NCBI GenBank assembly: GCA_001797275.1
Contig: MGOY01000014.1
Span: forward strand, 124,001 to 188,000
Length of the DNA stretch: 64,000 nucleotides
Direction: 5' to 3'
Source of the DNA: Clostridiales bacterium GWF2_38_85
GTDB lineage: Bacteria > Bacillota > Clostridia > Oscillospirales > CAG-382
Shown here: positions 1 to 64,000 of the stretch, one piece after another
How positions within the stretch are numbered: position 1 is the first letter of the stretch
How the letters are laid out: each line of letters begins with the position of its first letter
Program-made: the position numbers and the translations under genes
The notes under the pieces: generated by a model
Database searches by the model: none
What the model was told of the DNA's origin: nothing
Seen by the model: the letters and a program-made list of their open reading frames with translations, nothing else

Positions 1-19
1 ACTGTATCTCCATTAAAAA

Positions 20-1420
20 TCAAATAGAAAACGCCGCATCAGCGTAACATTGTCCGACTTGTTTAATTAGCTCCGAAAGCTTAATGCGAAAATTTCTATT
101 TAAAAGTGCCTTACGGTCTGCATCAAAAAAATATCCACCCTGAAAGTCTAATATTTTTTGTATTGCCTTATTTTCTTTATTATATGCCTGATTAAGTTTT
201 TCAATTTGTATTTTCATATCGGGGCAGATTTTCAATGCGCGTTCCAAATAACTTTGTTTATTGTACATGTTAGTTCCAACCATAACCATGCAGCTTCCGT
301 ATGTATCTAAAGGTCTTGCGAGCATGCTCTCATCTTGAAAATTTTCATCGCATAATAATGAATCTGCCCAATCTTCAAATGCTTGTTTACCGAAGCTGGT
401 TTTTTCTGTTGACTGTAGCGAAGCCAACTTTGGAATGTTTAATATTGAACGTCGAATACTATCAGATATAGAAGGCGTATTTATCTTCTTTTTTATAAAT
501 ACCAATCCCTCTGATCTATCCAACCCGTTTCTTTTCTGAAAAAATTCATTGGATAATTCAAGATCCATGGGGTTATCTTCCTTAACCTCATCTGTAAATT
601 GAGACCATCCTATTAATACATCGCCATTCTCATCGTAGCCAAATATAATTGAACAAGTTGGGGGTCCGACTATACCGAATGTAAGTACGGGATAACCTTT
701 ATCTATTGATTCAACAATTCTTCTGACATACTCCGGCTTGTTTCTCTGTATATCATCTTCGTGAATATATTCGAATTCATATCCGCAGGCATCAAATGCA
801 GCTCGAATAGGCACTTGTGTATTCCGGCATTTTAATGAATATTCATTATTATATTGCCAATCTGGTTTACCCCATGTTTGTGTAAATAAATCACCCGTTA
901 TTCCGGCAAAAAAAGTGAAATTATAGTTCTCATTTTCGTTAAATGCCCTCATGACGGTACGCATACAACTGTCGAACATATAATTTTCTGATTGAACATC
1001 ACATAATTTAACAATATTGGGTATTAGCTTTCTAGTCATTATAAATCCACCTTTTATGTTTATTTGTATTGTGAGTGGACTAAAATATTTCAGATTATCG
1101 TTCGATTCACGCGCAACTGAAGGAGTAATACCATGAAATCGCATAAACGCTTTGGTAAAGCTCTCAGGAGAATCGTATCCATATTTCAAAGCAACATCAA
1201 TGACTTTGGATTTTAATACAGATAATTCATGACCGGCAAGCGTTAATCTTCTGTTTCGAATATAATCGCTTATGGTAAAACCTGTAACAATACTGAATAT
1301 TCTTTGAAAGTGATGATTTGATGAATATAAATATTTTGCAATCACTTCGTTGCAAATATCATCCGTTAAATTGTCTTCAATAAAGTTTATTGCTTTTTGT
1401 GTGTCATTAATCCAATCCAT
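20..1420 (-). CDS. AraC-family regulator with C-terminal C39/BtrH-like domain
   Basis: Predicted transcription regulator of 466 residues. Residues ~8-108 form an AraC-type double helix-turn-helix; the second-helix signature is seen in 'VALKYGYDSPESFTKAFMRF' followed by 'HGITPSVAR'. The remaining ~350 residues are not a sugar-binding cupin. They include a stretch starting near a cysteine ('DSCMRTVMRAF') and a segment 'GYPVLTFGIVGPP...IIFGYDENGDVLIGW' that resembles the C39-peptidase-like/BtrH N-terminal fold, probably a ligand or peptide sensor. A GAGGAA Shine-Dalgarno precedes the ATG at 1420. It is divergent from the Nudix gene. The HTH assignment is firm; the C-terminal fold is inferred from pattern only. 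The DNA target and effector are unknown. Confidence 0.8.
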   Translation of the reverse strand: MDWINDTQKAINFIEDNLTDDICNEVIAKYLYSSNHHFQRIFSIVTGFTISDYIRNRRLTLAGHELSVLKSKVIDVALKYGYDSPESFTKAFMRFHGITPSVARESNDNLKYFSPLTIQINIKGGFIMTRKLIPNIVKLCDVQSENYMFDSCMRTVMRAFNENENYNFTFFAGITGDLFTQTWGKPDWQYNNEYSLKCRNTQVPIRAAFDACGYEFEYIHEDDIQRNKPEYVRRIVESIDKGYPVLTFGIVGPPTCSIIFGYDENGDVLIGWSQFTDEVKEDNPMDLELSNEFFQKRNGLDRSEGLVFIKKKINTPSISDSIRRSILNIPKLASLQSTEKTSFGKQAFEDWADSLLCDENFQDESMLARPLDTYGSCMVMVGTNMYNKQSYLERALKICPDMKIQIEKLNQAYNKENKAIQKILDFQGGYFFDADRKALLNRNFRIKLSELIKQVGQCYADAAFSI

Positions 1421-1622
1421 TTTAGTTCCTCACTTCATGAATATATAATAAATTAAATAATAGATTAAATCCTGTCTTTTTGTGCTTTAATCTGTCCATA
1501 ATATAAATTTTCTCCGTATCCTTGCCACTTGCCTTTCGTCAAGGTTATATTAATTATTATATAGTTTAACATACTTTTTTGAATATTTCAATGTAAGGTG
1601 GACAAAATATTAGGTTTTAGTA

Positions 1623-1651
1623 TTGACATTCTAAGTTGCACGGGTTAAAAT
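1623..1651 (+). promoter_or_regulatory. Sigma-A promoter of the Nudix gene
   Basis: TTGACA (1623-1628), 17 nt spacer, TAAAAT (1646-1651). The -10 box overlaps the ATG at 1650, so that ATG cannot be the start on this transcript. Confidence 0.6.
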
Positions 1652-1685
1652 GGACATTATTTGTGTTTATTTGGAAGCTTCAAGT

Positions 1686-2117
1686 TTGAGAAAAATCGAT
1701 TTACGATTCAATGAAGATAATAAACTTTTTGGTTTTCGTAGTACTGGTGTGTTAATTCACAACGGACGGATATTGATTCAAAGGGGCGTTGACGATACTG
1801 AATTTGCTTTACCGGGCGGTTGTGTTGCTTGGGGTGAAACGAGTGCTGAAACTCTCGTGCGTGAATTTAAAGAGGAACTTGGTGTAGATATAGTTATTAA
1901 AAGATTAATATGGGTTGAAGAGGTTTTTTGGAAATGGGGAGATAAAAATGCTCACACTCTTTGCCATTATCATTTGATTGCTTTGACAGATGTTTCACAG
2001 ATACCCAATGAAGGTATTATTAAGTCTTTAGAAACGGATGAATCAAGATTGTTGTTTCAGTGGGTTGATATTAATAAACTTGGCGGTTATAATACTATTT
2101 CTCATAAGAAACAATAG
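1686..2117 (+). CDS. Nudix hydrolase, 3' end displaced by an inserted element
   Basis: Nudix-fold hydrolase, expected to cleave a nucleoside diphosphate linked to another moiety. The Nudix box is intact: G-x5-E-x7-REFKEELGV, within 'GGCVAWGETSAETLVREFKE'. An ATG at 1650 extends the frame, but it lies inside the -10 box of the only visible promoter, so a TTG at 1686 (product starting RKIDLRFNEDNKLFGFRS) is preferred; this choice is uncertain. The normal frame ends at WVDINKLGGY; the last codons (NTISHKKQ) come from the R1 repeat inserted at ~2092. The native C-terminus is found after the element at 2194-2271. The catalytic core is complete, so the shortened protein may still be active. Substrate unknown. 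Confidence 0.75.
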   Translation: MRKIDLRFNEDNKLFGFRSTGVLIHNGRILIQRGVDDTEFALPGGCVAWGETSAETLVREFKEELGVDIVIKRLIWVEEVFWKWGDKNAHTLCHYHLIALTDVSQIPNEGIIKSLETDESRLLFQWVDINKLGGYNTISHKKQ

Positions 2118-2193
2118 AAAAATTCTTCGAGAAAGACCGTAAAGCAAGGACTTTTCCTCAAATTTTATCACTGTTTCTAAATCGAATTAGTAT
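2092..2193 (+). repeat. R1 inverted-repeat element (MITE-like), copy 1, inside the Nudix gene
   Basis: About 102 bp, starting ATACTATTTCTCATAA and ending ATCGAATTAGTAT, with a central hairpin region (GAGAAAGACC / GGACTTTTCCTC, imperfect). It aligns along its full length with the copy at 16706-16808. Removing it, with a TATA duplication, restores the Nudix frame as GGY-KIYPEF. There is no coding capacity; it is probably mobilised in trans. Confidence 0.85.
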
Positions 2194-2271
2194 AAAATAT
2201 ATCCTGAATTTCTAAAAGACAAAATAATAAATATAACCGATGGTATTGAGCACTTTATTACTCGTGAGTAA
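2194..2271 (+). pseudogene. Displaced 3' end of the Nudix gene
   Basis: Read in frame, this stretch gives KIYPEFLKDKIINITDGI followed by EHFITRE and a TAA stop. 'YP-x-FLK' and 'IEHFI' are typical of the C-terminal helix of Nudix hydrolases. Joined directly to GGY at 2089 it completes the Nudix protein, so it is the coding tail cut off by the R1 element. It has no ribosome binding site of its own and a stop codon (TAG at 2188) lies just upstream in this frame. Confidence 0.85.
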
Positions 2272-2285
2272 TAGAAGATTTGAAA

Positions 2286-2320
2286 AAAGACCTACCGAAA
2301 ATAAATCGATAGGTCTTTTA
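2286..2320 (+). terminator. Intrinsic terminator of the Nudix transcription unit
   Basis: Stem AAAGACCTACCGA (2286-2298) / TCGATAGGTCTTT (2306-2318) with one mismatch, followed by TTTTAT. Its position just after the displaced Nudix stop supports the view that the original gene ended at 2271. Confidence 0.8.
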
Positions 2321-2333
2321 TAAAACTCTCCAT

Positions 2334-2455
2334 CTCGCCGCTTGCGGCGATATAAATAGATATGAAAAAGCACATTCCGCTTGCGGATTGCTGTTTACTG
2401 TTGCGGAGTAGCAAGTGGTTTTTCCTGCGTGAAAATTCATTTTTCACGCTACTTC
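2334..2455. repeat. Cluster of short hairpins
   Basis: Gene-free region between convergent genes. It holds successive small palindromes: TCGCCGC-tt-GCGGCGA (2335-2350), TCCGC-tt-GCGGA (2376-2387), and a nested structure with outer stem AGTAGC (2407-2412)/GCTACT (2448-2453) and inner stem GCGTGAAAA (2427-2435)/TTTTCACGC (2441-2449). Stems with a two-base 'tt' loop next to GC pairs recur, suggesting REP-like sequences. The last hairpin could terminate the ECF gene. Confidence 0.5.
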
Positions 2456-2509
2456 CTTATGGAAAGTCCTCATTCTGGCGCGTTTTTTTATTTGTTTAGG
2501 TATTAAAAA

Positions 2510-3016
2510 TTATTGCATTAATTTATATTTTAATTTAGCTTTGTCAAGAGCAAAAGCAATTAAGATATATATAAGCATACTTGCAGCTGCTTGACCAATA
2601 CTGGGAACTATATTTACAAGAGGTGTATAGAAACTACCATATATAATTGCTTCAGCAAAGTAATATCCAATAACTGTAATTGGTATTGCTATAATGGTTG
2701 CAACGAAGCTTCGTAATGTCATTAATTTATTGCTCTTATTCGTAAAAGCTATTACCAGCAAAGCTTTTATTACAAAAGTGAACGGTGCATATACTATATA
2801 CGGAGACAGAATATCTGCCATTGAGCCACCGATAGCCGCTGCAGCCATTGCGTAAGGTAAAGGCAGAAAACAAGCAGCAAGATAAATAAATGCGTCTCCA
2901 ATGTGAATATAACCGCCGGGGCCAATATCGATTCTTGGTAATACTCCGGTCGCAACATAAATAATTGCTGCGAACAATGCTGTGAGGACTAAATATTTAA
3001 GATGTTTTTTTTGCAT
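2510..3016 (-). CDS. ECF transporter S component (ECF-ribofla_trS-like family)
   Basis: Membrane protein of 168 residues with about five transmembrane helices, predicted to be the substrate-binding S subunit of an energy-coupling factor vitamin transporter. Its 'GPGGYIHIGDAFIYLAACF' segment and following 'ADILSPYIVYAPFTFVIKA' match the family of small riboflavin-transporter-like S components (TIGR04002-like), where the G-x-I-x-x-G-D motif precedes the third helix. It would work with a shared EcfA/A'/T module that is not in this window. It lies 22 nt downstream of another small membrane-protein gene on the same strand, probably co-transcribed. Substrate not identifiable; distinct from the RibU at 39.4 kb. 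Confidence 0.75.
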   Translation of the reverse strand: MQKKHLKYLVLTALFAAIIYVATGVLPRIDIGPGGYIHIGDAFIYLAACFLPLPYAMAAAAIGGSMADILSPYIVYAPFTFVIKALLVIAFTNKSNKLMTLRSFVATIIAIPITVIGYYFAEAIIYGSFYTPLVNIVPSIGQAAASMLIYILIAFALDKAKLKYKLMQ

Positions 3017-3038
3017 AGAGGGTTCCTTCTTTCAAAAT

Positions 3039-3566
3039 TTATTTTTTATTTTTTATATCAACTTTGGTAATTGTTCTTTTATAAAGAAAAGTATTACGAT
3101 CTGTTGCTGCAATGACAAAGAAAGCAGTGGCAAGAGCAACAGGAATAAGGCAAGTCAACGAATCTATAAATGCTATGCCTTCACCAGCGGAGATGTCCTG
3201 TTGCGAGAAGATAGCAAGAGAAATAACAAAAATGACACCGCTGACGCCAAGTACAATTGCAATAATAGCAGAGAATCTAAACATATAATTCTTTTTTATA
3301 ATCATAATAAAATGCATTATAATACTTATAAGCAGCGATATTTCAAATATAAAGAAAAAGATAAATGTCAGCCAGCTGTCGCTTACAAAGCCGCCGGTAT
3401 AAGTAGCAATAACAAGAATCATATTGGTCATAGCAAGTAGGACAGCAATTGAACCATAGGTTATTTTTGAAAGTATTTTCGGTTTTACTGAACCAAAATA
3501 GAACCCCACTATTGCCGGATATAGCAGTAAAATAACAAGCAGTATTTTAATTAACAGTATAAACAT
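3039..3566 (-). CDS. Small multi-pass membrane protein, unknown function
   Basis: A 175-residue hydrophobic protein not recognised as a named family. About five transmembrane segments are visible (residues ~4-24, 33-55, 66-90, 96-118, 135-155), with a basic C-terminal tail (KRTITKVDIKNKK). It has no recognisable catalytic motif. It sits directly upstream of the ECF S component with a 22 nt gap and on the same strand, so a joint transcript and possibly a transport-related role are likely, but that is inference from position. The start ATG at 3566 has a purine-rich region (GAAAGAGAGG) upstream. Confidence 0.6.
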   Translation of the reverse strand: MFILLIKILLVILLLYPAIVGFYFGSVKPKILSKITYGSIAVLLAMTNMILVIATYTGGFVSDSWLTFIFFFIFEISLLISIIMHFIMIIKKNYMFRFSAIIAIVLGVSGVIFVISLAIFSQQDISAGEGIAFIDSLTCLIPVALATAFFVIAATDRNTFLYKRTITKVDIKNKK

Positions 3567-3647
3567 TGTATGATACCTCTCTTTCTTTACATGGAGAAAT
3601 CCTGAGTGATTTTTTATAACCGGTCACAGGAAAAAATTAAAATGTTA

Positions 3648-4616
3648 TTATGACATATAGCTCGATGACATATTTGCAAGCACATCGAATGTATAACCCT
3701 GATTTTGAAGTTCACCGATAGCCCAGTCAAGCATCGCAAGCGTACTACCTGATGTGTCATGCATCAGGACAATGCGGGGTTGTTCTTCATTTTGCTCGCA
3801 CATTCTTATGGTTTTGAATAACATTCGGCGAAGATAAGCATCTGTCGATTCGCCTTCATTCTTATTGTCCTTCCATCTGTCGCAGTTCGCCGCTGTCCAG
3901 TCGAAAATCAAATATCCGCTATCTTCAAGCATCGCAATGCAGTCATCACGGGTGCCATAAATATTAGCAGTGGATGAGCCGCCGGGAAACCGGTAAAGTT
4001 TATAATCCGGCAGCTCGCATAGAATTTCTTTTATTTTACTTTCCCAGCACTTGAGGTCAGCTTCAAAGGCATCAACGGATTTGTATATATCATAAGTTTT
4101 ATGTATCATTGAATGACAGCCCAACGCATGCCCTTCATTATAAATACGCTTTATTATGTTTGGATAATAAGTTGCCCAATCACCGATAACAAAAAACGTT
4201 GCCTTCACATCGTGTGCAGCAAGAATATCAAGTATCTGCTCTGTATATTTTAACGATGGTCCGTCGTCAAAGGTCAGGTAAATTACTCGTTTGTCTTCAA
4301 CAATTTCTGATTCATCATTCGTCTTTGATTCAACATCCTCTTCTGTTTCGGGTGTCTGGTTTATTGATGTATCTGTGACCTCCGATACATCCACTTTGGG
4401 AATTGGGGATATAATTGAGTCTTCATAACTTTGCAGTAATGAATCATATTGTTCGACTTTTTTCGGTTCATCCATATTCAACTTGCCGTCAGTAATTATA
4501 CACTTATCCGGTAATTTTACAGCTTCCGGTTCAATGTATGACATTGAGGTAGTGGAAATAAATAAAATAGCCGCCACAGCAAGGACTTTTAAATTCAATG
4601 CATTGGAAAGACGCAT
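3648..4616 (-). CDS. Polysaccharide deacetylase (NodB domain), exported
   Basis: Carbohydrate esterase family 4 enzyme, probably removing N-acetyl groups from peptidoglycan or related glycans outside the cell. The N-terminus (LNLKVLAVAAILFISTTSMS) is a signal peptide or anchor; residues ~30-110 are a low-complexity acidic linker; the NodB domain follows. Its motifs are visible: TFDDGP (motif 1, catalytic Asp and metal Asp), HSMIH (motif 2, metal His pair), RFPGGSS (motif 3), DWTAANCD (motif 4 region) and 'IVLMHDTSGS' (motif 5, catalytic His). Arrangement and length fit PdaA/PgdA-like proteins of Firmicutes. Monocistronic by position; a GGAGATG Shine-Dalgarno lies upstream of the ATG at 4616. 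Confidence 0.9.
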   Translation of the reverse strand: MRLSNALNLKVLAVAAILFISTTSMSYIEPEAVKLPDKCIITDGKLNMDEPKKVEQYDSLLQSYEDSIISPIPKVDVSEVTDTSINQTPETEEDVESKTNDESEIVEDKRVIYLTFDDGPSLKYTEQILDILAAHDVKATFFVIGDWATYYPNIIKRIYNEGHALGCHSMIHKTYDIYKSVDAFEADLKCWESKIKEILCELPDYKLYRFPGGSSTANIYGTRDDCIAMLEDSGYLIFDWTAANCDRWKDNKNEGESTDAYLRRMLFKTIRMCEQNEEQPRIVLMHDTSGSTLAMLDWAIGELQNQGYTFDVLANMSSSYMS

Positions 4617-4859
4617 ATATTTATAACATCTCCAATAAACAGAATAATACCGGATACGTGGTTTTTAATATTTATAATTGGGCATGAATAAACGCCGGAT
4701 ATATGATGTAATGCAGGGATTGCTTATTTATTATTGTTATATTAACATATAAGAAGTCAAAAATCAATGTATTAATATTTACTTTGTTGAGATATTATAT
4801 ATGCTTTCAGTAATTTATTTATATGAAATAACTAAATGTGAAGAAATTAAAAAAATATA

Positions 4860-4887
4860 TTGACATTAATGGATAAATCAGTATAAT
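4860..4887 (+). promoter_or_regulatory. Promoter of the zinc-ribbon membrane protein gene
   Basis: TTGACA (4860-4865), 16 nt spacer, TATAAT (4882-4887), followed by an AAGGAAGGG Shine-Dalgarno before the ATG at 4938. It lies in a ~320 nt intergenic stretch (4617-4937) that otherwise shows only AT-rich sequence and the upstream region of the divergent deacetylase gene. Confidence 0.75.
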
Positions 4888-4937
4888 ATAAATAAAGATG
4901 TGACAAAATCTGATATTAACAAAGGAAGGGTAACTAA

Positions 4938-5876
4938 ATGGCAGGTAACGGACTAAAAAAGTTAGGTGAAGAAAATGGTCTTAAAGTAGTTTCCGGAAGT
5001 GTTTGCGGTGACTACAAGGGTTATTTTGTCCGCATGAACGAAGGAGCAGGTTATAAGAAGATTGATTTTTGCTTCACAGTTGAAAATTCAGAGAATCAAT
5101 ATAAAATTAATGAATTCGTTGGTGAGGTTCAAAAAAAGTATTTGATTAATGCATATACACAGACACTTACGGGAGTAGCAATCGTATTTTCAGATACATT
5201 TGGGACAATGACCAGAATTAAAGACTTCCTTCAGGAGTTTATTCCTGTGCTTGACAACTACAAAGCCAAGGGTGTCAAATATTGCGCAGTTTGTGGAAAT
5301 ACAATAGAGGGTTCACCTTTTTATCAATTTCGTGGAGATACTACATATTACGGTCACCAAAGCTGTATGCAGAAGGATACTCAGGAGAACGATCATGAAC
5401 TGCCGGTCGAAGACAATAAGACATATGTGAAAGGCGTAATAGGTTCATTTCTTGGTATGATTATCGGTGTGATACCAATGATAATATTAGCTCAAATGGG
5501 ATGGTATGCAGGATTAGCAGGTTTGTTATTAGGAATAATTATTAAAAAGGGATACGAGATTCTTGGCGGTAAGTTTGGTAAAGGTAAACTTGTAACAATA
5601 ATTACCTTTGCCTTTATCGGTGTCTTTTTTGCAACATTTTGTAATTTTGCAATAGCAACATATGGATATTTTATGGAAGAGAATTATTCCCCATCGTTTA
5701 TTGAATTAATTACTGGAACAATTAAAATAATGTTTCATCCTGATAATCAAGCGATATTAATAGAAAACCTTGGGCTTGGCTTTTTATTTACCGGGTTAGG
5801 TTGTTTTAGTGTATTTAAGCAGGTTAATAACGAAATCCAGGTACAGAATACAACAGCACAAGTAAGAGAATTATAA
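4938..5876 (+). CDS. Membrane protein with an N-terminal domain and a zinc-ribbon-like motif
   Basis: Not recognised. The 312 residues divide into a soluble N-terminal domain (~1-105), a small putative zinc-binding knuckle with CAVCG and a later 'HQSC' (~115-150), a short acidic linker, and about four transmembrane helices (~165-190, ~193-210, ~222-245, ~275-300). A charged/polar tail (QVNNEIQVQNTTAQVREL) follows. The architecture (soluble sensor, zinc knuckle, membrane domain) suggests a membrane-anchored binding protein, but no function can be assigned. It has its own promoter and a strong bidirectional terminator after it, so it is a single-gene unit. Start chosen by the AAGGAAGGG ribosome site. 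Confidence 0.65.
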   Translation: MAGNGLKKLGEENGLKVVSGSVCGDYKGYFVRMNEGAGYKKIDFCFTVENSENQYKINEFVGEVQKKYLINAYTQTLTGVAIVFSDTFGTMTRIKDFLQEFIPVLDNYKAKGVKYCAVCGNTIEGSPFYQFRGDTTYYGHQSCMQKDTQENDHELPVEDNKTYVKGVIGSFLGMIIGVIPMIILAQMGWYAGLAGLLLGIIIKKGYEILGGKFGKGKLVTIITFAFIGVFFATFCNFAIATYGYFMEENYSPSFIELITGTIKIMFHPDNQAILIENLGLGFLFTGLGCFSVFKQVNNEIQVQNTTAQVREL

Positions 5877-5898
5877 TAATACTTTTATTCAAAATCAT

Positions 5899-5938
5899 AA
5901 GCAGCGTTCAGAATCGATTAAAGTCTGAACGCTGCTTT
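5899..5938. terminator. Bidirectional intrinsic terminator
   Basis: A perfect inverted repeat (AAGCAGCGTTCAGA at 5899-5912 / TCTGAACGCTGCTT at 5924-5937) with a T-run after it on the + strand and A-rich sequence before it. It separates the convergent membrane-protein gene and subtilase gene and touches the subtilase stop codon. Confidence 0.9.
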
Positions 5939-8900
5939 TATTTTTTGCGCCAGTGTAATACAAAGCCGAGTATGAAACCAATTATAAGCAGTGATGCGAG
6001 AATTGCACTGTAAAATGCTATATTTTCTGTAATCGGATCAGCAGGTTTTGAAATTTCTGTATCATCGACAGCAAGAGTAATATCATATTGCATTATTGTT
6101 CCGTCTTCAGCAGTGCACTGGATTATATAATGCTTGTTTGCATTCAGATAATACTCATATTTTGCGTTGGAATCGATTGTTGTGCAGTTAAACTGAACCG
6201 AATATATTCCTTTTGGAAGTGAGAGTGTATACTCGGTTTCATCAGGGTTGAATTCAGGTGAAAGTACTCCTGCAGATGGATTAACAGAGCTTATTCTGCA
6301 TTCACTGCTCTTGATGTCCGAAGAATCAGTTTCTCGTGATGCAATAATTACATATTCGGAAGTGCTGCCGTTTTCGGCCGTAACTTTGATTATTATAGTC
6401 TTTGGTTTACCGGGAACAAGGTCTACAGATGAAATTTTAATAAATGCAAATTCATTTCGCGGGACAGCGTCAATATCAAGTTCTGCAATTTCATAAGGCA
6501 AATCGATTTGATATTCAAATATTGAGCTGTCAAAATTAAATTCAAACGGATAGTTTTTTATAGTAAGTGATTGCAATGTAGAATCATCAGATAAGGGCTG
6601 TAACAACTGCAGTGTTTTTGCTTCAGTATTCAATGAATGTTGATCTGTGTTTGCATATTCGGGCTTCAGCAACAGCTCTGCACCTATCTGAGCAGTTTCA
6701 CTGATTTCGGAAGTTATTTCAAACAACACAGCTTTTCCTTGAATGGGATTTTGTTTATTGCTTGAATATATGATAAAGTATAACCTTCCGTTACTGGAAT
6801 AAGTGTTGAGAATCCATCCTAATTCTTCTAATGCTGACGAAGCAAGCTTAACTTCCATGATATCACTATTATAACTGATAACTCCATTTACACCATAACA
6901 CTCGGAAGTGTCGGCAGTAACTTGAAATACCGCTTCAGCACCGACATGAACCGTTGAAATTTCCGAAATAGATATTAGACCTTGCTTTTCCTGTAAAGTC
7001 TTTTGATCGATATATGACAGTGGAGCCTTGCCGAGCAGATGAGATTCAAGCATTACAAGGTCGGTTATTGAAAGCACACCGTTTTTGTTTATATCCGCAG
7101 CATAAAACTTTTCATTTTCCAAAGCTGCTGATTTAAGTTCAGATTTTAACGACAGAAAATCCGATACGGAAATTATACTATCACCATCTATATCACCTTT
7201 AACCGAAATATAGCTGCTTGATATTTCTTCATTGTTTACATTCAATATAGCTAACCTGCAACCGGTGGATAAAGCATCGGTTGATATCAGTACTTTCTGA
7301 TCCTTATACACAACAGCACTTCCGTTGCCGACATTAACAGCATCAAGTATCGCTTTTACTTTAATACCGGCACGGTCAACAAGTATAAACCCTGAGTTAT
7401 TTAATGAAAACACAGTATTATTAAAGCTGATCCGGCTTGACAATACAGTAACGGTTATTGATGATTTGAATTTTCCATCAGAAGTTATTGCTGTTATAAT
7501 TGCGGTACCTTCACACATACCGGTAATTTGACCGTTTTGCTCAACCTTTATACAATCATTATCACTGATAAAGTTGACCGGAACCTTTGAAACACCTTTT
7601 GGCGAATAGATTATTGATAACATTTTAGACTCATTAATAAACAGCTGGGTATTACCGCCGGATATACTGATTCCATTAATAACAGGATTAATATTGAATG
7701 CTACAGCAGAGTTTACCGCAAGCGGCATAACAACAATTATATTGTGGGTACCACCATCTTTTATAATAGTACTATTTGATATAGGATACCCGTTTAAATA
7801 TCCGTATCCGTAATTGAAGTTAACGGTAACATTGCCTTTGTATACATTTTCAGAAATCTGAATTCCACTTAATGACACTTCAGGTGTTAGCCCAAGAGGA
7901 ATCTTGAATGGGTTTTTCACTTTTGCGATACCGCCTCCCGATATGAAAACATATACTTCATTATCATGGCTTAACAAGCAATTATTAATGCCAAAAAGTG
8001 ATGTTGATACAGACATATTCATTGTGCTGTGATTGAATACACCCTTGTCGAGCAAAACAGATGTACCGTTTGAAGTGTTGATTTTACCTGGCATAGCATA
8101 TAAAAAATTCATTGTATTACAATTGTAAACCAGGTTTGAAGAGTATAGATAAGTACCATCACAAAACAAAAGTGATGAAGATGCAACAAACGGATAAGTT
8201 GCTTTTTTTACGAGAGTATTTAGATTATATAGTTCGATATAATCCTCAAGCCCTGAAAAAGCAAAGTATAAGGTTGATGTTGAGGGATTTACCGTAAATG
8301 ATATGATTTCGGATGATAATGTTATAGTATTGGTAGTTCTGGTTGTTGAATTTACAGAATAAAAGGTGTTACCCGATAATAAGTAGAGAAATCCATTAGC
8401 TGCTTCAATATGATTTGTATTAATAGCAGCAGTAAGATTCATTGAAGCTGAAGATAATGTTTTAGCATCAATGAAATATACCAATCTTGAATTCTCAAAT
8501 GTAATATATATTTTTGAATTGTCTGTTGCAATTGCTTTAGGTTGATTAGGAAGAGATATAGACTTTAGCAAATTAAAATTTGAATCCAAGATATATAGGT
8601 TGTAGTCGTTTTTTGCAATCATATATATGTTTTTTGTTGATTCAACCAACTCCCAATCGATAAGCTCAAAACCTGAGTTTACGGTCCATTCGCTTAAAAA
8701 GTCAGAGTTGGAAGTTTCGTTTCCGATGAACTGAATAACTGGGTTTATTGCACGGAAGGATTGTTTGATTTTTAATTTATTAAATACATTTTCAGCATTT
8801 TTGCAGACCTCAATAGTCTTGTCAGTAAAAGCAATATAAACAGTATTATCGGAGCCTACTTCGATGTCACTGACAGCTTTTTTAAAACTGCCGTATTCTG

Positions 8901-11514
8901 TATTATCAAATGCATTGTAAATAATATTCTGAGTTATTATGAAGCTATTCTTGAATAACAAAGCTTGATCGATATTTCGGATTGCCAACGTATTAGCCAA
9001 ATTGGTTTCGTTATAAATATGTCCGGCAATAAAAAGATAACCATTATCACAAAGTATATTACCGGAAAGCTCCTGAGTAAAAGCATAGTTACTTATTGTT
9101 GCAGAAGCAATATTGTAAAAATATAAAGGTTCATAACCATTTGTATTCCACAAATAGATACGATTTGTTGTTGATGAATATATTGCCTTGTGGATATTCG
9201 AATTTACCTGCCCAATTTTGTTTTTAGTTTTATTTTCGGAATTTACTGAATAGAGTATTGAGGCTAAACTGCTCGAAGTTACAGTATATATTGTATTATT
9301 TACACTCAATATACTTCTGACCGGATTTGTAAACGAGATATTGGTATATACAGCGTTTTCTGTTCCGCGTAGTTTTGAACGATCAAGCAGGGTTATTGAT
9401 GATATATGTTGAAGAATTACATATTTATCGGTCAATATTGCATCGAGAACTACATAATCGAGTCCAATGAATTTAATCGATTCTGTAAAATTGGTTGTAT
9501 CGTAAAGTCTGATGCCCTTCATATTATCGCCATATGACATAATCAATGAATTTTGTTCATCAAGTAACAGCTTCGGATTTGCCATAGCAAGATTTTGGTT
9601 ATATGCAATATCAGTGTTTATAGTAAACTTTATAGTCCTTGAGTTTGTTAAGCCATAATTGCTAATAATTACTGTATATTCTCCGTTTTCAGATATAATA
9701 GTGTCAGTATCATCTGAAATTTGAATACCGTTCAATAAGATATTTCCTTCACCTATCTGACGCAGCTTGACAGGTGTAGTATATACAATACCATCTTCTA
9801 CACCCAAAAGAACAGGTATATCGGTAAGCATAGTAAAGTTTTTTTCAACTTTGTTACCATATGGACCGGTAAGGACAAATTTATACTGACCGCTTGTCTC
9901 AATTTTCTTACCGGAATAATAGGGGTAACCATTAAGTGTAGCTGTACCGCGTGAAAAAGTTATTGAGATCGGTTCATAAAAAGTATCACCTGTAGGGCAT
10001 GAATATTTTAATTGCATCGTATCTATTATAAAATTGATCATAACGGTATTTGTACCATCTTCAACAGAAAGAGTATGATTACCGTTTAATTCAATCTTCT
10101 GACCGGAAATGATATGATTATCATTAAGTAGCGCTGTTCCACGATTGTAATAAATTGATACAGGTTCAAAATATACTTCATCGTCGTAAACACCGTAGAC
10201 AATAGGGAAGTTACAGGTTGCCATTACTTGATGGGGATTAATAATGCCATAACCGATATAATTATTATGTATTTTCATTCCAGCGGAGTTTCTTAAAAGA
10301 GCCAGGAATGCATCGCTGTTAATTTTGACTCCTTCATCAAGCGCAGACAGAGCTAATGCAGCAATTGCACTTACATAGGGAGCTGCATATGAAGTACCGG
10401 AATCTGTGGTGTATTTTGCTTCTCCGTTAACAGATAAAATTGTTATACTTTCACCCGGAGCTGCAATGTCAACCCTATCATTGAATTGCGAAAAACCGGA
10501 AACTTCAAGATTGGAATTTATTGAAGCAACACTAATAACATAATCATATGAAGCCGGGTATGAATATTTACCGGCATTCTCAATACTGTTACCTTCATTT
10601 CCGGCGGCAGCTATTAAAATACAGCCTTTGTCTGCCGCATATTTGATTGCATTTTGTTCAGTGTTAGACATACCGATTCCGCCAAAGCTCATGTTGATAA
10701 CATCCGCGCCACTGTCGGCAGCAAATCTTAAACCCGCGATGAAGTCAGCAGAGTAAATCTGATCTTTCTCACTGGTAACTCTTATAGGCAAAACAGTAAC
10801 ATCGGGAGCAACGCCGGCAACACCTAACTCATTATGTTGTGCAATAATAATACCTGTAACACCGGTTCCATGACCGAGCGGATCGGATGAAACACCGCTT
10901 TTTCTGGTTATTGCATCATATCCGGTAAGAATATTACTACCGGCAAGGTCTTCGTGGGTTCTGTCAACACCGCTGTCTAAAACAGCAACAACAACATCCT
11001 CACTTCCGGAATTGTAATCCCATACAACACTAATGTTAAAATCGGTGCTCGCCCATTGCGTATTATATAAGGGGTCTGAGGGAGTATATGACAAACTCCT
11101 GATTTTATCAAGTTCAGTATATTCGATATAATCCGAATATTGCATATTGAAGAGGTCAATATCTTTGATGTACATCATAAACAATCTTTCGCTGCTTTGC
11201 GTTAGAAGCTTATAGGTATTATTATTGACTATATCATAAATCTTATTGTACGAAATTGAATCTTTGAATTTAATTATGTATCTTTCGCCTAAAAAAGACA
11301 TGTCAAAAGCAGGTGCTGCGAGCAACATTCTTGCTGTACCTGCATATTTATATGTATTATTTATTATGACTCCGTCTTCAACCGCAAGCTCAAGGTTTTC
11401 TGCACGCTGTTTATCGAAATCACTAAAAGGATTGATTTCGAATGAAAACCCGGAAACAGGTATAAATGGGAGTATTAAAATTGTAACAAGTAAAATTGCG
11501 AGCAGTTTTCTCAT
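5938..11514 (-). CDS. Giant cell-surface subtilase (S8) with dockerin, cohesin-like and cadherin-like modules
   Basis: Secreted serine protease of 1858 residues. A signal peptide (1-~24) and a prodomain-like region (~40-140) precede the S8 catalytic domain (~150-430), with triad Asp180 ('AVLDSGVD'), His215 ('GHGTGVTG') and Ser375 ('SGTSYAAP') and oxyanion Asn306 ('AAAGNEG'). Repeated Ig-like chitobiase-type segments follow (~440-640). A long beta-rich, propeller-like region spans ~640-1230, then a Big_2-type domain (~1285-1365). A type I dockerin with two calcium loops ('DIDGDSIISVSDF' and 'DINKNGVLSITDL') lies at ~1435-1495. Then come a cohesin/CBM-like domain (~1510-1620) and two cadherin-like beta-sandwich segments (~1640-1815). 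A C-terminal transmembrane helix with an RKK tail acts as anchor. It is monocistronic with its own promoter. The substrate is unknown; nutrient protein breakdown or surface-protein processing are likely roles. Confidence 0.9.
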   Translation of the reverse strand: MRKLLAILLVTILILPFIPVSGFSFEINPFSDFDKQRAENLELAVEDGVIINNTYKYAGTARMLLAAPAFDMSFLGERYIIKFKDSISYNKIYDIVNNNTYKLLTQSSERLFMMYIKDIDLFNMQYSDYIEYTELDKIRSLSYTPSDPLYNTQWASTDFNISVVWDYNSGSEDVVVAVLDSGVDRTHEDLAGSNILTGYDAITRKSGVSSDPLGHGTGVTGIIIAQHNELGVAGVAPDVTVLPIRVTSEKDQIYSADFIAGLRFAADSGADVINMSFGGIGMSNTEQNAIKYAADKGCILIAAAGNEGNSIENAGKYSYPASYDYVISVASINSNLEVSGFSQFNDRVDIAAPGESITILSVNGEAKYTTDSGTSYAAPYVSAIAALALSALDEGVKINSDAFLALLRNSAGMKIHNNYIGYGIINPHQVMATCNFPIVYGVYDDEVYFEPVSIYYNRGTALLNDNHIISGQKIELNGNHTLSVEDGTNTVMINFIIDTMQLKYSCPTGDTFYEPISITFSRGTATLNGYPYYSGKKIETSGQYKFVLTGPYGNKVEKNFTMLTDIPVLLGVEDGIVYTTPVKLRQIGEGNILLNGIQISDDTDTIISENGEYTVIISNYGLTNSRTIKFTINTDIAYNQNLAMANPKLLLDEQNSLIMSYGDNMKGIRLYDTTNFTESIKFIGLDYVVLDAILTDKYVILQHISSITLLDRSKLRGTENAVYTNISFTNPVRSILSVNNTIYTVTSSSLASILYSVNSENKTKNKIGQVNSNIHKAIYSSTTNRIYLWNTNGYEPLYFYNIASATISNYAFTQELSGNILCDNGYLFIAGHIYNETNLANTLAIRNIDQALLFKNSFIITQNIIYNAFDNTEYGSFKKAVSDIEVGSDNTVYIAFTDKTIEVCKNAENVFNKLKIKQSFRAINPVIQFIGNETSNSDFLSEWTVNSGFELIDWELVESTKNIYMIAKNDYNLYILDSNFNLLKSISLPNQPKAIATDNSKIYITFENSRLVYFIDAKTLSSASMNLTAAINTNHIEAANGFLYLLSGNTFYSVNSTTRTTNTITLSSEIISFTVNPSTSTLYFAFSGLEDYIELYNLNTLVKKATYPFVASSSLLFCDGTYLYSSNLVYNCNTMNFLYAMPGKINTSNGTSVLLDKGVFNHSTMNMSVSTSLFGINNCLLSHDNEVYVFISGGGIAKVKNPFKIPLGLTPEVSLSGIQISENVYKGNVTVNFNYGYGYLNGYPISNSTIIKDGGTHNIIVVMPLAVNSAVAFNINPVINGISISGGNTQLFINESKMLSIIYSPKGVSKVPVNFISDNDCIKVEQNGQITGMCEGTAIITAITSDGKFKSSITVTVLSSRISFNNTVFSLNNSGFILVDRAGIKVKAILDAVNVGNGSAVVYKDQKVLISTDALSTGCRLAILNVNNEEISSSYISVKGDIDGDSIISVSDFLSLKSELKSAALENEKFYAADINKNGVLSITDLVMLESHLLGKAPLSYIDQKTLQEKQGLISISEISTVHVGAEAVFQVTADTSECYGVNGVISYNSDIMEVKLASSALEELGWILNTYSSNGRLYFIIYSSNKQNPIQGKAVLFEITSEISETAQIGAELLLKPEYANTDQHSLNTEAKTLQLLQPLSDDSTLQSLTIKNYPFEFNFDSSIFEYQIDLPYEIAELDIDAVPRNEFAFIKISSVDLVPGKPKTIIIKVTAENGSTSEYVIIASRETDSSDIKSSECRISSVNPSAGVLSPEFNPDETEYTLSLPKGIYSVQFNCTTIDSNAKYEYYLNANKHYIIQCTAEDGTIMQYDITLAVDDTEISKPADPITENIAFYSAILASLLIIGFILGFVLHWRKK

Positions 11515-11581
11515 TAAAGAAAGCTCATTCCTTTCAGCTGATAAAAACTACATATAAATCAAACAGCAAAATCCCTGATAT

Positions 11582-11613
11582 TTTATTCTAATTCGATTTT
11601 GAAACAGTATTAT
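11582..11613 (-). repeat. R1 repeat fragment in the subtilase leader
   Basis: Read on the minus strand this gives ACTGTTTCAAAATCGAATTAGAATAAAA, closely matching the right end of the R1 element at 2172-2198. Only the terminal ~30 bp is recognisable; it lies in the 5' untranslated region of the subtilase gene. Confidence 0.55.
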
Positions 11614-11643
11614 TGCAGGAAATAGTTATTGACTTATATTAAA

Positions 11644-11672
11644 ATAATACCACAATAATGATATTATGTCAA
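11644..11672 (-). promoter_or_regulatory. Promoter of the subtilase gene
   Basis: On the minus strand, TTGACA (11672-11667), 17 nt spacer, TATTAT (11649-11644). It gives a ~125 nt leader containing the R1 fragment. Confidence 0.7.
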
Positions 11673-11701
11673 CACCGATATAAACATAATTTGTTCGGTG
11701 C

Positions 11702-11807
11702 TATATAAAACTAACAAATGAATTGTGATTTTATTAATTTGAAAAAAGCCAAAGAGTATAGGCTTTTTCAAATTGCTTAGGTAATTCATTTGTTAGTTTC
11801 ATATAAA
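11702..11807. repeat. R2 palindromic element, copy 1
   Basis: About 106 bp with terminal inverted repeats of ~22 bp (core AACTAACAAATGAATT, perfect in both arms) and a central hairpin TTTGAAAAAAGCC / GGCTTTTTCAAA with loop AAAGAGTATA. The second copy is at 44724-44829. There is no coding capacity. Both orientations of the central hairpin end in a T-run, so it may act as a bidirectional terminator. Confidence 0.85.
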
Positions 11808-12048
11808 TAAATATACATCATTGCAGTATAAAATTCATCATACAAAATAACGGACTTTTGATACAGAAAAAATTATTTTCAGTACAATATTTTATAGCTG
11901 GCATATTATTATCAGCTTTCTAAATTATAATAATTTATCGTTAACCTTCCGAAAATGCGAAGCATTTTTTGAGTCAATAAATAATATTGACTCTGACAAC
12001 CGCAAGAACGAAAAATACCAATAAACCTGTATGTTGGCTTTATATTTG
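11808..12048. other. Intergenic region downstream of mntP
   Basis: No gene seen. It contains two hairpins: AAAATGC-gaa-GCATTTT (11954-11970) and GAGTCAATA / TATTGACTC (~11973-11995). Read on the minus strand these lie just past the mntP stop and may end its transcript, although the T-run is poor. Confidence 0.4.
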
Positions 12049-12591
12049 TTAGATTAGTGCTTTTATTGCAAGAATTATAAGTATAAGACCGCCGAAAAGC
12101 ATTGCTTTGCTGCCTAATACTTTTCTCAGCTTTGTTCCAAAATGCATGGCAATAAAACAAATAATAAAGGTAATAACAGCAATAACAGCGGATGCAAAAA
12201 ACTGATTTATTCCTGTTGCAACAAAAGTAATCCCGACAGCAAAAGCATCAATGCTTGTAGAAACAGACTGTAGCATTAAAATACTGAATGTAAATTTAAT
12301 AAGCTCGCATTTCTCATCCTCATGCTTGAAAAGTGCATCGAAAATCATCTTACCGCCAAGGAATACAAATATAATAAAAATAATTATTTCTGAGAATTTG
12401 CCGAAATTGATATAATAAAGAAGATAATATCCCAGCAGCGGCATGATTCCTTGAAATATTGCAAAAGACAAAGGAATTAATAGATAATGTTTCTTTCTGA
12501 TATTACTGAAACACATTGTGTTTGAGATTGAAACTGCAGCAGCGTCAACAGCTAACGCAACAGACAATATGATTAGTTCCCATATTTGCAT
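12049..12591 (-). CDS. mntP: Manganese efflux pump MntP
   Basis: MntP-family (DUF204) exporter of 180 residues with six predicted transmembrane helices arranged as two three-helix repeats. The paired signatures are visible: 'ALAVDAAAVSISN' in the first repeat and 'STSIDAFAVGITF' in the second, supplying the membrane aspartates used for metal binding. Family knowledge says it exports Mn2+ to prevent toxicity. It lies 22 nt downstream of the trmN6-like gene on the same strand and is probably co-transcribed with it. I looked for a yybP-ykoY manganese riboswitch upstream and did not recognise one, so control here is unclear. The start ATG at 12591 follows a AAAGGA-like site. Confidence 0.88.
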   Translation of the reverse strand: MQIWELIILSVALAVDAAAVSISNTMCFSNIRKKHYLLIPLSFAIFQGIMPLLGYYLLYYINFGKFSEIIIFIIFVFLGGKMIFDALFKHEDEKCELIKFTFSILMLQSVSTSIDAFAVGITFVATGINQFFASAVIAVITFIICFIAMHFGTKLRKVLGSKAMLFGGLILIILAIKALI

Positions 12592-12613
12592 AAGGTTTTT
12601 CCTTTTGAGTTTA

Positions 12614-13339
12614 TTATAATATTAATGATGACAAAGCTTTCTGCATTTCGTTGGTATATACGATATGCTTTTTATCAGTATAAATATACAATGGTTTATA
12701 AAAAATAAGACCATCGGCAGAATCTTTCTTACCTTCTACCAGAATCAATGACGGGCGTTCATCAATAGATGGCTGAACAGGTAATAGCCGCTTTGGTGTA
12801 ATTTTATGCTTTTGCATAGAAAAAAGAAGAGCTGACATTCTTTCCGGACGATATACAACGTAGAAGTTACCGCCTGAACGAAGACACCATGCAGCAGCCT
12901 GACAGAAGTCATCAATATTTCCAACAACCTCGTGCCGTGCTATATATTTAGATTCGTTTTCATTCGTTTTACCGCAGTTCATTTGCATGTATGGAGGGTT
13001 TGTAACAACAAAATCACACATACCTGAAGCAATGTGCTGTTTAATATCACTGACATTGCTGTTTATAACGACACATCGGTTGTCAAGAGAATTTTCTTTC
13101 AAATTTAACTTTATCAACTCTGCATACTTTTCCTGCACTTCAACAGCATAAATATTTTTTGCATAATTTGACGAAAGCATCAGCATGGCAATAACACCGC
13201 TACCACTGCCCAGATCACAGCCAATCCTTTTAGACGAGCCTTTTGTAAAAGCCGAAAGCAAAAGAGCATCGGTGCCGAATAATAATCCGTCACTGTATTC
13301 ATTCAATATCAAACTATTGTAAATTTCGGTTTTTCTCAA
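12614..13339 (-). CDS. trmN6: tRNA1(Val) (adenine(37)-N6)-methyltransferase-like protein
   Basis: Class I SAM-dependent methyltransferase of 241 residues, YfiC/TrmN6 type. The SAM motif I is 'GCDLGSGSGVIAMLML' and the N6-adenine motif IV is 'VTNPPYMQ'. The early 'DGLLFGTDALLLSAF' segment is the conserved 'T-D-x-x-L-L' region of this family. It is expected to methylate A37 of a valine tRNA, although a related small-RNA substrate cannot be excluded. The start is a TTG at 13339, supported by an AAAGGAG site nine bases upstream; no in-frame ATG gives a complete N-terminus. It heads a short operon with mntP. Confidence 0.8.
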   Translation of the reverse strand: MRKTEIYNSLILNEYSDGLLFGTDALLLSAFTKGSSKRIGCDLGSGSGVIAMLMLSSNYAKNIYAVEVQEKYAELIKLNLKENSLDNRCVVINSNVSDIKQHIASGMCDFVVTNPPYMQMNCGKTNENESKYIARHEVVGNIDDFCQAAAWCLRSGGNFYVVYRPERMSALLFSMQKHKITPKRLLPVQPSIDERPSLILVEGKKDSADGLIFYKPLYIYTDKKHIVYTNEMQKALSSLIL

Positions 13340-13485
13340 TTGCTTGGCTCCTTTATCAAAACTAATTAATAGCTTTGTTTTTTATTAATATTTCTATAAA
13401 AAAGTCTTTTATTTTTGGATTTTTTATGTTAATATATCAACAGGTCGCTTTGCGGTCTCTATTATTACGCTTGGAGGTGTTGTAT

Positions 13486-13662
13486 ATGGCATACCGTATT
13501 GACAAAGAATTATGTATCGGATGTGGAGCTTGCGAATCCGAATGTCCTGTATCAGCTATTTCGTCTGACGATGATGGAAAATACAAAATAAACGCTGATG
13601 AATGCATTGATTGTGGTGCATGTGCCGGTGTTTGTCCGGTTGACGCTCCAAAACCCGAATAA
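13486..13662 (+). CDS. 2[4Fe-4S] ferredoxin
   Basis: Small electron carrier of 58 residues with two cubane cluster motifs: 'CIGCGACESECP' and 'CIDCGACAGVCP' (C-x2-C-x2-C-x3-CP each). Length and layout match clostridial ferredoxins that serve pyruvate:ferredoxin oxidoreductase and hydrogenases. The start ATG at 13486 follows a clear GGAGGTG ribosome site; longer in-frame versions lack such a site and add a non-conserved tail. It is a single-gene unit closed by the terminator at 13694. The ferredoxin is compatible with an anaerobic fermentative lifestyle. Confidence 0.95.
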   Translation: MAYRIDKELCIGCGACESECPVSAISSDDDGKYKINADECIDCGACAGVCPVDAPKPE

Positions 13663-13693
13663 AATAATTCGGGAACTAATATGTGTGCAATAG

Positions 13694-13717
13694 GGGATGG
13701 CATTTGCCATCCCTTTT
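13694..13717 (+). terminator. Intrinsic terminator of the ferredoxin gene
   Basis: GGGATGGCA (13694-13702) / TGCCATCCC (13705-13713) with a two-base loop and TTTT after it. Confidence 0.85.
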
Positions 13718-13731
13718 GCGTTTTATTAATT

Positions 13732-13757
13732 TTATACTAATTCGATTCTGAAAAGTA
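13732..13757 (-). repeat. R1 repeat fragment after the DUF4434 gene
   Basis: On the minus strand this reads TTTTCAGAATCGAATTAGTATAA, the right end of R1 (compare 2176-2194 and 16788-16810). It sits a few bases beyond the stop codon of the lipoprotein gene. Only this terminal part is recognisable. Confidence 0.55.
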
Positions 13758-13760
13758 TTA

Positions 13761-15155
13761 CTATCTTTCAATGGTTACTTTTGCGGTTTCGCTTTTGTTC
13801 CCATTAATATCTACAACATAGATTGAATACAAAGCATCAGCATTCGCGTTTAATCCGTCAAGTGAATCAGTTTCGTTTATAGTTATTGTAGAACCATTAT
13901 ATTCTAATAAACTTACAACTTTTCTATTTAGACCAGTGCGTGTAATATATAGTTTAAATAAACCGACAGGAGAATTCTCAGCAGTTATCTTAAATGTTAC
14001 ATTATTGCCTGATACGGTATATGTAACTGTAGGAGTAGGGATGTCATAATTCTCTACAACACCTGTATTATAATATTGCAAATATGCATCGTGGAATTTT
14101 GCATGCCCGGTATCTGGTGAATAATAATGTGAATATGCAAAGGTTACATGTTCTTCAACATATTTTTCAGAGATATTCATCTGTTCGACAAATCTTCCGA
14201 TTGTAGCACTTGACCAGTCGGATTGATCAAAATCTTCGTTATTTGCCCAGAATACTAAACCTTCTTCGGTGTCGCAAGCTTTTTTCAATTCACTGTAATA
14301 TGCATCAAGCATATCGATTGAAATATGACCTGCACCAACTGAATCCTGACAGCAATATATATCGCCGTCTCTGAAATTAGCTTCAGCAAAAACTTTTGTC
14401 CATTGTTCGCCGGCCTGGACAGCAGTTGAACCTGACTTTGAAACAAAGGGTGACAGCATCAGGGGCATCGTAGCATCCAGTTCTGTCAGATAATCAAGAT
14501 TGACATTTAAAAATTCTGCAACCTGACTTTCATATCTACCCATGACATTATATAATTCCCATGCATAATACCAGCCGTATAATGCATTCGGATATTTTTC
14601 TTTGTAAAGATCATATATTTCATTTGCCATCTGATTGCCTATATCACCTTGTGACATATACCAATCACGGTCGGTTGCAGCTTTATCCCACCATTCATCA
14701 GATAAATTTAAACCGATGAATACTTTTATGCCTTTTTTCTCAGCGGCTGCAAGACAACGTTCTATACAATATGGATGATAAGAATATCCTTCATTGCTTT
14801 TGTTAGAATTAGCAAGTGTTGATGGATAATAAACAGATTTAAATTTACTGTAAGGTGTTTCAGCTGCCCATTGAATAATAACAATGTCTATCCCAGCCTC
14901 AAGCAATCCGTCAAAATGATTTTCCCATATCTGCTGTGTTGAGTCGGCAAAAAGATATGGTTGAATAAATGTACCTATTACATGAGGATAATCCTTCTCG
15001 ATTACCGCAGGACTGCTTTCGGTTTCTGAAACTACACTTGATTCTGCTGAAGTATCTGAGGTATCAGATACCATATCCTTTGAGCTTGTATCAGCCGAAT
15101 CGCATGAAGAAAGTAGTAAACCTGCCACTAACAATAATATAAATAATTTTTTCAT
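13761..15155 (-). CDS. DUF4434 lipoprotein, glycoside-hydrolase-like
   Basis: Exported lipoprotein of 464 residues. The signal peptide ends in a lipobox (LLLSSC, lipidated Cys18), followed by a serine/threonine/aspartate-rich linker (~20-55). The main domain (~57-360) resembles DUF4434, a TIM-barrel glycoside-hydrolase-like family: 'VIGTFIQPYLFADS', then 'GIDIVIIQWA' and 'GWYYAWELYN', with conserved W/E residues typical of a sugar-binding barrel. A fibronectin-like beta domain closes the protein (~375-464). The role is probably binding or cleaving an extracellular glycan, but the specific activity is unknown. It lies 56 nt downstream of ung on the same strand, possibly in the same transcript. 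Confidence 0.75.
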   Translation of the reverse strand: MKKLFILLLVAGLLLSSCDSADTSSKDMVSDTSDTSAESSVVSETESSPAVIEKDYPHVIGTFIQPYLFADSTQQIWENHFDGLLEAGIDIVIIQWAAETPYSKFKSVYYPSTLANSNKSNEGYSYHPYCIERCLAAAEKKGIKVFIGLNLSDEWWDKAATDRDWYMSQGDIGNQMANEIYDLYKEKYPNALYGWYYAWELYNVMGRYESQVAEFLNVNLDYLTELDATMPLMLSPFVSKSGSTAVQAGEQWTKVFAEANFRDGDIYCCQDSVGAGHISIDMLDAYYSELKKACDTEEGLVFWANNEDFDQSDWSSATIGRFVEQMNISEKYVEEHVTFAYSHYYSPDTGHAKFHDAYLQYYNTGVVENYDIPTPTVTYTVSGNNVTFKITAENSPVGLFKLYITRTGLNRKVVSLLEYNGSTITINETDSLDGLNANADALYSIYVVDINGNKSETAKVTIER

Positions 15156-15211
15156 GTATATTAAATATCCTTTCTAATAGATATCATTTGTCTTACTATG
15201 AGCATAAACTC

Positions 15212-15880
15212 TTATAATGACCAGTCAACAGGACTCTGACCTGTTGATTCAAGAAAAGTATTTGCTTTGGAAAAGTGTTTACAACCAAAAAATCCGTTAT
15301 ATGCTGATAGTGGACTCGGATGAGCAGCTTCAAGAATGAGGTGTTTGTTATCTTTTATCAATACCTTTTTAGACTTTGCATATGCACCCCATAACAAGAA
15401 TACCATAGGGATGTCACGTCTGTCAAGTAATTCTATTATAGAATCAGTAATTTTTTCCCAACCCATATTCCGATGGCTGCCGGGTGAAGACTCTCTTACG
15501 GTAAGAACTGTGTTGAGCAGCAGTACTCCCTGCTTCGCCCAGGGTGTAAGATTTCCGTTAGTTTTAGAGTTATGTATATCAATATCTTTCGCCAGTTCCT
15601 TGTATATATTAAGGAGAGAGGGTGGTGGTGCAACTCCGTCCTGAACGGAGAAGCAAAGTCCATGTGCCTGTCCTAAACCATGATACGGATCCTGACCGAG
15701 TATAACTACTTTAACATCCTGATAATCTATGTATCTCAGAGCATTAAAAATGTCATTCATCGGTGGGAATATGTTGTATTTTGAATATTCGGATTTTAAG
15801 AATGAACGCAGCTCTTGATAATGTTCACTGTCAAACTCTGATTTCAGAAGCTCATCCCAGCTGTTACCGATATGTACCAT
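15212..15880 (-). CDS. ung: Uracil-DNA glycosylase
   Basis: Family 1 UDG, 222 residues, removing uracil from DNA in base-excision repair. Diagnostic motifs are present: the water-activating loop 'GQDPYHGLGQAHGLCFS' and the DNA-intercalation loop 'HPSPLSAYNGFFGCKHF' with the catalytic His. Length matches the family. It begins two bases after the upp stop, so the two are co-transcribed. This pairs release of uracil from DNA with its conversion to UMP. The Shine-Dalgarno is weak, suggesting translational coupling to upp. Confidence 0.97.
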   Translation of the reverse strand: MVHIGNSWDELLKSEFDSEHYQELRSFLKSEYSKYNIFPPMNDIFNALRYIDYQDVKVVILGQDPYHGLGQAHGLCFSVQDGVAPPPSLLNIYKELAKDIDIHNSKTNGNLTPWAKQGVLLLNTVLTVRESSPGSHRNMGWEKITDSIIELLDRRDIPMVFLLWGAYAKSKKVLIKDNKHLILEAAHPSPLSAYNGFFGCKHFSKANTFLESTGQSPVDWSL

Positions 15881-15882
15881 AA

Positions 15883-16512
15883 TTACTTTGTGCCGTACAT
15901 TCTGTCGCCGGCATCACCAAGCCCCGGAACAATATATGCGTATTCGTTAAGCTTTTCGTCAACTGCACCGATGAATATATCGACATCCGGATGAGCTGCC
16001 TGTACAGCTTTAATACCCTCTGGAGCGGCTATAAGGTTTATCATCTTTATGTTATGACAATTTCTTGCCTTTAAGAAGCTTATAGCTGCATTAGATGAAC
16101 CGCCTGTTGCAAGCATAGGATCAAGTATGATAAGCTGTCTGTCCTGAGCATCTTCTGGAATCTTGAAATAATATTCGACAGGAAGCAGGGTTTCATGGTC
16201 ACGGTAAAGACCTATATGACCAACCTTTGCTGTCGGAAGAACAGATAAAAACCCGTCGACCATACCAAGTCCTGCACGAAGGATAGGTATAATGCCGACT
16301 TTAGTATCTGAAATGAAATATCCTGTGGTTTTTGAAACGGGAGTTTCTATTTCGGCATCATAGGTCGGAAGGTCACGGGTTGCTTCATATGCCAATAACA
16401 TTGTAATTTCGCTCAGTAACTGTCGGAAATCCTTTGATCCTGTCTCCTTCATTCGCATCAGCGAAAGTTTATGAGTGATGAGCGGATGCTCCAATACTGT
16501 AATTTTACTCAT
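15883..16512 (-). CDS. upp: Uracil phosphoribosyltransferase
   Basis: Salvage enzyme making UMP from uracil and PRPP; 209 residues, the usual length. Visible motifs are '[15 protein letters not shown]', the PRPP-loop region '[18 protein letters not shown]' and the uracil-binding C-terminal '[17 protein letters not shown]'. The gene is first in an operon with ung and has a good sigma-A promoter at 16544-16572 and a GGAGATG ribosome site. Together with the de novo pyr operon at 46-56 kb it gives the cell both routes to UMP. Confidence 0.97.
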
Positions 16513-16543
16513 TTGTCTACATCTCCAAATTAATATTTTAGTT

Positions 16544-16572
16544 ATTTTATCATATTGAAGCTCTTAGGTCAA
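16544..16572 (-). promoter_or_regulatory. Promoter of upp-ung
   Basis: On the minus strand, TTGACC (16572-16567), 17 nt spacer, TAAAAT (16549-16544). Confidence 0.7.
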
Positions 16573-16668
16573 TATTTTTTCGACATTATATATAAAAAAT
16601 AAAATTAAAAAGATAAAATATTATAAAAAATATTCAAATAACAAAAATAAACATAATAACCAAAATAC

Positions 16669-16696
16669 TTGACAATTAAAATTATTTGATTATAAT
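16669..16696 (+). promoter_or_regulatory. Strong promoter upstream of the R1 copy and a small ORF
   Basis: TTGACA (16669-16674), 16 nt spacer, TATAAT (16691-16696). It reads into the R1 element and the 35-codon ORF. Confidence 0.65.
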
Positions 16697-16705
16697 ATTA
16701 ATATA

Positions 16706-16808
16706 ATACTAATTTCTCATAAAACATTACGTTAAAACTCTGCGAAAAAACCATATAGTAAAGGTTTTTTTCTTGAATTTTATCTATGTTTTTAATCGGA
16801 ATTAGTAT
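16706..16808 (+). repeat. R1 inverted-repeat element, copy 2
   Basis: About 103 bp, starting ATACTAATTTCTCATAA and ending TCGGAATTAGTAT: terminal inverted repeats ATACTAATT/AATTAGTAT. The centre folds as AAAAAACC-n10-GGTTTTTT. Flanked by TATA on both sides, as at copy 1. It lies between a promoter and a small ORF, lengthening that leader. Confidence 0.85.
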
Positions 16809-16870
16809 AAGGTAAAAGTATATCTTTATTTGTTCAAAACAGCATTGAATGAATATTAGGAGAGCAGGGA

Positions 16871-16978
16871 ATGAACATCATTTATAAATGTAAAACAGAT
16901 ATTGTTGAATCTCCATTATGTATCACTACTGTGGGATTCATTTGTACCATTCTGCCGCAAAACGAAATAGCCAAATAA
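16871..16978 (+). CDS. Possible 35-residue peptide
   Basis: Short ORF (starting MNIIYKCKTDIVESPL, ending LPQNEIAK) preceded by an AGGAGAG ribosome site with good spacing, a TTGACA/TATAAT promoter ~180 nt upstream, and followed directly by a terminator hairpin that includes its stop codon. These signals argue for expression. The sequence is not recognised; it has two cysteines and a short hydrophobic stretch (ITTVGFICTIL). It could equally be the remnant of a larger gene. No homology can be claimed. Confidence 0.4.
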   Translation: MNIIYKCKTDIVESPLCITTVGFICTILPQNEIAK

Positions 16979-17012
16979 AATGCGGCAACCTCATATGGGG
17001 GTTACCGCATTT
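16978..17012. terminator. Bidirectional terminator between the small ORF and prfA
   Basis: AAATGCGGCAACC (16978-16990) / GGTTACCGCATTT (17000-17012) with one mismatch; T-rich sequence lies on both sides. It serves the small ORF on the + strand and prfA on the minus strand. Confidence 0.8.
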
Positions 17013-17040
17013 ATGTATAAATATTTTAATATTAATTTGT

Positions 17041-18108
17041 TCAGTCTGTATTAGCCTTCAGTTGTTCGGCACGATCAGCTGTGATAAGCGCATCAATCAT
17101 TTCATCAAGTTTTCCGTTAAGGAAATTTTCAAGATAATACAGTGTTAGCCCAATACGGTGGTCGCTGACTCTTCCCTGGGGGTAATTATAGGTTCTGATA
17201 CGTTCACTTCTATCGCCCGTACCGACCTGGCTTTTTCGTTCTGTTGATAATGCTTTATCAACTTTAGCACGTTCAAGTTCATATATTCTGGATTTCAGGA
17301 TTTTCATCGCCTTGTCCTTGTTCTTGTTTTGGCTGCGTTCATCCTGGCAGTCAACTTCGATTCCGGTAGGTATATGTATGATTCTGATAGCTGATTCGGT
17401 CTTGTTGACGTGCTGACCACCTGCACCTGCTGAACGGTGACGGGTTATTTCGAGGTCTTCGGTATTGATTTCAATCTCGACATCATCAGCCTCAGGAAGA
17501 ACAGCAACGGTTACGGTTGATGTGTGGATACGACCGGATGCCTCGGTTTCGGGAACACGCTGTACCCTGTGAACACCGCTTTCAAACTTGAAACGAGAAT
17601 ATGCTCCGAACCCTTCAACCATAAATGATACTTCCTTAAAACCGCCAAGCTCGGTTTCGTTGAGATAGTTTAGTTCAGTTTTGTATCCCTTTGTTTCCGC
17701 ATACATTGAATACATACGATAAAGAACGGATGCAAAGAGAGCAGCTTCCTCACCGCCCGCTCCGCCTCTGATTTCAATAATGACATTGCGGTCATCATTA
17801 GGATCTTTGGGGAGCAATAGCACACGAAGATCATCATTTATTTGTAAAAGTTTTTCTTTGCTTTCTTCCAGCTCTGCTTCAGCAAGTTCTTTAAGTTCGG
17901 AATCACTCGAAGCAAGAATTTCTTTTGCTTCGACAATTAATCTATCACAAGCAGAGTATTCGAGATATTTTTCAACAATCGGAGAAAGCATTTTTGATTC
18001 CTTCATAAGCTTCTTGTAAAGCTCAAGGTCATTCATAACCTCAGGAGACATAAGTTTTTCATTGATTTCGTTGTATTTTTTTTCGATAAGCTTGAGCTTT
18101 TCAATCAT
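17041..18108 (-). CDS. prfA: Peptide chain release factor 1
   Basis: Class I release factor recognising UAA and UAG, 355 residues as usual. The peptidyl-tRNA hydrolysis motif GGQ is in '[18 protein letters not shown]' (its glutamine is normally methylated by PrmC, not present here). The codon-recognition 'PxT'-type tripeptide region lies in domain 2 at '[20 protein letters not shown]' and the flanking segments. A GAGGAA site precedes the ATG at 18108. It is divergent from the S1-domain gene and ends at the terminator at 16978-17012. Confidence 0.97.
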
Positions 18109-18200
18109 AATTTTTCCTCATTAAAAATATAAATAAAGTATAAAATAAAAGTTATATGCAGGTATTGTTTTTTATAAACCCAAAAGAAAGGATGTTAACC

Positions 18201-19130
18201 ATGAAAAAGTCATTCGGTCCGGAAGGTGCATTAATAGGCACATATTCAAATAATGAATATCTGTCAGGCATTGAGAAGCTTGAGCAGGCATTACGGGATG
18301 AAGTTATACTGGAGGCTCGAACAACACTGTGCGATTCCGAACAGAATCTATATGTTGAATTGGGGCAATATACGGGGATTATACCTAAGTCAGAATCTCT
18401 TTATTCAAACGACGGAAGTATAAAGGACATTGCAATTCTTACACGCGTGGGTAAACCGGTTTGTTTCAAGGTTACCGATATAATAAATGATGAATACGGC
18501 AGCAAGAAAATTATACTTTCAAGAAAGGCTGCACAGCGGGATTGTATACATAATTATATTGAGAAACTCATTCCCGGTGATATTATACCGGCAAGAGTAA
18601 CACATCTTGAAAATTTCGGTGCGTTTGTCGATATAGGCTGCGGTATTATTTCCATGCTTCCGATAGACTGTATTTCAATTTCGAGAATCTCTCACCCACA
18701 TGACAGGTTTGATTTAGGGCAGTATATCAAGGTTATTGTTAAAACTGCTATTGATGAATACGGAAGGATTACCTTGACTCACAAAGAACTTCTCGGAACA
18801 TGGGAGGAAAATGCAGTATTGTTTACCCAGGGTGTTACCGTCGCCGGAATTGTCAGAAGCATAGAAAGTTATGGAGTATTTGTTGAACTTACCCCAAACC
18901 TTGCCGGACTTGCCGAATACCGTGAGGGTGTTGAGATCGGCAATCATATAGCTGTCTATATAAAGAGTATACTTTCCGACAAGATGAAGATTAAGCTCGT
19001 TATCGTTGACAGTGGTCGCCCGGAAAAGGTCAGCTTCAACATTAAATATTTCATCGATTCAGGTCATATTGATTATTGGCGTTATTCACCTGATGTTTGC
19101 GAGCGTGTTATTGAGACGGTTTTTCTATGA
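18201..19130 (+). CDS. S1-domain RNA-binding protein (ribosomal protein S1-like)
   Basis: Protein of 309 residues with S1/OB-fold domains. The clearest are at ~125-200 ('[21 protein letters not shown]') and ~210-285 ('[20 protein letters not shown]'). An N-terminal diverged copy (~30-110) contains 'TGIIPKSES'. Such short S1 proteins in Clostridia are thought to help mRNA binding to the ribosome or RNA turnover; the exact role is not known. The ATG at 18201 is chosen because AGAAAGGATG lies just before it; an upstream in-frame ATG at 18156 lacks a ribosome site. Its 3' end overlaps the convergent hydratase gene by six bases, with no terminator between them. Confidence 0.85.
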
Positions 19131-21338
19131 TTTCTTTTTATAAGTATTGATAAGACAACCGGCGAGGATTATTTCGCGTTCTTCGTCAGTCATGTTCTGT
19201 AGCTTTAATGTTATTCTGTGGGGTTCACCTTCGTTGATAATAAAAGCCGAAACTTCTAAAAGACCATTTATTAAAGCTTGTTTTATATCGGGTATAAGTA
19301 CATAATCACCGACTTTGAAATCATCAAACGATGAGGTGAAGGGAAGCATACCCCAATTAATCAGGTTACTGCGGTAGCGTTTTGTAGCATAAACTGAAGC
19401 TATATTTGCAAGTGTGCCAAGAAATCTCTGAGATGATGCTGCCTGTTCGCGTGCAGAGCCGTCACCGGGTTTCTTTGCGTAAAGAACACTACCTATATTG
19501 ATCGATGCATCCATACCTAATAATATTTTTGCGGCATTGAGGGCTCTTAGATAGCCTTCGGTGCCGATTATTTTTTTGGTTTCCTCAACGAATTTAGGTG
19601 CTTTGCGTGATAAAGTCAGCTGTGCAAGCTTTAAAGGATTCGAACGGTAAGATGAGGCTTCACCTGAGGGGATAAGCTCATCTGTTGTTGTTACAGGATC
19701 ATGTATAACCGCTGCCATTTTCAGAAGCAGATGATCACGAATAGGTTCAAGAGTTGGAATTCCTGTTATATTCGGACCGTAAATTAACGGTTTTTCGGAC
19801 TCTGATTTACCGAAACCATTATAAATCCTGTTTTCATATATTTTTGCATTGAATTTATATTCGGGTATGAATTCAATGTATTCAATAGTATCGGCTCCTG
19901 TGATTATACCGTCATTTACTGCGGTTGCCGCAATTGAACGTGCATCCATAAGAGCAACGGCTGCAATCTGACCTTCCGATGGTTTAGAGCCTTCACGGTT
20001 GGGGAAGTTTCGAGTTGTGTGGCGGATTGACAGGTTCCCATTCGCAGGAACATCACCGGCTCCGAAGCAAGGGCCGCAAAATGCGGTACGCATTGTTGCA
20101 CCGGTTTCAAATATTGTGTTGACAACACCGCTTTGTACAAGTGCAGAATAAGCCGGCTGGCTTGCAGGATAAATCGACAGACTGAAGTCGGTTCCGATGT
20201 TTTTGCCTCTCAGAATAGTTGCAGCAGTACAGATATTGTCATAAATACCGCCTGCGCAACCTGCAATTACTCCCTGTTCAACCTTGTATCCATCCTTTGT
20301 TATCTTATACTTGAGATCAATACTTACTCCAAGTTTTTCGATACAGTATTTTTCGACATTGTCGAGTATCTCGGCTGTGTTAGCCTGGAATTCACGGATA
20401 GTGTAAGCATTACTCGGATGGAAGGGAAGAGCAATCATTGGTTCGATTTCCGAGAGATTGACATCAACAACTGCATCGTAATATGCAACACCCTTCGGTT
20501 CGGTTTTCTTATAATCACCGATACGGTTGTGAATTTTGAGATATTGTTTTGTCTTTTCGTCTGTAATCCATATCGATGACAAGCAGGTTGTTTCGGTTGT
20601 CATTACATCAATACCGTTTCTGAATTCCATCGACAGGTTGGCAATTCCGTCACCGATAAATTCCATAACCTTGTTTTTAACAAACTCATTACCATATACT
20701 TTACCGATAATTGCAAGCGCAACATCATGCGGGCCTACACCGTGGCGGAGTGTGCCGGTCAGTCTGACAGCAACGACTTCCGGCATAGTTATATCGTATG
20801 TGGCATTCAAAAGCTGCTTTACAAGCTCCGGACCGCCTTCGCCGATTGCCATACAGCCGAGCGCACCGTAACGCGTATGACTATCAGAACCGAGAATCAT
20901 TTTACCGCCGCCTGCAAAGTATTCACGCATAAATGAATGGATAACAGCAATATGAGCAGGAACATAAATTCCACCGTATTTTTTTGCTGCAGATAATCCG
21001 TAGACATGATCATCTTCGTTTATTGTACCACCAACAGCGCAAAGACTGTTGTGACAATTTGTAAGTATATATGGAACAGGAAACTTTTCAAGTCCGCCTG
21101 CCTTTGCATTTTCGATTATACCGACATAAGTAATATCATGTGATGCTAATGCATCAAATTTTATTTTTAGCTTCTGATCGTTTCCGCTTTTATTATGGTA
21201 CTGAAGTATCCTGTAAGCAATGGTGTTCTTGCGTGCTGCTTCAGGAGTGATTTCTTCGCTTGTTGCTGCTTTCAATTGTTCATCATTTTCGTAAAGCTCA
21301 CCTTTATAATAAAAGCAGCCGTTCATTAATTTAATCAT
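19125..21338 (-). CDS. Aconitase-family hydratase
   Basis: [4Fe-4S] hydro-lyase of the aconitase superfamily, 737 residues, of the type annotated simply as 'hydratase' in Clostridia. Visible features are '[20 protein letters not shown]' (substrate/cluster region with DSHT), '[11 protein letters not shown]' in place of the CTNS motif of aconitase, and '[15 protein letters not shown]' giving the C-x2-C cluster ligands. A swivel-like C-terminal domain starts near residue 530. The 'CAGG' in place of 'CTN' suggests a substrate other than citrate or isopropylmalate. It is 26 nt after obgE on the same strand and probably shares its transcript. The reaction is not determinable from sequence alone. 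Confidence 0.8.
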
Positions 21339-21364
21339 ATCGGTAATATCCTTTCAGATCTATC

Positions 21365-22621
21365 TTATCTTTCAAAATCAAATTTCATATCGTATATATT
21401 AACTGTATCGCCTTCTTGAATGCCACGTTGCTCAAGCAGATCTATGACGCCGCTCTTCCTGAGAACACGTTGGAAATACTGAAGTGACTCGCGGTCATCA
21501 AAGTTTACGCTACCGGCAACCTTCTTAAGCCAATCTCCGGTAATATAATAGATATTGTCTTCAACAATAATTTCTGTCTGACGGTCTGCTCTATTATTAT
21601 CATGCTCATCGGATGGCTGTTCGCTTTCGTAAATTGTTACCGGTGGTAATTCTTTCAACTTAGCTGTAATATGCATAAGTAGCTTATCGATACCCTCACC
21701 GATTGCACCGGAAATAAGAAATACCTCTCCGAATTCGGACAATTCCTTTATAACCGCTTCATCATAACCCAGGTCGGATTTATTTGCAGCAATTATTTGT
21801 GGCCGTTTTCCAAGCTCAGGGCTGTAGTTTGTAAGCTCAGCGTTTATCATACGAAAATCCTCAACAGGATTTCTACCTTCGCTGCCCGAAATATCAACAA
21901 TATGAAGTATCAGCCTGCATCGGTCGATATGACGCAGGAAATCGTGGCCAAGCCCTGCACCTTCCGATGCACCTTCGATAAGACCGGGTATGTCAGCCAT
22001 GACAAAGGTTGAGTCGTAGACAGATACAACACCAAGGTTCGGTGAGAGGGTGGTGAAGTGGTAGTCAGCGATTTTAGGTCTTGCCGAGCTGACATAAGAT
22101 AAAAGTGTTGATTTTCCAACATTGGGGAAGCCAACAAGTCCGACATCGGCAATCATTTTCAATTCGAGTGTTATATTCCATTCAGAACCTGTTATACCAC
22201 TCTTTGCAAAAAGGGGAACCTGGCGTGTAGGGGTTGCAAAATGCATGTTACCCCAACCACCCTTCCCGCCTTTAAGTGCGATGAACGGTTCTTTTTCAGA
22301 CATATCTTTTATAATTTTTCCTGTCTCTTTGTCACGTATAACTGTACCGAGCGGCACCTTGATAATCAGATCACTACCATTTTTACCATGAAATTTCTTT
22401 TGCATACCGTTATCACCGCTTTCGGCAATATATTTACGGCGATGTTTGAACGACAGCAGTGTATTTATACCCTCATCGACCATAAAAATAACACTTCCGC
22501 CTCTTCCACCATCACCGCCGTTAGGGCCGCCTGCTGCAACATATTTTTCTCTGAGAAAGGAAACAGCACCGTTACCGCCATTACCGGCTTTTATATATAT
22601 ATCAACCTTATCTAAAAACAT
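21365..22621 (-). CDS. obgE: GTPase Obg
   Basis: Ribosome-associated GTPase of 418 residues involved in 50S assembly and stress signalling. The Obg domain (~1-158) is glycine-rich ('GGPNGGDGGRGGSVIF'). The G domain (~159-330) has G1 'GFPNVGKST', G3 'DIPGLIEGA' and G4 'ANKSD'. The C-terminal OCT domain (~345-418) is present ('ITGDWLKKVAGSVNFDDRES'), as usual in Firmicutes Obg. It lies just downstream of the rplU-prp-rpmA group, the common Firmicutes order, but a terminator at 22691-22723 separates them. The hydratase gene follows on the same strand. Confidence 0.97.
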   Translation of the reverse strand: MFLDKVDIYIKAGNGGNGAVSFLREKYVAAGGPNGGDGGRGGSVIFMVDEGINTLLSFKHRRKYIAESGDNGMQKKFHGKNGSDLIIKVPLGTVIRDKETGKIIKDMSEKEPFIALKGGKGGWGNMHFATPTRQVPLFAKSGITGSEWNITLELKMIADVGLVGFPNVGKSTLLSYVSSARPKIADYHFTTLSPNLGVVSVYDSTFVMADIPGLIEGASEGAGLGHDFLRHIDRCRLILHIVDISGSEGRNPVEDFRMINAELTNYSPELGKRPQIIAANKSDLGYDEAVIKELSEFGEVFLISGAIGEGIDKLLMHITAKLKELPPVTIYESEQPSDEHDNNRADRQTEIIVEDNIYYITGDWLKKVAGSVNFDDRESLQYFQRVLRKSGVIDLLEQRGIQEGDTVNIYDMKFDFER

Positions 22622-22690
22622 TTTAACACTTTCCTTTCAAAAGAAACCATGTGGATCTATTTTATAACTAAGCTCTGCGAATTATGAAAA

Positions 22691-22723
22691 AAAGAGTATG
22701 TCGGAAAACCCGACACACTCTTT
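22691..22723. terminator. Terminator after rpmA
   Basis: AAAGAGTATGTCGG (22691-22704) / CCGACACACTCTTT (22710-22723) with one mismatch. On the minus strand it is followed by a run of Ts, ending the L21-Prp-L27 operon before obgE. Confidence 0.85.
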
Positions 22724-22781
22724 TACATAAGCAACCGCCGATTAAGAATGATTATCTTAATCAGCTGTTACTTTTAATAGG

Positions 22782-23063
22782 CTATTGCTCAGCGTATACG
22801 CTAACTTTTTTCCTTCCGCCTCTTAAATGTTCAAATCTGACTTTACCGTCGATAAGAGCAAAAAGGGTATCATCAGAGCCACGACCGACATTAGTGCCGG
22901 GATGTATCTTTGTTCCGCGTTGACGCATAAGAATGTTGCCTGCAACAACCATTTGACCGTCCTGACGCTTTACCCCAAGACGCTGAGCTTCTGAATCACG
23001 ACCGTTTTTTGTTGAACCAACGCCCTTTTTATGTGCAAAAAATTGTATTGATAATCTAAGCAT
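22782..23063 (-). CDS. rpmA: 50S ribosomal protein L27
   Basis: Large-subunit protein near the peptidyl-transferase centre, 93 residues. It begins [17 protein letters not shown]: in Firmicutes the first nine residues, ending in QFF, are removed by the cysteine protease Prp, whose gene is adjacent. The core '[16 protein letters not shown]' and '[16 protein letters not shown]' are typical of L27. The ATG at 23063 is preceded by AGAAAGGAAA; an in-frame upstream extension overlaps prp and is not real. Third gene of the rplU-prp-rpmA operon. Confidence 0.97.
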
Positions 23064-23076
23064 GATAATTTCCTTT

Positions 23077-23376
23077 CTATAAAACATTAATGTTTTTGGG
23101 GTATTCCTGCATAAGTGCTGTAAGCTCGCTGCGAAATCCTGATATAATTGCTTTAACATAACTATTATCCGCAGTTTCTTTGAGTTTTAAACTCACTTTC
23201 GTGGTTTTTTCATCTGTTTCCACAACAGCCTTCAAATTTAACTGTTCGGTAATAGTATTGCAAACAAGCATTGTCATTGCACTTACGGCAGCACAAATAA
23301 TATCGCCGCCTTGCTCGGCATAACCCGAATGACCGGAGACGACAAAACCGTCATCCGTGAATTTACATGTAATCAT
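23077..23376 (-). CDS. prp: Ribosomal-processing cysteine protease Prp
   Basis: Protease (YsxB family, 99 residues) that trims the N-terminal extension of L27 before its assembly into the ribosome. The catalytic pair is visible in '[21 protein letters not shown]': the His of GHSGYA and the Cys of IICAAVS. It lies between rplU and rpmA with short gaps (13 nt on each side), the standard Firmicutes arrangement. Its substrate site (IQFF|A) is present in the neighbouring L27, supporting the assignment. Confidence 0.95.
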
Positions 23377-23389
23377 TTAAAGCTTGACC

Positions 23390-23701
23390 TTATGCCTGAA
23401 TAGACATAATCTGAAGCTTTGTATAGGGCTGTCTGTGACCCATGTGTGTCTTTTCATTTTTCTTTGATTTATAACGGATGATGTGGATTTTTTTGCTCTT
23501 GCCATTCTTAACAACATTAGCTGTTACAGTGCAATCAGCAACTGTGGGGTTACCAACAACAAAACCATCTGCTTTGGATACAGCCAATACCTTGTCAAAA
23601 GTATAGGAATCACCACTGTTTGCCGGAAGCTTCTCAACAAATATGATATCTCCCTCGCAAACCTTGTACTGCTTTCCGCCGGTCTCAACAACTGCGTACA
23701 C
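23390..23701 (-). CDS. rplU: 50S ribosomal protein L21
   Basis: Binds 23S rRNA with L20; 103 residues. The N-terminus reads (V/M)YAVVETGGKQYKVCEGD, the L21 signature, and the C-terminus has 'YKSKKNEKTHMGHRQPYTKLQI'. Start is a GTG at 23701: it is six bases after GAGAGGTG and gives the usual family N-terminus. A second GTG three codons upstream (23710) lies inside that ribosome site. First gene of the operon, preceded by a structured leader and a promoter. Confidence 0.95.
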   Translation of the reverse strand: MYAVVETGGKQYKVCEGDIIFVEKLPANSGDSYTFDKVLAVSKADGFVVGNPTVADCTVTANVVKNGKSKKIHIIRYKSKKNEKTHMGHRQPYTKLQIMSIQA

Positions 23702-23710
23702 GAAAAGCAC

Positions 23711-23856
23711 CTCTCTTTCATTATAGACTCGCTAAAATACAAATCCCTCATAAAACATTTTAATCGAGATAAGTACAGAGGCTGCAACGAAATGAAATTG
23801 GAAGATCGTTGCAATTAGGTGCGAAATATCGCAAAGCCCCTTTTATGCGGCATAGT
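23711..23856 (-). ncRNA. Candidate L21 leader (r-protein autoregulatory 5' UTR)
   Basis: About 150 nt between the promoter and rplU that can fold: on the minus strand GCAACGA ... TCGTTGC (7 bp, around 23777-23810) and TGCGA-tat-TTCGCA near 23820-23835. Firmicutes rplU genes commonly carry an L21 leader element bound by L21. The position and structure fit, but I could not check the family consensus. Confidence 0.5.
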
Positions 23857-23885
23857 ATTTTAACATATATTTTAAGGCTTGTCAA
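23857..23885 (-). promoter_or_regulatory. Promoter of the rplU-prp-rpmA operon
   Basis: On the minus strand, TTGACA (23885-23880), 17 nt spacer, TAAAAT (23862-23857). Confidence 0.75.
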
Positions 23886-23933
23886 TACAAAAAACCAAGA
23901 AAAATCGATTATATATAAGGTTGTTATATAATA

Positions 23934-24776
23934 TTATTCCAATTTATTACCACAATAAGGGCAAAAATATTTTAGCGAGGATTTTTCATGATTTTCGTCT
24001 ATATACTTCAAAGCATCCTCGATTTTTTCCTGATTGATATGCTCAATAAATCCGGCAGAAATAATACCTGTTGGTACAGCAACAAGCGCAATACCGAGGA
24101 GAATAGCGATCATTCTACTTAGTATCCTGCCTCCAACAGTTATGGGATATATATCACCATAACCAACAGTAGTAAACGTTGCAATGGCCCACCATAATCC
24201 CGAAAAGCCGTTGACAAAAACGTCAGGTTGAGCCTCATGCTCGACATTATACATAAGAATTGATGCGATTATCATCAACAGCATAACAACAAACGCAGAG
24301 GATAACAATTGACTTGCTTTTTTCTTAAATACTGATGCTATTACATTGAGTGAATTTGTATATCTGTTGACTTTAAAAAGTCGGAATATTCTACTTATTC
24401 TGAGCATTCTCAACACTCTCAGATCGACTGATATAATAAAAGGTATGTAGAATGGTAAAATTGCAAAAAGGTCAATTAATGCCATAAAGGAAAACGCATA
24501 TTTCCATCTTGCTCGGGAAGGTTTTAAATCAGGTTGTCTAAGATCAGATGTCCATATTCGGAGTGAATACTCAAGGGTGAAAATGATGACAGATACTATT
24601 TCAACAATATTCGACATTTTTTTCATAAATGGGGGTAAAGAAAAAGTATCTAATATTACAAGAACAACATTTATAATTATCAGTGTTATTATGAAACCGT
24701 CAAATATACTGCTCCAAAAATCATTAATATCATCATCGCGTATGAGATTGAATATTTTATTTTTTATTCTCTTCAT
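23934..24776 (-). CDS. Voltage-gated-type potassium channel (6-TM)
   Basis: Ion channel of 280 residues with six transmembrane helices plus a pore loop. The selectivity filter is 'FTTVGYGDIYP'. A positively charged S4-like helix is visible in 'DLRVLRMLRISRIFRLFK', with regularly spaced arginines. The C-terminal tail has a short zinc-ribbon-like 'FCPYCGNKLE'. Family knowledge: K+-selective conduction; the S4 suggests voltage sensitivity. It lies 22 nt after the lemA gene on the same strand, probably the last gene of a three-gene membrane operon. The Cys-pair tail is unusual for Kch channels but lacks a second pair, so zinc binding is uncertain. Confidence 0.9.
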   Translation of the reverse strand: MKRIKNKIFNLIRDDDINDFWSSIFDGFIITLIIINVVLVILDTFSLPPFMKKMSNIVEIVSVIIFTLEYSLRIWTSDLRQPDLKPSRARWKYAFSFMALIDLFAILPFYIPFIISVDLRVLRMLRISRIFRLFKVNRYTNSLNVIASVFKKKASQLLSSAFVVMLLMIIASILMYNVEHEAQPDVFVNGFSGLWWAIATFTTVGYGDIYPITVGGRILSRMIAILLGIALVAVPTGIISAGFIEHINQEKIEDALKYIDENHEKSSLKYFCPYCGNKLE

Positions 24777-24798
24777 AATATGATTCCTTTCATTGAGG

Positions 24799-25350
24799 TT
24801 AATATTTTATATGCACATTCTCCTTTTCGATCTCATCAATTTGAAATAGTTGCTTTGACTTAAAACCAGCAATTCCAGCAATAATATTGGAAGGGAAGAC
24901 CATTATTGAGTTATTGTATTCTGTTATAGCTGTGTTAAAAAACCTGCGTGCTGCGGAGAGTTGCTCTTCGGTTTCGTTTAGCGAATGCATCAGATCAAGC
25001 ATCAACCTGTCCGCTTTTAATTCTGGGTAACCTTCAGCAACTGCAAAAAGGTCGGATAAAGATGAGTTAAGTTTTGAGTTTGCATCAAGCTTTTCGCCGG
25101 TTGACTTTGCGTTATCAAAGGCATATCTTGCATTTGATATATTAACAAATAATTCCTTTTCATGCTTCATATATGCATCTGCTGTTCTTACAAGATTAGG
25201 GATTAAATTAAAACGCTTTTTTAACATGACATTGATACTACCCTCAGAATTGGCAATTTGGTTTGATTTATGGATTATGCTGTTGTATGTAAAAATACAA
25301 AAAAGAAAAGCAATTACCATTAAAATTAAAATACCAATAAATATTTCCAT
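24799..25350 (-). CDS. LemA family protein
   Basis: Membrane-anchored helical protein of 183 residues. One N-terminal transmembrane helix (~2-23) is followed by the LemA coiled-coil core, with typical 'SEGSINVMLKKRFNLIPNLV' and 'AARRFFNTAITEYNN'. The motif 'FPSNIIAGIAGFKSKQLFQI' near the C-terminus is characteristic. LemA proteins are widespread and of unclear biochemical role; they are often next to DUF3137 or TPM-domain proteins, as here. It starts three bases after the end of the DUF3137 gene, so the two are translationally coupled. Confidence 0.92.
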   Translation of the reverse strand: MEIFIGILILMVIAFLFCIFTYNSIIHKSNQIANSEGSINVMLKKRFNLIPNLVRTADAYMKHEKELFVNISNARYAFDNAKSTGEKLDANSKLNSSLSDLFAVAEGYPELKADRLMLDLMHSLNETEEQLSAARRFFNTAITEYNNSIMVFPSNIIAGIAGFKSKQLFQIDEIEKENVHIKY

Positions 25351-25353
25351 AAA

Positions 25354-26322
25354 CTATACCACCTCTGAATCCCAAATGTCTTGATTCAACTTAAACTCTG
25401 TAATAATTGATTCCATAAACTTAAGAAAACTATAAAATATATAAATTTTTTCTTTACTAACGCAGTTTTCTGATGTGTCCGGTTCGAATAACTCGTTGTT
25501 GAAGTCAATCTTTATATATATATTTGAATATTTAAAAGAAAAAAGCACCTCTAAATCTAAATTTCTTTTAAATTCAGGTAATTTTTCCATGAATGAGGTA
25601 GACAATATATAGCGAGCTTCAACCTGATTGGTTGAATAAACATTGAACATATTATTAAATTCCGAGCTTTCAAGTGTTATTGCTTCTGTTGTATCGCTGA
25701 ATATCTTTTTACCGGTCTTCTCTATGAAATTCCCGATTGAAAAGCCTTTGTCTGGGAAAATTGTTGTAGCACCTGAAAATCTTTTATTGAATCTGGCTTC
25801 CATAAATAAACCTTTGAACAAAGTAACACGATGAGTGTGTTTACCTGACCTTACAACTTTTTCTGTAAATATCTCAGCAGCTCTTATTGGTACACCGGAT
25901 AAATTTCCAGTAATTAAATCATCCGAATGGTAATTTGTATAGCTTTCGGATATTCCACTATTGTTATAATCATTCTCAGGAAATCCATAATTATATTGAT
26001 ACAATAATTCAGGATCAATAAAGGTAATAATTTTTGATATTATCTGCTGCTTGAAATTATTCCGAAAAACCTTTAATTTGTTCTGCGAAAATATAAAAAA
26101 GCCAAAAAAACCGACAAGTGATATAATAAATAATAAAAACGGAAGACCATTGATATTATGAATTGACATTGATGCTTGTATACTTAAAAAGCTTATAACA
26201 GTTAATATTCCTAAAACAATACGGAATATCTTTATATTTTGGGCAACCTTGGCTTGCTCATTCAGGCGATTCAAAACAGATTTATCAAGGTTGGTATAAA
26301 ATTGATTAAATTTATCATCCAT
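25354..26322 (-). CDS. DUF3137 membrane protein, LemA partner
   Basis: Protein of 322 residues with two transmembrane helices (~35-55 and ~63-80 of the shorter form) and a large soluble C-terminal domain. The pattern 'GVPIRAAEIFTEKVV' followed by 'LFKGLFMEARFNKRFSGATTIFPD' is typical of DUF3137 (Galanin-like E-set fold in some descriptions). Function is unknown; the gene is repeatedly found beside lemA. Start at the ATG at 26322 is preferred over 26340, because a GGAG site lies eight bases before it. The gene has its own promoter at 26352-26380, back-to-back with that of rpoB. Confidence 0.75.
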   Translation of the reverse strand: MDDKFNQFYTNLDKSVLNRLNEQAKVAQNIKIFRIVLGILTVISFLSIQASMSIHNINGLPFLLFIISLVGFFGFFIFSQNKLKVFRNNFKQQIISKIITFIDPELLYQYNYGFPENDYNNSGISESYTNYHSDDLITGNLSGVPIRAAEIFTEKVVRSGKHTHRVTLFKGLFMEARFNKRFSGATTIFPDKGFSIGNFIEKTGKKIFSDTTEAITLESSEFNNMFNVYSTNQVEARYILSTSFMEKLPEFKRNLDLEVLFSFKYSNIYIKIDFNNELFEPDTSENCVSKEKIYIFYSFLKFMESIITEFKLNQDIWDSEVV

Positions 26323-26351
26323 ATAAATAACTCCAAACATTTATTTAAAAT

Positions 26352-26380
26352 ATTATAACATTGGCGTTTAGTGTTGTCAA
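26352..26380 (-). promoter_or_regulatory. Promoter of the DUF3137-lemA-kch unit
   Basis: On the minus strand, TTGACA (26380-26375), 17 nt spacer, TATAAT (26357-26352): a consensus promoter. Confidence 0.8.
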
Positions 26381-26460
26381 TAAAATGAGATGTATATTAT
26401 TATATAATATATTCAATATAACCACTTGTAAAATTATTTTGCAAATATAGTTAAAAGCTA

Positions 26461-26489
26461 TTGACAACTATTGATTTATATGCTAAAAT
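26461..26489 (+). promoter_or_regulatory. Promoter of rpoB
   Basis: TTGACA (26461-26466), 17 nt spacer, TAAAAT (26484-26489), ~110 nt ahead of the rpoB start. rpoB therefore appears to have its own promoter and is not read from an rplJL unit. Confidence 0.7.
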
Positions 26490-26601
26490 TATAAACTGCG
26501 TTATAATGGCTGAATTATCCCATGAACTAAACGACTGCGGGATGTTTGAATATGCAAGATTCACAAAACAGCCGAAATATTGAATGGAGTGATTGGTTGA
26601 T

Positions 26602-29600
26602 ATGGTCAAAACCCAGCGACTCGGAACAATTGAAAGAATGTCGTTTTCCAAGATCGATGAAGTGCTGGAAATGCCAAACCTTATCGAGGTTCAGAAAAAG
26701 TCCTACGAGTTGTTCGTTAAGGAAGGTATAAAGGAAGCTTTAGCTGATATATCACCTATGACGGATTATTCAGGTAATCTCGTTATAGAATTCGTGGACT
26801 ATTCTATCGATACGACCCCTAAGTATACCATTGAGGAATGCAAGGAGCGTGATACAAATTATGCTTCGCCTTTCAAGGTGAAAGTACGGCTGACAAATAA
26901 AATATCAGGATTGGTAAAAGAACAGGAAATATACATGGGGGATTTCCCCAGGATGACTGACAGCGGCACATTTGTTATAAACGGTGCCGAAAGAGTTGTC
27001 GTCTCTCAGATTGTCCGTTCACCGGGTATATATTATGAATTGACAGACGATAAAGCCGGAAAACATCTTTACTCCTCAACAGTAATCCCATATAGAGGTG
27101 CATGGCTTGAATATGAAACAGATACCTCTGATGTATTATATGTAAGAATTGATAAAAACAGAAAACTGCCGGTAACAGTCTTGCTTCGTGCATTTGGACT
27201 TGACGGTGATGATCAGATACTCGAGCTATTCGGTGAAGAACCAATGCTGAAGGCTACCCTTGAAAAAGATAATATGAATGAGGAAGCCAACAGAAACAAC
27301 TCATCCTCAACTGATGAAGCGCTCAAGGAAATATATAAGAGACTGCGTCCCGGTGATCCGCCTATAGTAGAGAGCGCGCAGGCTTTACTCAACAACCTCT
27401 TTTTTGACTCTAAACGTTATGATTTATCGCCTGTCGGCAGATATAAATTCAATAAGAAGCTTGCTCTTGCTAAGAGAATTCAAGGGTTTGAGCTTTCACG
27501 TCCCGTTATTTCTGATATAACAGGCGAATTGTTATTCACCGCAAAACATAAACTGACCCGTGAAGATGCCGAAGCTATCGAAAATTCAGGTGTATGGTCT
27601 GTATATGTTACAGCCGAAGACGGCAAAGAAATTCGTGTTTTTTCAAATAAAATGATTGATCCCAAGAATATCTGCGGATATACCTCCGAAGAGCTTGGAT
27701 TGAATGAAAAGGTACAGGTCAATGTACTTCTTTCAATAATAAATGAAATCGGTACCAAGGACAAGGATGTGTTCATTGAAGAATGCAACAGACGCAGAAA
27801 TGAACTTATACCGAAAAATATTGTTGTAGATGATATTTTCTCATCCGTAAACTATATGTTTTGTCTTACTCACGGAGTTGGTAATGTCGACGATATTGAC
27901 CATCTTGGAAACCGTCGTTTGCGTCTTGTCGGGGAACTCCTTCTCAATGCTTTGAGAATCGGTTTCTCAAGAATGGATAAGTTCGTTAAAGAAAAAATGA
28001 CAACCACTGACATTGACATGGTTACTCCTCAGTCACTTGTCAATATCCGTCCGATAGTATCATCAATTCGTGACTTCTTTGGCTCAAACCCATTGTCACA
28101 ATTCATGGATCAGACCAATCCGCTTTCGGAATTATCACATAAACGCCGTCTGTCAGCATTAGGACCCGGCGGTTTGTCACGTGACAGAGCATCATTTGAA
28201 GTCCGTGACGTTCACTATACACAATACGGTCGTATGTGTCCGATTGAAACACCCGAAGGACCGAACATTGGTCTTATAGCAACTCTTTCAACATATGCGA
28301 GAGTAAATGGTTTCGGTTTCATAGAGACACCATATCGCATCATTGATAAGAAAACAGGAATTGTTTCGAATCAAGTCAGATATCTTACTGCCGATGAAGA
28401 AGATGAATTTATCATCGCAACTGCAAACGAACCTCTTGATGCGGACCATAGATTCATCAAGAAAAAGGTTGTTGTTCGTCACAGAGACGAAATTTACGAG
28501 CTTGAGACAACAAAGGTTGATCTTATGGATGTCTCACCAAAGATGCTTGTTTCGGTAGCGACAGCTATGATTCCTTTCCTTGAAAATGACGATAACACCC
28601 GTGCGTTGATGGGATCGAATATGCAGAAGCAGGCTGTTCCGCTTATGATATCAGAATCCCCGATTGTTGCAACCGGTACAGAATACAGAGCAGCAGTTGA
28701 CTCGGGAGTTGTTGTGCTTGCAAGAAGAGCAGGATATGTTGACAGCGTTACCGCAGATAAAGTAGTCATAATTACTGATGAAGGCGAAAAAGATTCATAT
28801 AAATTAATAAAATTCAAGGGTTCAAACCAAGGAACCTGTGTAAATCAGATCCCGGCAATCAGTAAAGGGCAGCGTGTTGAGGAAGGACAAGTCATTGCAG
28901 ACGGTCCGGCAACTGAAAATGGTGAGGTTGCACTCGGTAAGAATGCGCTTATCGGATTTATGACCTGGGAGGGTTATAACTACGAGGATGCTATTTTAAT
29001 AAATGAACGTCTTGTCAGGGACGATGTATATACCTCAATACATATTGAGGAGTATTATTGCGAAGCTCGTGATACAAAGCTTGGACCTGAGGAAATTACA
29101 AGAGATATCCCCAATGTCGGTGAAGATGCACTTAAAGACCTTGATGCAGACGGTGTTATATCAATTGGTTCGGAAGTCCGTTCAGGTGATATACTTGTCG
29201 GCAAGGTTACTCCCAAGGGTGAAACAGAACTGACGGCAGAAGAAAGACTTCTACGTGCTATTTTCGGTGAAAAGGCAAGAGAAGTCAGAGATACATCACT
29301 CAGACTGCCTCATGGTGAATCGGGAATTGTTATGGATGTCAAGGTCTTTACAAGAGAAGACTGCGATACACTCCAACCCGGTGTTATTAAGGTTGTAAGA
29401 GTATTCATTGCACAGAAGCGTAAAATTTCAGTCGGTGACAAAATGGCAGGCCGTCACGGAAACAAGGGTGTTATTTCAAGAATCCTTCCTTCCGAAGATA
29501 TGCCTTTCCTTCCCGACGGAACTCCGCTTGATATATTGCTTAATCCACTTGGTGTCCCTTCACGTATGAATATCGGTCAGGTGCTTGAGGTTCATCTTGG

Positions 29601-30336
29601 GATTGCTGCCAAGAAGCTCGGTTGGCACATTATGACACCGGTATTTGACGGCGCGAACGAAACAGAAATTCAAAAATGCCTTGAAATGGCCGGTTTAAGT
29701 AATGATGGAAAAACCGTTCTTTACGATGGCAGAACAGGAGTCCCGTTCGATAACCCCGTAACAGTCGGTTATATGTACTTCCTGAAGCTCCATCACCTGG
29801 TTGACGATAAGATTCACGCAAGATCAACAGGTCCATATTCACTTGTTACACAGCAGCCGTTAGGTGGTAAAGCTCAATTCGGTGGTCAACGTTTCGGCGA
29901 AATGGAAGTTTGGGCACTTGAAGCTTACGGTGCTGCATATACACTTCAGGAAATCCTGACCGTCAAGTCAGATGATATCAAGGGTAGAGTCAAGACATAT
30001 GAGGCCATTGTCAAGGGACAGAATATTCCCACCCCGGGAGTTCCTGCATCCTTCAAGGTTCTTGTAAAAGAACTTCAGTCACTTGCACTCGATGTCAGAG
30101 TCCGTGATAAGAATAATAAGGAAATCACACTCAAGGATTACGGTGAAGAAGAGGTTGAAGAAGTATCTAAGATCAATGCAGACGACCTCGGACCAAATAT
30201 ACTTGATGATGACAGCATAATGTTTGACGATGAAGAGGGAATTATCGCGGAAGATGATACTGTTGTCAGCGGCGATTTTGCTGATATCGAAGGCGAAGAC
30301 ATAGGTGGTTATGAAGGCTATATTGACGAGGAATAA
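26602..30336 (+). CDS. rpoB: DNA-directed RNA polymerase subunit beta
   Basis: Core RNA polymerase subunit of 1244 residues forming one half of the active-site cleft. The rifampicin-pocket region '[20 protein letters not shown]' followed by '[18 protein letters not shown]' is present and looks wild type. The catalytic-face segment '[14 protein letters not shown]' and the C-terminal clamp '[20 protein letters not shown]' are also seen. The last ~60 residues form an acidic tail rich in Asp/Glu, longer than in Bacillus. The start ATG at 26602 is preferred to a TTG at 26593, because GGAGTGA lies ten bases upstream. Unlike many Firmicutes, no rplJ/rplL precede it; a lemA-type unit does. Confidence 0.98.
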
Positions 30337-30471
30337 GGAGGCGAGCTGAAGTTTGAAAATAAAATTTTTCAAACATGAAGTTTTGTCCTTTCCCGCAAAT
30401 AAAATAGCGGGAATTCGGCTTTGCCGAACCGTTCAAAACTTCCGACTCGGTGGGAAAGGATGGACATTAAT
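30337..30471 (+). promoter_or_regulatory. Structured rpoB-rpoC intercistronic leader
   Basis: Immediately after rpoB an AAGGAGG site (30336-30341) is followed by TTTGAAAATAAAATTTTTC, resembling the usual rpoC start, but frames here close early. The next ~110 nt are packed with stems: GTTTGAAAA (30351-30359)/TTTTCAAAC (30366-30374); GAAGTTTTG (30377-30385)/CAAAACTTC (30434-30442) enclosing CCCGC/GCGGG and TTCGGC/GCCGAA; and alternative TCCTTTCCC (30386-30394)/GGGAAAGGA (30452-30460), which would cover the rpoC Shine-Dalgarno. A 44-codon leader ORF (TTG at 30353 to TAG at 30487) is also open. Could be an insertion or a regulator of rpoC translation. Confidence 0.5.
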
Positions 30472-33400
30472 ATGGAAAACAATGTAGAATTTTCATCAAT
30501 AAAAATCGGCTTAGCTTCACCTGAGATGATCAGATCCTGGTCATATGGCGAAGTTAAAAAACCCGAAACTATAAATTATAGAACACTTAAACCCGAACGC
30601 GATGGTTTATTTTGTGAAAAAATCTTTGGTCCAACCAAAGATTGGGAATGCCATTGCGGTAAGTATAAGAGAGTTCGTTATAAGGGAAAAATCTGCGAAA
30701 AATGTCAGGTTGAAATTACAACAAATAAAGTACGTCGTGAAAGACTCGGACATGTTGAGCTTGCTGCTCCTGTATCACATATCTGGTATTTCAGAGCAAT
30801 ACCGTCAAGAATGGGTATGCTTCTTGATATATCACCAAGACTTCTCGAAAAGGTTTTATACTTTGCGCAATATATAGTTCTTGATCCCGGCGATACACCC
30901 CTTTATAAGCAGCAACTCCTCACAGAACGCGAATATCGTGACTACTATGAGAAATACGAAAACGATTTTAAAGTTGGAATGGGTGCTGAAGCGATAAAGC
31001 AACTTCTAACCGAAATCGATGTCGAGAAGCTTGCCGAAGAGTTAAAGGAAGAACTGAAAACCGCACAGGGACAGCGTAAAATTAAATTCATAAAACGCCT
31101 TGAGGTCGTTGAATCCTTCAGATTATCAGGCAACCGTCCCGAATGGATGATTCTCGATTGCATACCTGTTATACCTCCGGAAATCCGTCCGATGGTACAA
31201 CTTGATGGTGGTCGTTTTGCAACAAGCGATCTTAACGACCTGTATCGCAGAGTTATCAACAGAAATAACCGTCTTAAGAGACTTATGGAGCTTTCTGCTC
31301 CCGAAATAATTATAAGAAACGAAAAGCGTATGCTGCAGGAAGCAGTAGATGCATTGATTGATAACGGTCGCAGAGGCAGACCTGTAACAGGACCTAACAA
31401 TCGTCCTTTAAAATCCTTATCAGAGATGCTTCGCGGTAAACAGGGACGCTTCAGACAGAACCTTCTCGGTAAGCGTGTCGACTATTCCGGACGCTCGGTT
31501 ATCGTTGTAGGCCCTGAGTTAAAGCTTTATCAGTGCGGGTTGCCTAAGGAAATGGCACTTGAGCTGTTTAAACCTTTTGTTATGAAAACTCTGGTTGCAA
31601 CCGGAAAATCCACAAATATAAAAGATGCAAAGAAGAAAGTCGAAAGAGCAAATACAGATGTTTGGGATGCCCTGGACAGTGTTATAAAGGAACATCCGGT
31701 TCTCCTTAACCGTGCCCCGACACTTCATAGACTTTCAATACAGGCATTCGAGCCTGTACTCGTAGAAGGTAGAGCTATCAAGCTGCATCCTCTTGTTTGT
31801 ACAGCGTTTAACGCAGACTTTGACGGCGACCAGATGCCTGTTCACGTTCCGCTTTCCGCAGAAGCACAAGCTGAAAGCAGATTCCTGATGCTGTCAGCAA
31901 ATAACCTTCTAAAACCGGTCAATGGTCATGCTGTTACCGTTCCTACTCAGGACATGGTACTTGGTTCATATTACTTAACAATAGCTAAACCCGGTGAACC
32001 AGGTGAAAATGGCATATTCCGCAACTTTGATGAAGCTATGATGGCTTATGAAAACGGGCTTCTCGGACTTCATGCAATGATTACTGTCAGAGTTCAGAAG
32101 GAAGTCGACGGCATACTCAGAGAAGGTACTATTAAAACGACTTTGGGACGTTTGATATTCAACAAACCAATTCCTCAGGATCTCGGATTTGTCGACCGTT
32201 CAGATCCTAACAACATGTTCAAGCTTGAGATTGACTTCGTTGTTACATCCGAAGAATTATCAAATATTGTTGATGACTGTATCAAAAAACACGGAAATGC
32301 GATTACTTCCGAGGTTCTTGACATGATAAAAGCTCAAGGCTTCAAATATTCGACAAAGGGTGCTATTACAATATCGGTTTATGATATGACAATACCCGAA
32401 GCGAAGAAAGACATCCTTGAAAAAGCAGAAAAAGAAGTAGAATCAATTACAACGTATTATCTCCGTGGTAGATTATCAGACCGTGAGAGAGGCGAAAGAA
32501 TCATAAAGGTTTGGGAAGATGCAACCAAAGATATAGCAAGTGCATTACAGAAAAACCTCGCTCCTTACAACCCGTTGAACATGATGGCTGTATCAGGTGC
32601 CCGTGGTTCAATCAAACAGATCAGACAACTTGCCGGTATGCGTGGTCTTATTGCTTCTGCCAGTGGCAAAACAATCGAGATGCCTATTAAGTCAAACCTT
32701 CGTGAAGGTATGAAAATTCTCGAGTATTTCACTGCTGCAAGAGGTGCGCGTAAAGGTCTTGCTGATACAGCGCTCAGAACAGCTGACTCCGGTTACCTTA
32801 CCCGCCGTCTGGTTGATGTATCTCAGGAAGTTATTATTCGTGAGAACAACTGTCATTCGCAAAAGGGTATCTGGGTAAATGCTATAACCGATGGCAAAGA
32901 ACTTATTGAGCCGCTTGTTGACAGACTTCCCGGCAGATATACAATCGGAGATATTATAAATCCGAAGACCGGTGAGGTTATAATTGAAAATGACCGGATG
33001 ATTACTGAGGAACAGGCAAAAGACATCGTAGCAGCAGGAGTCGAGAAGGTTCATATCCGTTCAATTCTCAATTGTAAATGTAAATATGGTGTTTGCGTTC
33101 ACTGCTACGGTTCAGACCTTGCAAGCGGTAAACCTGTAAGCATAGGCGAAGCAGTAGGTATCATTGCTGCTCAGTCAATCGGTGAACCCGGTACACAGCT
33201 TACCATGCGTACATTCCACTCCGGTGGTGTTGCAGGTAGTGACATTACTCAAGGTCTGCCGCGTGTTGAAGAGTTGTTTGAAGCGCGTAAACCTAAGAAA
33301 ACTGCAGTTCTTGCCGATTGTAGCGGTACAGCAGTTATAAATGATTCCAAAAAGAACAAAATAGTAATAGTTACAGATGAAGCTACCGGTGAAGAAAGAG

Positions 33401-34020
33401 AGCATGTTATACCTGCCGGTATCAGACTCCTTGTTGAGAACGGTGGATACGCTGTCAGAGGGCAGTGTATGACCGAAGGTTATGAGAACCCTGCTGATAT
33501 TCTTCGTGTTAAAGGGCTTGAATCTGTATATGAATATATTATCAAAGAAATTCAAAGAGTTTATCGTTTACAGGATGTTAAGATTAACGATAAACATATC
33601 GAAGTTATTGCACGTCAGATGACACGTAAGACAAGAGTTGATTTCCCCGGAGACACATCGCTCCTTATGGGTTCGTCAATCGATGTCTCAGATTTTGATA
33701 TCGAGAATGAAAAGATTACACAATATAACGATAATAATCCGGGACACGAGTCGCTTATAGAAGCTGTCGGAACACCAATTTTGCTTGGTATCACAAAAGC
33801 ATCCTTGTCGACCGATTCTTTCTTATCAGCTGCATCCTTCCAGGAGACAACAAAGGTTCTTACCGAGGCAGCAATTAAGGGAAAATGTGATTATCTGCTC
33901 GGACTCAAGGAGAATGTCATTATCGGTAAACTGATACCTGCCGGAACCGGAATGGAACAATACCGCAATGTTGAAGTTGAAATGGACGATGATGATTTAA
34001 TGAACAACTTTGAATTCTAA
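30472..34020 (+). CDS. rpoC: DNA-directed RNA polymerase subunit beta'
   Basis: Catalytic RNA polymerase subunit of 1182 residues. The active-site motif 'NADFDGDQM' carries the Mg2+-chelating aspartates. The N-terminal zinc ribbon is '[19 protein letters not shown]', and the second zinc site includes '[13 protein letters not shown]'. The trigger-loop region '[20 protein letters not shown]' is present. The product starts [18 protein letters not shown]; the ATG at 30472 is eight bases after an AAAGGATGG sequence. An ATG at 30460 in the same frame overlaps this site. It is unusually separated from rpoB by 135 nt of structured sequence. Confidence 0.97.
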
Positions 34021-34059
34021 GTAGAATTTGAGGTTATATTTCGAAAAAAATAAATATAA

Positions 34060-34092
34060 TTTCGGATACATACAAACTGTATGTATCCGAAA
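34060..34092. other. 15-bp perfect palindrome after rpoC
   Basis: TTTCGGATACATACA (34060-34074) / TGTATGTATCCGAAA (34078-34092) with loop AAC. The + strand has no T-run after it, so it is not a classical terminator in that direction; on the minus strand it is followed by a T-rich stretch. It lies 25 bases before the next -35 box. Confidence 0.6.
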
Positions 34093-34116
34093 GCGAAAAA
34101 ATGTTAAAAGCGACTA

Positions 34117-34146
34117 TTGACATTTAATAGATATAAATGATATAAT
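34117..34146 (+). promoter_or_regulatory. Promoter of the str operon
   Basis: TTGACA (34117-34122), 18 nt spacer, TATAAT (34141-34146), ahead of the L7Ae-like gene, rpsL, rpsG and fusA. Confidence 0.75.
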
Positions 34147-34177
34147 CGAAATGTTTTGGAGGTGAAATCCGAAATAT

Positions 34178-34420
34178 ATGTTAGCTGATCATACCGGTAC
34201 CCGATGGGCGATCGGAGCGAATCAGACAATTAAGCTTATCCGTACAAGAAAAGCTAAGATAATTTATCTTGCGAATGACGCAGATAGACAATTCAAAGCT
34301 AAAATACTTGATGAGGTTAATAAGCACGGTTCAATTCCAATTGACAACAGCTTCAATGCTGATGAGCTTGGAGCACAGTGTGGAATTGATGTTAGCTGTG
34401 CGGTTGTCGCAATATATTAA
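34178..34420 (+). CDS. L7Ae/L30e-family kink-turn-binding protein (YbxF-like)
   Basis: Small RNA-binding protein of 80 residues. The pattern 'GANQTIKLIRTRKAKIIYLANDAD' (family form G-x-x-x-T-x-K-x-I-x-x-x-x-A-x-x-V-x-x-A-x-D) and the terminal 'LGAQCGIDVSCAVVAIY' identify the L7Ae fold. Firmicutes homologues (YbxF) bind kink-turn RNAs and sit at this exact position, upstream of rpsL. No alternative in-frame start exists because a TGA lies just upstream; GGAGGTG is 14 nt before the ATG, rather far. First gene of the str operon. Confidence 0.88.
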   Translation: MLADHTGTRWAIGANQTIKLIRTRKAKIIYLANDADRQFKAKILDEVNKHGSIPIDNSFNADELGAQCGIDVSCAVVAIY

Positions 34421-34501
34421 TAATGACAAAATTTCAAGCAGAATGCTATAAATAGAATTTTGTTCGAATTTTGATAGAAAAACTGAACAAGGAGGAAAAA
34501 T

Positions 34502-34921
34502 ATGCCTACATTTAACCAGTTGGTTAGGATCGGACGCGAAAAAGTAACCTACAAATCAACTGCACCGGCATTGCAGAAGGGTGTCAATTCAATCAAAAAA
34601 ATCTCAACAGATTTACATTCACCCCAAAAGCGTGGCGTTTGCACAAAGGTAGCAATTAAGACACCGAAAAAACCGAACTCTGCTCAGCGTAAAGTTGCCA
34701 GAGTAAGACTTACAAACGGTTTTGAAGTCTGGTCTTACATCCCTGGAATCGGACATAACTTACAGGAGCATTCTGTTGTTCTTATAAGAGGCGGAAGAGT
34801 TAAAGACCTTCCCGGTGTTCGTTACCACATTATTCGCGGTACTCTTGATACTCAAGGCGTTGCAAAGCGTAGCCAAGGCAGATCAAAGTATGGTGCGAAA
34901 AAAGCCAAAGCAAAGAAATAA
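34502..34921 (+). CDS. rpsL: 30S ribosomal protein S12
   Basis: Decoding-centre protein of 139 residues. The streptomycin-region sequence '[17 protein letters not shown]' is wild type at the lysine usually mutated for resistance. '[14 protein letters not shown]' near the C-terminus is also typical. GGAGG lies eight bases before the ATG. Gene order L7Ae-rpsL-rpsG-fusA is the conserved str operon. Confidence 0.98.
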
Positions 34922-35038
34922 TTCTATTACTATGAAAATCTTAGTTTGTGCTAATTTATATATATAAAAAAGCACTTACGGAAAGAAATTTTCGAGTACC
35001 AATGAGTTCATTCACAATTAATGAAGGAGGGAAGTTCA

Positions 35039-35509
35039 GTGCCAAGAAGAGAACATGGTTTCAAAAGAGAAGTTTTGCCGGATCCGCTTTATAACTCAAC
35101 ATTAGTTACAAAGCTTATCAACAATATTATGTATGATGGCAAAAAAGGTGTTGCTCAGAAAATAGTTTATGATGCTTTCGAAATAGTTGAAAGTAAATCA
35201 GGGAAGAATCCCCTTGAGCAATTTCAAAAAGCACTTGAAAACATAATGCCGACACTCGAAGTAAAGTCTGTACGCCGTGGTGGTTCAAACTATCAGGTTC
35301 CGATGGATGTTAAATCCGACAGAAGACAGACACTTGGATTACGTTGGTTAATCTCATATTCACGTAACAGAGGCGACAAAAAAATGTCTGAGCGCCTTGC
35401 AGCTGAGATTATAGATGCTACAAATAATCTTGGTAATGCTGTTAAGAAGAAAGAAGATACACATAAAATGGCTGAAGCTAACAAAGCTTTCGCACATTAC
35501 AGATGGTAA
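35039..35509 (+). CDS. rpsG: 30S ribosomal protein S7
   Basis: Primary 16S rRNA-binding protein of the 30S head, 156 residues. It starts (V/M)[17 protein letters not shown], the normal family N-terminus, from a GTG at 35039, with GGAGGG seven bases upstream. An in-frame ATG at 35021 would place that site inside the coding region and adds six non-conserved residues, so it is rejected. The core '[18 protein letters not shown]' is typical. The following 226 nt to fusA hold a candidate regulatory leader. Confidence 0.97.
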
Positions 35510-35635
35510 TACTGCTTCTTATAAAAAATATAACGAAACATTCTTCGGGAAAATGCATACATTAAACATTACCCCATCGAATTTATTCTTATTTCTAAAG
35601 AGAAGTAGTACAAAAGATTAAAACGGATTCTGATA

Positions 35636-35721
35636 CTCCGGATTAATCTGGTTAAAGGAAGAACCATTCATCCGGCGATAGATGGAGTGTGTTCTCTGAC
35701 TATATTTTTATGTCGCCGGAG
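35636..35721 (+). promoter_or_regulatory. Candidate Shine-Dalgarno-sequestering leader of fusA
   Basis: TCCGGCGATA (35671-35680) can pair with TGTCGCCGGA (35711-35720), ten pairs with one G-U. This hides most of the fusA GGAG site (35718-35721). An alternative partner for CCGGAG is CTCCGG at 35636-35641. Two mutually exclusive structures involving the same ribosome site suggest translational control. Confidence 0.45.
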
Positions 35722-35735
35722 AAATGGACCTTACA

Positions 35736-37814
35736 ATGCATACACAATACCCGCTTGAGCGTACTCGTAATATCGGGATAATGGCTCATATTGATGCTGG
35801 TAAAACCACAACAACAGAAAGAATTTTATTTTATACAGGTAAAACCCATAAACTCGGTGAAGTACACGAGGGTGCTGCAACAATGGACTGGATGGAACAG
35901 GAGCAGGAGAGAGGTATTACTATAACCTCAGCTGCCACAACATGCTTCTGGAAAGACTACAGAATCAATATAATAGATACTCCCGGTCACGTTGACTTCA
36001 CAGTTGAGGTTGAAAGATCTCTTCGTGTTCTCGACGGCTCTGTAACCGTTCTCTGCGCCAAGGGTGGTGTTGAACCTCAATCAGAAACAGTCTGGCATCA
36101 GGCTGACAAATATGGTGTACCGCGTATGGCGTATATCAATAAAATGGATATAACCGGTGCGGACTTTTTCCGTGTAGTTCAAATGATGCGTGATAGATTG
36201 AAGGCAAATGCAGTCCCGATACAGCTTCCAATTGGAAGTGAGGCTGATTTTCAGGGGATCGTTGATCTGATTGAAATGAAAGCATACTTCTATACAAATG
36301 ATCAGGGTACTGATATTCAGATATCAGATGTTCCCGATAATATGCTTGAACTTGCAAAGAAATATCGCGGCAAATTAGTTGAAGCAGTTGCAGAAATTGA
36401 CGAAGATCTTTTCGCAAAGTATCTTGAAGATCAAGAAATTTCAGCTGATGAGATCAAAACAGCTCTTCGTACGGCAACTATAGCTAATAAGGTTGTACCT
36501 GTAACTTGTGGTACTTCATATAAAAATAAAGGTGTCCAGAGATTACTGGATGCGATAATTGATTATATGCCGTCTCCACTTGATGTACCCAATATTAAGG
36601 GCATCAATCCTGAAACGGGTGAGGAAGACGAAAGACCTACAAGTTTAGATGCACCGTTTGCAGCTCTTGCATTTAAGATCATGACCGACCCGTTTGTCGG
36701 AAGACTTTGTTTTATCAGAGTTTATTCGGGCAGAACAGCTGCTGGTTCATCTGTTTATAACAGTGTTAAGGATAAACGTGAGCGCTTTGGACGTATAGTT
36801 CAAATGCATGCAAACCATCGTGAAGATGTCGATGAGGTTAGTGCAGGTGAAATCGCTGCGGTAGTTGGTATAAAATACTCAACAACCGGTGATACACTTT
36901 GTGACGAAAAAGAACCGATCATACTTGAATCGATGCAATTTCCGGATCCTGTTATCAGGGTTGCAATTGAACCGAAGACTAAAGCCGGTCAGGAAAAGAT
37001 GGGCTTAGCACTTGCAAAACTTGCAGAAGAGGATCCGACTTTCAAGACCTATACTGATGAAGAAACAGGTCAGACAATCATTGCAGGTATGGGTGAACTT
37101 CATCTTGAAATTATTGTTGACAGATTACTTCGTGAGTTCAAGGTTGAAGCGAATGTAGGTAAACCGCAGGTTTCTTACAAAGAAACAATCAGACGCAAAG
37201 CTGAATCCGATACAAAATATGCACGTCAATCCGGCGGTAAAGGTCAATACGGTCATGTCAAGATCAGAATTGAACCTAACGAGCCGGGTAAAGGATATGA
37301 ATTTGTTAACAGTATCGTCGGTGGTTCTATTCCCAAAGAATATATTCCTGCAGTCGATGATGGTGTCAAAGGTGCAATGCAAAGCGGTGTTCTTGCCGGA
37401 TATAATGTTGTTGATGTCAAGGTAACGCTTTACGATGGATCATATCATGAAGTTGACTCTTCCGAAATGGCATTCAAGATAGCCGGCTCAATGGCTTTAA
37501 AGGATGCTCTCAGAAAAGCAGATCCTGTTCTTACAGAACCGATTATGAAGGTAGTTGTTACATGCCCTGATGATTATATGGGTGATGTTATGGGTGACCT
37601 AAACTCGCGCAGAGGTCAGATTCAAGGCATGGAACCAATAGGTAGTGCCCAGCAGATAACTGCAATGGTTCCGCTTTCAGAAATGTTCGGATATTCAACA
37701 GATATGCGTTCTAAAACACAGGGAAGAGGCACGTATACAATGGAACCCAGCCATTATGCTGAAGTTCCAAAATCAATTATGGAAAAGATAACATCAAGCT
37801 CATCAAAGTCATAA
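35736..37814 (+). CDS. fusA: Translation elongation factor G
   Basis: Translocation GTPase of 692 residues. G1 is '[14 protein letters not shown]', G2 'RGITITSAA', G3 '[16 protein letters not shown]' and G4 'NKMD'. Domains II-V follow, with '[11 protein letters not shown]' in domain IV. The ATG at 35736 gives exactly the usual nine residues before '[11 protein letters not shown]' and is ~14 nt from the GGAG site; an ATG at 35724 is only two bases from that site and is less likely. This is the canonical EF-G; a diverged paralogue lies at 57.3-59.4 kb. The gene is in the str operon. Confidence 0.97.
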
Positions 37815-37862
37815 ATATTCGAATTTTGTTGAGTGTATTTTCAGGGAAATTTAGAAAAAGCC

Positions 37863-37890
37863 TTGACATACGGTTATTTTAATGTATAAT
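37863..37890 (+). promoter_or_regulatory. Promoter of tuf
   Basis: TTGACA (37863-37868), 16 nt spacer, TATAAT (37885-37890). It gives tuf its own transcript apart from the str operon. Confidence 0.75.
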
Positions 37891-37930
37891 TATTATAAAT
37901 AATTAAAAAGTAATTTTTAGGAGGATAAAA

Positions 37931-39133
37931 ATGGCTAAACAGAAATTTGAGCGCAGTAAGCCTCATGTTAATATTGGAACAATCGGTCACGTTGACCACG
38001 GTAAAACTACTCTTACAGCAGCAATAACAAAAACATTGGCTTTAACAGACCCTACAATTCAATTCCTTGCATATGATCAGATAGATAATGCTCCCGAAGA
38101 AAAAGCAAGAGGTATTACAATCAATACTCGTCACGTTGAGTATCAAACAGCAAACCGTCATTATGCACATGTTGACTGCCCGGGTCATGCTGACTATGTT
38201 AAAAACATGATCACCGGCGCGGCTCAGATGGATGGTGCTATCCTTGTTGTTTCGGCAGCAGATGGTCCTATGCAGCAGACTCGTGAACACATTCTTCTTG
38301 CTCGTCAGGTTGGTGTTCCTGCAATGGTTGTTTACATGAACAAATGTGACATGGTAGATGACGAAGAACTCCTTGAAATCGTTGAAATGGAGATTCGTGA
38401 CCTTCTTACAGAGTACAAGTTCCCGGGTGATGAAATTCCGATTATCCGCGGTTCTGCAAGAGAAGCTCTCCTTTCCGAGAGTAAAGATATAAATGCTTCC
38501 GAATACAAATCAATTATTGAATTAATGAAAGCAGTTGACGAATATATTCCTACACCTGAAAGAAAATCAGATATGCCTTTCCTTATGCCTGTTGAGGACG
38601 TTTTCTCAATAACAGGACGTGGAACAGTCGCTACAGGTAGAGTTGAGCGTGGCAGAATTAAGCTTAACGAGGAAGTTGAACTCATCGGTCTTCGTCACGA
38701 GCCTAAGAAAACAGTTGTTACCGGCATAGAAATGTTCAAAAAACTCCTTGACTTCGCTGAAGCTGGAGACAACATCGGTGCATTGCTCCGTGGTGTTCAG
38801 AAGAACGAAGTTGAAAGAGGACAGGTTCTTGCAAAATCCGGTTCAATTAAGCCTCTTTCCAACTTTGTTGGTCAGGTTTACGTTCTTACAGAAAAAGAAG
38901 GAGGACGTCATAAGCCCTTCTTCTCGAACTATCGTCCTCAGTTCTACTTCAGAACAACAGACGTTACAGGTGTTATCACACTTCCTGAAGATGTTGAAAT
39001 GTGCCGTCCCGGCGATAATGTTGACATGAAGGTTGAACTCATTACACCAATCGCTATTGAAAAGGGACTTCGTTTCGCTATCCGTGAAGGCGGTAAAACA
39101 GTCGGTTCTGGCGTTGTTATTGAAATTAAATAA
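37931..39133 (+). CDS. tuf: Translation elongation factor Tu
   Basis: Delivers aminoacyl-tRNA to the ribosome; 400 residues, family length. G1 is '[14 protein letters not shown]', G2 '[12 protein letters not shown]', G3 '[18 protein letters not shown]' and G4 '[12 protein letters not shown]'. The domain III kirromycin/tRNA region '[10 protein letters not shown]' is present. AGGAGG precedes the ATG with ideal spacing, as expected for a highly expressed gene. It is the last gene before an FMN riboswitch. Confidence 0.98.
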
Positions 39134-39148
39134 TTAAAATTTAATATT

Positions 39149-39311
39149 TTGAACGGGGCAGGGTGTAAATCCCTACCGGCGGTATAGCCCGCGAACCTTT
39201 TAACATTAAACATAGTTTTATGCTTGGAAGGCCGATCAGGTGAAATTCCTGAGTCGACGGTGATGATTAATTGTCGTTATGATAATTGTTAAAGTCCGGA
39301 TGGTAGTTCAT
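39149..39311 (+). ncRNA. FMN riboswitch (RFN element)
   Basis: The conserved RFN blocks are readable: 'GGGGCAGGGTG', 'CCCTACCGGCGGTA' and 'AGCCCGCGA' at 39155-39196, 'GGCCGATCAGGTGAAATTCC' at 39230-39249, 'GTCGACGG' at 39253-39260 and 'AAAGTCCGGATGG' at 39291-39303. P1 is TGAAC (39150-39154)/GTTCA (39306-39310). FMN binding is expected to favour the terminator at 39364 and shut off the downstream riboflavin transporter. Confidence 0.97.
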
Positions 39312-39363
39312 TGATTATAATATCAAATCATTTTTTTATATTTGTATTATAAGAGTTTATTTA

Positions 39364-39393
39364 CGCCCCCGTATTATCGGGGGCGATTTTCTT
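39364..39393 (+). terminator. Riboswitch expression-platform terminator
   Basis: CGCCCCCG (39364-39371) / CGGGGGCG (39378-39385) followed by ATTTTCTTTTT. It lies between the FMN aptamer and ribU, so FMN-bound RNA would terminate here. Confidence 0.9.
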
Positions 39394-39413
39394 TTTGAAA
39401 GGAGAAAAAATTG

Positions 39414-39962
39414 ATGAGAAAATATCAAAAACTTATAACACTTGCGATGCTTGCAGCGATATCAATCGTTCTTGTTGCGTTGATCAGATTCCCGATGTTT
39501 TTACCTTATTTGGAGTATGATCCTGCGGATATACCAATATTGCTTGGGGGTTTTATGTTTGGGCCGTTAAGCGGATTACTTTTAGCAGTTGTTGTTTCTG
39601 CAATACAGGCAATGACAGTCAGCGCTTCAAGTGGATGGATCGGATTTGTTATGCATGCTTTAGCAACCGGCGGAATGGTTCTTGTTGCGAGCTTATTTTA
39701 TAAGTATTTCAAATACCCAAAAAACAACATAGCTAAAAATGTTATTGCATTGATTTTAGGCAGCTTAACCATGACTGTAGTAATGATTGCGATGAATCTG
39801 TTGTTAACACCCATTTTTGCTCATACAACAGCGAAATATATTTGGGAAAATATGATGTTCACATTTATTGTGCCATTCAACCTTGTAAAATCGGGTATCA
39901 ACAGCGCGGTTGTATTTGTTATTTTTCCGATTATACAAAAAATTATAAAAAACCGTGCTTAG
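39414..39962 (+). CDS. ribU: Riboflavin ECF transporter S component RibU
   Basis: Membrane S subunit of 182 residues that binds riboflavin for the ECF transporter, with about six helices. 'LEYDPADIPILLGGFMFGP' is the RibU signature. Identification is strengthened by the FMN riboswitch and terminator directly upstream. The ATG at 39414 is nine bases after AAAGGAG; the TTG at 39411 is in frame and also possible. No rib biosynthesis genes are nearby. The EcfA/A'/T module must be encoded elsewhere. Confidence 0.95.
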   Translation: MRKYQKLITLAMLAAISIVLVALIRFPMFLPYLEYDPADIPILLGGFMFGPLSGLLLAVVVSAIQAMTVSASSGWIGFVMHALATGGMVLVASLFYKYFKYPKNNIAKNVIALILGSLTMTVVMIAMNLLLTPIFAHTTAKYIWENMMFTFIVPFNLVKSGINSAVVFVIFPIIQKIIKNRA

Positions 39963-39984
39963 CAGGGCAATTAACAACTTCCTA

Positions 39985-40013
39985 TTGAAATAAGCTAAGA
40001 AATATGATATAAT
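39985..40013 (+). promoter_or_regulatory. Promoter of metK
   Basis: TTGAAA (39985-39990), 17 nt spacer, TATAAT (40008-40013). No SAM riboswitch was seen in the short leader. Confidence 0.65.
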
Positions 40014-40081
40014 AAAAAATAATAATTTATGGAATTGATTATTCGATTAATATATATCATATAAAGAAAAGAGATATGAAA

Positions 40082-41263
40082 ATGAAGAAGTTTTTTACAT
40101 CAGAATCTGTAACTGAGGGGCATCCCGATAAATTATGCGACCGTGTTTCGGACGCTGTGCTTGATGCAATACTTGAAAAAGATCCAAAAGCAAGAGTTGC
40201 CTGTGAAACAGCCTGCACAACAGGTATAGTATTTGTTATGGGTGAAATAACAACAGATACCTATGTTGATATTCAGTCACTTGTACGTGAAACCGTCAGG
40301 GAAATCGGTTATGACCGTGCGAAGTATGGTTTCGACTGTGACACCTGCGCAGTTGTAACTTCGATACACGAACAATCACCCGATATTGCAATGGGCGTCA
40401 ACAAATCGCTTGAAGCAAAAAGCGGTATAGATAAGGATGAATTCGAAATCGGTGCAGGTGACCAGGGTATGGTATTCGGATTCGCTTGTGATGAAACACC
40501 CGAGCTTATGCCATTGCCGATAATGCTCAGTCATAAGCTTGCTAAGAAGCTTACCGAAGTCAGAAAAACAAAGTTGTTGCCATATCTGAGACCGGACGGA
40601 AAAACCCAGGTAACGGTTGAATATGAAGACGATATACCCAAGCGCATTGATGCAATAGTTGTATCTTCGCAACATGATGAAAACACACCTCTCGAGAAGA
40701 TAAGAGAAGATATTATCAGGGATGTTATTAAGATAACTATACCGAAAGAATATATTGATGATAATACAAAATTCTATGTCAATCCGACCGGCAGATTTGT
40801 TATAGGCGGTCCTAACGGTGACAGCGGTCTGACCGGCAGAAAGATAATTGTCGATACATACGGTGGATACGCAAGACATGGCGGCGGTGCATTCTCCGGT
40901 AAGGACCCAACAAAGGTTGATCGTTCTGCAGCATACATGGCAAGATATGTAGCAAAAAATATTGTTGCCTCAGGACTTGCAAAAAAATGCGAGGTGCAGA
41001 TTGCTTATGCAATCGGTGTTGCTTCTCCGCTTTCTGTTCTTGTTGATACCTTTGGGACAGGACTTATCAACGACGAAAAGCTCGCAGAAATTGTTGTTAA
41101 AACAATCGATTTAAGACCGTCAGCAATTATCGATTACTTCAAACTCAGAAGACCTATCTACAAGCAGGTATCTGCATACGGTCATTTCGGTCGTACAGAG
41201 CTTGATGTACCGTGGGAGAAGATTGATGTTGCCGAAAAAATAAAAGCACAAGCAAATATATAA
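40082..41263 (+). CDS. metK: S-adenosylmethionine synthetase
   Basis: Makes SAM from methionine and ATP; 393 residues. '[16 protein letters not shown]' (N-terminal substrate region), '[16 protein letters not shown]' (methionine/ATP loop) and '[19 protein letters not shown]' (P-loop-like) are all present. ATG at 40082 gives the usual MKKFFTSES start with a GAGA site about seven bases upstream; ATG at 40076 adds two residues. It may be the first gene of a run with the small membrane-protein gene, recD2 and comF. Confidence 0.97.
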
Positions 41264-41313
41264 CACATATAATGGTATCGTAACTGTAATTTTATAAAAG
41301 CAGGTGCTATACC

Positions 41314-41676
41314 GTGAAAACAATTTTAGATATATCTGTCGCTTTCTTTTCAGTTATAGGTATGATTTCTGCTGCTTGGTGGATTATCGAAAGTATATAT
41401 CGGGCGAGACAAAAAGGGTTAACAGGTACTTATTTGTATATCCCTGCAGAAAAAGAAGACGAAGAAGATGCGGCAAAAATTCTCGGCAGTATTATCGATA
41501 AGAAAACAAAAGGCTTTTGTGGAACAATTCTGGTTTTATGTACTGATAATATCGACAAAGACTTGGTTATTGATGAATTCTGTGAAAAATTCGGACGAAT
41601 TTATAAATATGAGGCAGGTTGTATAGAGATAAGGAAGTGCTGCGATGGATTTGATAACAATAGAAGGAACGATTGA
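41314..41676 (+). CDS. Small single-helix membrane protein, unknown function
   Basis: A 120-residue protein, not recognised. One transmembrane helix (~5-26) is followed by a soluble mixed alpha/beta domain with 'TGTYLYIPAEKEDEEDAAKI' and 'GTILVLCTDNIDKDLVID'. The pattern of alternating hydrophobic strands suggests a compact fold. The GTG start at 41314 has CAGGTG seven bases upstream. The last 32 bases overlap the start of recD2 in another frame, so translation of the two is likely coupled. The C-terminal end (CDGFDNNRRND) lies in that overlap. Confidence 0.65.
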   Translation: MKTILDISVAFFSVIGMISAAWWIIESIYRARQKGLTGTYLYIPAEKEDEEDAAKILGSIIDKKTKGFCGTILVLCTDNIDKDLVIDEFCEKFGRIYKYEAGCIEIRKCCDGFDNNRRND

Positions 41677-43852
41677 AAATATTGTTTTTTCCAACGCAGA
41701 CAACGGATACACTGTCTGTAGAATAAGCACACCTACTGATCTGATAACAGCGGTAGGTGTGATGCCATATATAGCGGTCGGTGAATGCATCCTTGTGAAC
41801 GGCACCTGGGAAAATCATAACTCATACGGCAGACAGCTCAGAATCCAGTATTATGAGAAACAGCTGCCAAAGGATGTTGGAGCAATATATAAGTATCTTT
41901 CTTCCGGTGCGATCAAGGGTATCGGTAAAATTACAGCTGAACGAATTGTTGACACATATGGAATCAACGCATTTGATGTTATAGAAAACAATCCTGACTG
42001 GTTGACAAGCATTAAGGGTATAACTCCTAAAAAAGCTCAAGGTATAAATGACAGCTATATGTCGCAATATGGTCTTCGTTCAATTATGGTGTTCTGCGGA
42101 AGTTATTTTGGACCTTCGTTATCAGTTAAAATTTATAAAAAATATGGGCTCGAATCAATCGGGGTTGTAAAGCTGAATCCATATATACTATCCGATACAA
42201 TCAATGGAATCAGTTTTCGTAAAGCAGATGAGGTTGCAAAATCTCTCGGGTTTGAACATAACAGCAAGGAAAGAATGATTGCAGGCATAAAAAACACACT
42301 GATGACAGCAGCATATCAAAATGGACATTGTTTTCTTCCTTATGATAAATTGATATCCACTGCAAGCACATTATTGAAGGTCGAGCCACAGGAAATTACC
42401 GAGGTTGTCAACTATATGCTTGATATGCAAGCACTGATAGCAATAGAAGTTAATGATGAGAAAGCAATTTATCTGCCTATGTTTGCCGAGGCAGAAAGAT
42501 ATATAGCAAAAAAACTACTTGCAATATCGGAGAATGCACCGGAATACAAGTTGAAAAATGTTGAAAATGAGATTAAATACCTCGAAAAAGAATATAACTT
42601 TGAATATGCAAGCGAGCAGGAGGAAGCAATTCTTTCTGCTGTCAGCAACAGTCTCACAATTGTAACCGGTGGACCAGGCACAGGTAAAACAACAGTAATA
42701 AAAGCAATTATAAGTATTTTTCAACGGCTCAGTATCCCGTTTCACCTTGCTGCACCTACAGGAAGAGCTGCAAAACGTATGTCGGAGGCTTCAGGCTGTG
42801 AGGCTGCAACAATACACAGACTGCTCGAAATGAAATACGGCGATGAAATGGAACCAGAGTTCGGCAGAAACGAAAGTATGCCGCTGGAATGCGGTGCATT
42901 GATTGTTGATGAGATGTCGATGGTTGATACAATGCTGATGTATTCGATGCTGAGAGCAATTAAGGTTGGTACCTTACTTGTTTTAATCGGAGATATTGAT
43001 CAGCTACCGCCTGTCGGAGCCGGGCAGGTTCTGCGTGATATGATAAAATCAAACAGTTTCAGTGTTATTTCTCTGACTAAAATATTCAGGCAGGCTGAAG
43101 AAAGCTTGATTGTAAAGAATGCACATGCCATAAACCACGGTGAGATGCCGGTCGTTGACGATAAAACAAGAGACTTCTTTTTTCTTGAACGATCCAATAA
43201 TGAAGAGACTCAGGAGTTAATAATCGACCTTGTTTCAAGAAGGCTACCCCAGACATATAAAATGAATAATATCGACGATCTCCAGGTGCTGTCACCTACT
43301 AGAAAAGGCATACTCGGAACTACTGAGCTAAATAAAAGATTACAGGACAGGCTTAATCCATATAACAGTGTTAAAATAGAAAAACGTGTCGGAGATGTCA
43401 TTTTTCGGACAGGTGACAAGATAATGCAGACACGAAATAATTACGATATTCCATGGCAAAAAAGCGATTCTGAGGGAACAGGGATATTCAATGGAGACAT
43501 CGGAAGAATATTATCGATCGATACTATCGCTGAAGTCATGATCATGGATTTTGACGGCAGGATCGCTGAGTATGATTTCCTGATGCTCGAAGAAATTGAA
43601 CATTCATATGCTATTACAGTTCATAAGAGCCAGGGAAGTGAATATCCGTTTGTCGTTATTCCGGTTTTCGATGCTCCGCCAATGCTTCAAACTCGAAATC
43701 TGCTTTATACAGCTGTAACAAGGGCACAAAAGATGGTTGTTCTAGTCGGATATAAAGAATCTATCGAATATATGATCAGTAATAACAGGATAACTAAAAG
43801 ATATACAGCGCTTCGCAGAATGCTTGAAAATACATTATTAATTGAGCTGTAG
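41645..43852 (+). CDS. recD2: RecD-like ATP-dependent DNA helicase (RecD2)
   Basis: SF1B 5'-3' DNA helicase of 735 residues that acts without RecBC. It has an N-terminal OB domain and helix-hairpin-helix region (~1-200) typical of RecD2. Walker A is 'VTGGPGTGKTTVIKAI' (~340), Walker B region 'ALIVDEMSMVD', motif III 'VLIGDIDQLPPVGAGQVL', motif V/VI 'HKSQGSEYPFVVIP' and 'LLYTAVTRAQKMVVLVG'. It overlaps the preceding small gene by 32 nt and is followed by comF after 45 nt. Role: genome maintenance, mismatch- or replication-linked repair. Confidence 0.95.
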   Translation: MDLITIEGTIENIVFSNADNGYTVCRISTPTDLITAVGVMPYIAVGECILVNGTWENHNSYGRQLRIQYYEKQLPKDVGAIYKYLSSGAIKGIGKITAERIVDTYGINAFDVIENNPDWLTSIKGITPKKAQGINDSYMSQYGLRSIMVFCGSYFGPSLSVKIYKKYGLESIGVVKLNPYILSDTINGISFRKADEVAKSLGFEHNSKERMIAGIKNTLMTAAYQNGHCFLPYDKLISTASTLLKVEPQEITEVVNYMLDMQALIAIEVNDEKAIYLPMFAEAERYIAKKLLAISENAPEYKLKNVENEIKYLEKEYNFEYASEQEEAILSAVSNSLTIVTGGPGTGKTTVIKAIISIFQRLSIPFHLAAPTGRAAKRMSEASGCEAATIHRLLEMKYGDEMEPEFGRNESMPLECGALIVDEMSMVDTMLMYSMLRAIKVGTLLVLIGDIDQLPPVGAGQVLRDMIKSNSFSVISLTKIFRQAEESLIVKNAHAINHGEMPVVDDKTRDFFFLERSNNEETQELIIDLVSRRLPQTYKMNNIDDLQVLSPTRKGILGTTELNKRLQDRLNPYNSVKIEKRVGDVIFRTGDKIMQTRNNYDIPWQKSDSEGTGIFNGDIGRILSIDTIAEVMIMDFDGRIAEYDFLMLEEIEHSYAITVHKSQGSEYPFVVIPVFDAPPMLQTRNLLYTAVTRAQKMVVLVGYKESIEYMISNNRITKRYTALRRMLENTLLIEL

Positions 43853-43897
43853 AATTTGCATAACATAGAATACCATTCTCTATATAAGGAAAAAGCT

Positions 43898-44635
43898 ATG
43901 AATAATTGGATCGAGAAAATATACAAACTGCTGTTTCCTGAAAGGTGTATACTTTGCGACGACGTGATTGCAAATGATGCACCTTTTTGTAGTGACTGTT
44001 ATCAGCTTTGGAGCAAACAGCAAAAGGATGAATGTGTCCTTTGCGGCAAGTCATTGCACGAATGTGAATGCATTAGGTTGCAAAGTATCAAGCAGTCGGT
44101 GTTCTTGTTCTGGTATAGTGGGGAAGCACTGAAAAGCCTGATATACCGACAGAAATCTTTTCTGTGTTCAAAAACAAATCGTTTTTTTGCAACCTTAATG
44201 GTAAACGAAATAAGAAGTAAGATTGAACCAAATAAGAAAGGTGAGCTGCCTTTTGAGGTTATCACATATGTTCCTCGCAGTAAAAAAGCTGTTGTAAAAA
44301 ACGGTTATGACCAGGCAGCTGAGCTTGCAAAAGAACTCTCCAAGCAATTAAATATACCCTGTGTTTGTCTTGTAACCCGTAAACGTGGCGGTCAGCAGCA
44401 GAAAAAGCTCGGTTATACCGTCAGACTTGCAAATATAAAGGGTGTCTTTCATCCAAATGAGTTATGTAAAAGTTACAAGAGTGTACTTCTGATAGACGAT
44501 GTTGTTACAACGGGAGCAACAATTAATGCTGTTGCAGATGCACTCAAGAACGGTGGAGTCAGAAACGTATACTGTGCAGCAATAGCCAAAACCCAACAGA
44601 CCTTCCGCAGAAAACCTAAGGCTGAAAAGCTTTAA
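43898..44635 (+). CDS. comF: ComF family phosphoribosyltransferase-like protein
   Basis: Competence-type protein of 245 residues. An N-terminal double zinc finger ('CILCDDVI...FCSDCY' and 'CVLCGKSLHECEC') is followed by a phosphoribosyltransferase domain with the PRPP motif 'VLLIDDVVTTGATI'. In naturally competent bacteria ComF helps bring single-stranded DNA into the cytoplasm with ComFA, which is not seen here. The ATG at 43898 is chosen because AAGGAAAAAG lies just upstream. An in-frame extension to 43856 has no ribosome site. It is downstream of recD2; the R2 element follows. Confidence 0.92.
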   Translation: MNNWIEKIYKLLFPERCILCDDVIANDAPFCSDCYQLWSKQQKDECVLCGKSLHECECIRLQSIKQSVFLFWYSGEALKSLIYRQKSFLCSKTNRFFATLMVNEIRSKIEPNKKGELPFEVITYVPRSKKAVVKNGYDQAAELAKELSKQLNIPCVCLVTRKRGGQQQKKLGYTVRLANIKGVFHPNELCKSYKSVLLIDDVVTTGATINAVADALKNGGVRNVYCAAIAKTQQTFRRKPKAEKL

Positions 44636-44723
44636 TTGTGTTTTTGCATTTTTTATTTAAAAAATCAGATCAATATTTGTCACTAACTGATATTGCATTT
44701 TTCTCAAATTTATTTATACTGAT

Positions 44724-44829
44724 ATATATTAAACTAACAAATGAATTGTGATTTTATTAATCATGAAAAAGCCATGAAGTATAGGCTTTTTCATGATTGT
44801 TGGGGTAATTCATTTATTAGTTTTATATA
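44724..44829. repeat. R2 palindromic element, copy 2
   Basis: Same ~106 bp layout as 11702-11807: arms AACTAACAAATGAATT / AATTCATTTATTAGTT and a central 15-bp perfect stem AATCATGAAAAAGCC / GGCTTTTTCATGATT. The stem differs from copy 1 at paired positions, so pairing is kept. It lies after comF and before the permease gene and may end the comF transcript. Confidence 0.85.
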
Positions 44830-44857
44830 GGTATATTTTTAACTTATATGAGGTTTT

Positions 44858-46030
44858 ATGAATAAAAACAAAGTTCAAGAAAAGGTTGCGGTATTACCGA
44901 AACCAAGTCCTATAAGAATATTTACTGATAAAGCAGTCAGCTATATTAAAGATCAACCGGTTTTATTTATCGCCATCATTGTAACCGTATTGACAGTAAT
45001 CGTTGTACCTGTTGACAGTACATACAAATCGTATTTCGACGTCAGAACACTCACCTGTCTTTTCTGTACACTTGCGGTTGTGGCAGCATATAAACATATC
45101 TACCTGTTCGAAATAATTGCTCAAGCTATAGTTATAAGGTTAAAAAATCTCAGAAATGTCGTTATAGGTGTTGTTTTTATAACATATATAGCATCAATGC
45201 TGCTTGCCAACGATATGGCACTTCTAACCTTCCTTCCGCTCGGTTATTTAGTGCTTGAAACAACAGGAATGCGTAAATATATCGCATTTACTTTTATAAT
45301 GCAGAACATCGCCGCTAATCTCGGCGGTATGCTTACCCCCTTCGGAAATCCTCAGAATCTATATCTGTTTTCGTATTTTAATATACCAACAGATGAGTTC
45401 TTTCGTATAATGCTGGTTCCGTTTATAACTGCAGCAGTTATGATTTTGATATGCTGTCTGGCTGTAAAACCAATACCTATGACATTGAAGGTTCAGACAG
45501 AGCAGAAACTTAATATAAGGAAAACAATCGTTTATTCATTGCTTTTTATTTTGTCAATTTCAATAGTTTTTCGTCTGATACCTTATCTTTGGGGTACAAT
45601 AGTAATAACTATAGTACTTATGTTTCTTGACAGAAAAGCAGTTGCCGAAGTCAATTATCCTCTGCTTCTGACTTTTTGTCTGTTCTTTATATTTTCGGGT
45701 AATATGTCAAGAATTCCGGCTATTCAAGAAATATTTTCGAATTTTTTACCCGAACACACCTTGATTACAGCAACAATTTCAAGCCAGTTTATCAGCAATG
45801 TTCCAAGTGCTGTTCTCTTATCAAGGTTTACGAATGATTATGCTAGTCTTTTAGTTGCGGTTAATATAGGCGGTATCGGCACACTAGTTGCATCACTCGC
45901 AAGTCTGATAACATTCAATGAATATAAGAAACACTTTAATGATACGCGAAAATATATTTTAAAATTTTCTGCAATAAATTTCAGCTTTCTCACTATATTA
46001 GTTCTCGTTCAGGTATTGATCAATAATTAA
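44858..46030 (+). CDS. SLC13/ArsB-NhaD-type anion permease
   Basis: Membrane transporter of 390 residues with about ten helices. 'MLLANDMALLTFLPLGYLVLE' and the matching 'FISNVPSAVLLSRF' are the paired inverted-repeat signatures of the ion-transporter superfamily that includes SLC13 and ArsB. 'NLGGMLTPFGNPQNLYLFSY' contains the G-N-P-Q/N motif of citrate/dicarboxylate carriers. Substrate could be a dicarboxylate, another anion, or arsenite; sequence alone does not decide. A GAGG site lies upstream. It is a single gene between the R2 element and the pyr promoter. Confidence 0.8.
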   Translation: MNKNKVQEKVAVLPKPSPIRIFTDKAVSYIKDQPVLFIAIIVTVLTVIVVPVDSTYKSYFDVRTLTCLFCTLAVVAAYKHIYLFEIIAQAIVIRLKNLRNVVIGVVFITYIASMLLANDMALLTFLPLGYLVLETTGMRKYIAFTFIMQNIAANLGGMLTPFGNPQNLYLFSYFNIPTDEFFRIMLVPFITAAVMILICCLAVKPIPMTLKVQTEQKLNIRKTIVYSLLFILSISIVFRLIPYLWGTIVITIVLMFLDRKAVAEVNYPLLLTFCLFFIFSGNMSRIPAIQEIFSNFLPEHTLITATISSQFISNVPSAVLLSRFTNDYASLLVAVNIGGIGTLVASLASLITFNEYKKHFNDTRKYILKFSAINFSFLTILVLVQVLINN

Positions 46031-46066
46031 CAAAGTGTAAAAACAGAAAAAAATTCGAATTTGATA

Positions 46067-46095
46067 TTGCATATATCGGTTCATTGTGCTATAAT
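46067..46095 (+). promoter_or_regulatory. Promoter of the pyr operon
   Basis: TTGCAT (46067-46072), 17 nt spacer, TATAAT (46090-46095) with an extended -10 (TGC before it). The leader is only ~25 nt, leaving no space for a PyrR-type attenuator. Confidence 0.65.
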
Positions 46096-46123
46096 AACAA
46101 AAATTGAAGAGAGGGAAAGAACG

Positions 46124-47371
46124 ATGATATTCAAGAATGCAAGAATATATATCGACGGACGCTTTTGTCCGGGCAGCTTAGCTATTTCAAAAAATTCTTT
46201 CACTATCTTTCCTCACTCAGAGCCGATACATTCGGGTACAGTTTTCGATTTTAATAATTTATATATAATACCGGGTTTTTCAGATGTACATGTTCATCTG
46301 AGAGAACCCGGTTTTTCTTATAAGGAGACAATAAAAAGCGGTACGACAGCAGCAGCAGCTTCAGGCTACACCGCTGTTTGTACAATGCCCAACTTGAATC
46401 CTGTACCTGACTCTTACGAAGCTCTGAAGCTGCAGCTTGACATCATCAAAAGAGATGCAAAGATTGCAGTTTACCCTTATGGTACCATAACCAAAGGGCA
46501 AAACGGGAAAGAATTGTCCGATATGGATGCAATGGCTGAATTTGTCATAGGATTTTCTGATGACGGCAGAGGGGTACAATCTGAAGAAATGATGATTGTT
46601 GCAATGAAAAAAATTAAGTCGCTTGACAAGATATTGGCTGCGCATTGCGAAGACAACTCATTGCTCAAAGGTGGAGTCATCCACGACGGTCGATATGCGG
46701 AGAAATACGGATACCCGGGTATATGCTCAGCAAGCGAATTCATGCCCATACAACGCGATCTGAAGCTCGTAGAACAAACGGAATGCAGGTATCATGTTTG
46801 TCATATATCAACAAAGGAAAGCGTTCAGCTGATAAGAGAGGCAAAGAGAAAAGGATTGCCGGTTACCTGCGAAACAGCGCCGCATTACCTGATACTTTGC
46901 GAAGATGATCTGCACAATGATGGCAGATTCAAAATGAATCCTCCACTGCGTTCGGCTGAGGACAGGCAGGCACTGCTCGAAGGACTGGCAGACGGAACAA
47001 TCGATGTGATTGCAACCGACCATGCGCCTCATTCGGCAGACGAAAAGAGCAAGGGACTGTTTAACAGCAATATGGGTGTTACCGGATTGGAATGTGCATT
47101 CCCAATATTATATACTGAGCTTGTGTTGAATCAGAAGGTCATATCACTCGAGAAGCTTATTGACCTGATGAGCTGCGCTCCCGACAGAATATTCGGAATA
47201 AAGAAGAAAGCCGATTTTGCGGTTCTTGATCTTGACAAGCAGTACACAATAAACCCGGCTGAGTTTCTTTCAATGGGGCGGTCAACACCTTTCGATGGCA
47301 GGACAGTAAAAGGTAAAAATATAATGACTATAAAAGATGGGGAGATAATATGGAGTTTAACAGAAAGATAA
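46124..47371 (+). CDS. pyrC: Dihydroorotase
   Basis: Zinc amidohydrolase (class I) that cyclises carbamoyl-aspartate, third step of UMP synthesis; 415 residues. Metal ligands are in 'GFSDVHVHLREPG'; the substrate-binding 'TMPNLNPVPDS', the histidine 'LAAHCED' and the catalytic 'ATDHAPHSADEK' are visible. The ATG at 46124 follows GAGAGGGAAAG; a longer frame begins inside the promoter and is rejected. First gene of the pyr operon; its 3' end overlaps carA by 22 nt. Confidence 0.96.
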   Translation: MIFKNARIYIDGRFCPGSLAISKNSFTIFPHSEPIHSGTVFDFNNLYIIPGFSDVHVHLREPGFSYKETIKSGTTAAAASGYTAVCTMPNLNPVPDSYEALKLQLDIIKRDAKIAVYPYGTITKGQNGKELSDMDAMAEFVIGFSDDGRGVQSEEMMIVAMKKIKSLDKILAAHCEDNSLLKGGVIHDGRYAEKYGYPGICSASEFMPIQRDLKLVEQTECRYHVCHISTKESVQLIREAKRKGLPVTCETAPHYLILCEDDLHNDGRFKMNPPLRSAEDRQALLEGLADGTIDVIATDHAPHSADEKSKGLFNSNMGVTGLECAFPILYTELVLNQKVISLEKLIDLMSCAPDRIFGIKKKADFAVLDLDKQYTINPAEFLSMGRSTPFDGRTVKGKNIMTIKDGEIIWSLTER

Positions 47372-48444
47372 TTCTTGAAAACGGATATGAGTTTTACGGA
47401 ACAGGCTTTGGCGCCGAATGCGATGCAATCAACGAAATCGTATTCAACACATCGATGGTCGGTTATCAGGAAATCGTATCTGACCTTTCATACACCGATC
47501 AGATGGTTGTAATGACATATCCGCTAATTGGGAATTATGGAATAACAGATGACGACTTTGAATCAAAGGTACCGATGATAGGCGGACTTATAGTCAGGGA
47601 ATATAACGATACACCTTCAAATTTCAGATATACAAAAACACTGTCTGAAATCCTTGTTGAACACAACATTCCTGCAATCAGCGGTGTTGATACCAGAAAA
47701 ATCACAAGGATTATCCGCAATGAAGGCAGCCAGAAGGTTATGATAACATCGCCCGATATGCCGATGGAAAAAGCAATCGAAGCAATGAAAACGTATGAGA
47801 TTCCAAATAATGCGGTCGCAAGATCAAGCTGTAAGAAGAAATGGTATTCGAGAACATCTAATCCGAAATACAATATAGTTGCAATAGACTGCGGTATCAA
47901 GTTAAATATAATTAGAAGTTTAAATAGAAGAGGTTGTAATGTAACCGTTGTGCCATACAACACAACAGCCGAAAAAGTCATGTTTCTAAATCCCGATGGT
48001 GTGCTGTTGTCAAATGGCCCCGGGGATCCTGAGAATGTTGAAACTGTAATTCAGCTTGTCAGAGACCTGAGAGGGAAGGTATCTATTTTCGGTATCTGCT
48101 TGGGACATCAGATGATTTCGCTTGCTTATGGAGCAACAACCTATAAGTTGAAGTTCGGTCACAGAGGCGGGAACCATCCGGTCAAGAATCTGCAAACCGG
48201 TAAAATCGAAATTACCAGTCAGAATCACAGCTATGCTGTATCTGAAGCAAGCCTGCAAAATACAGACCTTGTTGCTACACATATAAATCTGCTTGATAAT
48301 ACGGTTGAAGGTGTCGAATGCATCAAAGACCGTGTATTCAGTGTGCAGTATCATCCTGAAAGCGCACCCGGTCCGCAGGACAGTGCATACCTGTTCGATA
48401 AATTTTTAAATAACTTAACAAAGAAGGTGAAGTGTAATGCCTAA
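47350..48444 (+). CDS. carA: Carbamoyl-phosphate synthase small subunit
   Basis: Glutaminase subunit of 364 residues that supplies ammonia for carbamoyl-phosphate. The N-terminal CPSase domain ('[16 protein letters not shown]') is followed by a class I glutamine amidotransferase domain. Its nucleophile Cys is in '[16 protein letters not shown]', and the His/Glu pair is in '[14 protein letters not shown]'. GGGGAGA precedes the ATG inside the pyrC 3' end. It overlaps carB by eight bases, coupling the two subunits. Confidence 0.97.
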
Positions 48445-51400
48445 ACGCAGCGATTTGAAGAAGATACTTGTCATCGGTTCGGGACCGATTGTAATAGGAC
48501 AAGCAGCAGAGTTTGATTATGCAGGAACTCAGGCATGCCTCGCACTTCGCGAAGAAGGTTATGAGGTTGTGCTTGTCAACTCAAACCCCGCAACAATCAT
48601 GACAGACACTGAAATAGCAGATAAAGTATATATGGAGCCGCTGACACTTGAATATGTAGCAAAAATACTAAGATATGAACGCCCTGATGCTATAGTTCCC
48701 AGCCTTGGCGGTCAGACTGCTTTGAACCTTGCGATGCAGCTTGCGAAAAAGGGTGTTCTTGAGGAGTGCCAGGCAGAAATTCTCGGAACAACCTTCGATA
48801 GTATCGAAAGAGCTGAAGACAGAGAGTTATTTAAAAAGCTTTGCGAGAAAATTGGCGAACCTGTTCTTCCATCACAGATTTCACATAGCATCGAGGAAGC
48901 AATTTCAGCAGCTGTAGAAATCGGATATCCGGTAATTCTCAGACCTGCATTCACTCTCGGCGGCACCGGAGGCGGCTTTGCAGAGAATGAAAAAGAACTT
49001 CGTGATATAATGAAGAACGCGCTTAAGCTTTCACCGGTCAAGCAGGTTCTTGTTGAGAAGAGCATTAAAGGTTATAAAGAGATAGAATACGAAGTAATAA
49101 GAGATAAAAACGACACTGCAATAACTATCTGTAACATGGAAAATATCGACCCTGTCGGTGTACATACAGGCGACAGCATTGTTGTCTGCCCAAGTCAGAC
49201 GCTAACAAACAAAGAATATCAGTTGCTTCGTGATGCAGCACTTAAAATAATCAGAGAATTGAAGATTGAGGGCGGCTGCAATGTGCAGTTTGCGCTGGAC
49301 CCATACTCATTTGATTACTATGTAATCGAAGTAAATCCTCGTGTTTCGCGTTCATCAGCGCTTGCTTCAAAAGCAAGCGGTTACCCGATAGCTCGTGTTT
49401 CTGCAAAGATTGCAGTCGGTATGACGCTTGATGAAATAAGGATATCAAATACTCCGGCAGCCTTTGAGCCGACACTCGATTATGTTGTCACAAAAATAGC
49501 ACGCTTTCCGTTTGATAAATTTGCATCAGCTTCAAACAAATTGAGTACTCAGATGAAAGCAACCGGTGAAGTAATGTCAATCGGTAGAACCCTTGAGGAA
49601 AGCCTTTTAAAATCAGTCCGTTCGCTTGAAACAGGAGTATGTCATATACACCTTGCGAAATTCGATGAAGTTCCTTCTGAAACTTTGATGAAATACATTA
49701 AAGACTGCACCGACGACAGACTGTATGCTATTGCACAACTTATCAGAAGCAGTGTTGATATCGGAATTATTCAGGATATAACAAAGATAGATTTGTTCTT
49801 CCTTGAAAAAATCAAGAATATAGTCGACTTTGAGCTTATAGTCAAAGAAAATAAAAACAATATCGAAGTCCTGAGAGATGCGAAGAAGATGGGCTTTAGC
49901 GATAAATACATCGCAAAGATTTGGGGAATTAAGGAATACGAGCTGTACAAGCTTAGAAAGAAGAACAATATCATCCCTGTCTACAAGATGATTGATACTT
50001 GCGCAAGTGAATTTGACAGCTATGTGCCCTATTTCTACTCAACATATGAAGAAGAAAACGAATCGATAATAAATAAAAAGAAAAAAATCATAGTTCTCGG
50101 ATCAGGTCCTATTAGAATAGGTCAGGGAATTGAATTTGATTATTCAACAGTTCACACAATCTGGGCGATCCGCGATGCCGGATATGAAGCTATAATCATA
50201 AACAACAACCCCGAAACCGTATCAACCGACTACACAACAAGCAACAAGCTCTATTTTGAACCGTTGACGGTTGAGGATGTAATGAATATAATTGACCTTG
50301 AACAACCTGACGGTGTTATCGTATCACTCGGCGGTCAGACTGCTATCAATCTTGCAAAACCGTTGCATGACAGGGGTGTCAAGATTGTCGGTACCGATGT
50401 TCAGGCAATTGAAAACGCAGAAAACAGAGACTGCTTTGAAAAGATACTTGAAACACTTCAGATACCGCAACCAAAGGGCAGAGCAGTTACAAACATTGAA
50501 GATGGTGTAAAGACTGCATACGAAATCGGGTTTCCGGTACTTGTCCGCCCGTCCTATGTGCTTGGCGGCAGAGCAATGCAGATTGTATCAAATGAAACAT
50601 CACTGAGAAAATATCTGAAAACTGCGGTCGAAGTTGATGTTGACCAGCCAGTACTCGTCGATAAGTACATTATTGGCAAGGAGCTTGAAGTCGACGCGAT
50701 ATGCGATGGTAATGATGTATTTATTCCCGGTATAATGGAGCATGTCGAAAAGACAGGCATTCATTCGGGGGACAGCATAAGCGTATATCCAACCTTCAGT
50801 GTTAGCGATGAAGTAAAGAAAAAAATTATAGATTACACAGTGAGACTTGGCATAGGAATAGGTATAATTGGATTGTTCAATATACAGTTTATCGTTGATC
50901 GTAAAGACGATGTTTATGTCATAGAGGTCAACCCGCGTTCATCACGTACAGTACCTTTCCTTTCGAAAGCGACAAGCTATTCCATGGCTGAAATCGCAAC
51001 ACATGTCATGCTTGGAAAGTGTCTGAAAGAGCAAGGATACACAAGTGTATATCCTGCCGAAAAGAAGAAATGGTATGTAAAGGCACCGACCTTCTCATTC
51101 TCAAAGATGGGTGGACTTGATGTTTACCTTTCACCCGAAATGAAATCAACCGGAGAAGCGATCGGTTACGACAACAAGTTCACAAGAGCACTATATAAAG
51201 CAATGCAGTCCTCAGGTATGAATGTTTCAAACTATGGTACAATTTTTGTGACTATAGCAAATGATGATAAGGATGAAGCATTGCCGTTGATCCGTAGATT
51301 CTATAATCTTGGCTTCAACATAGAAGCAACAAGCGGTACTGCTGAATTTTTGAAGCAGCATGGGATAAAGACAAGAACAAAGAAGAAAATCAGTGAGGGC

Positions 51401-51619
51401 AGCGAAGAGATTCTTGATTCATTACGCCGTGGACATGTAAATTATGTTATCAACACAAGAGACTACGAAACAACAGGTGCAGAAAGTGACGGTTACGAAA
51501 TTCGTCGTTGTGCGGTTGAAAACAATGTAACATTGTTCACGGCACTCGACACAGTGAGAGTTCTACTCGATGTTCTTGAGGAAATAACACTCTGTATCTC
51601 AACAATAGATTCCGATTAA
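48437..51619 (+). CDS. carB: Carbamoyl-phosphate synthase large subunit
   Basis: ATP-dependent synthase of 1060 residues with two homologous halves, each with an ATP-grasp domain: '[20 protein letters not shown]' starts the first and '[20 protein letters not shown]' the second. '[17 protein letters not shown]' and '[15 protein letters not shown]' are the matching ATP-grasp loops. The C-terminal MGS-like regulatory domain ('[14 protein letters not shown]'-type region to the end, ~920-1060) is retained and is the usual site of UMP/ornithine control. It overlaps carA by eight bases. Only one carAB pair appears in this window. Confidence 0.97.
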
Positions 51620-51646
51620 AATACTTAAAATGAAGGATAAATTCTA

Positions 51647-52384
51647 ATGTCACACAATCATAAAGAAGATATCTACACCTTAACTGAAAACAGACTTATT
51701 GCAAAAAACACATATCGTACTGTTTTTGAAGGCTACACCGGACATATAACAAAACCCGGGCAGTTCGTAAATATAAAAGTCGAAGGTCAATTTCTTCGTC
51801 GTCCAATATCGGTCTGTGATTATAATGAGAACAACATGGTTCTCATTTATAAAATCATCGGTCAAGGAACAAAAGCCATGTCCGAAGCTATGCCAGGCAC
51901 AAGGTTTGACATTCTGACTGGATTGGGTAATGGTTATACCATAAGAGGCAATAAGCCACTGCTGATAGGCGGCGGTGTTGGTGTTCCGCCGATATATTGC
52001 CTTGCAAAAGCCTTGGCTTCAGATAATATAAAAGCAAGTGTTATCATCGGCTTTAACAGTGTTGAAGAGGTCTTTTATTATGACGAGTTCAAAGCTCTTG
52101 GCTGCAATGTGATTGTAACCACAGCCGACGGCAGTATGGGGTTAAAAGGCTTTGTAACAGATGCTATTGATAGATTTGAATATGATTATTTCTATACCTG
52201 CGGGCCTGAACCGATGCTGAAGGCTGTATACAACAAAACGGTAACAGAGGGACAGCTCAGCTTCGAGGAACGGATGGGCTGCGGTTTCGGTGCCTGTATG
52301 GGCTGCAGCTGTGAAACCAAATACGGTTCGAAGCGAATCTGTCTTGTCGGACCTGTGCTTGAAAAAAATGAAGTAATCTGGTGA
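51647..52384 (+). CDS. pyrK: Dihydroorotate dehydrogenase electron-transfer subunit
   Basis: FAD and [2Fe-2S] subunit of type 1B DHODH, 245 residues, passing electrons from PyrD to NAD+. The ferredoxin-reductase-like FAD domain has 'FLRRPISVCDYN'; the NAD domain has 'PLLIGGGVGVPPIYCLA'. The C-terminal cluster cysteines are in 'MGCGFGACMGCSCETKYGSK' followed by RIC. It lies directly upstream of pyrD with a 15 nt gap, as is standard for type 1B enzymes of Gram-positive anaerobes. Confidence 0.96.
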   Translation: MSHNHKEDIYTLTENRLIAKNTYRTVFEGYTGHITKPGQFVNIKVEGQFLRRPISVCDYNENNMVLIYKIIGQGTKAMSEAMPGTRFDILTGLGNGYTIRGNKPLLIGGGVGVPPIYCLAKALASDNIKASVIIGFNSVEEVFYYDEFKALGCNVIVTTADGSMGLKGFVTDAIDRFEYDYFYTCGPEPMLKAVYNKTVTEGQLSFEERMGCGFGACMGCSCETKYGSKRICLVGPVLEKNEVIW

Positions 52385-52399
52385 GAAAGAGGAGAAACA

Positions 52400-53302
52400 A
52401 TGGCAGATACAACAGTAAAGCTATGTGGATTGCTGCTTGACAATCCGATAATACCGGCAAGCGGAACCTTTGGGTTTGGTGATGAATTTAAAAATTATTA
52501 TGATATAAATATACTCGGTTCGTTTGTATTCAAAGGAACTACAAAAGAGCCTCGCTTTGGAAATCCAACACCGCGTATCGCAGAAACACCCTCAGGAATG
52601 CTAAATTCTGTAGGCTTACAGAATCCAGGTATCGATGCAGTTATAGAGAGAGAGCTGCCACGCCTTGCAAGAACCTATAAAAAGAAAATTATCGCAAACA
52701 TAAGCGGATTTTCGGTTGATGAGTTTGTATATTGTTGTGAGAAAATAGATAAATGCGATATAGTCGGAGCCATTGAAGTCAACATCAGCTGTCCGAATGT
52801 ACATAACGGTGGCATGGCATTCGGTGTATCTGCTGCAAATGCTGCAAATGTAACAAAAGCGGTGAAAGCGGTTACAACAAAGCCTGTTTTTATAAAGCTT
52901 TCGCCGAATGTAACCGATATAGTCGAAATCGCTAAAGCTTGTGAAGCAGAAGGTGCTGACGGCATCAGCCTTATCAACACCCTGGTCGGAATGCGTATCA
53001 ACCCACGTACAAGAAAACCCATTCTTGCGAACACATTCGGCGGATTATCCGGTCCTGCAGTCTTCCCGATTGCTCTCCGAATGGTCTACCAGGTTGCCCA
53101 TGCAGTAAATCTCCCTGTAATGGGAATGGGTGGTGTATCAACAGCGGAAGATGTGATCGAAATGATGATGGCAGGTGCGACAGCGGTTCAGATTGGAGCT
53201 GCCAATCTTGTAAATCCATATGTCTGCAAAGAGATAATTGAAGGCTTGTCGGCAGTAATGGAAAGTTATAAAATAAAAGCTTTGGAGGAATTGAAGATAT
53301 GA
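52400..53302 (+). CDS. pyrD: Dihydroorotate dehydrogenase, catalytic subunit (type 1B)
   Basis: FMN flavoprotein of 300 residues oxidising dihydroorotate to orotate, NAD+-linked through PyrK. The catalytic cysteine, diagnostic of class 1 enzymes, is in '[16 protein letters not shown]'. FMN-binding segments '[20 protein letters not shown]' and '[20 protein letters not shown]' are typical. GGAG lies before the ATG. It overlaps pyrF by four bases (ATGA), a sign of translational coupling. Confidence 0.97.
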
Positions 53303-53994
53303 ACAGAGATGTAATTATTCCACTAGATTTTTCAACAAGAACCGAAACAATGGATTTCCTGTCGTTGTTTGGAGAAAAGAAACCGTTTGTTAAGGTAGGT
53401 ATGGAATTGTATTATGCCGAAGGACCACAGATTGTCAGAGACATAAAAAAACTCGGCCATAAAATATTTCTTGACCTAAAACTTCACGACATTCCGAACA
53501 CTGTTAAAAAAGCAATGCATGTACTTTCTTTGCTCGATGTAGATATGTGCAATCTTCATGCAGCCGGCACTATAGAGATGATGAAGGCAGCGCTTGAGGG
53601 CTTGACCAGACCTGACGGTACCAAGCCGATTCTTCTTGCTGTAACTCAACTCACCTCAACCAGCGAGGAAAGAATGCGAAAAGAGCTGCTAATAAACACC
53701 AATTTGAACGATACAATTAGGCATTACGCCATGAACGCAAAGATGACAGGACTTGATGGTGTCGTCTGCTCACCGCTTGAAGCTTCATTAGTTAAAGACA
53801 TCTGCGGTAAAGAGTTTCTAACCGTAACTCCCGGAATAAGATTTGCAGACAGTAAGGTCGATGACCAGGTACGTATAACAACACCTGCTAAAGCAAAGGA
53901 AATCGGTGCCGATTATATTGTTGTCGGCAGACCGATAACAGCTGCAAAATCACCTGTTGATGCTTATAACAGGTGTGTAAGAGAATTTATTTGA
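53299..53994 (+). CDS. pyrF: Orotidine-5'-phosphate decarboxylase
   Basis: Final enzyme of UMP synthesis, 231 residues, group 1 type. The catalytic K-x-D-K-like motif is in '[17 protein letters not shown]'. The phosphate-binding end '[18 protein letters not shown]' and '[18 protein letters not shown]' are present. It starts with an ATGA overlap on the pyrD stop. Followed after 20 nt by pyrE. Confidence 0.97.
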
Positions 53995-54014
53995 GAAAAA
54001 AAGAGGATATAATA

Positions 54015-54629
54015 ATGAGAAGAGATATTGCTGAAATGCTTTTAAAAATTCAGGCTGTTTTCTTAAGACCTGAAGATCCGTTCACATGGGCAAGCGGAAT
54101 CAAAAGTCCTATTTATTGCGACAACAGACTAACACTTACTGCACCTGAAGTCAGAACAGCAGTTGAGGAAGGATTGGTTGAGCTTATCAAGATACATTAC
54201 CCTGATTGCGAAGTACTTATGGGAACAAGTACAGCAGGAATCGCTCATGCTGCTATATCCGCGCATCTGATGGGTCTTCCTATGGGGTATGTACGCTCGG
54301 GAGCAAAGGATCATGGTAGAGCGAAACAGATTGAAGGCAAGATTGAAAAAGGGCAGAAGATTGTTGTTGTAGAGGACTTGATATCAACAGGCGGAAGTGC
54401 TGTTGAGGTTGTTAATATACTGCGTGAAGCAGGAGCAGATGTGCTTGGTATAGTAAGCATTTTTACCTATAATATGCATAAGGGGATAGACAAACTTGCA
54501 GCTGCAAGCATTACAAATCACAGCCTCAGCGATTTTGATACTATGATTGAGGTTGCAGCTGAAACAGGATATATATCAAAATCAACTATACCCGAGCTTC
54601 TTAAATTCCGTGATAATACAGGCAAATAA
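54015..54629 (+). CDS. pyrE: Orotate phosphoribosyltransferase
   Basis: Adds PRPP-derived ribose phosphate to orotate; 204 residues. The PRPP-binding motif is '[19 protein letters not shown]'; '[16 protein letters not shown]' is the orotate-binding region at the N-terminus. The ATG at 54015 follows GAGGATATAATA; an in-frame extension back to 53973 overlaps pyrF and is rejected. Seventh gene of the operon. Confidence 0.97.
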
Positions 54630-54656
54630 ATTTTAAAACGAAATGGAAGAAAATAT

Positions 54657-55742
54657 ATGCGCCATTTATTAGATATTTGTGATTTCAGCGAAGTCGAATT
54701 AAACGAATTGATTGCAACCGCAGAAGACATAATTGTAAACCCTGCGAAATACAGCGAAAAATGCAAAGGTAAAAAGCTTGCGACCTTGTTTTTTGAATCA
54801 AGTACAAGAACAAGACTGAGCTTTGAGGCAGCAATGTATGAGCTTGGCGGCCATGTGCTCGGTTTCTCATCAGCCTCCTCAAGCTCTACAACAAAGGGTG
54901 AAAGCGTTGGTGATACAATAAGGGTAACAGGTTATTATGCAGATATTATTGCTATGCGTCATCCGTATGCAGGTGCACCGCTTGCTGCGATTCAAAAGAC
55001 AAAAGTTCCGATAATAAATGCCGGTGACGGTGAACACTGTCATCCAACGCAGACACTTGCTGACCTGTTGACAATACACCGTGAAAAGGGAACACTTGAA
55101 AACCTGACAATCGGTCTCTGCGGTGATCTGAAATACGGTAGGACAGTTCATTCGCTTATTGCTGCAATGGCGAGGTACAAAGGAACAAAATTCATCTTTA
55201 TCTCTCCCAATGAATTGAAAATTCCCGATTATATAAAGAAAACTACATTGAAGACAACCAATACCCCTTGGGAGGAAACAGACAGCATAGAAGATGCAAT
55301 TCCAAAACTTGATATCTTATATATGACACGGGTACAGGGGGAGCGTTTCCTTGATAAGGCAGAGTATGAGAGGCTGAAAAACAGCTATATAATATCAACC
55401 GATAAGCTTCAGACAGCAAAGTCTGATCTTGCAATCCTTCATCCGCTGCCAAGAGTCAACGAAATATCGGTTAAGGTCGATGATGATCCGAGAGCATGTT
55501 ATTTCAAGCAGGTTGAAAACGGTAAGTACATCAGAATGGCATTGATATTGAAACTGCTTAACGAAAAAAATTATGAATCACCAATATCGCAGAATAAAAA
55601 ATTGATTAATGTTTACAAATGCACAAACCATAACTGCATTACAACAATAACTCAGGAAATAGACCAGATATTCGAAGTCCTCGATGAAGAACAGGGAATA
55701 TACTGCTGTGAATATTGTAAAAAGTGTGAGGTTAAAATTTAG
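54657..55742 (+). CDS. pyrB: Aspartate carbamoyltransferase fused to a PyrI-type zinc domain
   Basis: Catalyses the second step of UMP synthesis. Residues ~1-308 form a complete catalytic chain: carbamoyl-phosphate motif '[16 protein letters not shown]', '[13 protein letters not shown]', and the aspartate-binding '[12 protein letters not shown]'. After a ~10-residue linker, residues ~318-361 carry a tail with cysteines spaced C-x4-C-x23-C-x2-C ('VYKCTNHNC' ... 'CEYCKKC'). That is exactly the zinc site of the E. coli regulatory chain PyrI, which contacts the catalytic trimer. The nucleotide-binding allosteric domain of PyrI is absent. This suggests zinc-domain-stabilised assembly without CTP/ATP control. 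Last gene of the operon, followed by a perfect terminator. Confidence 0.93.
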
Positions 55743-55750
55743 TATAAAAG

Positions 55751-55782
55751 AACAGGTATTCCGAAATCGGAATACCTGTTTT
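55751..55782. terminator. Terminator of the pyr operon
   Basis: AACAGGTATTCCGA (55751-55764) / TCGGAATACCTGTT (55767-55780), a perfect 14-bp stem with a two-base loop and TTTT after it. It lies between pyrB and the convergent lipoprotein gene and may serve both. Confidence 0.9.
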
Positions 55783-55800
55783 CATAGGATATATTGTTTG

Positions 55801-57255
55801 TTAATTCATTGATGAATTTAATACTAAATCAAGATTGTCTTCAGAACAGAAAACAACAACATAATCAGGAGCGGGATCCAAACCTATATCCATCTTTCTG
55901 GGAGTGAGAATATCCATAGTATGGAATGCTGTCATCGAGAAACGTTCAGCAAGCATGTTGTAGATTGGTGTAACTGTTGAATCACGGTATACAACAACAT
56001 TCGGCATATTTTCTTTACCGGTTTTAATTACACGTCTGATTTGAATAGCATACTTAGTATCTTTTTCATCAATATTAAGCGTTCTGTCAACATCACTCTT
56101 ATAGAAGGTTCCTGTTGTGAATGAATAACTAAATGACTTTGGAGTAAGAATTGTTGCAGTATCTTTTGTAAGTTCTCTGTTCAAGTATAGATAACCTGCC
56201 ATATCGCCACCCCAGACTTCCTTGGTGTCTACATTGAAATCGCTGAGAGGTCTTGCTTTGGCAGCAGGGTAACGGTCGTCAATAACATTGAGAAGCTCAA
56301 CATAAGCAAGGTACGCAGCATAATCGGACCAGTTGCTGTTTGTTCTGTTAAACAGCTCGTAACCATCATCTTTGTGTTCAGTAAGTACCGTACTCATATC
56401 GATAATCGTTGCATTAATACCATCATCATTGAGTGCGCGGACAATCTGTTTATATTTTGTAGTATTTGTTGTAGTAACAAATTCCGCGGGTACATTTTCG
56501 GGATAAACAGAAATTGCGTTGGGAACAAGCACATAGATTATTTCGATAGGAGTATAATTTTTTGCGGCTTGTTCTTTCAGGTAATCCATAAATTCAAGAT
56601 CAGTCATTCCATCGGGCTTTTTCTCGGTTTTGGACATTTCTGATGCTATATCTGCTATGCGTTTAGCTTGAATAGTATCATAATTATCATTGACCATTTT
56701 CTTGAATTTCGCTATTTCAGTTGTACTGAGAAGGTTTTCACCATTATAATCTTTAAGTGTTTTCTTCAAGAAGAGTTGTGAATTTAATCCAACCATCACA
56801 CTAAGGTCATCAGGACGCTCAGAAACAGTTGCTTTATATGTAGCGGATAATACTCTTTCTATACTTTCTTCCTTGCCGTCAACCTTTGCTGTCATCTTAA
56901 GGCTATTAATGCCTGAGCTGGCAAGGACAACTTCGGTTATATAATAACCGCCAACACTCTGAACACTGACATCTTCTTTGCCTTTGGTTATTGTGATAAC
57001 GGCACCATCTTCGCATTTACCTGCAACAACAATACGGTCTGCAGTAATATTCACGATTTCAGTACATGTCGGTCTGTCTGTATAACCGGGCTGAGTAGAT
57101 TCATCCGGCTCCGAATATTCTTCGCTGACTTCGCTTGAAGTATTGGTCAGTTCAGGAATACTGTCAATGTCGATTGTTGCATCACCGATACATGATGACA
57201 TCGCAGATGATATTAATAATAACATCACCAATGCAATTATTTTTTTTGATTTCAT
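55801..57255 (-). CDS. DHHW-family (AlgX/SGNH-like) lipoprotein with altered active site
   Basis: Exported lipoprotein of 484 residues. A signal peptide ends in a lipobox-like SAMSSC (Cys22), followed by a S/E/T-rich linker and a small Ig-like domain (~60-135). The C-terminal part (~150-484) resembles the DHHW/AlgX-AlgJ SGNH-fold family: 'LFNRTNSNWSDYAAYLAYVE' aligns with the family signature T-D-H-H-W-T-x-x-G-A-Y-x-A-Y, and 'VVYRDSTVTPIYNML' with the serine block (Ser426). Here D-H-H is replaced by N306-S307-N308, with W309 kept, so acetyltransferase/esterase activity is doubtful and a binding role is possible. No MBOAT partner is nearby. It lies 33 nt after the EF-G-like gene on the same strand. 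Confidence 0.7.
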   Translation of the reverse strand: MKSKKIIALVMLLLISSAMSSCIGDATIDIDSIPELTNTSSEVSEEYSEPDESTQPGYTDRPTCTEIVNITADRIVVAGKCEDGAVITITKGKEDVSVQSVGGYYITEVVLASSGINSLKMTAKVDGKEESIERVLSATYKATVSERPDDLSVMVGLNSQLFLKKTLKDYNGENLLSTTEIAKFKKMVNDNYDTIQAKRIADIASEMSKTEKKPDGMTDLEFMDYLKEQAAKNYTPIEIIYVLVPNAISVYPENVPAEFVTTTNTTKYKQIVRALNDDGINATIIDMSTVLTEHKDDGYELFNRTNSNWSDYAAYLAYVELLNVIDDRYPAAKARPLSDFNVDTKEVWGGDMAGYLYLNRELTKDTATILTPKSFSYSFTTGTFYKSDVDRTLNIDEKDTKYAIQIRRVIKTGKENMPNVVVYRDSTVTPIYNMLAERFSMTAFHTMDILTPRKMDIGLDPAPDYVVVFCSEDNLDLVLNSSMN

Positions 57256-57288
57256 AAAGATACCTCTTTCTTGAAGGATTGAACTGAA

Positions 57289-59373
57289 TTACTCGGATTC
57301 GGCAGCTTTCTTTGCTTCGGTAATAATTTTTTGCGCAACTTGCGCAGGTGCTTCCTCATATCTTAAAAAATCAAAGGAATAACTGCCTCTGCCTTGAGTT
57401 ATTGCTCTGAGTTGCACTGAATAGCTACCCATTTCATCGGTGGGAGCTTCAGCTTCAACTACAGTATAACCCTTTTTATCGCTTTGGTCTGTTCCGAGTA
57501 TACGACCTCTGCGTTTATTTATATCACCAATTATATCACCCATCATAGATTCTGGGATAGATACCTTAAGAATACCGATAGGCTCAAGAAGGATCGGATT
57601 TCCTAACCTCATTCCTTCTTTGAAGGCGAGATTTGCTGCCAACTTGAAGGACATTTCTGAAGAGTCGACATCATGATATGAGCCGTCGAACAAATTTGCT
57701 TTAACTTTAATTACAGGATAGCCGGCAAGAATCCCTTTTGACATTGATTCTTGCAATCCCTTTTCAACTGCCGGATGGAAGTTCTTTGGTACTGAACCAC
57801 CAAATATGGTTTCGGTGAATTCAAGGCCTTCTTCTTCGCCGGGTGAAAATTCGATTTTAACATGACCGTATTGACCATGACCACCGGATTGTTTTTTATG
57901 CTTACCTTCAACAGATACCTTTTTCTTGATGGTTTCTCTATAAGGTACTTTGGCAGGAGCAAGGTCAACAGATACACCAAAACGGTTTTTTAGCTTTGAT
58001 GTGAGAATATCAAGCTGCGTCTCACCAAGACCATAAAGACATATTTGCTTTGTTTCGGAATTGTTTTCATATTTTACTGTATAATCTTCATCAAGTAGCT
58101 TATTAATACCGGATGAAATTTTATCTTCATCACCTTTTGCTTTCGGAACAACTGCCATGCGAAGATATGGTTTTGGGAATTCAATTTTTGAATAGGATAG
58201 TTTAATTTCTCCTGCAGTCAGAGTATCATTTGTATTTGTATTTATAAGCTTTGAAGTAATACCGATATCACCACATGCAAGTTCATCAACTTCGAATTGT
58301 TTTGCACCTCTCGCATATGATACTTTTGCTAACTTTTCACTTTGACCGGTTGTGAGATTCTGAAGCATTGAATCCTTTTTGAGAGTTCCATTCATAACCT
58401 TGAAATAAGACATCTTGCCAACAAATGGATCGGCAACTGTTTTAAACATATAAATCGCAGTTTGCCCGTCAGGATTCAATTTTGCAGTCTGCTTATCACC
58501 ATTTTCGGTAATAAGTGTTTCGGTTCCTTTGTCAAGCGGAGAGCTGAAGGAAGTTTCTATAATATCGAGTAATGTTCTGATTCCGGCAAGTGTAACAGCT
58601 GAGCCTGAAAACACAGGATTAATTGCGCCATCGATAAATCCCTTATGTAATGCTTTTACTGTTTCTTCCTGCGTAAATGCTTCACCAGCAAAAAACTTTT
58701 CCATTAACTCGTCACTGGTTTCTGCAAGTGCTTCTGCAAGAGAATTTTTATATTCTTCGATTTTACTCTGTGAGGATGCGGGAATAGTTGTTTCTGTGCG
58801 ATCGCCTTTTTCATCAAAAGCATAAGCTTTTTCGGTCATCAGGCTGAAATATCCACAGAGTTTATCTTGATCATATATTGGAACGAATACAGGGCATACA
58901 CTTATGCCGAATGTATTTCTTAAGCTGTTTAATGCTTTGTCAAAATTGGCATTTTCATCATCCATTTTATTAATAAAAAATGATTTCGGTATATTTCTCG
59001 ATCCGGTTGCAGCATCCCATGAAAGCTCTGTACCTGCTTTACATCCGGATTTTCCACTTACAACTATAATTGCACTGTCAGCGACACGAACACACTGATT
59101 GACTTCTCCAACAAAATCGAAGAATCCGGGGGTGTCTAATAAATTAATCTTTACATTATTCCATTCAACGGTTGCCAATGCAGCAGATATTGAAATAGTA
59201 CGCTTTTTCTCTTCTGGGTCGAAATCACATACTGTGTTCCCTTCGCTCGGCTTCCCAAGTCTGTCGGTACCTTTGGAAAGAAAGAGCATTGCCTCGGCAA
59301 GTGATGTTTTTCCGTCTCCGCCATGTCCAATTAAAGCGATATTTCTAATCTGACCGGTTTGATATTTTGCCAT
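57289..59373 (-). CDS. Elongation-factor-G-like GTPase (EF-G2 type)
   Basis: Translational GTPase paralogue of 694 residues. The G1 loop is 'GHGGDGKTSLAEAML' instead of the EF-G form 'AHIDAGKTT', G3 is 'LLDTPGFFDFVGEVNQCV' and G4 'INKMDD'. G2 is degenerate ('KKRTISISAALATVEW'). Domain IV-V motifs '[17 protein letters not shown]' and 'MGDIIGDINKRRGRILG' are kept. Such EF-G-like proteins are common in Clostridia and have no settled role; ribosome-linked stress or recycling functions are proposed for relatives. It is distinct from the canonical fusA at 35.7 kb. A AAGGAGC site precedes the ATG; the DHHW lipoprotein gene follows. Confidence 0.9.
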   Translation of the reverse strand: MAKYQTGQIRNIALIGHGGDGKTSLAEAMLFLSKGTDRLGKPSEGNTVCDFDPEEKKRTISISAALATVEWNNVKINLLDTPGFFDFVGEVNQCVRVADSAIIVVSGKSGCKAGTELSWDAATGSRNIPKSFFINKMDDENANFDKALNSLRNTFGISVCPVFVPIYDQDKLCGYFSLMTEKAYAFDEKGDRTETTIPASSQSKIEEYKNSLAEALAETSDELMEKFFAGEAFTQEETVKALHKGFIDGAINPVFSGSAVTLAGIRTLLDIIETSFSSPLDKGTETLITENGDKQTAKLNPDGQTAIYMFKTVADPFVGKMSYFKVMNGTLKKDSMLQNLTTGQSEKLAKVSYARGAKQFEVDELACGDIGITSKLINTNTNDTLTAGEIKLSYSKIEFPKPYLRMAVVPKAKGDEDKISSGINKLLDEDYTVKYENNSETKQICLYGLGETQLDILTSKLKNRFGVSVDLAPAKVPYRETIKKKVSVEGKHKKQSGGHGQYGHVKIEFSPGEEEGLEFTETIFGGSVPKNFHPAVEKGLQESMSKGILAGYPVIKVKANLFDGSYHDVDSSEMSFKLAANLAFKEGMRLGNPILLEPIGILKVSIPESMMGDIIGDINKRRGRILGTDQSDKKGYTVVEAEAPTDEMGSYSVQLRAITQGRGSYSFDFLRYEEAPAQVAQKIITEAKKAAESE

Positions 59374-59540
59374 ATCTTTTGCTCCTTATAATTTATTGTC
59401 ATTTTCATGACACCGTAATAACAATTATAAGTCATTTTGCACAAAAAAACAAGAGCAACTTCAGTAAATAAGAGAAATACAGATGTAAAATCTTAAGAGC
59501 GTTTTTTGTGCAAGTTATACAAAGAATGACACTAAAAATT

Positions 59541-62108
59541 TTATGATAAGTATGACATTGCTCCAATAGGTGTAAGCCATAAAAGCTGGAACATGAGAGC
59601 ATAAACCGAATTAAGATAGCTTACAGAACCTGTTAAAGCAAGGAATGTAACAATCGCAATCGATAAAATCAGACTGCAAATACTTAAAACAAGGTTTGAC
59701 TTTATTGAATGACGTGTTTTATCACATAGAATGAACATTTTAAGGAAGGTATGTAATGAACCATTGGTAGCAATTGCTGATGAAATAACTTCTGATTTCC
59801 CGGTTATATCATCGGGTTTATCAGCTTTCAATATCGCAATAGGGCATTTTGTGAATCTTACTGTTTTTACAAGCAATTCATTACTTATATTCGGGTCGAA
59901 TGTTTTTATACCGACACACATTCCGGCACGGTACATATCTTTCAACAGTGAATCGAATCTTGGATTGATTTGATATTTAATATAAAGTTTTGCTGCCAGC
60001 TCATCGTCGATTGCAACATACATAATCGAACCGTTACCGGCTTCAAAATCGTTATCTCCATCTTCAACCGGTGCTATAAAGCGAAAGTTGCGCATAAAGG
60101 CTCGCTTGCCGATATATATATCCTTGCCTTCGGCAGAAACCAGAAGACCGTCGGAAGCACAGTCTATTAATTTAAAGTTCATCAGAGCGGGTGCTTCTTC
60201 GGACAATGCTTTATTCAATACGATAGATAATGGTCCACCAATTTTTGAAAAGATCCTTGCAGTATCCTGAATAACCATATCTATTCTGAAATCGCCGTAT
60301 GTTTTTAGACTTGTTAATTTGACATTAGAAGCAGGAAATACCTCTGTATCCGCAAAAGATATTACTGCAGCTGAATCGTATTCCTCGGTAAATGCATTAC
60401 CGATTAACGCTGATTCGCTTCTTCTCGCAAGCTTATTGGATTTATATGTAGGTAATATTGATATGAATACTGCACTTATCGGAAAAGCAGTTGCAATCAA
60501 TGCAGAAGCATATTTATATGAATTTAATACATTTTCACCCTTCATAAATCCTATTGCAAAAATCAAGACAGCAGATACGATAACAATCAAAAGTTGCCAT
60601 AAAATAATATCTTCGCTTCTTGCACGTGTTGTTATTCTTTTGAAGAAACCACCGACAAAATCAGTTCTTTTTACGGTATATATTTCAGAATCTTCGAGTA
60701 GATATTTATAAAATTCATCAGCTTCGCGGGTGCCACCCTTGATCGATTCAGCTGCATATTTCGGTCTGTCATCGCTGAGAATTTCAAAGCATCCGAAATC
60801 ACGTTTGCTTTGCATAAGCTTCGCGATAACAACAAAGAATGCTGTTGCAGCACCGGCTAAGTTGTAGAGTGTTAGGCTGGATGCCGTTGGATTGGAAAAT
60901 GCAACAAAAACAGTGTTGATTGCAGGAAGTAATATAGAAACGAAAAGCAAACTATCAATAGTAGGAGTTAATTTGAAGAGGTCTTTTATGCCTTTAATAA
61001 TACTTCCGAGCATTGTTATGGTTATAAAGAATAAAAGCTGTAAATCTACTAATGTATATAAAAGCCCGTATCTGCCCTGTCGCAGGAATATCGGATGAAT
61101 AGTTGAGGTTTTTGTTGCTGTCTCAATAAATAAAATTCCAATCGCAAATACAAATACCAATGCAAGTTTAATACGCCAGCTTTTTATGGCTTTTTTTAGT
61201 ATAGATTCAACCTCGCCGTCCTGTTCATGACTTGTATATTCATAATCAAGTTCATCTTCGACATCAATTTCTAAATTATCGTCCCTTTGTACAGTTGCTT
61301 CGGCTTTTTTATTTTTTCTTTTTTTATTGCCGGATGCTTTGTCAAATATCTCTTGATCGGGTAGGTTTTTCATATCATCAGGTATATCTACATCACTGTC
61401 AAGCATATTGAATGCGAGGCGAAGGTTAATATCGGTCGCATCGAGTGTAGTTTCTTTTGGTATTTTATCGATTTCACCGGTATCACCGAGTGAAAGCTGA
61501 ATTTGCTTAGTATCCTGTTCTCCTTTAAAAAGCGAGAAATCACTTTTTAATATTTTATCAGTAAGATTTGCATAATCATCGTCAAAATCAACTGTTTTAT
61601 CCGGCTGTTCACCTTTTGTCAGTTCATTTATGATTTGCTCGTCCGATATTAATTCATCCTCGTTTTCGTGCTTGAACAATACAGTTTGCTCGAACTCACC
61701 ACTGTTTTCAAGTATAGGCTCTTCGGTCGATAAACGGGTCGGAATTTTTGTTTCGGTTGTATCTGCTTTGACAAATTTATATAATTCGTCCATTCTATTA
61801 TCAGGAACTTTCTTTACATTACCGGTGAGGTAATCGGAAAGGTTTTTATCTTGCTTAATTTTCTTAGCAAATGATTTTGCAAGATCGTTATCATTATTTG
61901 AATTAGCAAAGAAAACTATAGAAGGTATATCATTTTCCTGTGTATTAGTATTTTTATCTATAATATCAATACTTTCTGTATTGCGTGTAACACCAAGCGC
62001 ATTAACAGTAGTTTTATGCGCTTGATCTAAAATGTCTTCAATATTCTTAATTGTCCGGTTGACAGCAGTACGATCGGCTTTTAATTTTTCTTCTTCTTTT
62101 AATGCCAT
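59541..62108 (-). CDS. P-type-ATPase-like membrane protein lacking catalytic motifs
   Basis: Protein of 855 residues. Residues 1-~300 are charged and probably disordered. Then the layout matches a P1B-type ATPase: four helices (~306-430), a short cytosolic stretch, two helices (~495-550), a ~250-residue cytosolic domain and two final helices (~808-855). The sixth helix 'ALIATAFPISAVFISILP' corresponds to the CPC helix without cysteines. The cytosolic domain starts 'ESALIGNAFTEEYDSAAVIS' and at the phosphorylation site has F585-A-D-T-E-V590 where active enzymes have F-D-K-T-G-T. Later 'GKDIYIGKRAFMRNF' and 'MYVAIDDELAAKLYI' match N/P-domain motifs, but the TGDN hinge is 'KTFDPN', and no TGE is seen. 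It is likely a pseudo-ATPase. It starts seven bases after rlmB ends. Confidence 0.7.
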   Translation of the reverse strand: MALKEEEKLKADRTAVNRTIKNIEDILDQAHKTTVNALGVTRNTESIDIIDKNTNTQENDIPSIVFFANSNNDNDLAKSFAKKIKQDKNLSDYLTGNVKKVPDNRMDELYKFVKADTTETKIPTRLSTEEPILENSGEFEQTVLFKHENEDELISDEQIINELTKGEQPDKTVDFDDDYANLTDKILKSDFSLFKGEQDTKQIQLSLGDTGEIDKIPKETTLDATDINLRLAFNMLDSDVDIPDDMKNLPDQEIFDKASGNKKRKNKKAEATVQRDDNLEIDVEDELDYEYTSHEQDGEVESILKKAIKSWRIKLALVFVFAIGILFIETATKTSTIHPIFLRQGRYGLLYTLVDLQLLFFITITMLGSIIKGIKDLFKLTPTIDSLLFVSILLPAINTVFVAFSNPTASSLTLYNLAGAATAFFVVIAKLMQSKRDFGCFEILSDDRPKYAAESIKGGTREADEFYKYLLEDSEIYTVKRTDFVGGFFKRITTRARSEDIILWQLLIVIVSAVLIFAIGFMKGENVLNSYKYASALIATAFPISAVFISILPTYKSNKLARRSESALIGNAFTEEYDSAAVISFADTEVFPASNVKLTSLKTYGDFRIDMVIQDTARIFSKIGGPLSIVLNKALSEEAPALMNFKLIDCASDGLLVSAEGKDIYIGKRAFMRNFRFIAPVEDGDNDFEAGNGSIMYVAIDDELAAKLYIKYQINPRFDSLLKDMYRAGMCVGIKTFDPNISNELLVKTVRFTKCPIAILKADKPDDITGKSEVISSAIATNGSLHTFLKMFILCDKTRHSIKSNLVLSICSLILSIAIVTFLALTGSVSYLNSVYALMFQLLWLTPIGAMSYLS

Positions 62109-62115
62109 CCGTCAA

Positions 62116-62877
62116 TCACTCCGTTTCATTCCTGTGTTTAGCTGCTTCCATTAAAACAACAGCAGCAGCCGCTGATACATTCAATGAACTAATTTTTCCA
62201 TACATCGGAATGGATAAAATATAATCGCTTCGATCTTTGATAAGTCTTGAAACTCCTTCACCTTCACTGCCCAAAACAAATGCGGAAGGAGCATTTAATT
62301 TTTCTTTATAATATGGTGTTCCGTTTGCTTCCAAAGCGTAAACCCAGACACCCGCTTTTTTCAACAGTTCAATTGTATTGACTAAATTTGATACTCTTGC
62401 AACTGTAACATGAGCAGTCGCACCGGCAGATGCTTTAACAACTGTTGCGGTTATACTGACACTGTTGCGTTTCGGTATAATTATTCCGTGAACTCCCGCA
62501 GCTTCGGCTGTACGGATAATTGCACCGAGATTGTGAGGATCGTTTATATTATCGCATATAACAATAAAAGGTTTTTCATTTTTTTCCTTCGCAATCTGTA
62601 GAATATCTTCAACAGAGACATAATCGATAGTAGAAGTTGTAGCTGCAATTCCCTGATGAACAATACCGGACGCCATTTCATCAAGCTTCCGTTTGTCTGC
62701 TTCGACAACCGGAACACCATGCTGTTTTGCTTCGTTTATTATTTTGCCAATAATACTGTCATGTAGTCCCTTTTGAATATAAATTTTATCAATTGAGCGC
62801 TCACTTTTAATGAGTTCGAGAACAGAATTTCTACCGAACACAATTCCGGTGCTGTTATTGTTTTCATTTTCCGTCAA
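62116..62877 (-). CDS. rlmB: 23S rRNA (guanosine(2251)-2'-O)-methyltransferase RlmB
   Basis: SpoU/TrmH-family methyltransferase of 253 residues, modifying G2251 of 23S rRNA. The N-terminal L30e-like RNA-binding domain has 'VFGRNSVLELIKSERSIDKI'. SPOUT motifs are visible: 'VICDNINDPHNLGAIIRTAE', 'ALEANGTPYYKEKL...FVLGSEGEGVSRLI' and 'IPMYGKISSLNVSAAAAVVL'. Start ATG at 62877. It has a consensus promoter ~130 nt upstream and is the first gene of a unit with the P-type-ATPase-like gene. Confidence 0.95.
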   Translation of the reverse strand: MTENENNNSTGIVFGRNSVLELIKSERSIDKIYIQKGLHDSIIGKIINEAKQHGVPVVEADKRKLDEMASGIVHQGIAATTSTIDYVSVEDILQIAKEKNEKPFIVICDNINDPHNLGAIIRTAEAAGVHGIIIPKRNSVSITATVVKASAGATAHVTVARVSNLVNTIELLKKAGVWVYALEANGTPYYKEKLNAPSAFVLGSEGEGVSRLIKDRSDYILSIPMYGKISSLNVSAAAAVVLMEAAKHRNETE

Positions 62878-62968
62878 TTATCGCACCGCCTTTTTAAACA
62901 TCTGAACGCAATAAAACCAACATTTAGGTTAGATAAAATTTTCACATTTTTGCAGTTGGCTCTTAAGA

Positions 62969-62987
62969 AAATGCTTTGCATTTTCAG
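62969..62987. other. Hairpin in the rlmB leader
   Basis: GAAAATGC-ttt-GCATTTTC within the untranslated leader of rlmB. A similar AAAATGC/GCATTTT hairpin is found at 11954-11970. Confidence 0.45.
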
Positions 62988-63004
62988 TAGATCAGCATGA
63001 ATTT

Positions 63005-63033
63005 ATTATAACATAGTGACTTTTGGTTGTCAA
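63005..63033 (-). promoter_or_regulatory. Promoter of rlmB
   Basis: On the minus strand, TTGACA (63033-63028), 17 nt spacer, TATAAT (63010-63005): consensus at both boxes. Confidence 0.8.
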
Positions 63034-63075
63034 GAGAACTAATGATAAAAAAGGGTAGATATTAAGTAAACAAAA

Positions 63076-63098
63076 AAAGTCCACCTAAGGTGAACTTT
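63076..63098 (-). terminator. Terminator of the secreted-protein gene
   Basis: AAAGTCCACCT (63076-63086) / AGGTGAACTTT (63088-63098), one mismatch; on the minus strand followed by a run of Ts. It lies 26 bases after the stop codon at 63125. Confidence 0.75.
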
Positions 63099-63124
63099 AT
63101 GTTTTATTTCTTAAATTCTGATAT

Positions 63125-63960
63125 TTACGGTCTTGAAAAAGTCATTGTAATTGCATCACCGTCAAATGTCGCATTTGCAACACCGGTCGCAGCAGCACCG
63201 CCGTTTCCGATAATAGTAATAGAGCTGTGTGCGGGAATTGTATAAACAGGCTGCCATTGATTTGTCGGGTTGATTGTCATTCTTGAACCGGATCTATTAA
63301 GCAGAATAGAAGAACCGTTAACCCATACAGTATATACTGTACCGCCTACATAATCAAAAGAAAGTGTCCAGTTTGATATTGGTTGATCGCTGTTGTTGGT
63401 TACAACAATAGCAAAGTCATGATAATTTGCATGAGCAATATTTGTTATAGTAAGTGAAGCTGCAACAGCCGTAGTTGCTGCGCTGGGAATTGCGTAGCTC
63501 TCTATTTCAGCCTTCAGACCATTCAGAAAATTAACTCTTGCTTCAACAGCTTCAACTAATGAACCGCAAAGCGATATTGCAAGCATGTAATTACCGTCTG
63601 TATCAGCCTGCATCATGCTGTTTCTGTAGAAAGGAACCTCATATCTGCTTGTTCCGGGAGTTGCACGGTCACCAAAGAAAGCGCTTCTTCTAACGGTAAG
63701 GTCCTGAAGAAATGCGATTATCTGAGCATACTGTTCACGGGTAAGGTTATTTGCTGCTTGAATTTCTGCTGCGAATTCATCAAGTGTGGCGTTATAGCTT
63801 TCGTATGCGGGAACATATGTATGCTCATAATAATCTTTATAATTATTTATTCTGCGAGGTAATTGTCTCTTGTAAAAGACGGAACAGCGAATACAGTGTT
63901 TAATGGGCTGAGTGAAAATACAAGAATCAATGCTAAGGTAAAAGTCATTATTTTTTTCAT
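63125..63960 (-). pseudogene. Secreted protein with CBM2-like domain, frameshifted after the signal peptide
   Basis: An ATG at 63960 with an AAAGGA site opens a clear signal peptide (MTFTLALILVFSLSPLNTVFA) that meets a stop at 63849 after DNYLAE. The coding continues in the -1 frame (NNYKDYYEHTYVPAYES ...) and is uninterrupted to the stop at 63125. Adding one A at GAA|TAAAT near 63850 would restore a single ORF of ~278 residues. The mature part has a helical region (~35-150) followed by a beta-rich domain ('NNSDQPISNWTLSFDYVGG' ... 'IPAHSSITIIGNGGAA') similar to CBM2-type cellulose-binding folds. It may be a true mutation or a sequence error. The window ends upstream of it. Confidence 0.75.
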
Positions 63961-64000
63961 ATTGTTTTATTCCTTTCCATGATGTATGTTTTGAGAAAAC

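Follow-up and report, generated by a model that had tools for sequence, protein, structure and literature searches.

At one locus in the window (the whole stretch of 64,000 nucleotides analysed here), the reading frame of a Nudix hydrolase gene runs into a short inverted repeat and ends there, while a frame resembling the missing end of a Nudix protein begins immediately behind the repeat. This arrangement raises the question of whether a mobile element has entered the gene and, if so, what this element is, where exactly it begins and ends, and which enzyme might have moved it. The repeat is referred to below as R1, and the coordinates of the features discussed are collected in Table 1.

Table 1. 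Features of the window that bear on the interrupted Nudix gene and on the repeats R1 and R2.
Feature	Position	Strand	Basis
5' portion of the Nudix hydrolase gene (residues 1-147)	1650..2091	+	PF00293, E=1.6e-12; Nudix box GGCVAWGETSAETLVREFKEELGV intact
Target-site duplication TA, left copy	2090..2091	.	Flanking 2-bp repeat (TA) in 34/38 copies; no repeat of k>=4
R1 element, 101-bp imperfect hairpin MITE, ATACTATTTC...GAATTAGTA	2092..2192	+	41 genome matches; ends from 38 aligned copies; hairpin z -2.2
Target-site duplication TA, right copy	2193..2194	.	38-copy alignment; single TA in the empty nitroreductase orthologue site
Nudix 3' end cut off from the rest of the gene, KIYPEFLKDKIINITDGIEHFITRE and stop	2195..2271	+	Gap-free at the junction against C-termini of homologues L050-L053
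Terminator-like hairpin downstream of the original Nudix stop	2285..2319 (approximate)	+	MFE -15.4 kcal/mol, z -4.6 for 2272-2330
25-bp R1 remnant in which the two ends are joined and the interior is missing	11586..11610	-	Sequence comparison with R1 copies
R2 copies	11702..11805; 44723..44830	-	Near-perfect hairpin, z -11
27-bp R1 remnant	13733..13759	-	Gapped pattern search
Second full R1 copy, subfamily B	16706..16807	+	74% identity to the copy at 2092-2192; TA at 16704-16705 and 16808-16809
Decayed R1 subfamily-B remnant, ends approximate	23743..23772	+	Resembles the 42-bp remnant at C14:234822

The Nudix frame opens with an ATG at 1650 and, after the residues GGY, continues for eight codons of R1 sequence before it meets a stop at 2117; that it runs into the repeat and stops there had been stated in the original prediction. 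Both the Nudix domain and the Nudix box are present in the interrupted gene. Removal of 103 bp (R1 and one TA) restores the frame, joining GGY to KIYPEF, and the tail then closes at the TAA at 2269-2271. The restored protein aligns with homologues from other genera (L050-L053, 38-44% identical) without a gap across the junction, and the tail motif IYPxFLK...HFxxR is conserved between them, so the downstream frame is indeed the Nudix C-terminus. The genes of these homologues contain no R1 insert, which argues against the 102 bp being conserved coding sequence; the sole genome of the same genus gave no match to the Nudix gene. As the truncated frame keeps the whole Nudix box, one might suppose that it ends naturally at 2117 and that the frame behind it is unrelated. 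This is hardly credible, however, because the frame behind R1 agrees with the C-terminal ends of several homologues, and does so in phase once R1 and one TA are taken out.

Insertion of R1 in the C-terminal part of the gene means that translation now ends eight codons inside the element, the last 25 native residues being replaced by NTISHKKQ. To call the gene split, as was done originally, is an overstatement: about 85% of the protein survives intact, the Nudix box included, and nothing but the C-terminal tail is missing. The suggestion that the event was recent is not supported either: the copy has no private bases, but when the copies were compared its identity to any other one did not exceed 92% (92-93% for the best matches of the genome search), and a tail of 25 codons can stay open by chance. 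A terminator had been proposed behind the tail, and a stable hairpin does lie there, but a terminator scan made no call at it. The insertion also completes a TATAAT hexamer, giving TTGATA-17-TATAAT at 2065-2093 on the forward strand (11/12 consensus, sigma-70-like), which by its match to the consensus is a possible promoter directed into R1.

A search of the 2.83-Mb genome with positions 2080-2280 as query gave 41 matches (best non-self E=2.5e-38). After curation about 38 full-length copies remained, 71-93% identical to the one in the Nudix gene, typically about 101-104 bp long, non-coding and ending in ATACTA and TAGTA. In their alignment the outer ends are constant and the flanks mostly unrelated, so that R1 is dispersed as a repeat in its own right rather than through segmental duplication. 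The second full copy in the window had been described as identical in layout to the first, which is correct for the layout but not for the sequence. Most copies are intergenic, as judged by rough ORF calls on 1-kb stretches. The species is represented by one genome, and 62 further genomes from its family, including one from the same genus, gave no comparable match; two 33-bp stretches found among them (E ~5e-4) were taken as chance. Exact 23-mers of R1 had no match in the genome contigs of 84,980 species, with its own genome left out, nor in viral contigs.

The copies also fix the ends of the element and its target. An identical 2-bp repeat flanks 34 of the 38, parsed as TA-ATACTA...TAGTA-TA, and the dinucleotide is TA at both ends in 33; a flanking repeat of at least 4 bp occurs in none. 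The original prediction had placed fixed ends on an element of about 102 bp and had excised it with one copy of TATA. The ends are indeed fixed, but at 101 bp (2092-2192), and a 4-bp TATA duplication is rejected, as none of the 38 copies supports it; excision with TATA yields the same joined sequence only because TATA is what happens to precede the element. The expectation of a TA target, as in the IS630/Tc1 group, was borne out. An A follows the right TA in 32 of the 38 copies, and may be either a mild target preference or part of the R1 end. In four copies (L035, L038, L039 and L040) the left TA falls within the codon that terminates the upstream ORF (gap -2), and the first base of R1 regenerates TAA; by a rough reckoning this is about as frequent as chance would allow in AT-rich spacers.

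Two further genes are interrupted by R1. One copy lies near codon 25 of a nitroreductase gene, which is recognised as PF00881 after joining; in the same-genus genome (G001) the homologous gene runs through unbroken. Its site reads GAAAATAGA, against GAGAATA-[R1]-TAGG in the present genome (G000), and the two align without a gap once one TA is kept. This empty site with a single TA independently fixes the ends of R1 and its target, and it is stronger evidence than the protein alignment of the Nudix gene. The other copy interrupts the ORF of an ISL3-type transposase (zinc ribbon PF14690) in its N-terminal portion; a within-genome empty site was sought through this transposase, and its other matches end short of the insertion point. 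A further copy (L031, joined as EVVVDVVG/TPVIELAS) is not claimed as an interrupted gene, there being no spanning ORF of 60 amino acids.

Copies of R1 fold well, with z values from -2 to -17, and most of them lie between genes, so one could think of R1 as a conserved RNA regulator or a terminator instead of mobile DNA. We consider this very improbable. R1 lies inside three genes, its TA target is duplicated, the empty site in the same genus contradicts such an origin, R1 is absent from relatives, and Rfam gave no match. Compensatory changes are few as well: one pair in subfamily A, where covariation hardly exceeds that of shuffles, and four in subfamily B against 2.4 expected, which correction between hairpin arms would also explain. 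R1 is thus short, non-coding and multi-copy, has terminal inverted repeats and a target-site duplication, and is missing from an orthologous site, as is characteristic of MITEs. We are highly confident that R1 is a non-coding, non-autonomous MITE which would be moved in trans by a TA-duplicating DDE transposase, and one copy of which has truncated the Nudix gene; a non-coding inverted-repeat element inserted in this gene is also what had been predicted.

The family is not uniform in structure. In one copy (L042:438-538) the inverted repeat is perfect over 45 bp around a 10-nt loop (-62 kcal/mol), unlike in its quasi-palindromic relatives; this copy may either preserve the ancestral state or have had its arms corrected by template switching. 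Five copies of 125-151 bp (L026, L029, L033, L036 and L039) contain an extra internal hairpin, and in some of these long copies stem bases change and yet stay paired (CTAATTGT-AAT-ACAATTAG versus CTAATTCC-AAT-GGAATTAG).

At the other extreme are pieces of 22-48 bp in which hardly anything but the two R1 ends is left. Apart from the full copies, the genome has about nine such sites (among them L096, L107-L109, L112, L114 and L116), and the window contains further, more decayed ones. Most came from a gapped pattern search that gave 10 hits against 6 for a backwards control, and a short hit was for this reason counted only if its letters matched the R1 family. Five of the nine correspond exactly to the beginning and the end of a single full copy put together, overlapping by 0-5 bp, as at the direct repeat ACTaTTTCT/ACTgTTTCT; a sixth is one base short of such coverage, and the fit is poorer for those at C3:59216, C14:137733 and C17:134. 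The simplest account would be that these remnants are internal-deletion derivatives, produced by deletion between short repeats and helped by hairpin formation, and that R1 copies may decay in this way into pieces of 22-48 bp. It is quite unlikely that the 22-30-bp versions, besides being decay products, are themselves mobile; if they were, they would be among the smallest transposing DNA known.

As to the enzyme, the TA target and its duplication point to the IS630/Tc1 group, and a transposase of this type may have moved R1 by cut-and-paste, inserting it at TA and duplicating the TA. A single PF13358 (DDE_3) transposase was found in the genome (L118), and none in the other 62 genomes of the family. 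The IS630-type element to which it belongs is about 1.14 kb long (L118:1715-2853, G000:C8, about 118.2-119.35 kb) and has inverted TATATATAACTAAC ends. Its transposase is encoded in two ORFs that overlap, the first with the HTH and the second with DDE_3, and is probably expressed by a programmed frameshift; the genome contigs held no close relatives of it.

A second MITE family, R2, was likewise found in this genome only, in dozens of near-palindromic copies of about 108 bp. It resembles R1 in size and in a central hairpin of the AAAAAGCC...GGCTTTTT type, but is the more regular palindrome, and its terminal sequence, TATATAAAACTAA..., differs from that of R1 and matches the ends of the IS630 element (p<=0.0005 against its right end in strict comparisons). 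The best value for the R1 ends was p=0.004, in one of eight comparisons with loose gaps, and it is not significant after correction for eight comparisons. Since its ends match R2 and not convincingly R1, the resident IS630 probably serves R2, and it is not clearly the insertion sequence with termini matching R1 for which the original prediction had suggested a search.

It might nevertheless be that R1 too was mobilised by this IS630, as proposed for RUP and IS630-Spn1, and that their ends have since diverged. On one hand, the two share the TA target, the only one of 63 family genomes with an IS630 is also the one with R1, and the right end of R1 aligns loosely with the left end of the IS, GATTTAG being common to both. 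On the other hand, the clear match is that of R2, and IS630 relatives of the class that have recognisable termini mostly show ends of the TATATA or TATAA type. We regard this as a tentative explanation, a little short of an even chance. Alternatively, R1 may have been moved by another insertion sequence, a second IS630 or another TA-duplicating type, which is now lost or missing from the assembly, and to this we give about even chances. The R1 ends are uniform and distinct from those of R2, and the assembly is a draft (47 contigs, 96% complete); repeats such as insertion sequences are often missing from draft assemblies. Against it, genome searches for exact or near-exact R1 ends found no insertion sequence or transposase that carries them. 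The TA-inserting DDE transposase that we favour would be the resident IS630, if it acts on diverged ends, or else a partner that has been lost or is absent from the assembly.

The closest parallel is RUP of Streptococcus pneumoniae, which like R1 is short (about 105 bp) and folds back, with terminal inverted repeats and a TA target, and which also occurs in dozens of copies that are mostly intergenic, sometimes inside genes and largely restricted to one species (PMC2229807, PMC3049150). Pneumococcal RUP has also been reported inside IS transposase genes (PMC2229807). The host differs, however; the ends of RUP match IS630-Spn1 whereas those of R1 have no clear match in the resident IS630, and R1 adds the 125-151-bp variants with an extra hairpin and the 22-48-bp remnants. 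The Correia/NEMIS elements of Neisseria are likewise short, with terminal inverted repeats, TA at their termini and a stem-loop transcript (PMC2229807), but they have been described with an IHF site and with promoter or RNase III roles (PMC2229807, PMC3049150). By analogy of size, ends, TA target, foldback shape, copy number and species restriction with what is described for RUP, R1 appears to be a new MITE family that may work like RUP.

Existing knowledge of MITEs is unchanged by R1. What this case offers is a fully bounded insertion, a matching empty site (in a related species, though at a different gene) and a series of decay products, which together are useful for studying the entry of foldback MITEs into genes, and their exit, in a lineage that has received little attention.

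Follow-up and report, generated by a model that had tools for sequence, protein, structure and literature searches.

The lipoprotein gene and its surroundings

The window, a stretch of 64,000 nucleotides of contig MGOY01000014.1 from Clostridiales bacterium GWF2_38_85, carries a gene for a putative lipoprotein related to AlgX. The reading frame that the preliminary description had proposed for it was recovered exactly, on the minus strand (Table 1). It begins with ATG, and an AGAGG ribosome-site-like stretch precedes the start. The encoded protein of 484 residues has a signal-peptide-like N-terminus followed by Cys22, a lipobox cysteine found in all 49 members of the clade described below and in 67 of 68 aligned relatives. 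It is therefore predicted to be a bacterial lipoprotein, and the signal peptide together with the invariant Cys22 suggests export and lipid anchoring. The hairpin behind the gene is weak evidence by itself, since a scan found 4 terminator-like sites against 2.5 expected, and a promoter scan gave a result at chance level.

Table 1 Features of the locus, in order of position in the window.
Feature	Position	Strand	Basis or remark
Terminator-like hairpin, 13-bp stem	55751..55780	(-)	3' of the lipoprotein gene, between convergent genes
Pseudo-AlgX-like lipoprotein gene (predicted)	55801..57255	(-)	ORF, 484 aa; PF16822 43.2 bits; model mean pLDDT 88.2
SGNH domain, AlgX/PatB1 type, about residues 146-484	55804..56820	(-)	Fold matches to PatB1, 4nzk, AlgJ and AlgX
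D448, at Ser+22	55912..55914	(-)	Trp in 67/68 active-type relatives, in 0/49 of the clade
Block I, R424-D425-S426	55978..55986	(-)	Ser retained here; lost in 43/49 clade members
Block V remnant N306-S307-N308-W309 in place of D-x-H-W	56329..56340	(-)	Alignment
Ig-like domain, residues 57-143	56827..57087	(-)	Big_6 match below cut-off; SiiE Ig domain Z 11.8, 79 aligned, rmsd 1.6
EF-G paralogue (EF-G2), syntenic partner	57289..59373	(-)	33 nt upstream; Pfam EF-G domains; synteny
P1B-ATPase-like membrane protein without the DKTGT Asp, syntenic partner	59541..62108	(-)	Profile and fold
F585-A-D-T-E589; A586 aligns with the Asp of DKTGT	60342..60356	(-)	Profile alignment
RlmB-like SpoU rRNA methyltransferase, head of the syntenic block	62116..62877	(-)	Pfam; synteny

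As had been described, the lipoprotein gene follows an EF-G-like gene, which proved to encode an EF-G paralogue on the same strand. A second EF-G-like reading frame was noticed by eye elsewhere in the window (35724-37814). Pfam gave no family for the next gene product upstream (E1-E2_ATPase appeared only at E 0.01 in one of four relatives), so its identification needed profile and fold comparison. It resembles copper P1B ATPases in profile (E 5e-7) and has a fold match with Z 23.5 over 487 residues, but with an rmsd of 9.3 and a model pLDDT of 72.8. In 31 aligned relatives the position of the DKTGT Asp is occupied by Ala (29), Ser (1) or Glu (1), so that the Asp is replaced in every one.

We then assigned the lipoprotein to a family. 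The preliminary description had placed it in the DHHW family, a label that fails at the level of HMMs. Pfam reported PF16822 ALGX over residues 237-358 (43.2 bits, cut-off 26.5), PF14286 DHHW was not reported up to E 10, and NCBIfam returned no match. The DHHW blocks TDHHW, KDS and DxRY (PMC9487903) are absent; the protein reads TNSNW and RDS and has no Arg at Ser+22. In a structure model that used 44 of the 49 clade sequences, the circularly permuted SGNH fold was recovered, with matches to PatB1 (5v8e; Z 21.7, 272 residues aligned, rmsd 3.2, 15% identity, residues 150-482), to EUBSIR_00411 (4NZK; Z 21.2, 261 aligned), to AlgJ (Z 17.6) and to AlgX (Z 15.5). The nearest solved proteins in profile comparison were PatB1 (E 5.5e-7) and AlgJ (2e-6). 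The triad of the AlgX family, D-x-H plus Ser, is not there, as N306 and N308 take the first two places and only Ser426 is retained. Judged by sequence, the protein is an AlgX relative by descent and not an AlgX-type enzyme.

Loss of active-site residues in one clade at a conserved place

The triads of AlgX (D174, H176, S269) and AlgJ (D190, H192, S288) consist of a D-x-H with the Ser following much later (PMC4148444). In an alignment with 68 relatives, TNSNW (residues 305-309; codons of 306-309 AAC AGC AAC TGG) and RDS of the window protein fall on the D-x-H-W and R-D-S blocks, so that the catalytic Asp corresponds to N306 and the catalytic His to N308. A replacement of D-H-H by N-S-N had been claimed. 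The Asn at both catalytic positions and the retained Trp (W309) are as described, but S307 replaces nothing, because active-type relatives read D-S-H or D-T-H; two catalytic residues are changed, not three. An intact D-x-H was looked for elsewhere, and neither D-x-H nor D-x-x-H occurs anywhere in the 484 residues, whose only His are H294 and H445. The later serine block, also described as kept, is present as RDS426 in the window protein, but the window Ser is one of only six in the clade and the two nearest orthologues have Glu in its place, so RDS cannot be read as a maintained nucleophile. The spacing from Ser to D448 equals in the alignment that from Ser337 to the oxyanion Arg359 of PatB1, and the residue at this oxyanion position is lost in all 49 clade members.

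We surveyed 63 genomes of the same taxonomic family, which are drafts, several of them less than 80% complete. The window protein had matches in 48 of these genomes and in 9 of the 13 genera, and family paralogues were counted from among the matches listed in this survey. A match was called syntenic, whatever its motif, if a homologue of EF-G2, the P-type-ATPase-like protein or RlmB lay no more than 6 kb upstream on the same strand. Matches below 30 bits, including a DHHW protein on contig C32 of the genome that contains the window, were left out of this grouping. Before alignment, 7 of 110 groups were dropped, namely six short or DHHW-type ones and L045, a distant Lachnospiraceae locus from the contig search that has D-T-H-W and RDSY intact and stands outside all counts. 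This left 103 proteins: 48 syntenic ones from 47 genomes, L119, which lies at a contig end and was placed by the tree alone, and 54 others among the matches listed.

In a quick tree calculated without the motif columns, to which 14 proteins from outside the family were added, a single branch (SH-aLRT 99) separated 49 proteins from all the others. The same split came out when the N-terminal part or the C-terminal part was used by itself (96 and 98; FastTree, one outside row fewer). A clade copy is present in 48 of 48 genomes with a match, one genome having two, and in 47 of the 48 it lies visibly beside EF-G2, the P-type-ATPase-like gene or rlmB. EF-G2 is upstream at -28 to 128 nt in 37 of the 48 syntenic cases, and in the other 11 the P-type-ATPase-like gene is found with EF-G2 absent. 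All three partners were seen in 10 genomes from seven genera; many of the other stretches do not reach far enough to show them. The P-type-ATPase-like protein was matched in 62 of the 63 genomes. In a g2 sub-branch (L109, L115, L123, L125, L127, L128, L129 and L131) no EF-G2 was seen between the ATPase-like and the dead AlgX-like genes, which are about 100-190 nt apart. One genome has tandem dead AlgX-like genes (L125:4282-7227), both with D-S-H-P and RDEN. Where core regions rearrange slowly, however, gene order can be preserved with no functional link behind it.

Among 394 sampled genomes of the order, 51 had a profile match at E <=1e-25. The best match in 16 genomes from outside the family had E 1.5e-75, compared with 1.9e-118 or lower for those clade copies of the family that were among the matches listed; outside genomes with weaker matches (G128, G141, G165, G250 and G266) were left out. 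None of the partners EF-G2, P-type-ATPase-like protein or RlmB occurred in the 14 outside regions read (11 of the 16 genomes). The clade is thus confined to one family within this sample.

Asp, His, Trp and Ser are present together in none of the 49 clade proteins, in all 54 other family paralogues read (those among the matches listed) and in all 14 outside proteins of the tree. Two of the 16 outside proteins, L172 and L173, were left out of the tree and of this last count; both are degenerate. These long AlgX-like proteins of another family of the order lack triad residues (L172:3033-5306, GSTL and RDLF; L173:3444-5786, DTLW and RDAF). They could be independent pseudoenzymes and may point to further losses elsewhere.

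Within the clade, Asp is retained in 38 of 49 proteins, His in 24, Trp309 in 10 and Ser in 6, and Trp at Ser+22 in none, against 67 of 68 active-type relatives. The losses took different paths. In the window lineage and in genus g5 it is Asp and His that are gone, with Trp309 still in place; most other members kept Asp and lost Trp309, in some cases with the His lost too. Three g8 proteins from one genus kept Asp, His and Ser, and since only the two Trp positions are missing, weak activity is possible in these three. If the ancestor was intact, the clade needs at least 2 changes at Asp, at least 4 at His, at least 2-3 at Trp, and from at least 5 (regain allowed) to 12 (losses only) at Ser. Sixteen columns are conserved in 95% or more of the 68 active-type proteins; in the clade, the six at or near the catalytic site were kept at 41% on average and the other ten at 85%, a test that is partly post hoc as position 448 was chosen after inspection of the columns. 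Sequencing error was rejected as the cause because the losses at these positions differ from genome to genome. The preliminary description had suggested looking for the N-S-N change in orthologues; what was found is that loss of the Ser-His-Asp machinery is a property of the whole syntenic clade, reached in various ways.

Comparison with active systems and with paralogues

The substitutions D193A, H195A and W196F ablate O-acetylation by AlgJ, and its triad mutants lose only about 80% of esterase activity (PMC4148444). PatB1 has the catalytic residues D200, H202 and S337 with Arg359 as oxyanion residue; S337A and R359A abolish its activity and D200A and H202A only reduce it (PMC9487903). The block V Asp is missing from some working SGNH esterases, including NanS and many CE2 enzymes (PMC9487903), so loss of the Asp alone is no proof of death; the window protein has lost the His too. 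Catalytic death of the Ser-His-Asp machinery in the clade is well supported as a prediction from sequence.

PatB1, the DHHW O-acetyltransferase of the Bacillus cereus secondary cell wall polysaccharide (5V8E), is like the window protein in fold and order of blocks, and the profile match quoted above was obtained with the clade. The window protein differs in having TNSNW and D448 and in lacking TDHHW, the oxyanion Arg and a nearby MBOAT gene. AlgX and AlgJ of Pseudomonas, which serve alginate O-acetylation, share with it the PF16822 match and the fold (Z 15.5-17.6); it differs from them by Asn for both catalytic Asp and His, by its lipid-anchor Cys and by the Ig-like domain in front. The uncharacterised DHHW protein EUBSIR_00411 of Eubacterium siraeum is similar in fold. 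A further comparison is with the active-type AlgX-like paralogues of the same bacterial family, such as two in the genome of the window, on contigs C36 (L049) and C46 (L050), which show 27-33% identity in the matched stretches, the Pfam ALGX match and a lipobox Cys. They differ in that D-T/S-H-W, RDSY and the Trp at Ser+22 are intact, and they lie elsewhere in the genome. The C36 protein (L049:8506-10818) is extended to 770 residues by Big_2 and Big-like Ig repeats.

MBOAT-SGNH pairs have been described as acyl-relay enzymes (PMC12148441), and in Clostridia an MBOAT/DHHW pair has been described in a cellulose locus (PMC7710045). The window gene has no MBOAT neighbour, in agreement with the preliminary description; the single MBOAT match of the genome is on contig C45, beside a DHHW gene. 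A missing MBOAT gene is weak evidence in itself, because the active-type paralogues on C36 and C46 have no MBOAT neighbour either. The DHHW protein on C32 (L052:7851-9116; PF14286 131.6 bits), which is on a different contig from the MBOAT match, has TDVNW and RES, with Asn for the catalytic His.

Retention of the gene and possible roles

The gene has been kept under purifying selection. In 15 clade pairs, not all independent, dN/dS was 0.05-0.32, compared with 0.08-0.24 in active-type pairs (9 calculable of 11) and 0.03-0.09 in 7 EF-G2 pairs; the pair of the window protein and a same-genus protein gave 0.12, near saturation (dS 2.7). Cys22, Gly79, Pro245, Tyr318, Pro418, Arg424, Asp464 and Glu472 are invariant in the clade. 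A pseudogene was rejected on dN/dS and on the length of the reading frames.

Catalytic residues have been lost across the clade and the gene has been kept intact at the same spot, which suggests that the protein works without catalysis now. We consider a catalysis-independent role, as an old and selected pseudo-acyltransferase, likely. The clade would be an old non-catalytic one that split from the active-type AlgX-like paralogues, and purifying selection has kept the gene while its catalytic positions changed in a different way in each of several genera. In the putatively membrane-anchored lipoprotein, the N-terminal Ig-like domain may act as a spacer and the SGNH domain may present the old acceptor groove. 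The corresponding groove of PatB1 has been described as holding the polysaccharide acceptor (PMC9487903). In the window protein it would most likely hold a cell-surface polymer without modifying it, so that a polymer-binding or scaffold function is probable, and glycan binding, which had been proposed in the preliminary description, is plausible from the retained fold of the model. Among catalysis-independent roles, polymer binding would be our first choice and regulation of a partner the second.

In such regulation the dead protein would tune acylation, either by binding to an acyltransferase that is still active (AlgX-like or DHHW/MBOAT) or by competing for its polymer acceptor. Potential partners are common, with active-type AlgX-like paralogues in 34 of the 48 genomes (among the matches listed) and an MBOAT match in 62 of 63. 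However, no active-type AlgX-like paralogue was found in the other 14, including by a second search with an active-type query, though at least some of them have DHHW genes; one genome that has the dead copy and is 91% complete shows no MBOAT match, and no shared locus was seen. The extras in these 14 are proteins that have only an Ig domain or only the N-terminal part (G036, G038 and one in G062) and DHHW-type proteins (G040 and G062). One of them, in G062 (L213:38-1078), is a frame of 346 residues whose match to the AlgX-like model is confined to the N-terminal part; it lacks a catalytic region and may be either a truncated copy or a protein in its own right. We regard tuning of an acyltransferase as unlikely, with some chance of being right.

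Still less probable is that the old active site has been rebuilt for another chemistry, with Asp and His joined by Glu or Asp to bind a metal or to form an acid-base pair. In 26 of 49 clade members the Ser is replaced by Glu or Asp; the letters D-H-E (12/49) and D-H-D (8/49) together account for 20. Yet a new activity across the clade would be expected to fix its residues, and this pattern varies: Asp, His or both are missing from the window lineage, from g5 and from part of g2, and for the window lineage a rebuilt metal or acid site explains nothing. Gene decay, with the gene as a relic being lost, would fit the missing catalytic residues and the diversity of the clade (25-57% identity to the window protein among 43 other members aligned). 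It is largely refuted by dN/dS values similar to those of the active-type paralogues; reading frames are also long throughout (462-562 residues), Cys22 and structural residues are invariant, and all 48 genomes with a match keep a copy. We give decay almost no weight. The reading that we prefer remains a protein selected for a role other than catalysis, probably in holding a polymer.

As the ATPase-like neighbour lacks the phosphorylation Asp, two former enzymes lie side by side. It is conceivable, with a small chance, that rlmB, the Asp-less P1B-ATPase-like gene, EF-G2 and the pseudo-acyltransferase gene form a lineage-wide unit, in which one former enzyme spanning the membrane and another on its outer face would serve, without catalysis, as a sensor or scaffold of the envelope with a link to translation.

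Pseudoenzymes as such are familiar. A syntenic, selected and lineage-wide dead clade of AlgX/PatB1-type proteins appears to be new; in the accessible portions of the open-licence literature, no paper was recognised as describing a non-catalytic AlgX/DHHW clade. The Pfam name implies an acetyltransferase and would mislead in the case of this clade, although it is the dead copy that every family genome with a match possesses. The clade offers a natural series of stepwise active-site losses in one fold and at one locus, with intact paralogues beside it, and thus a clean system for asking what the scaffold of an SGNH acyltransferase does once its chemistry is gone.
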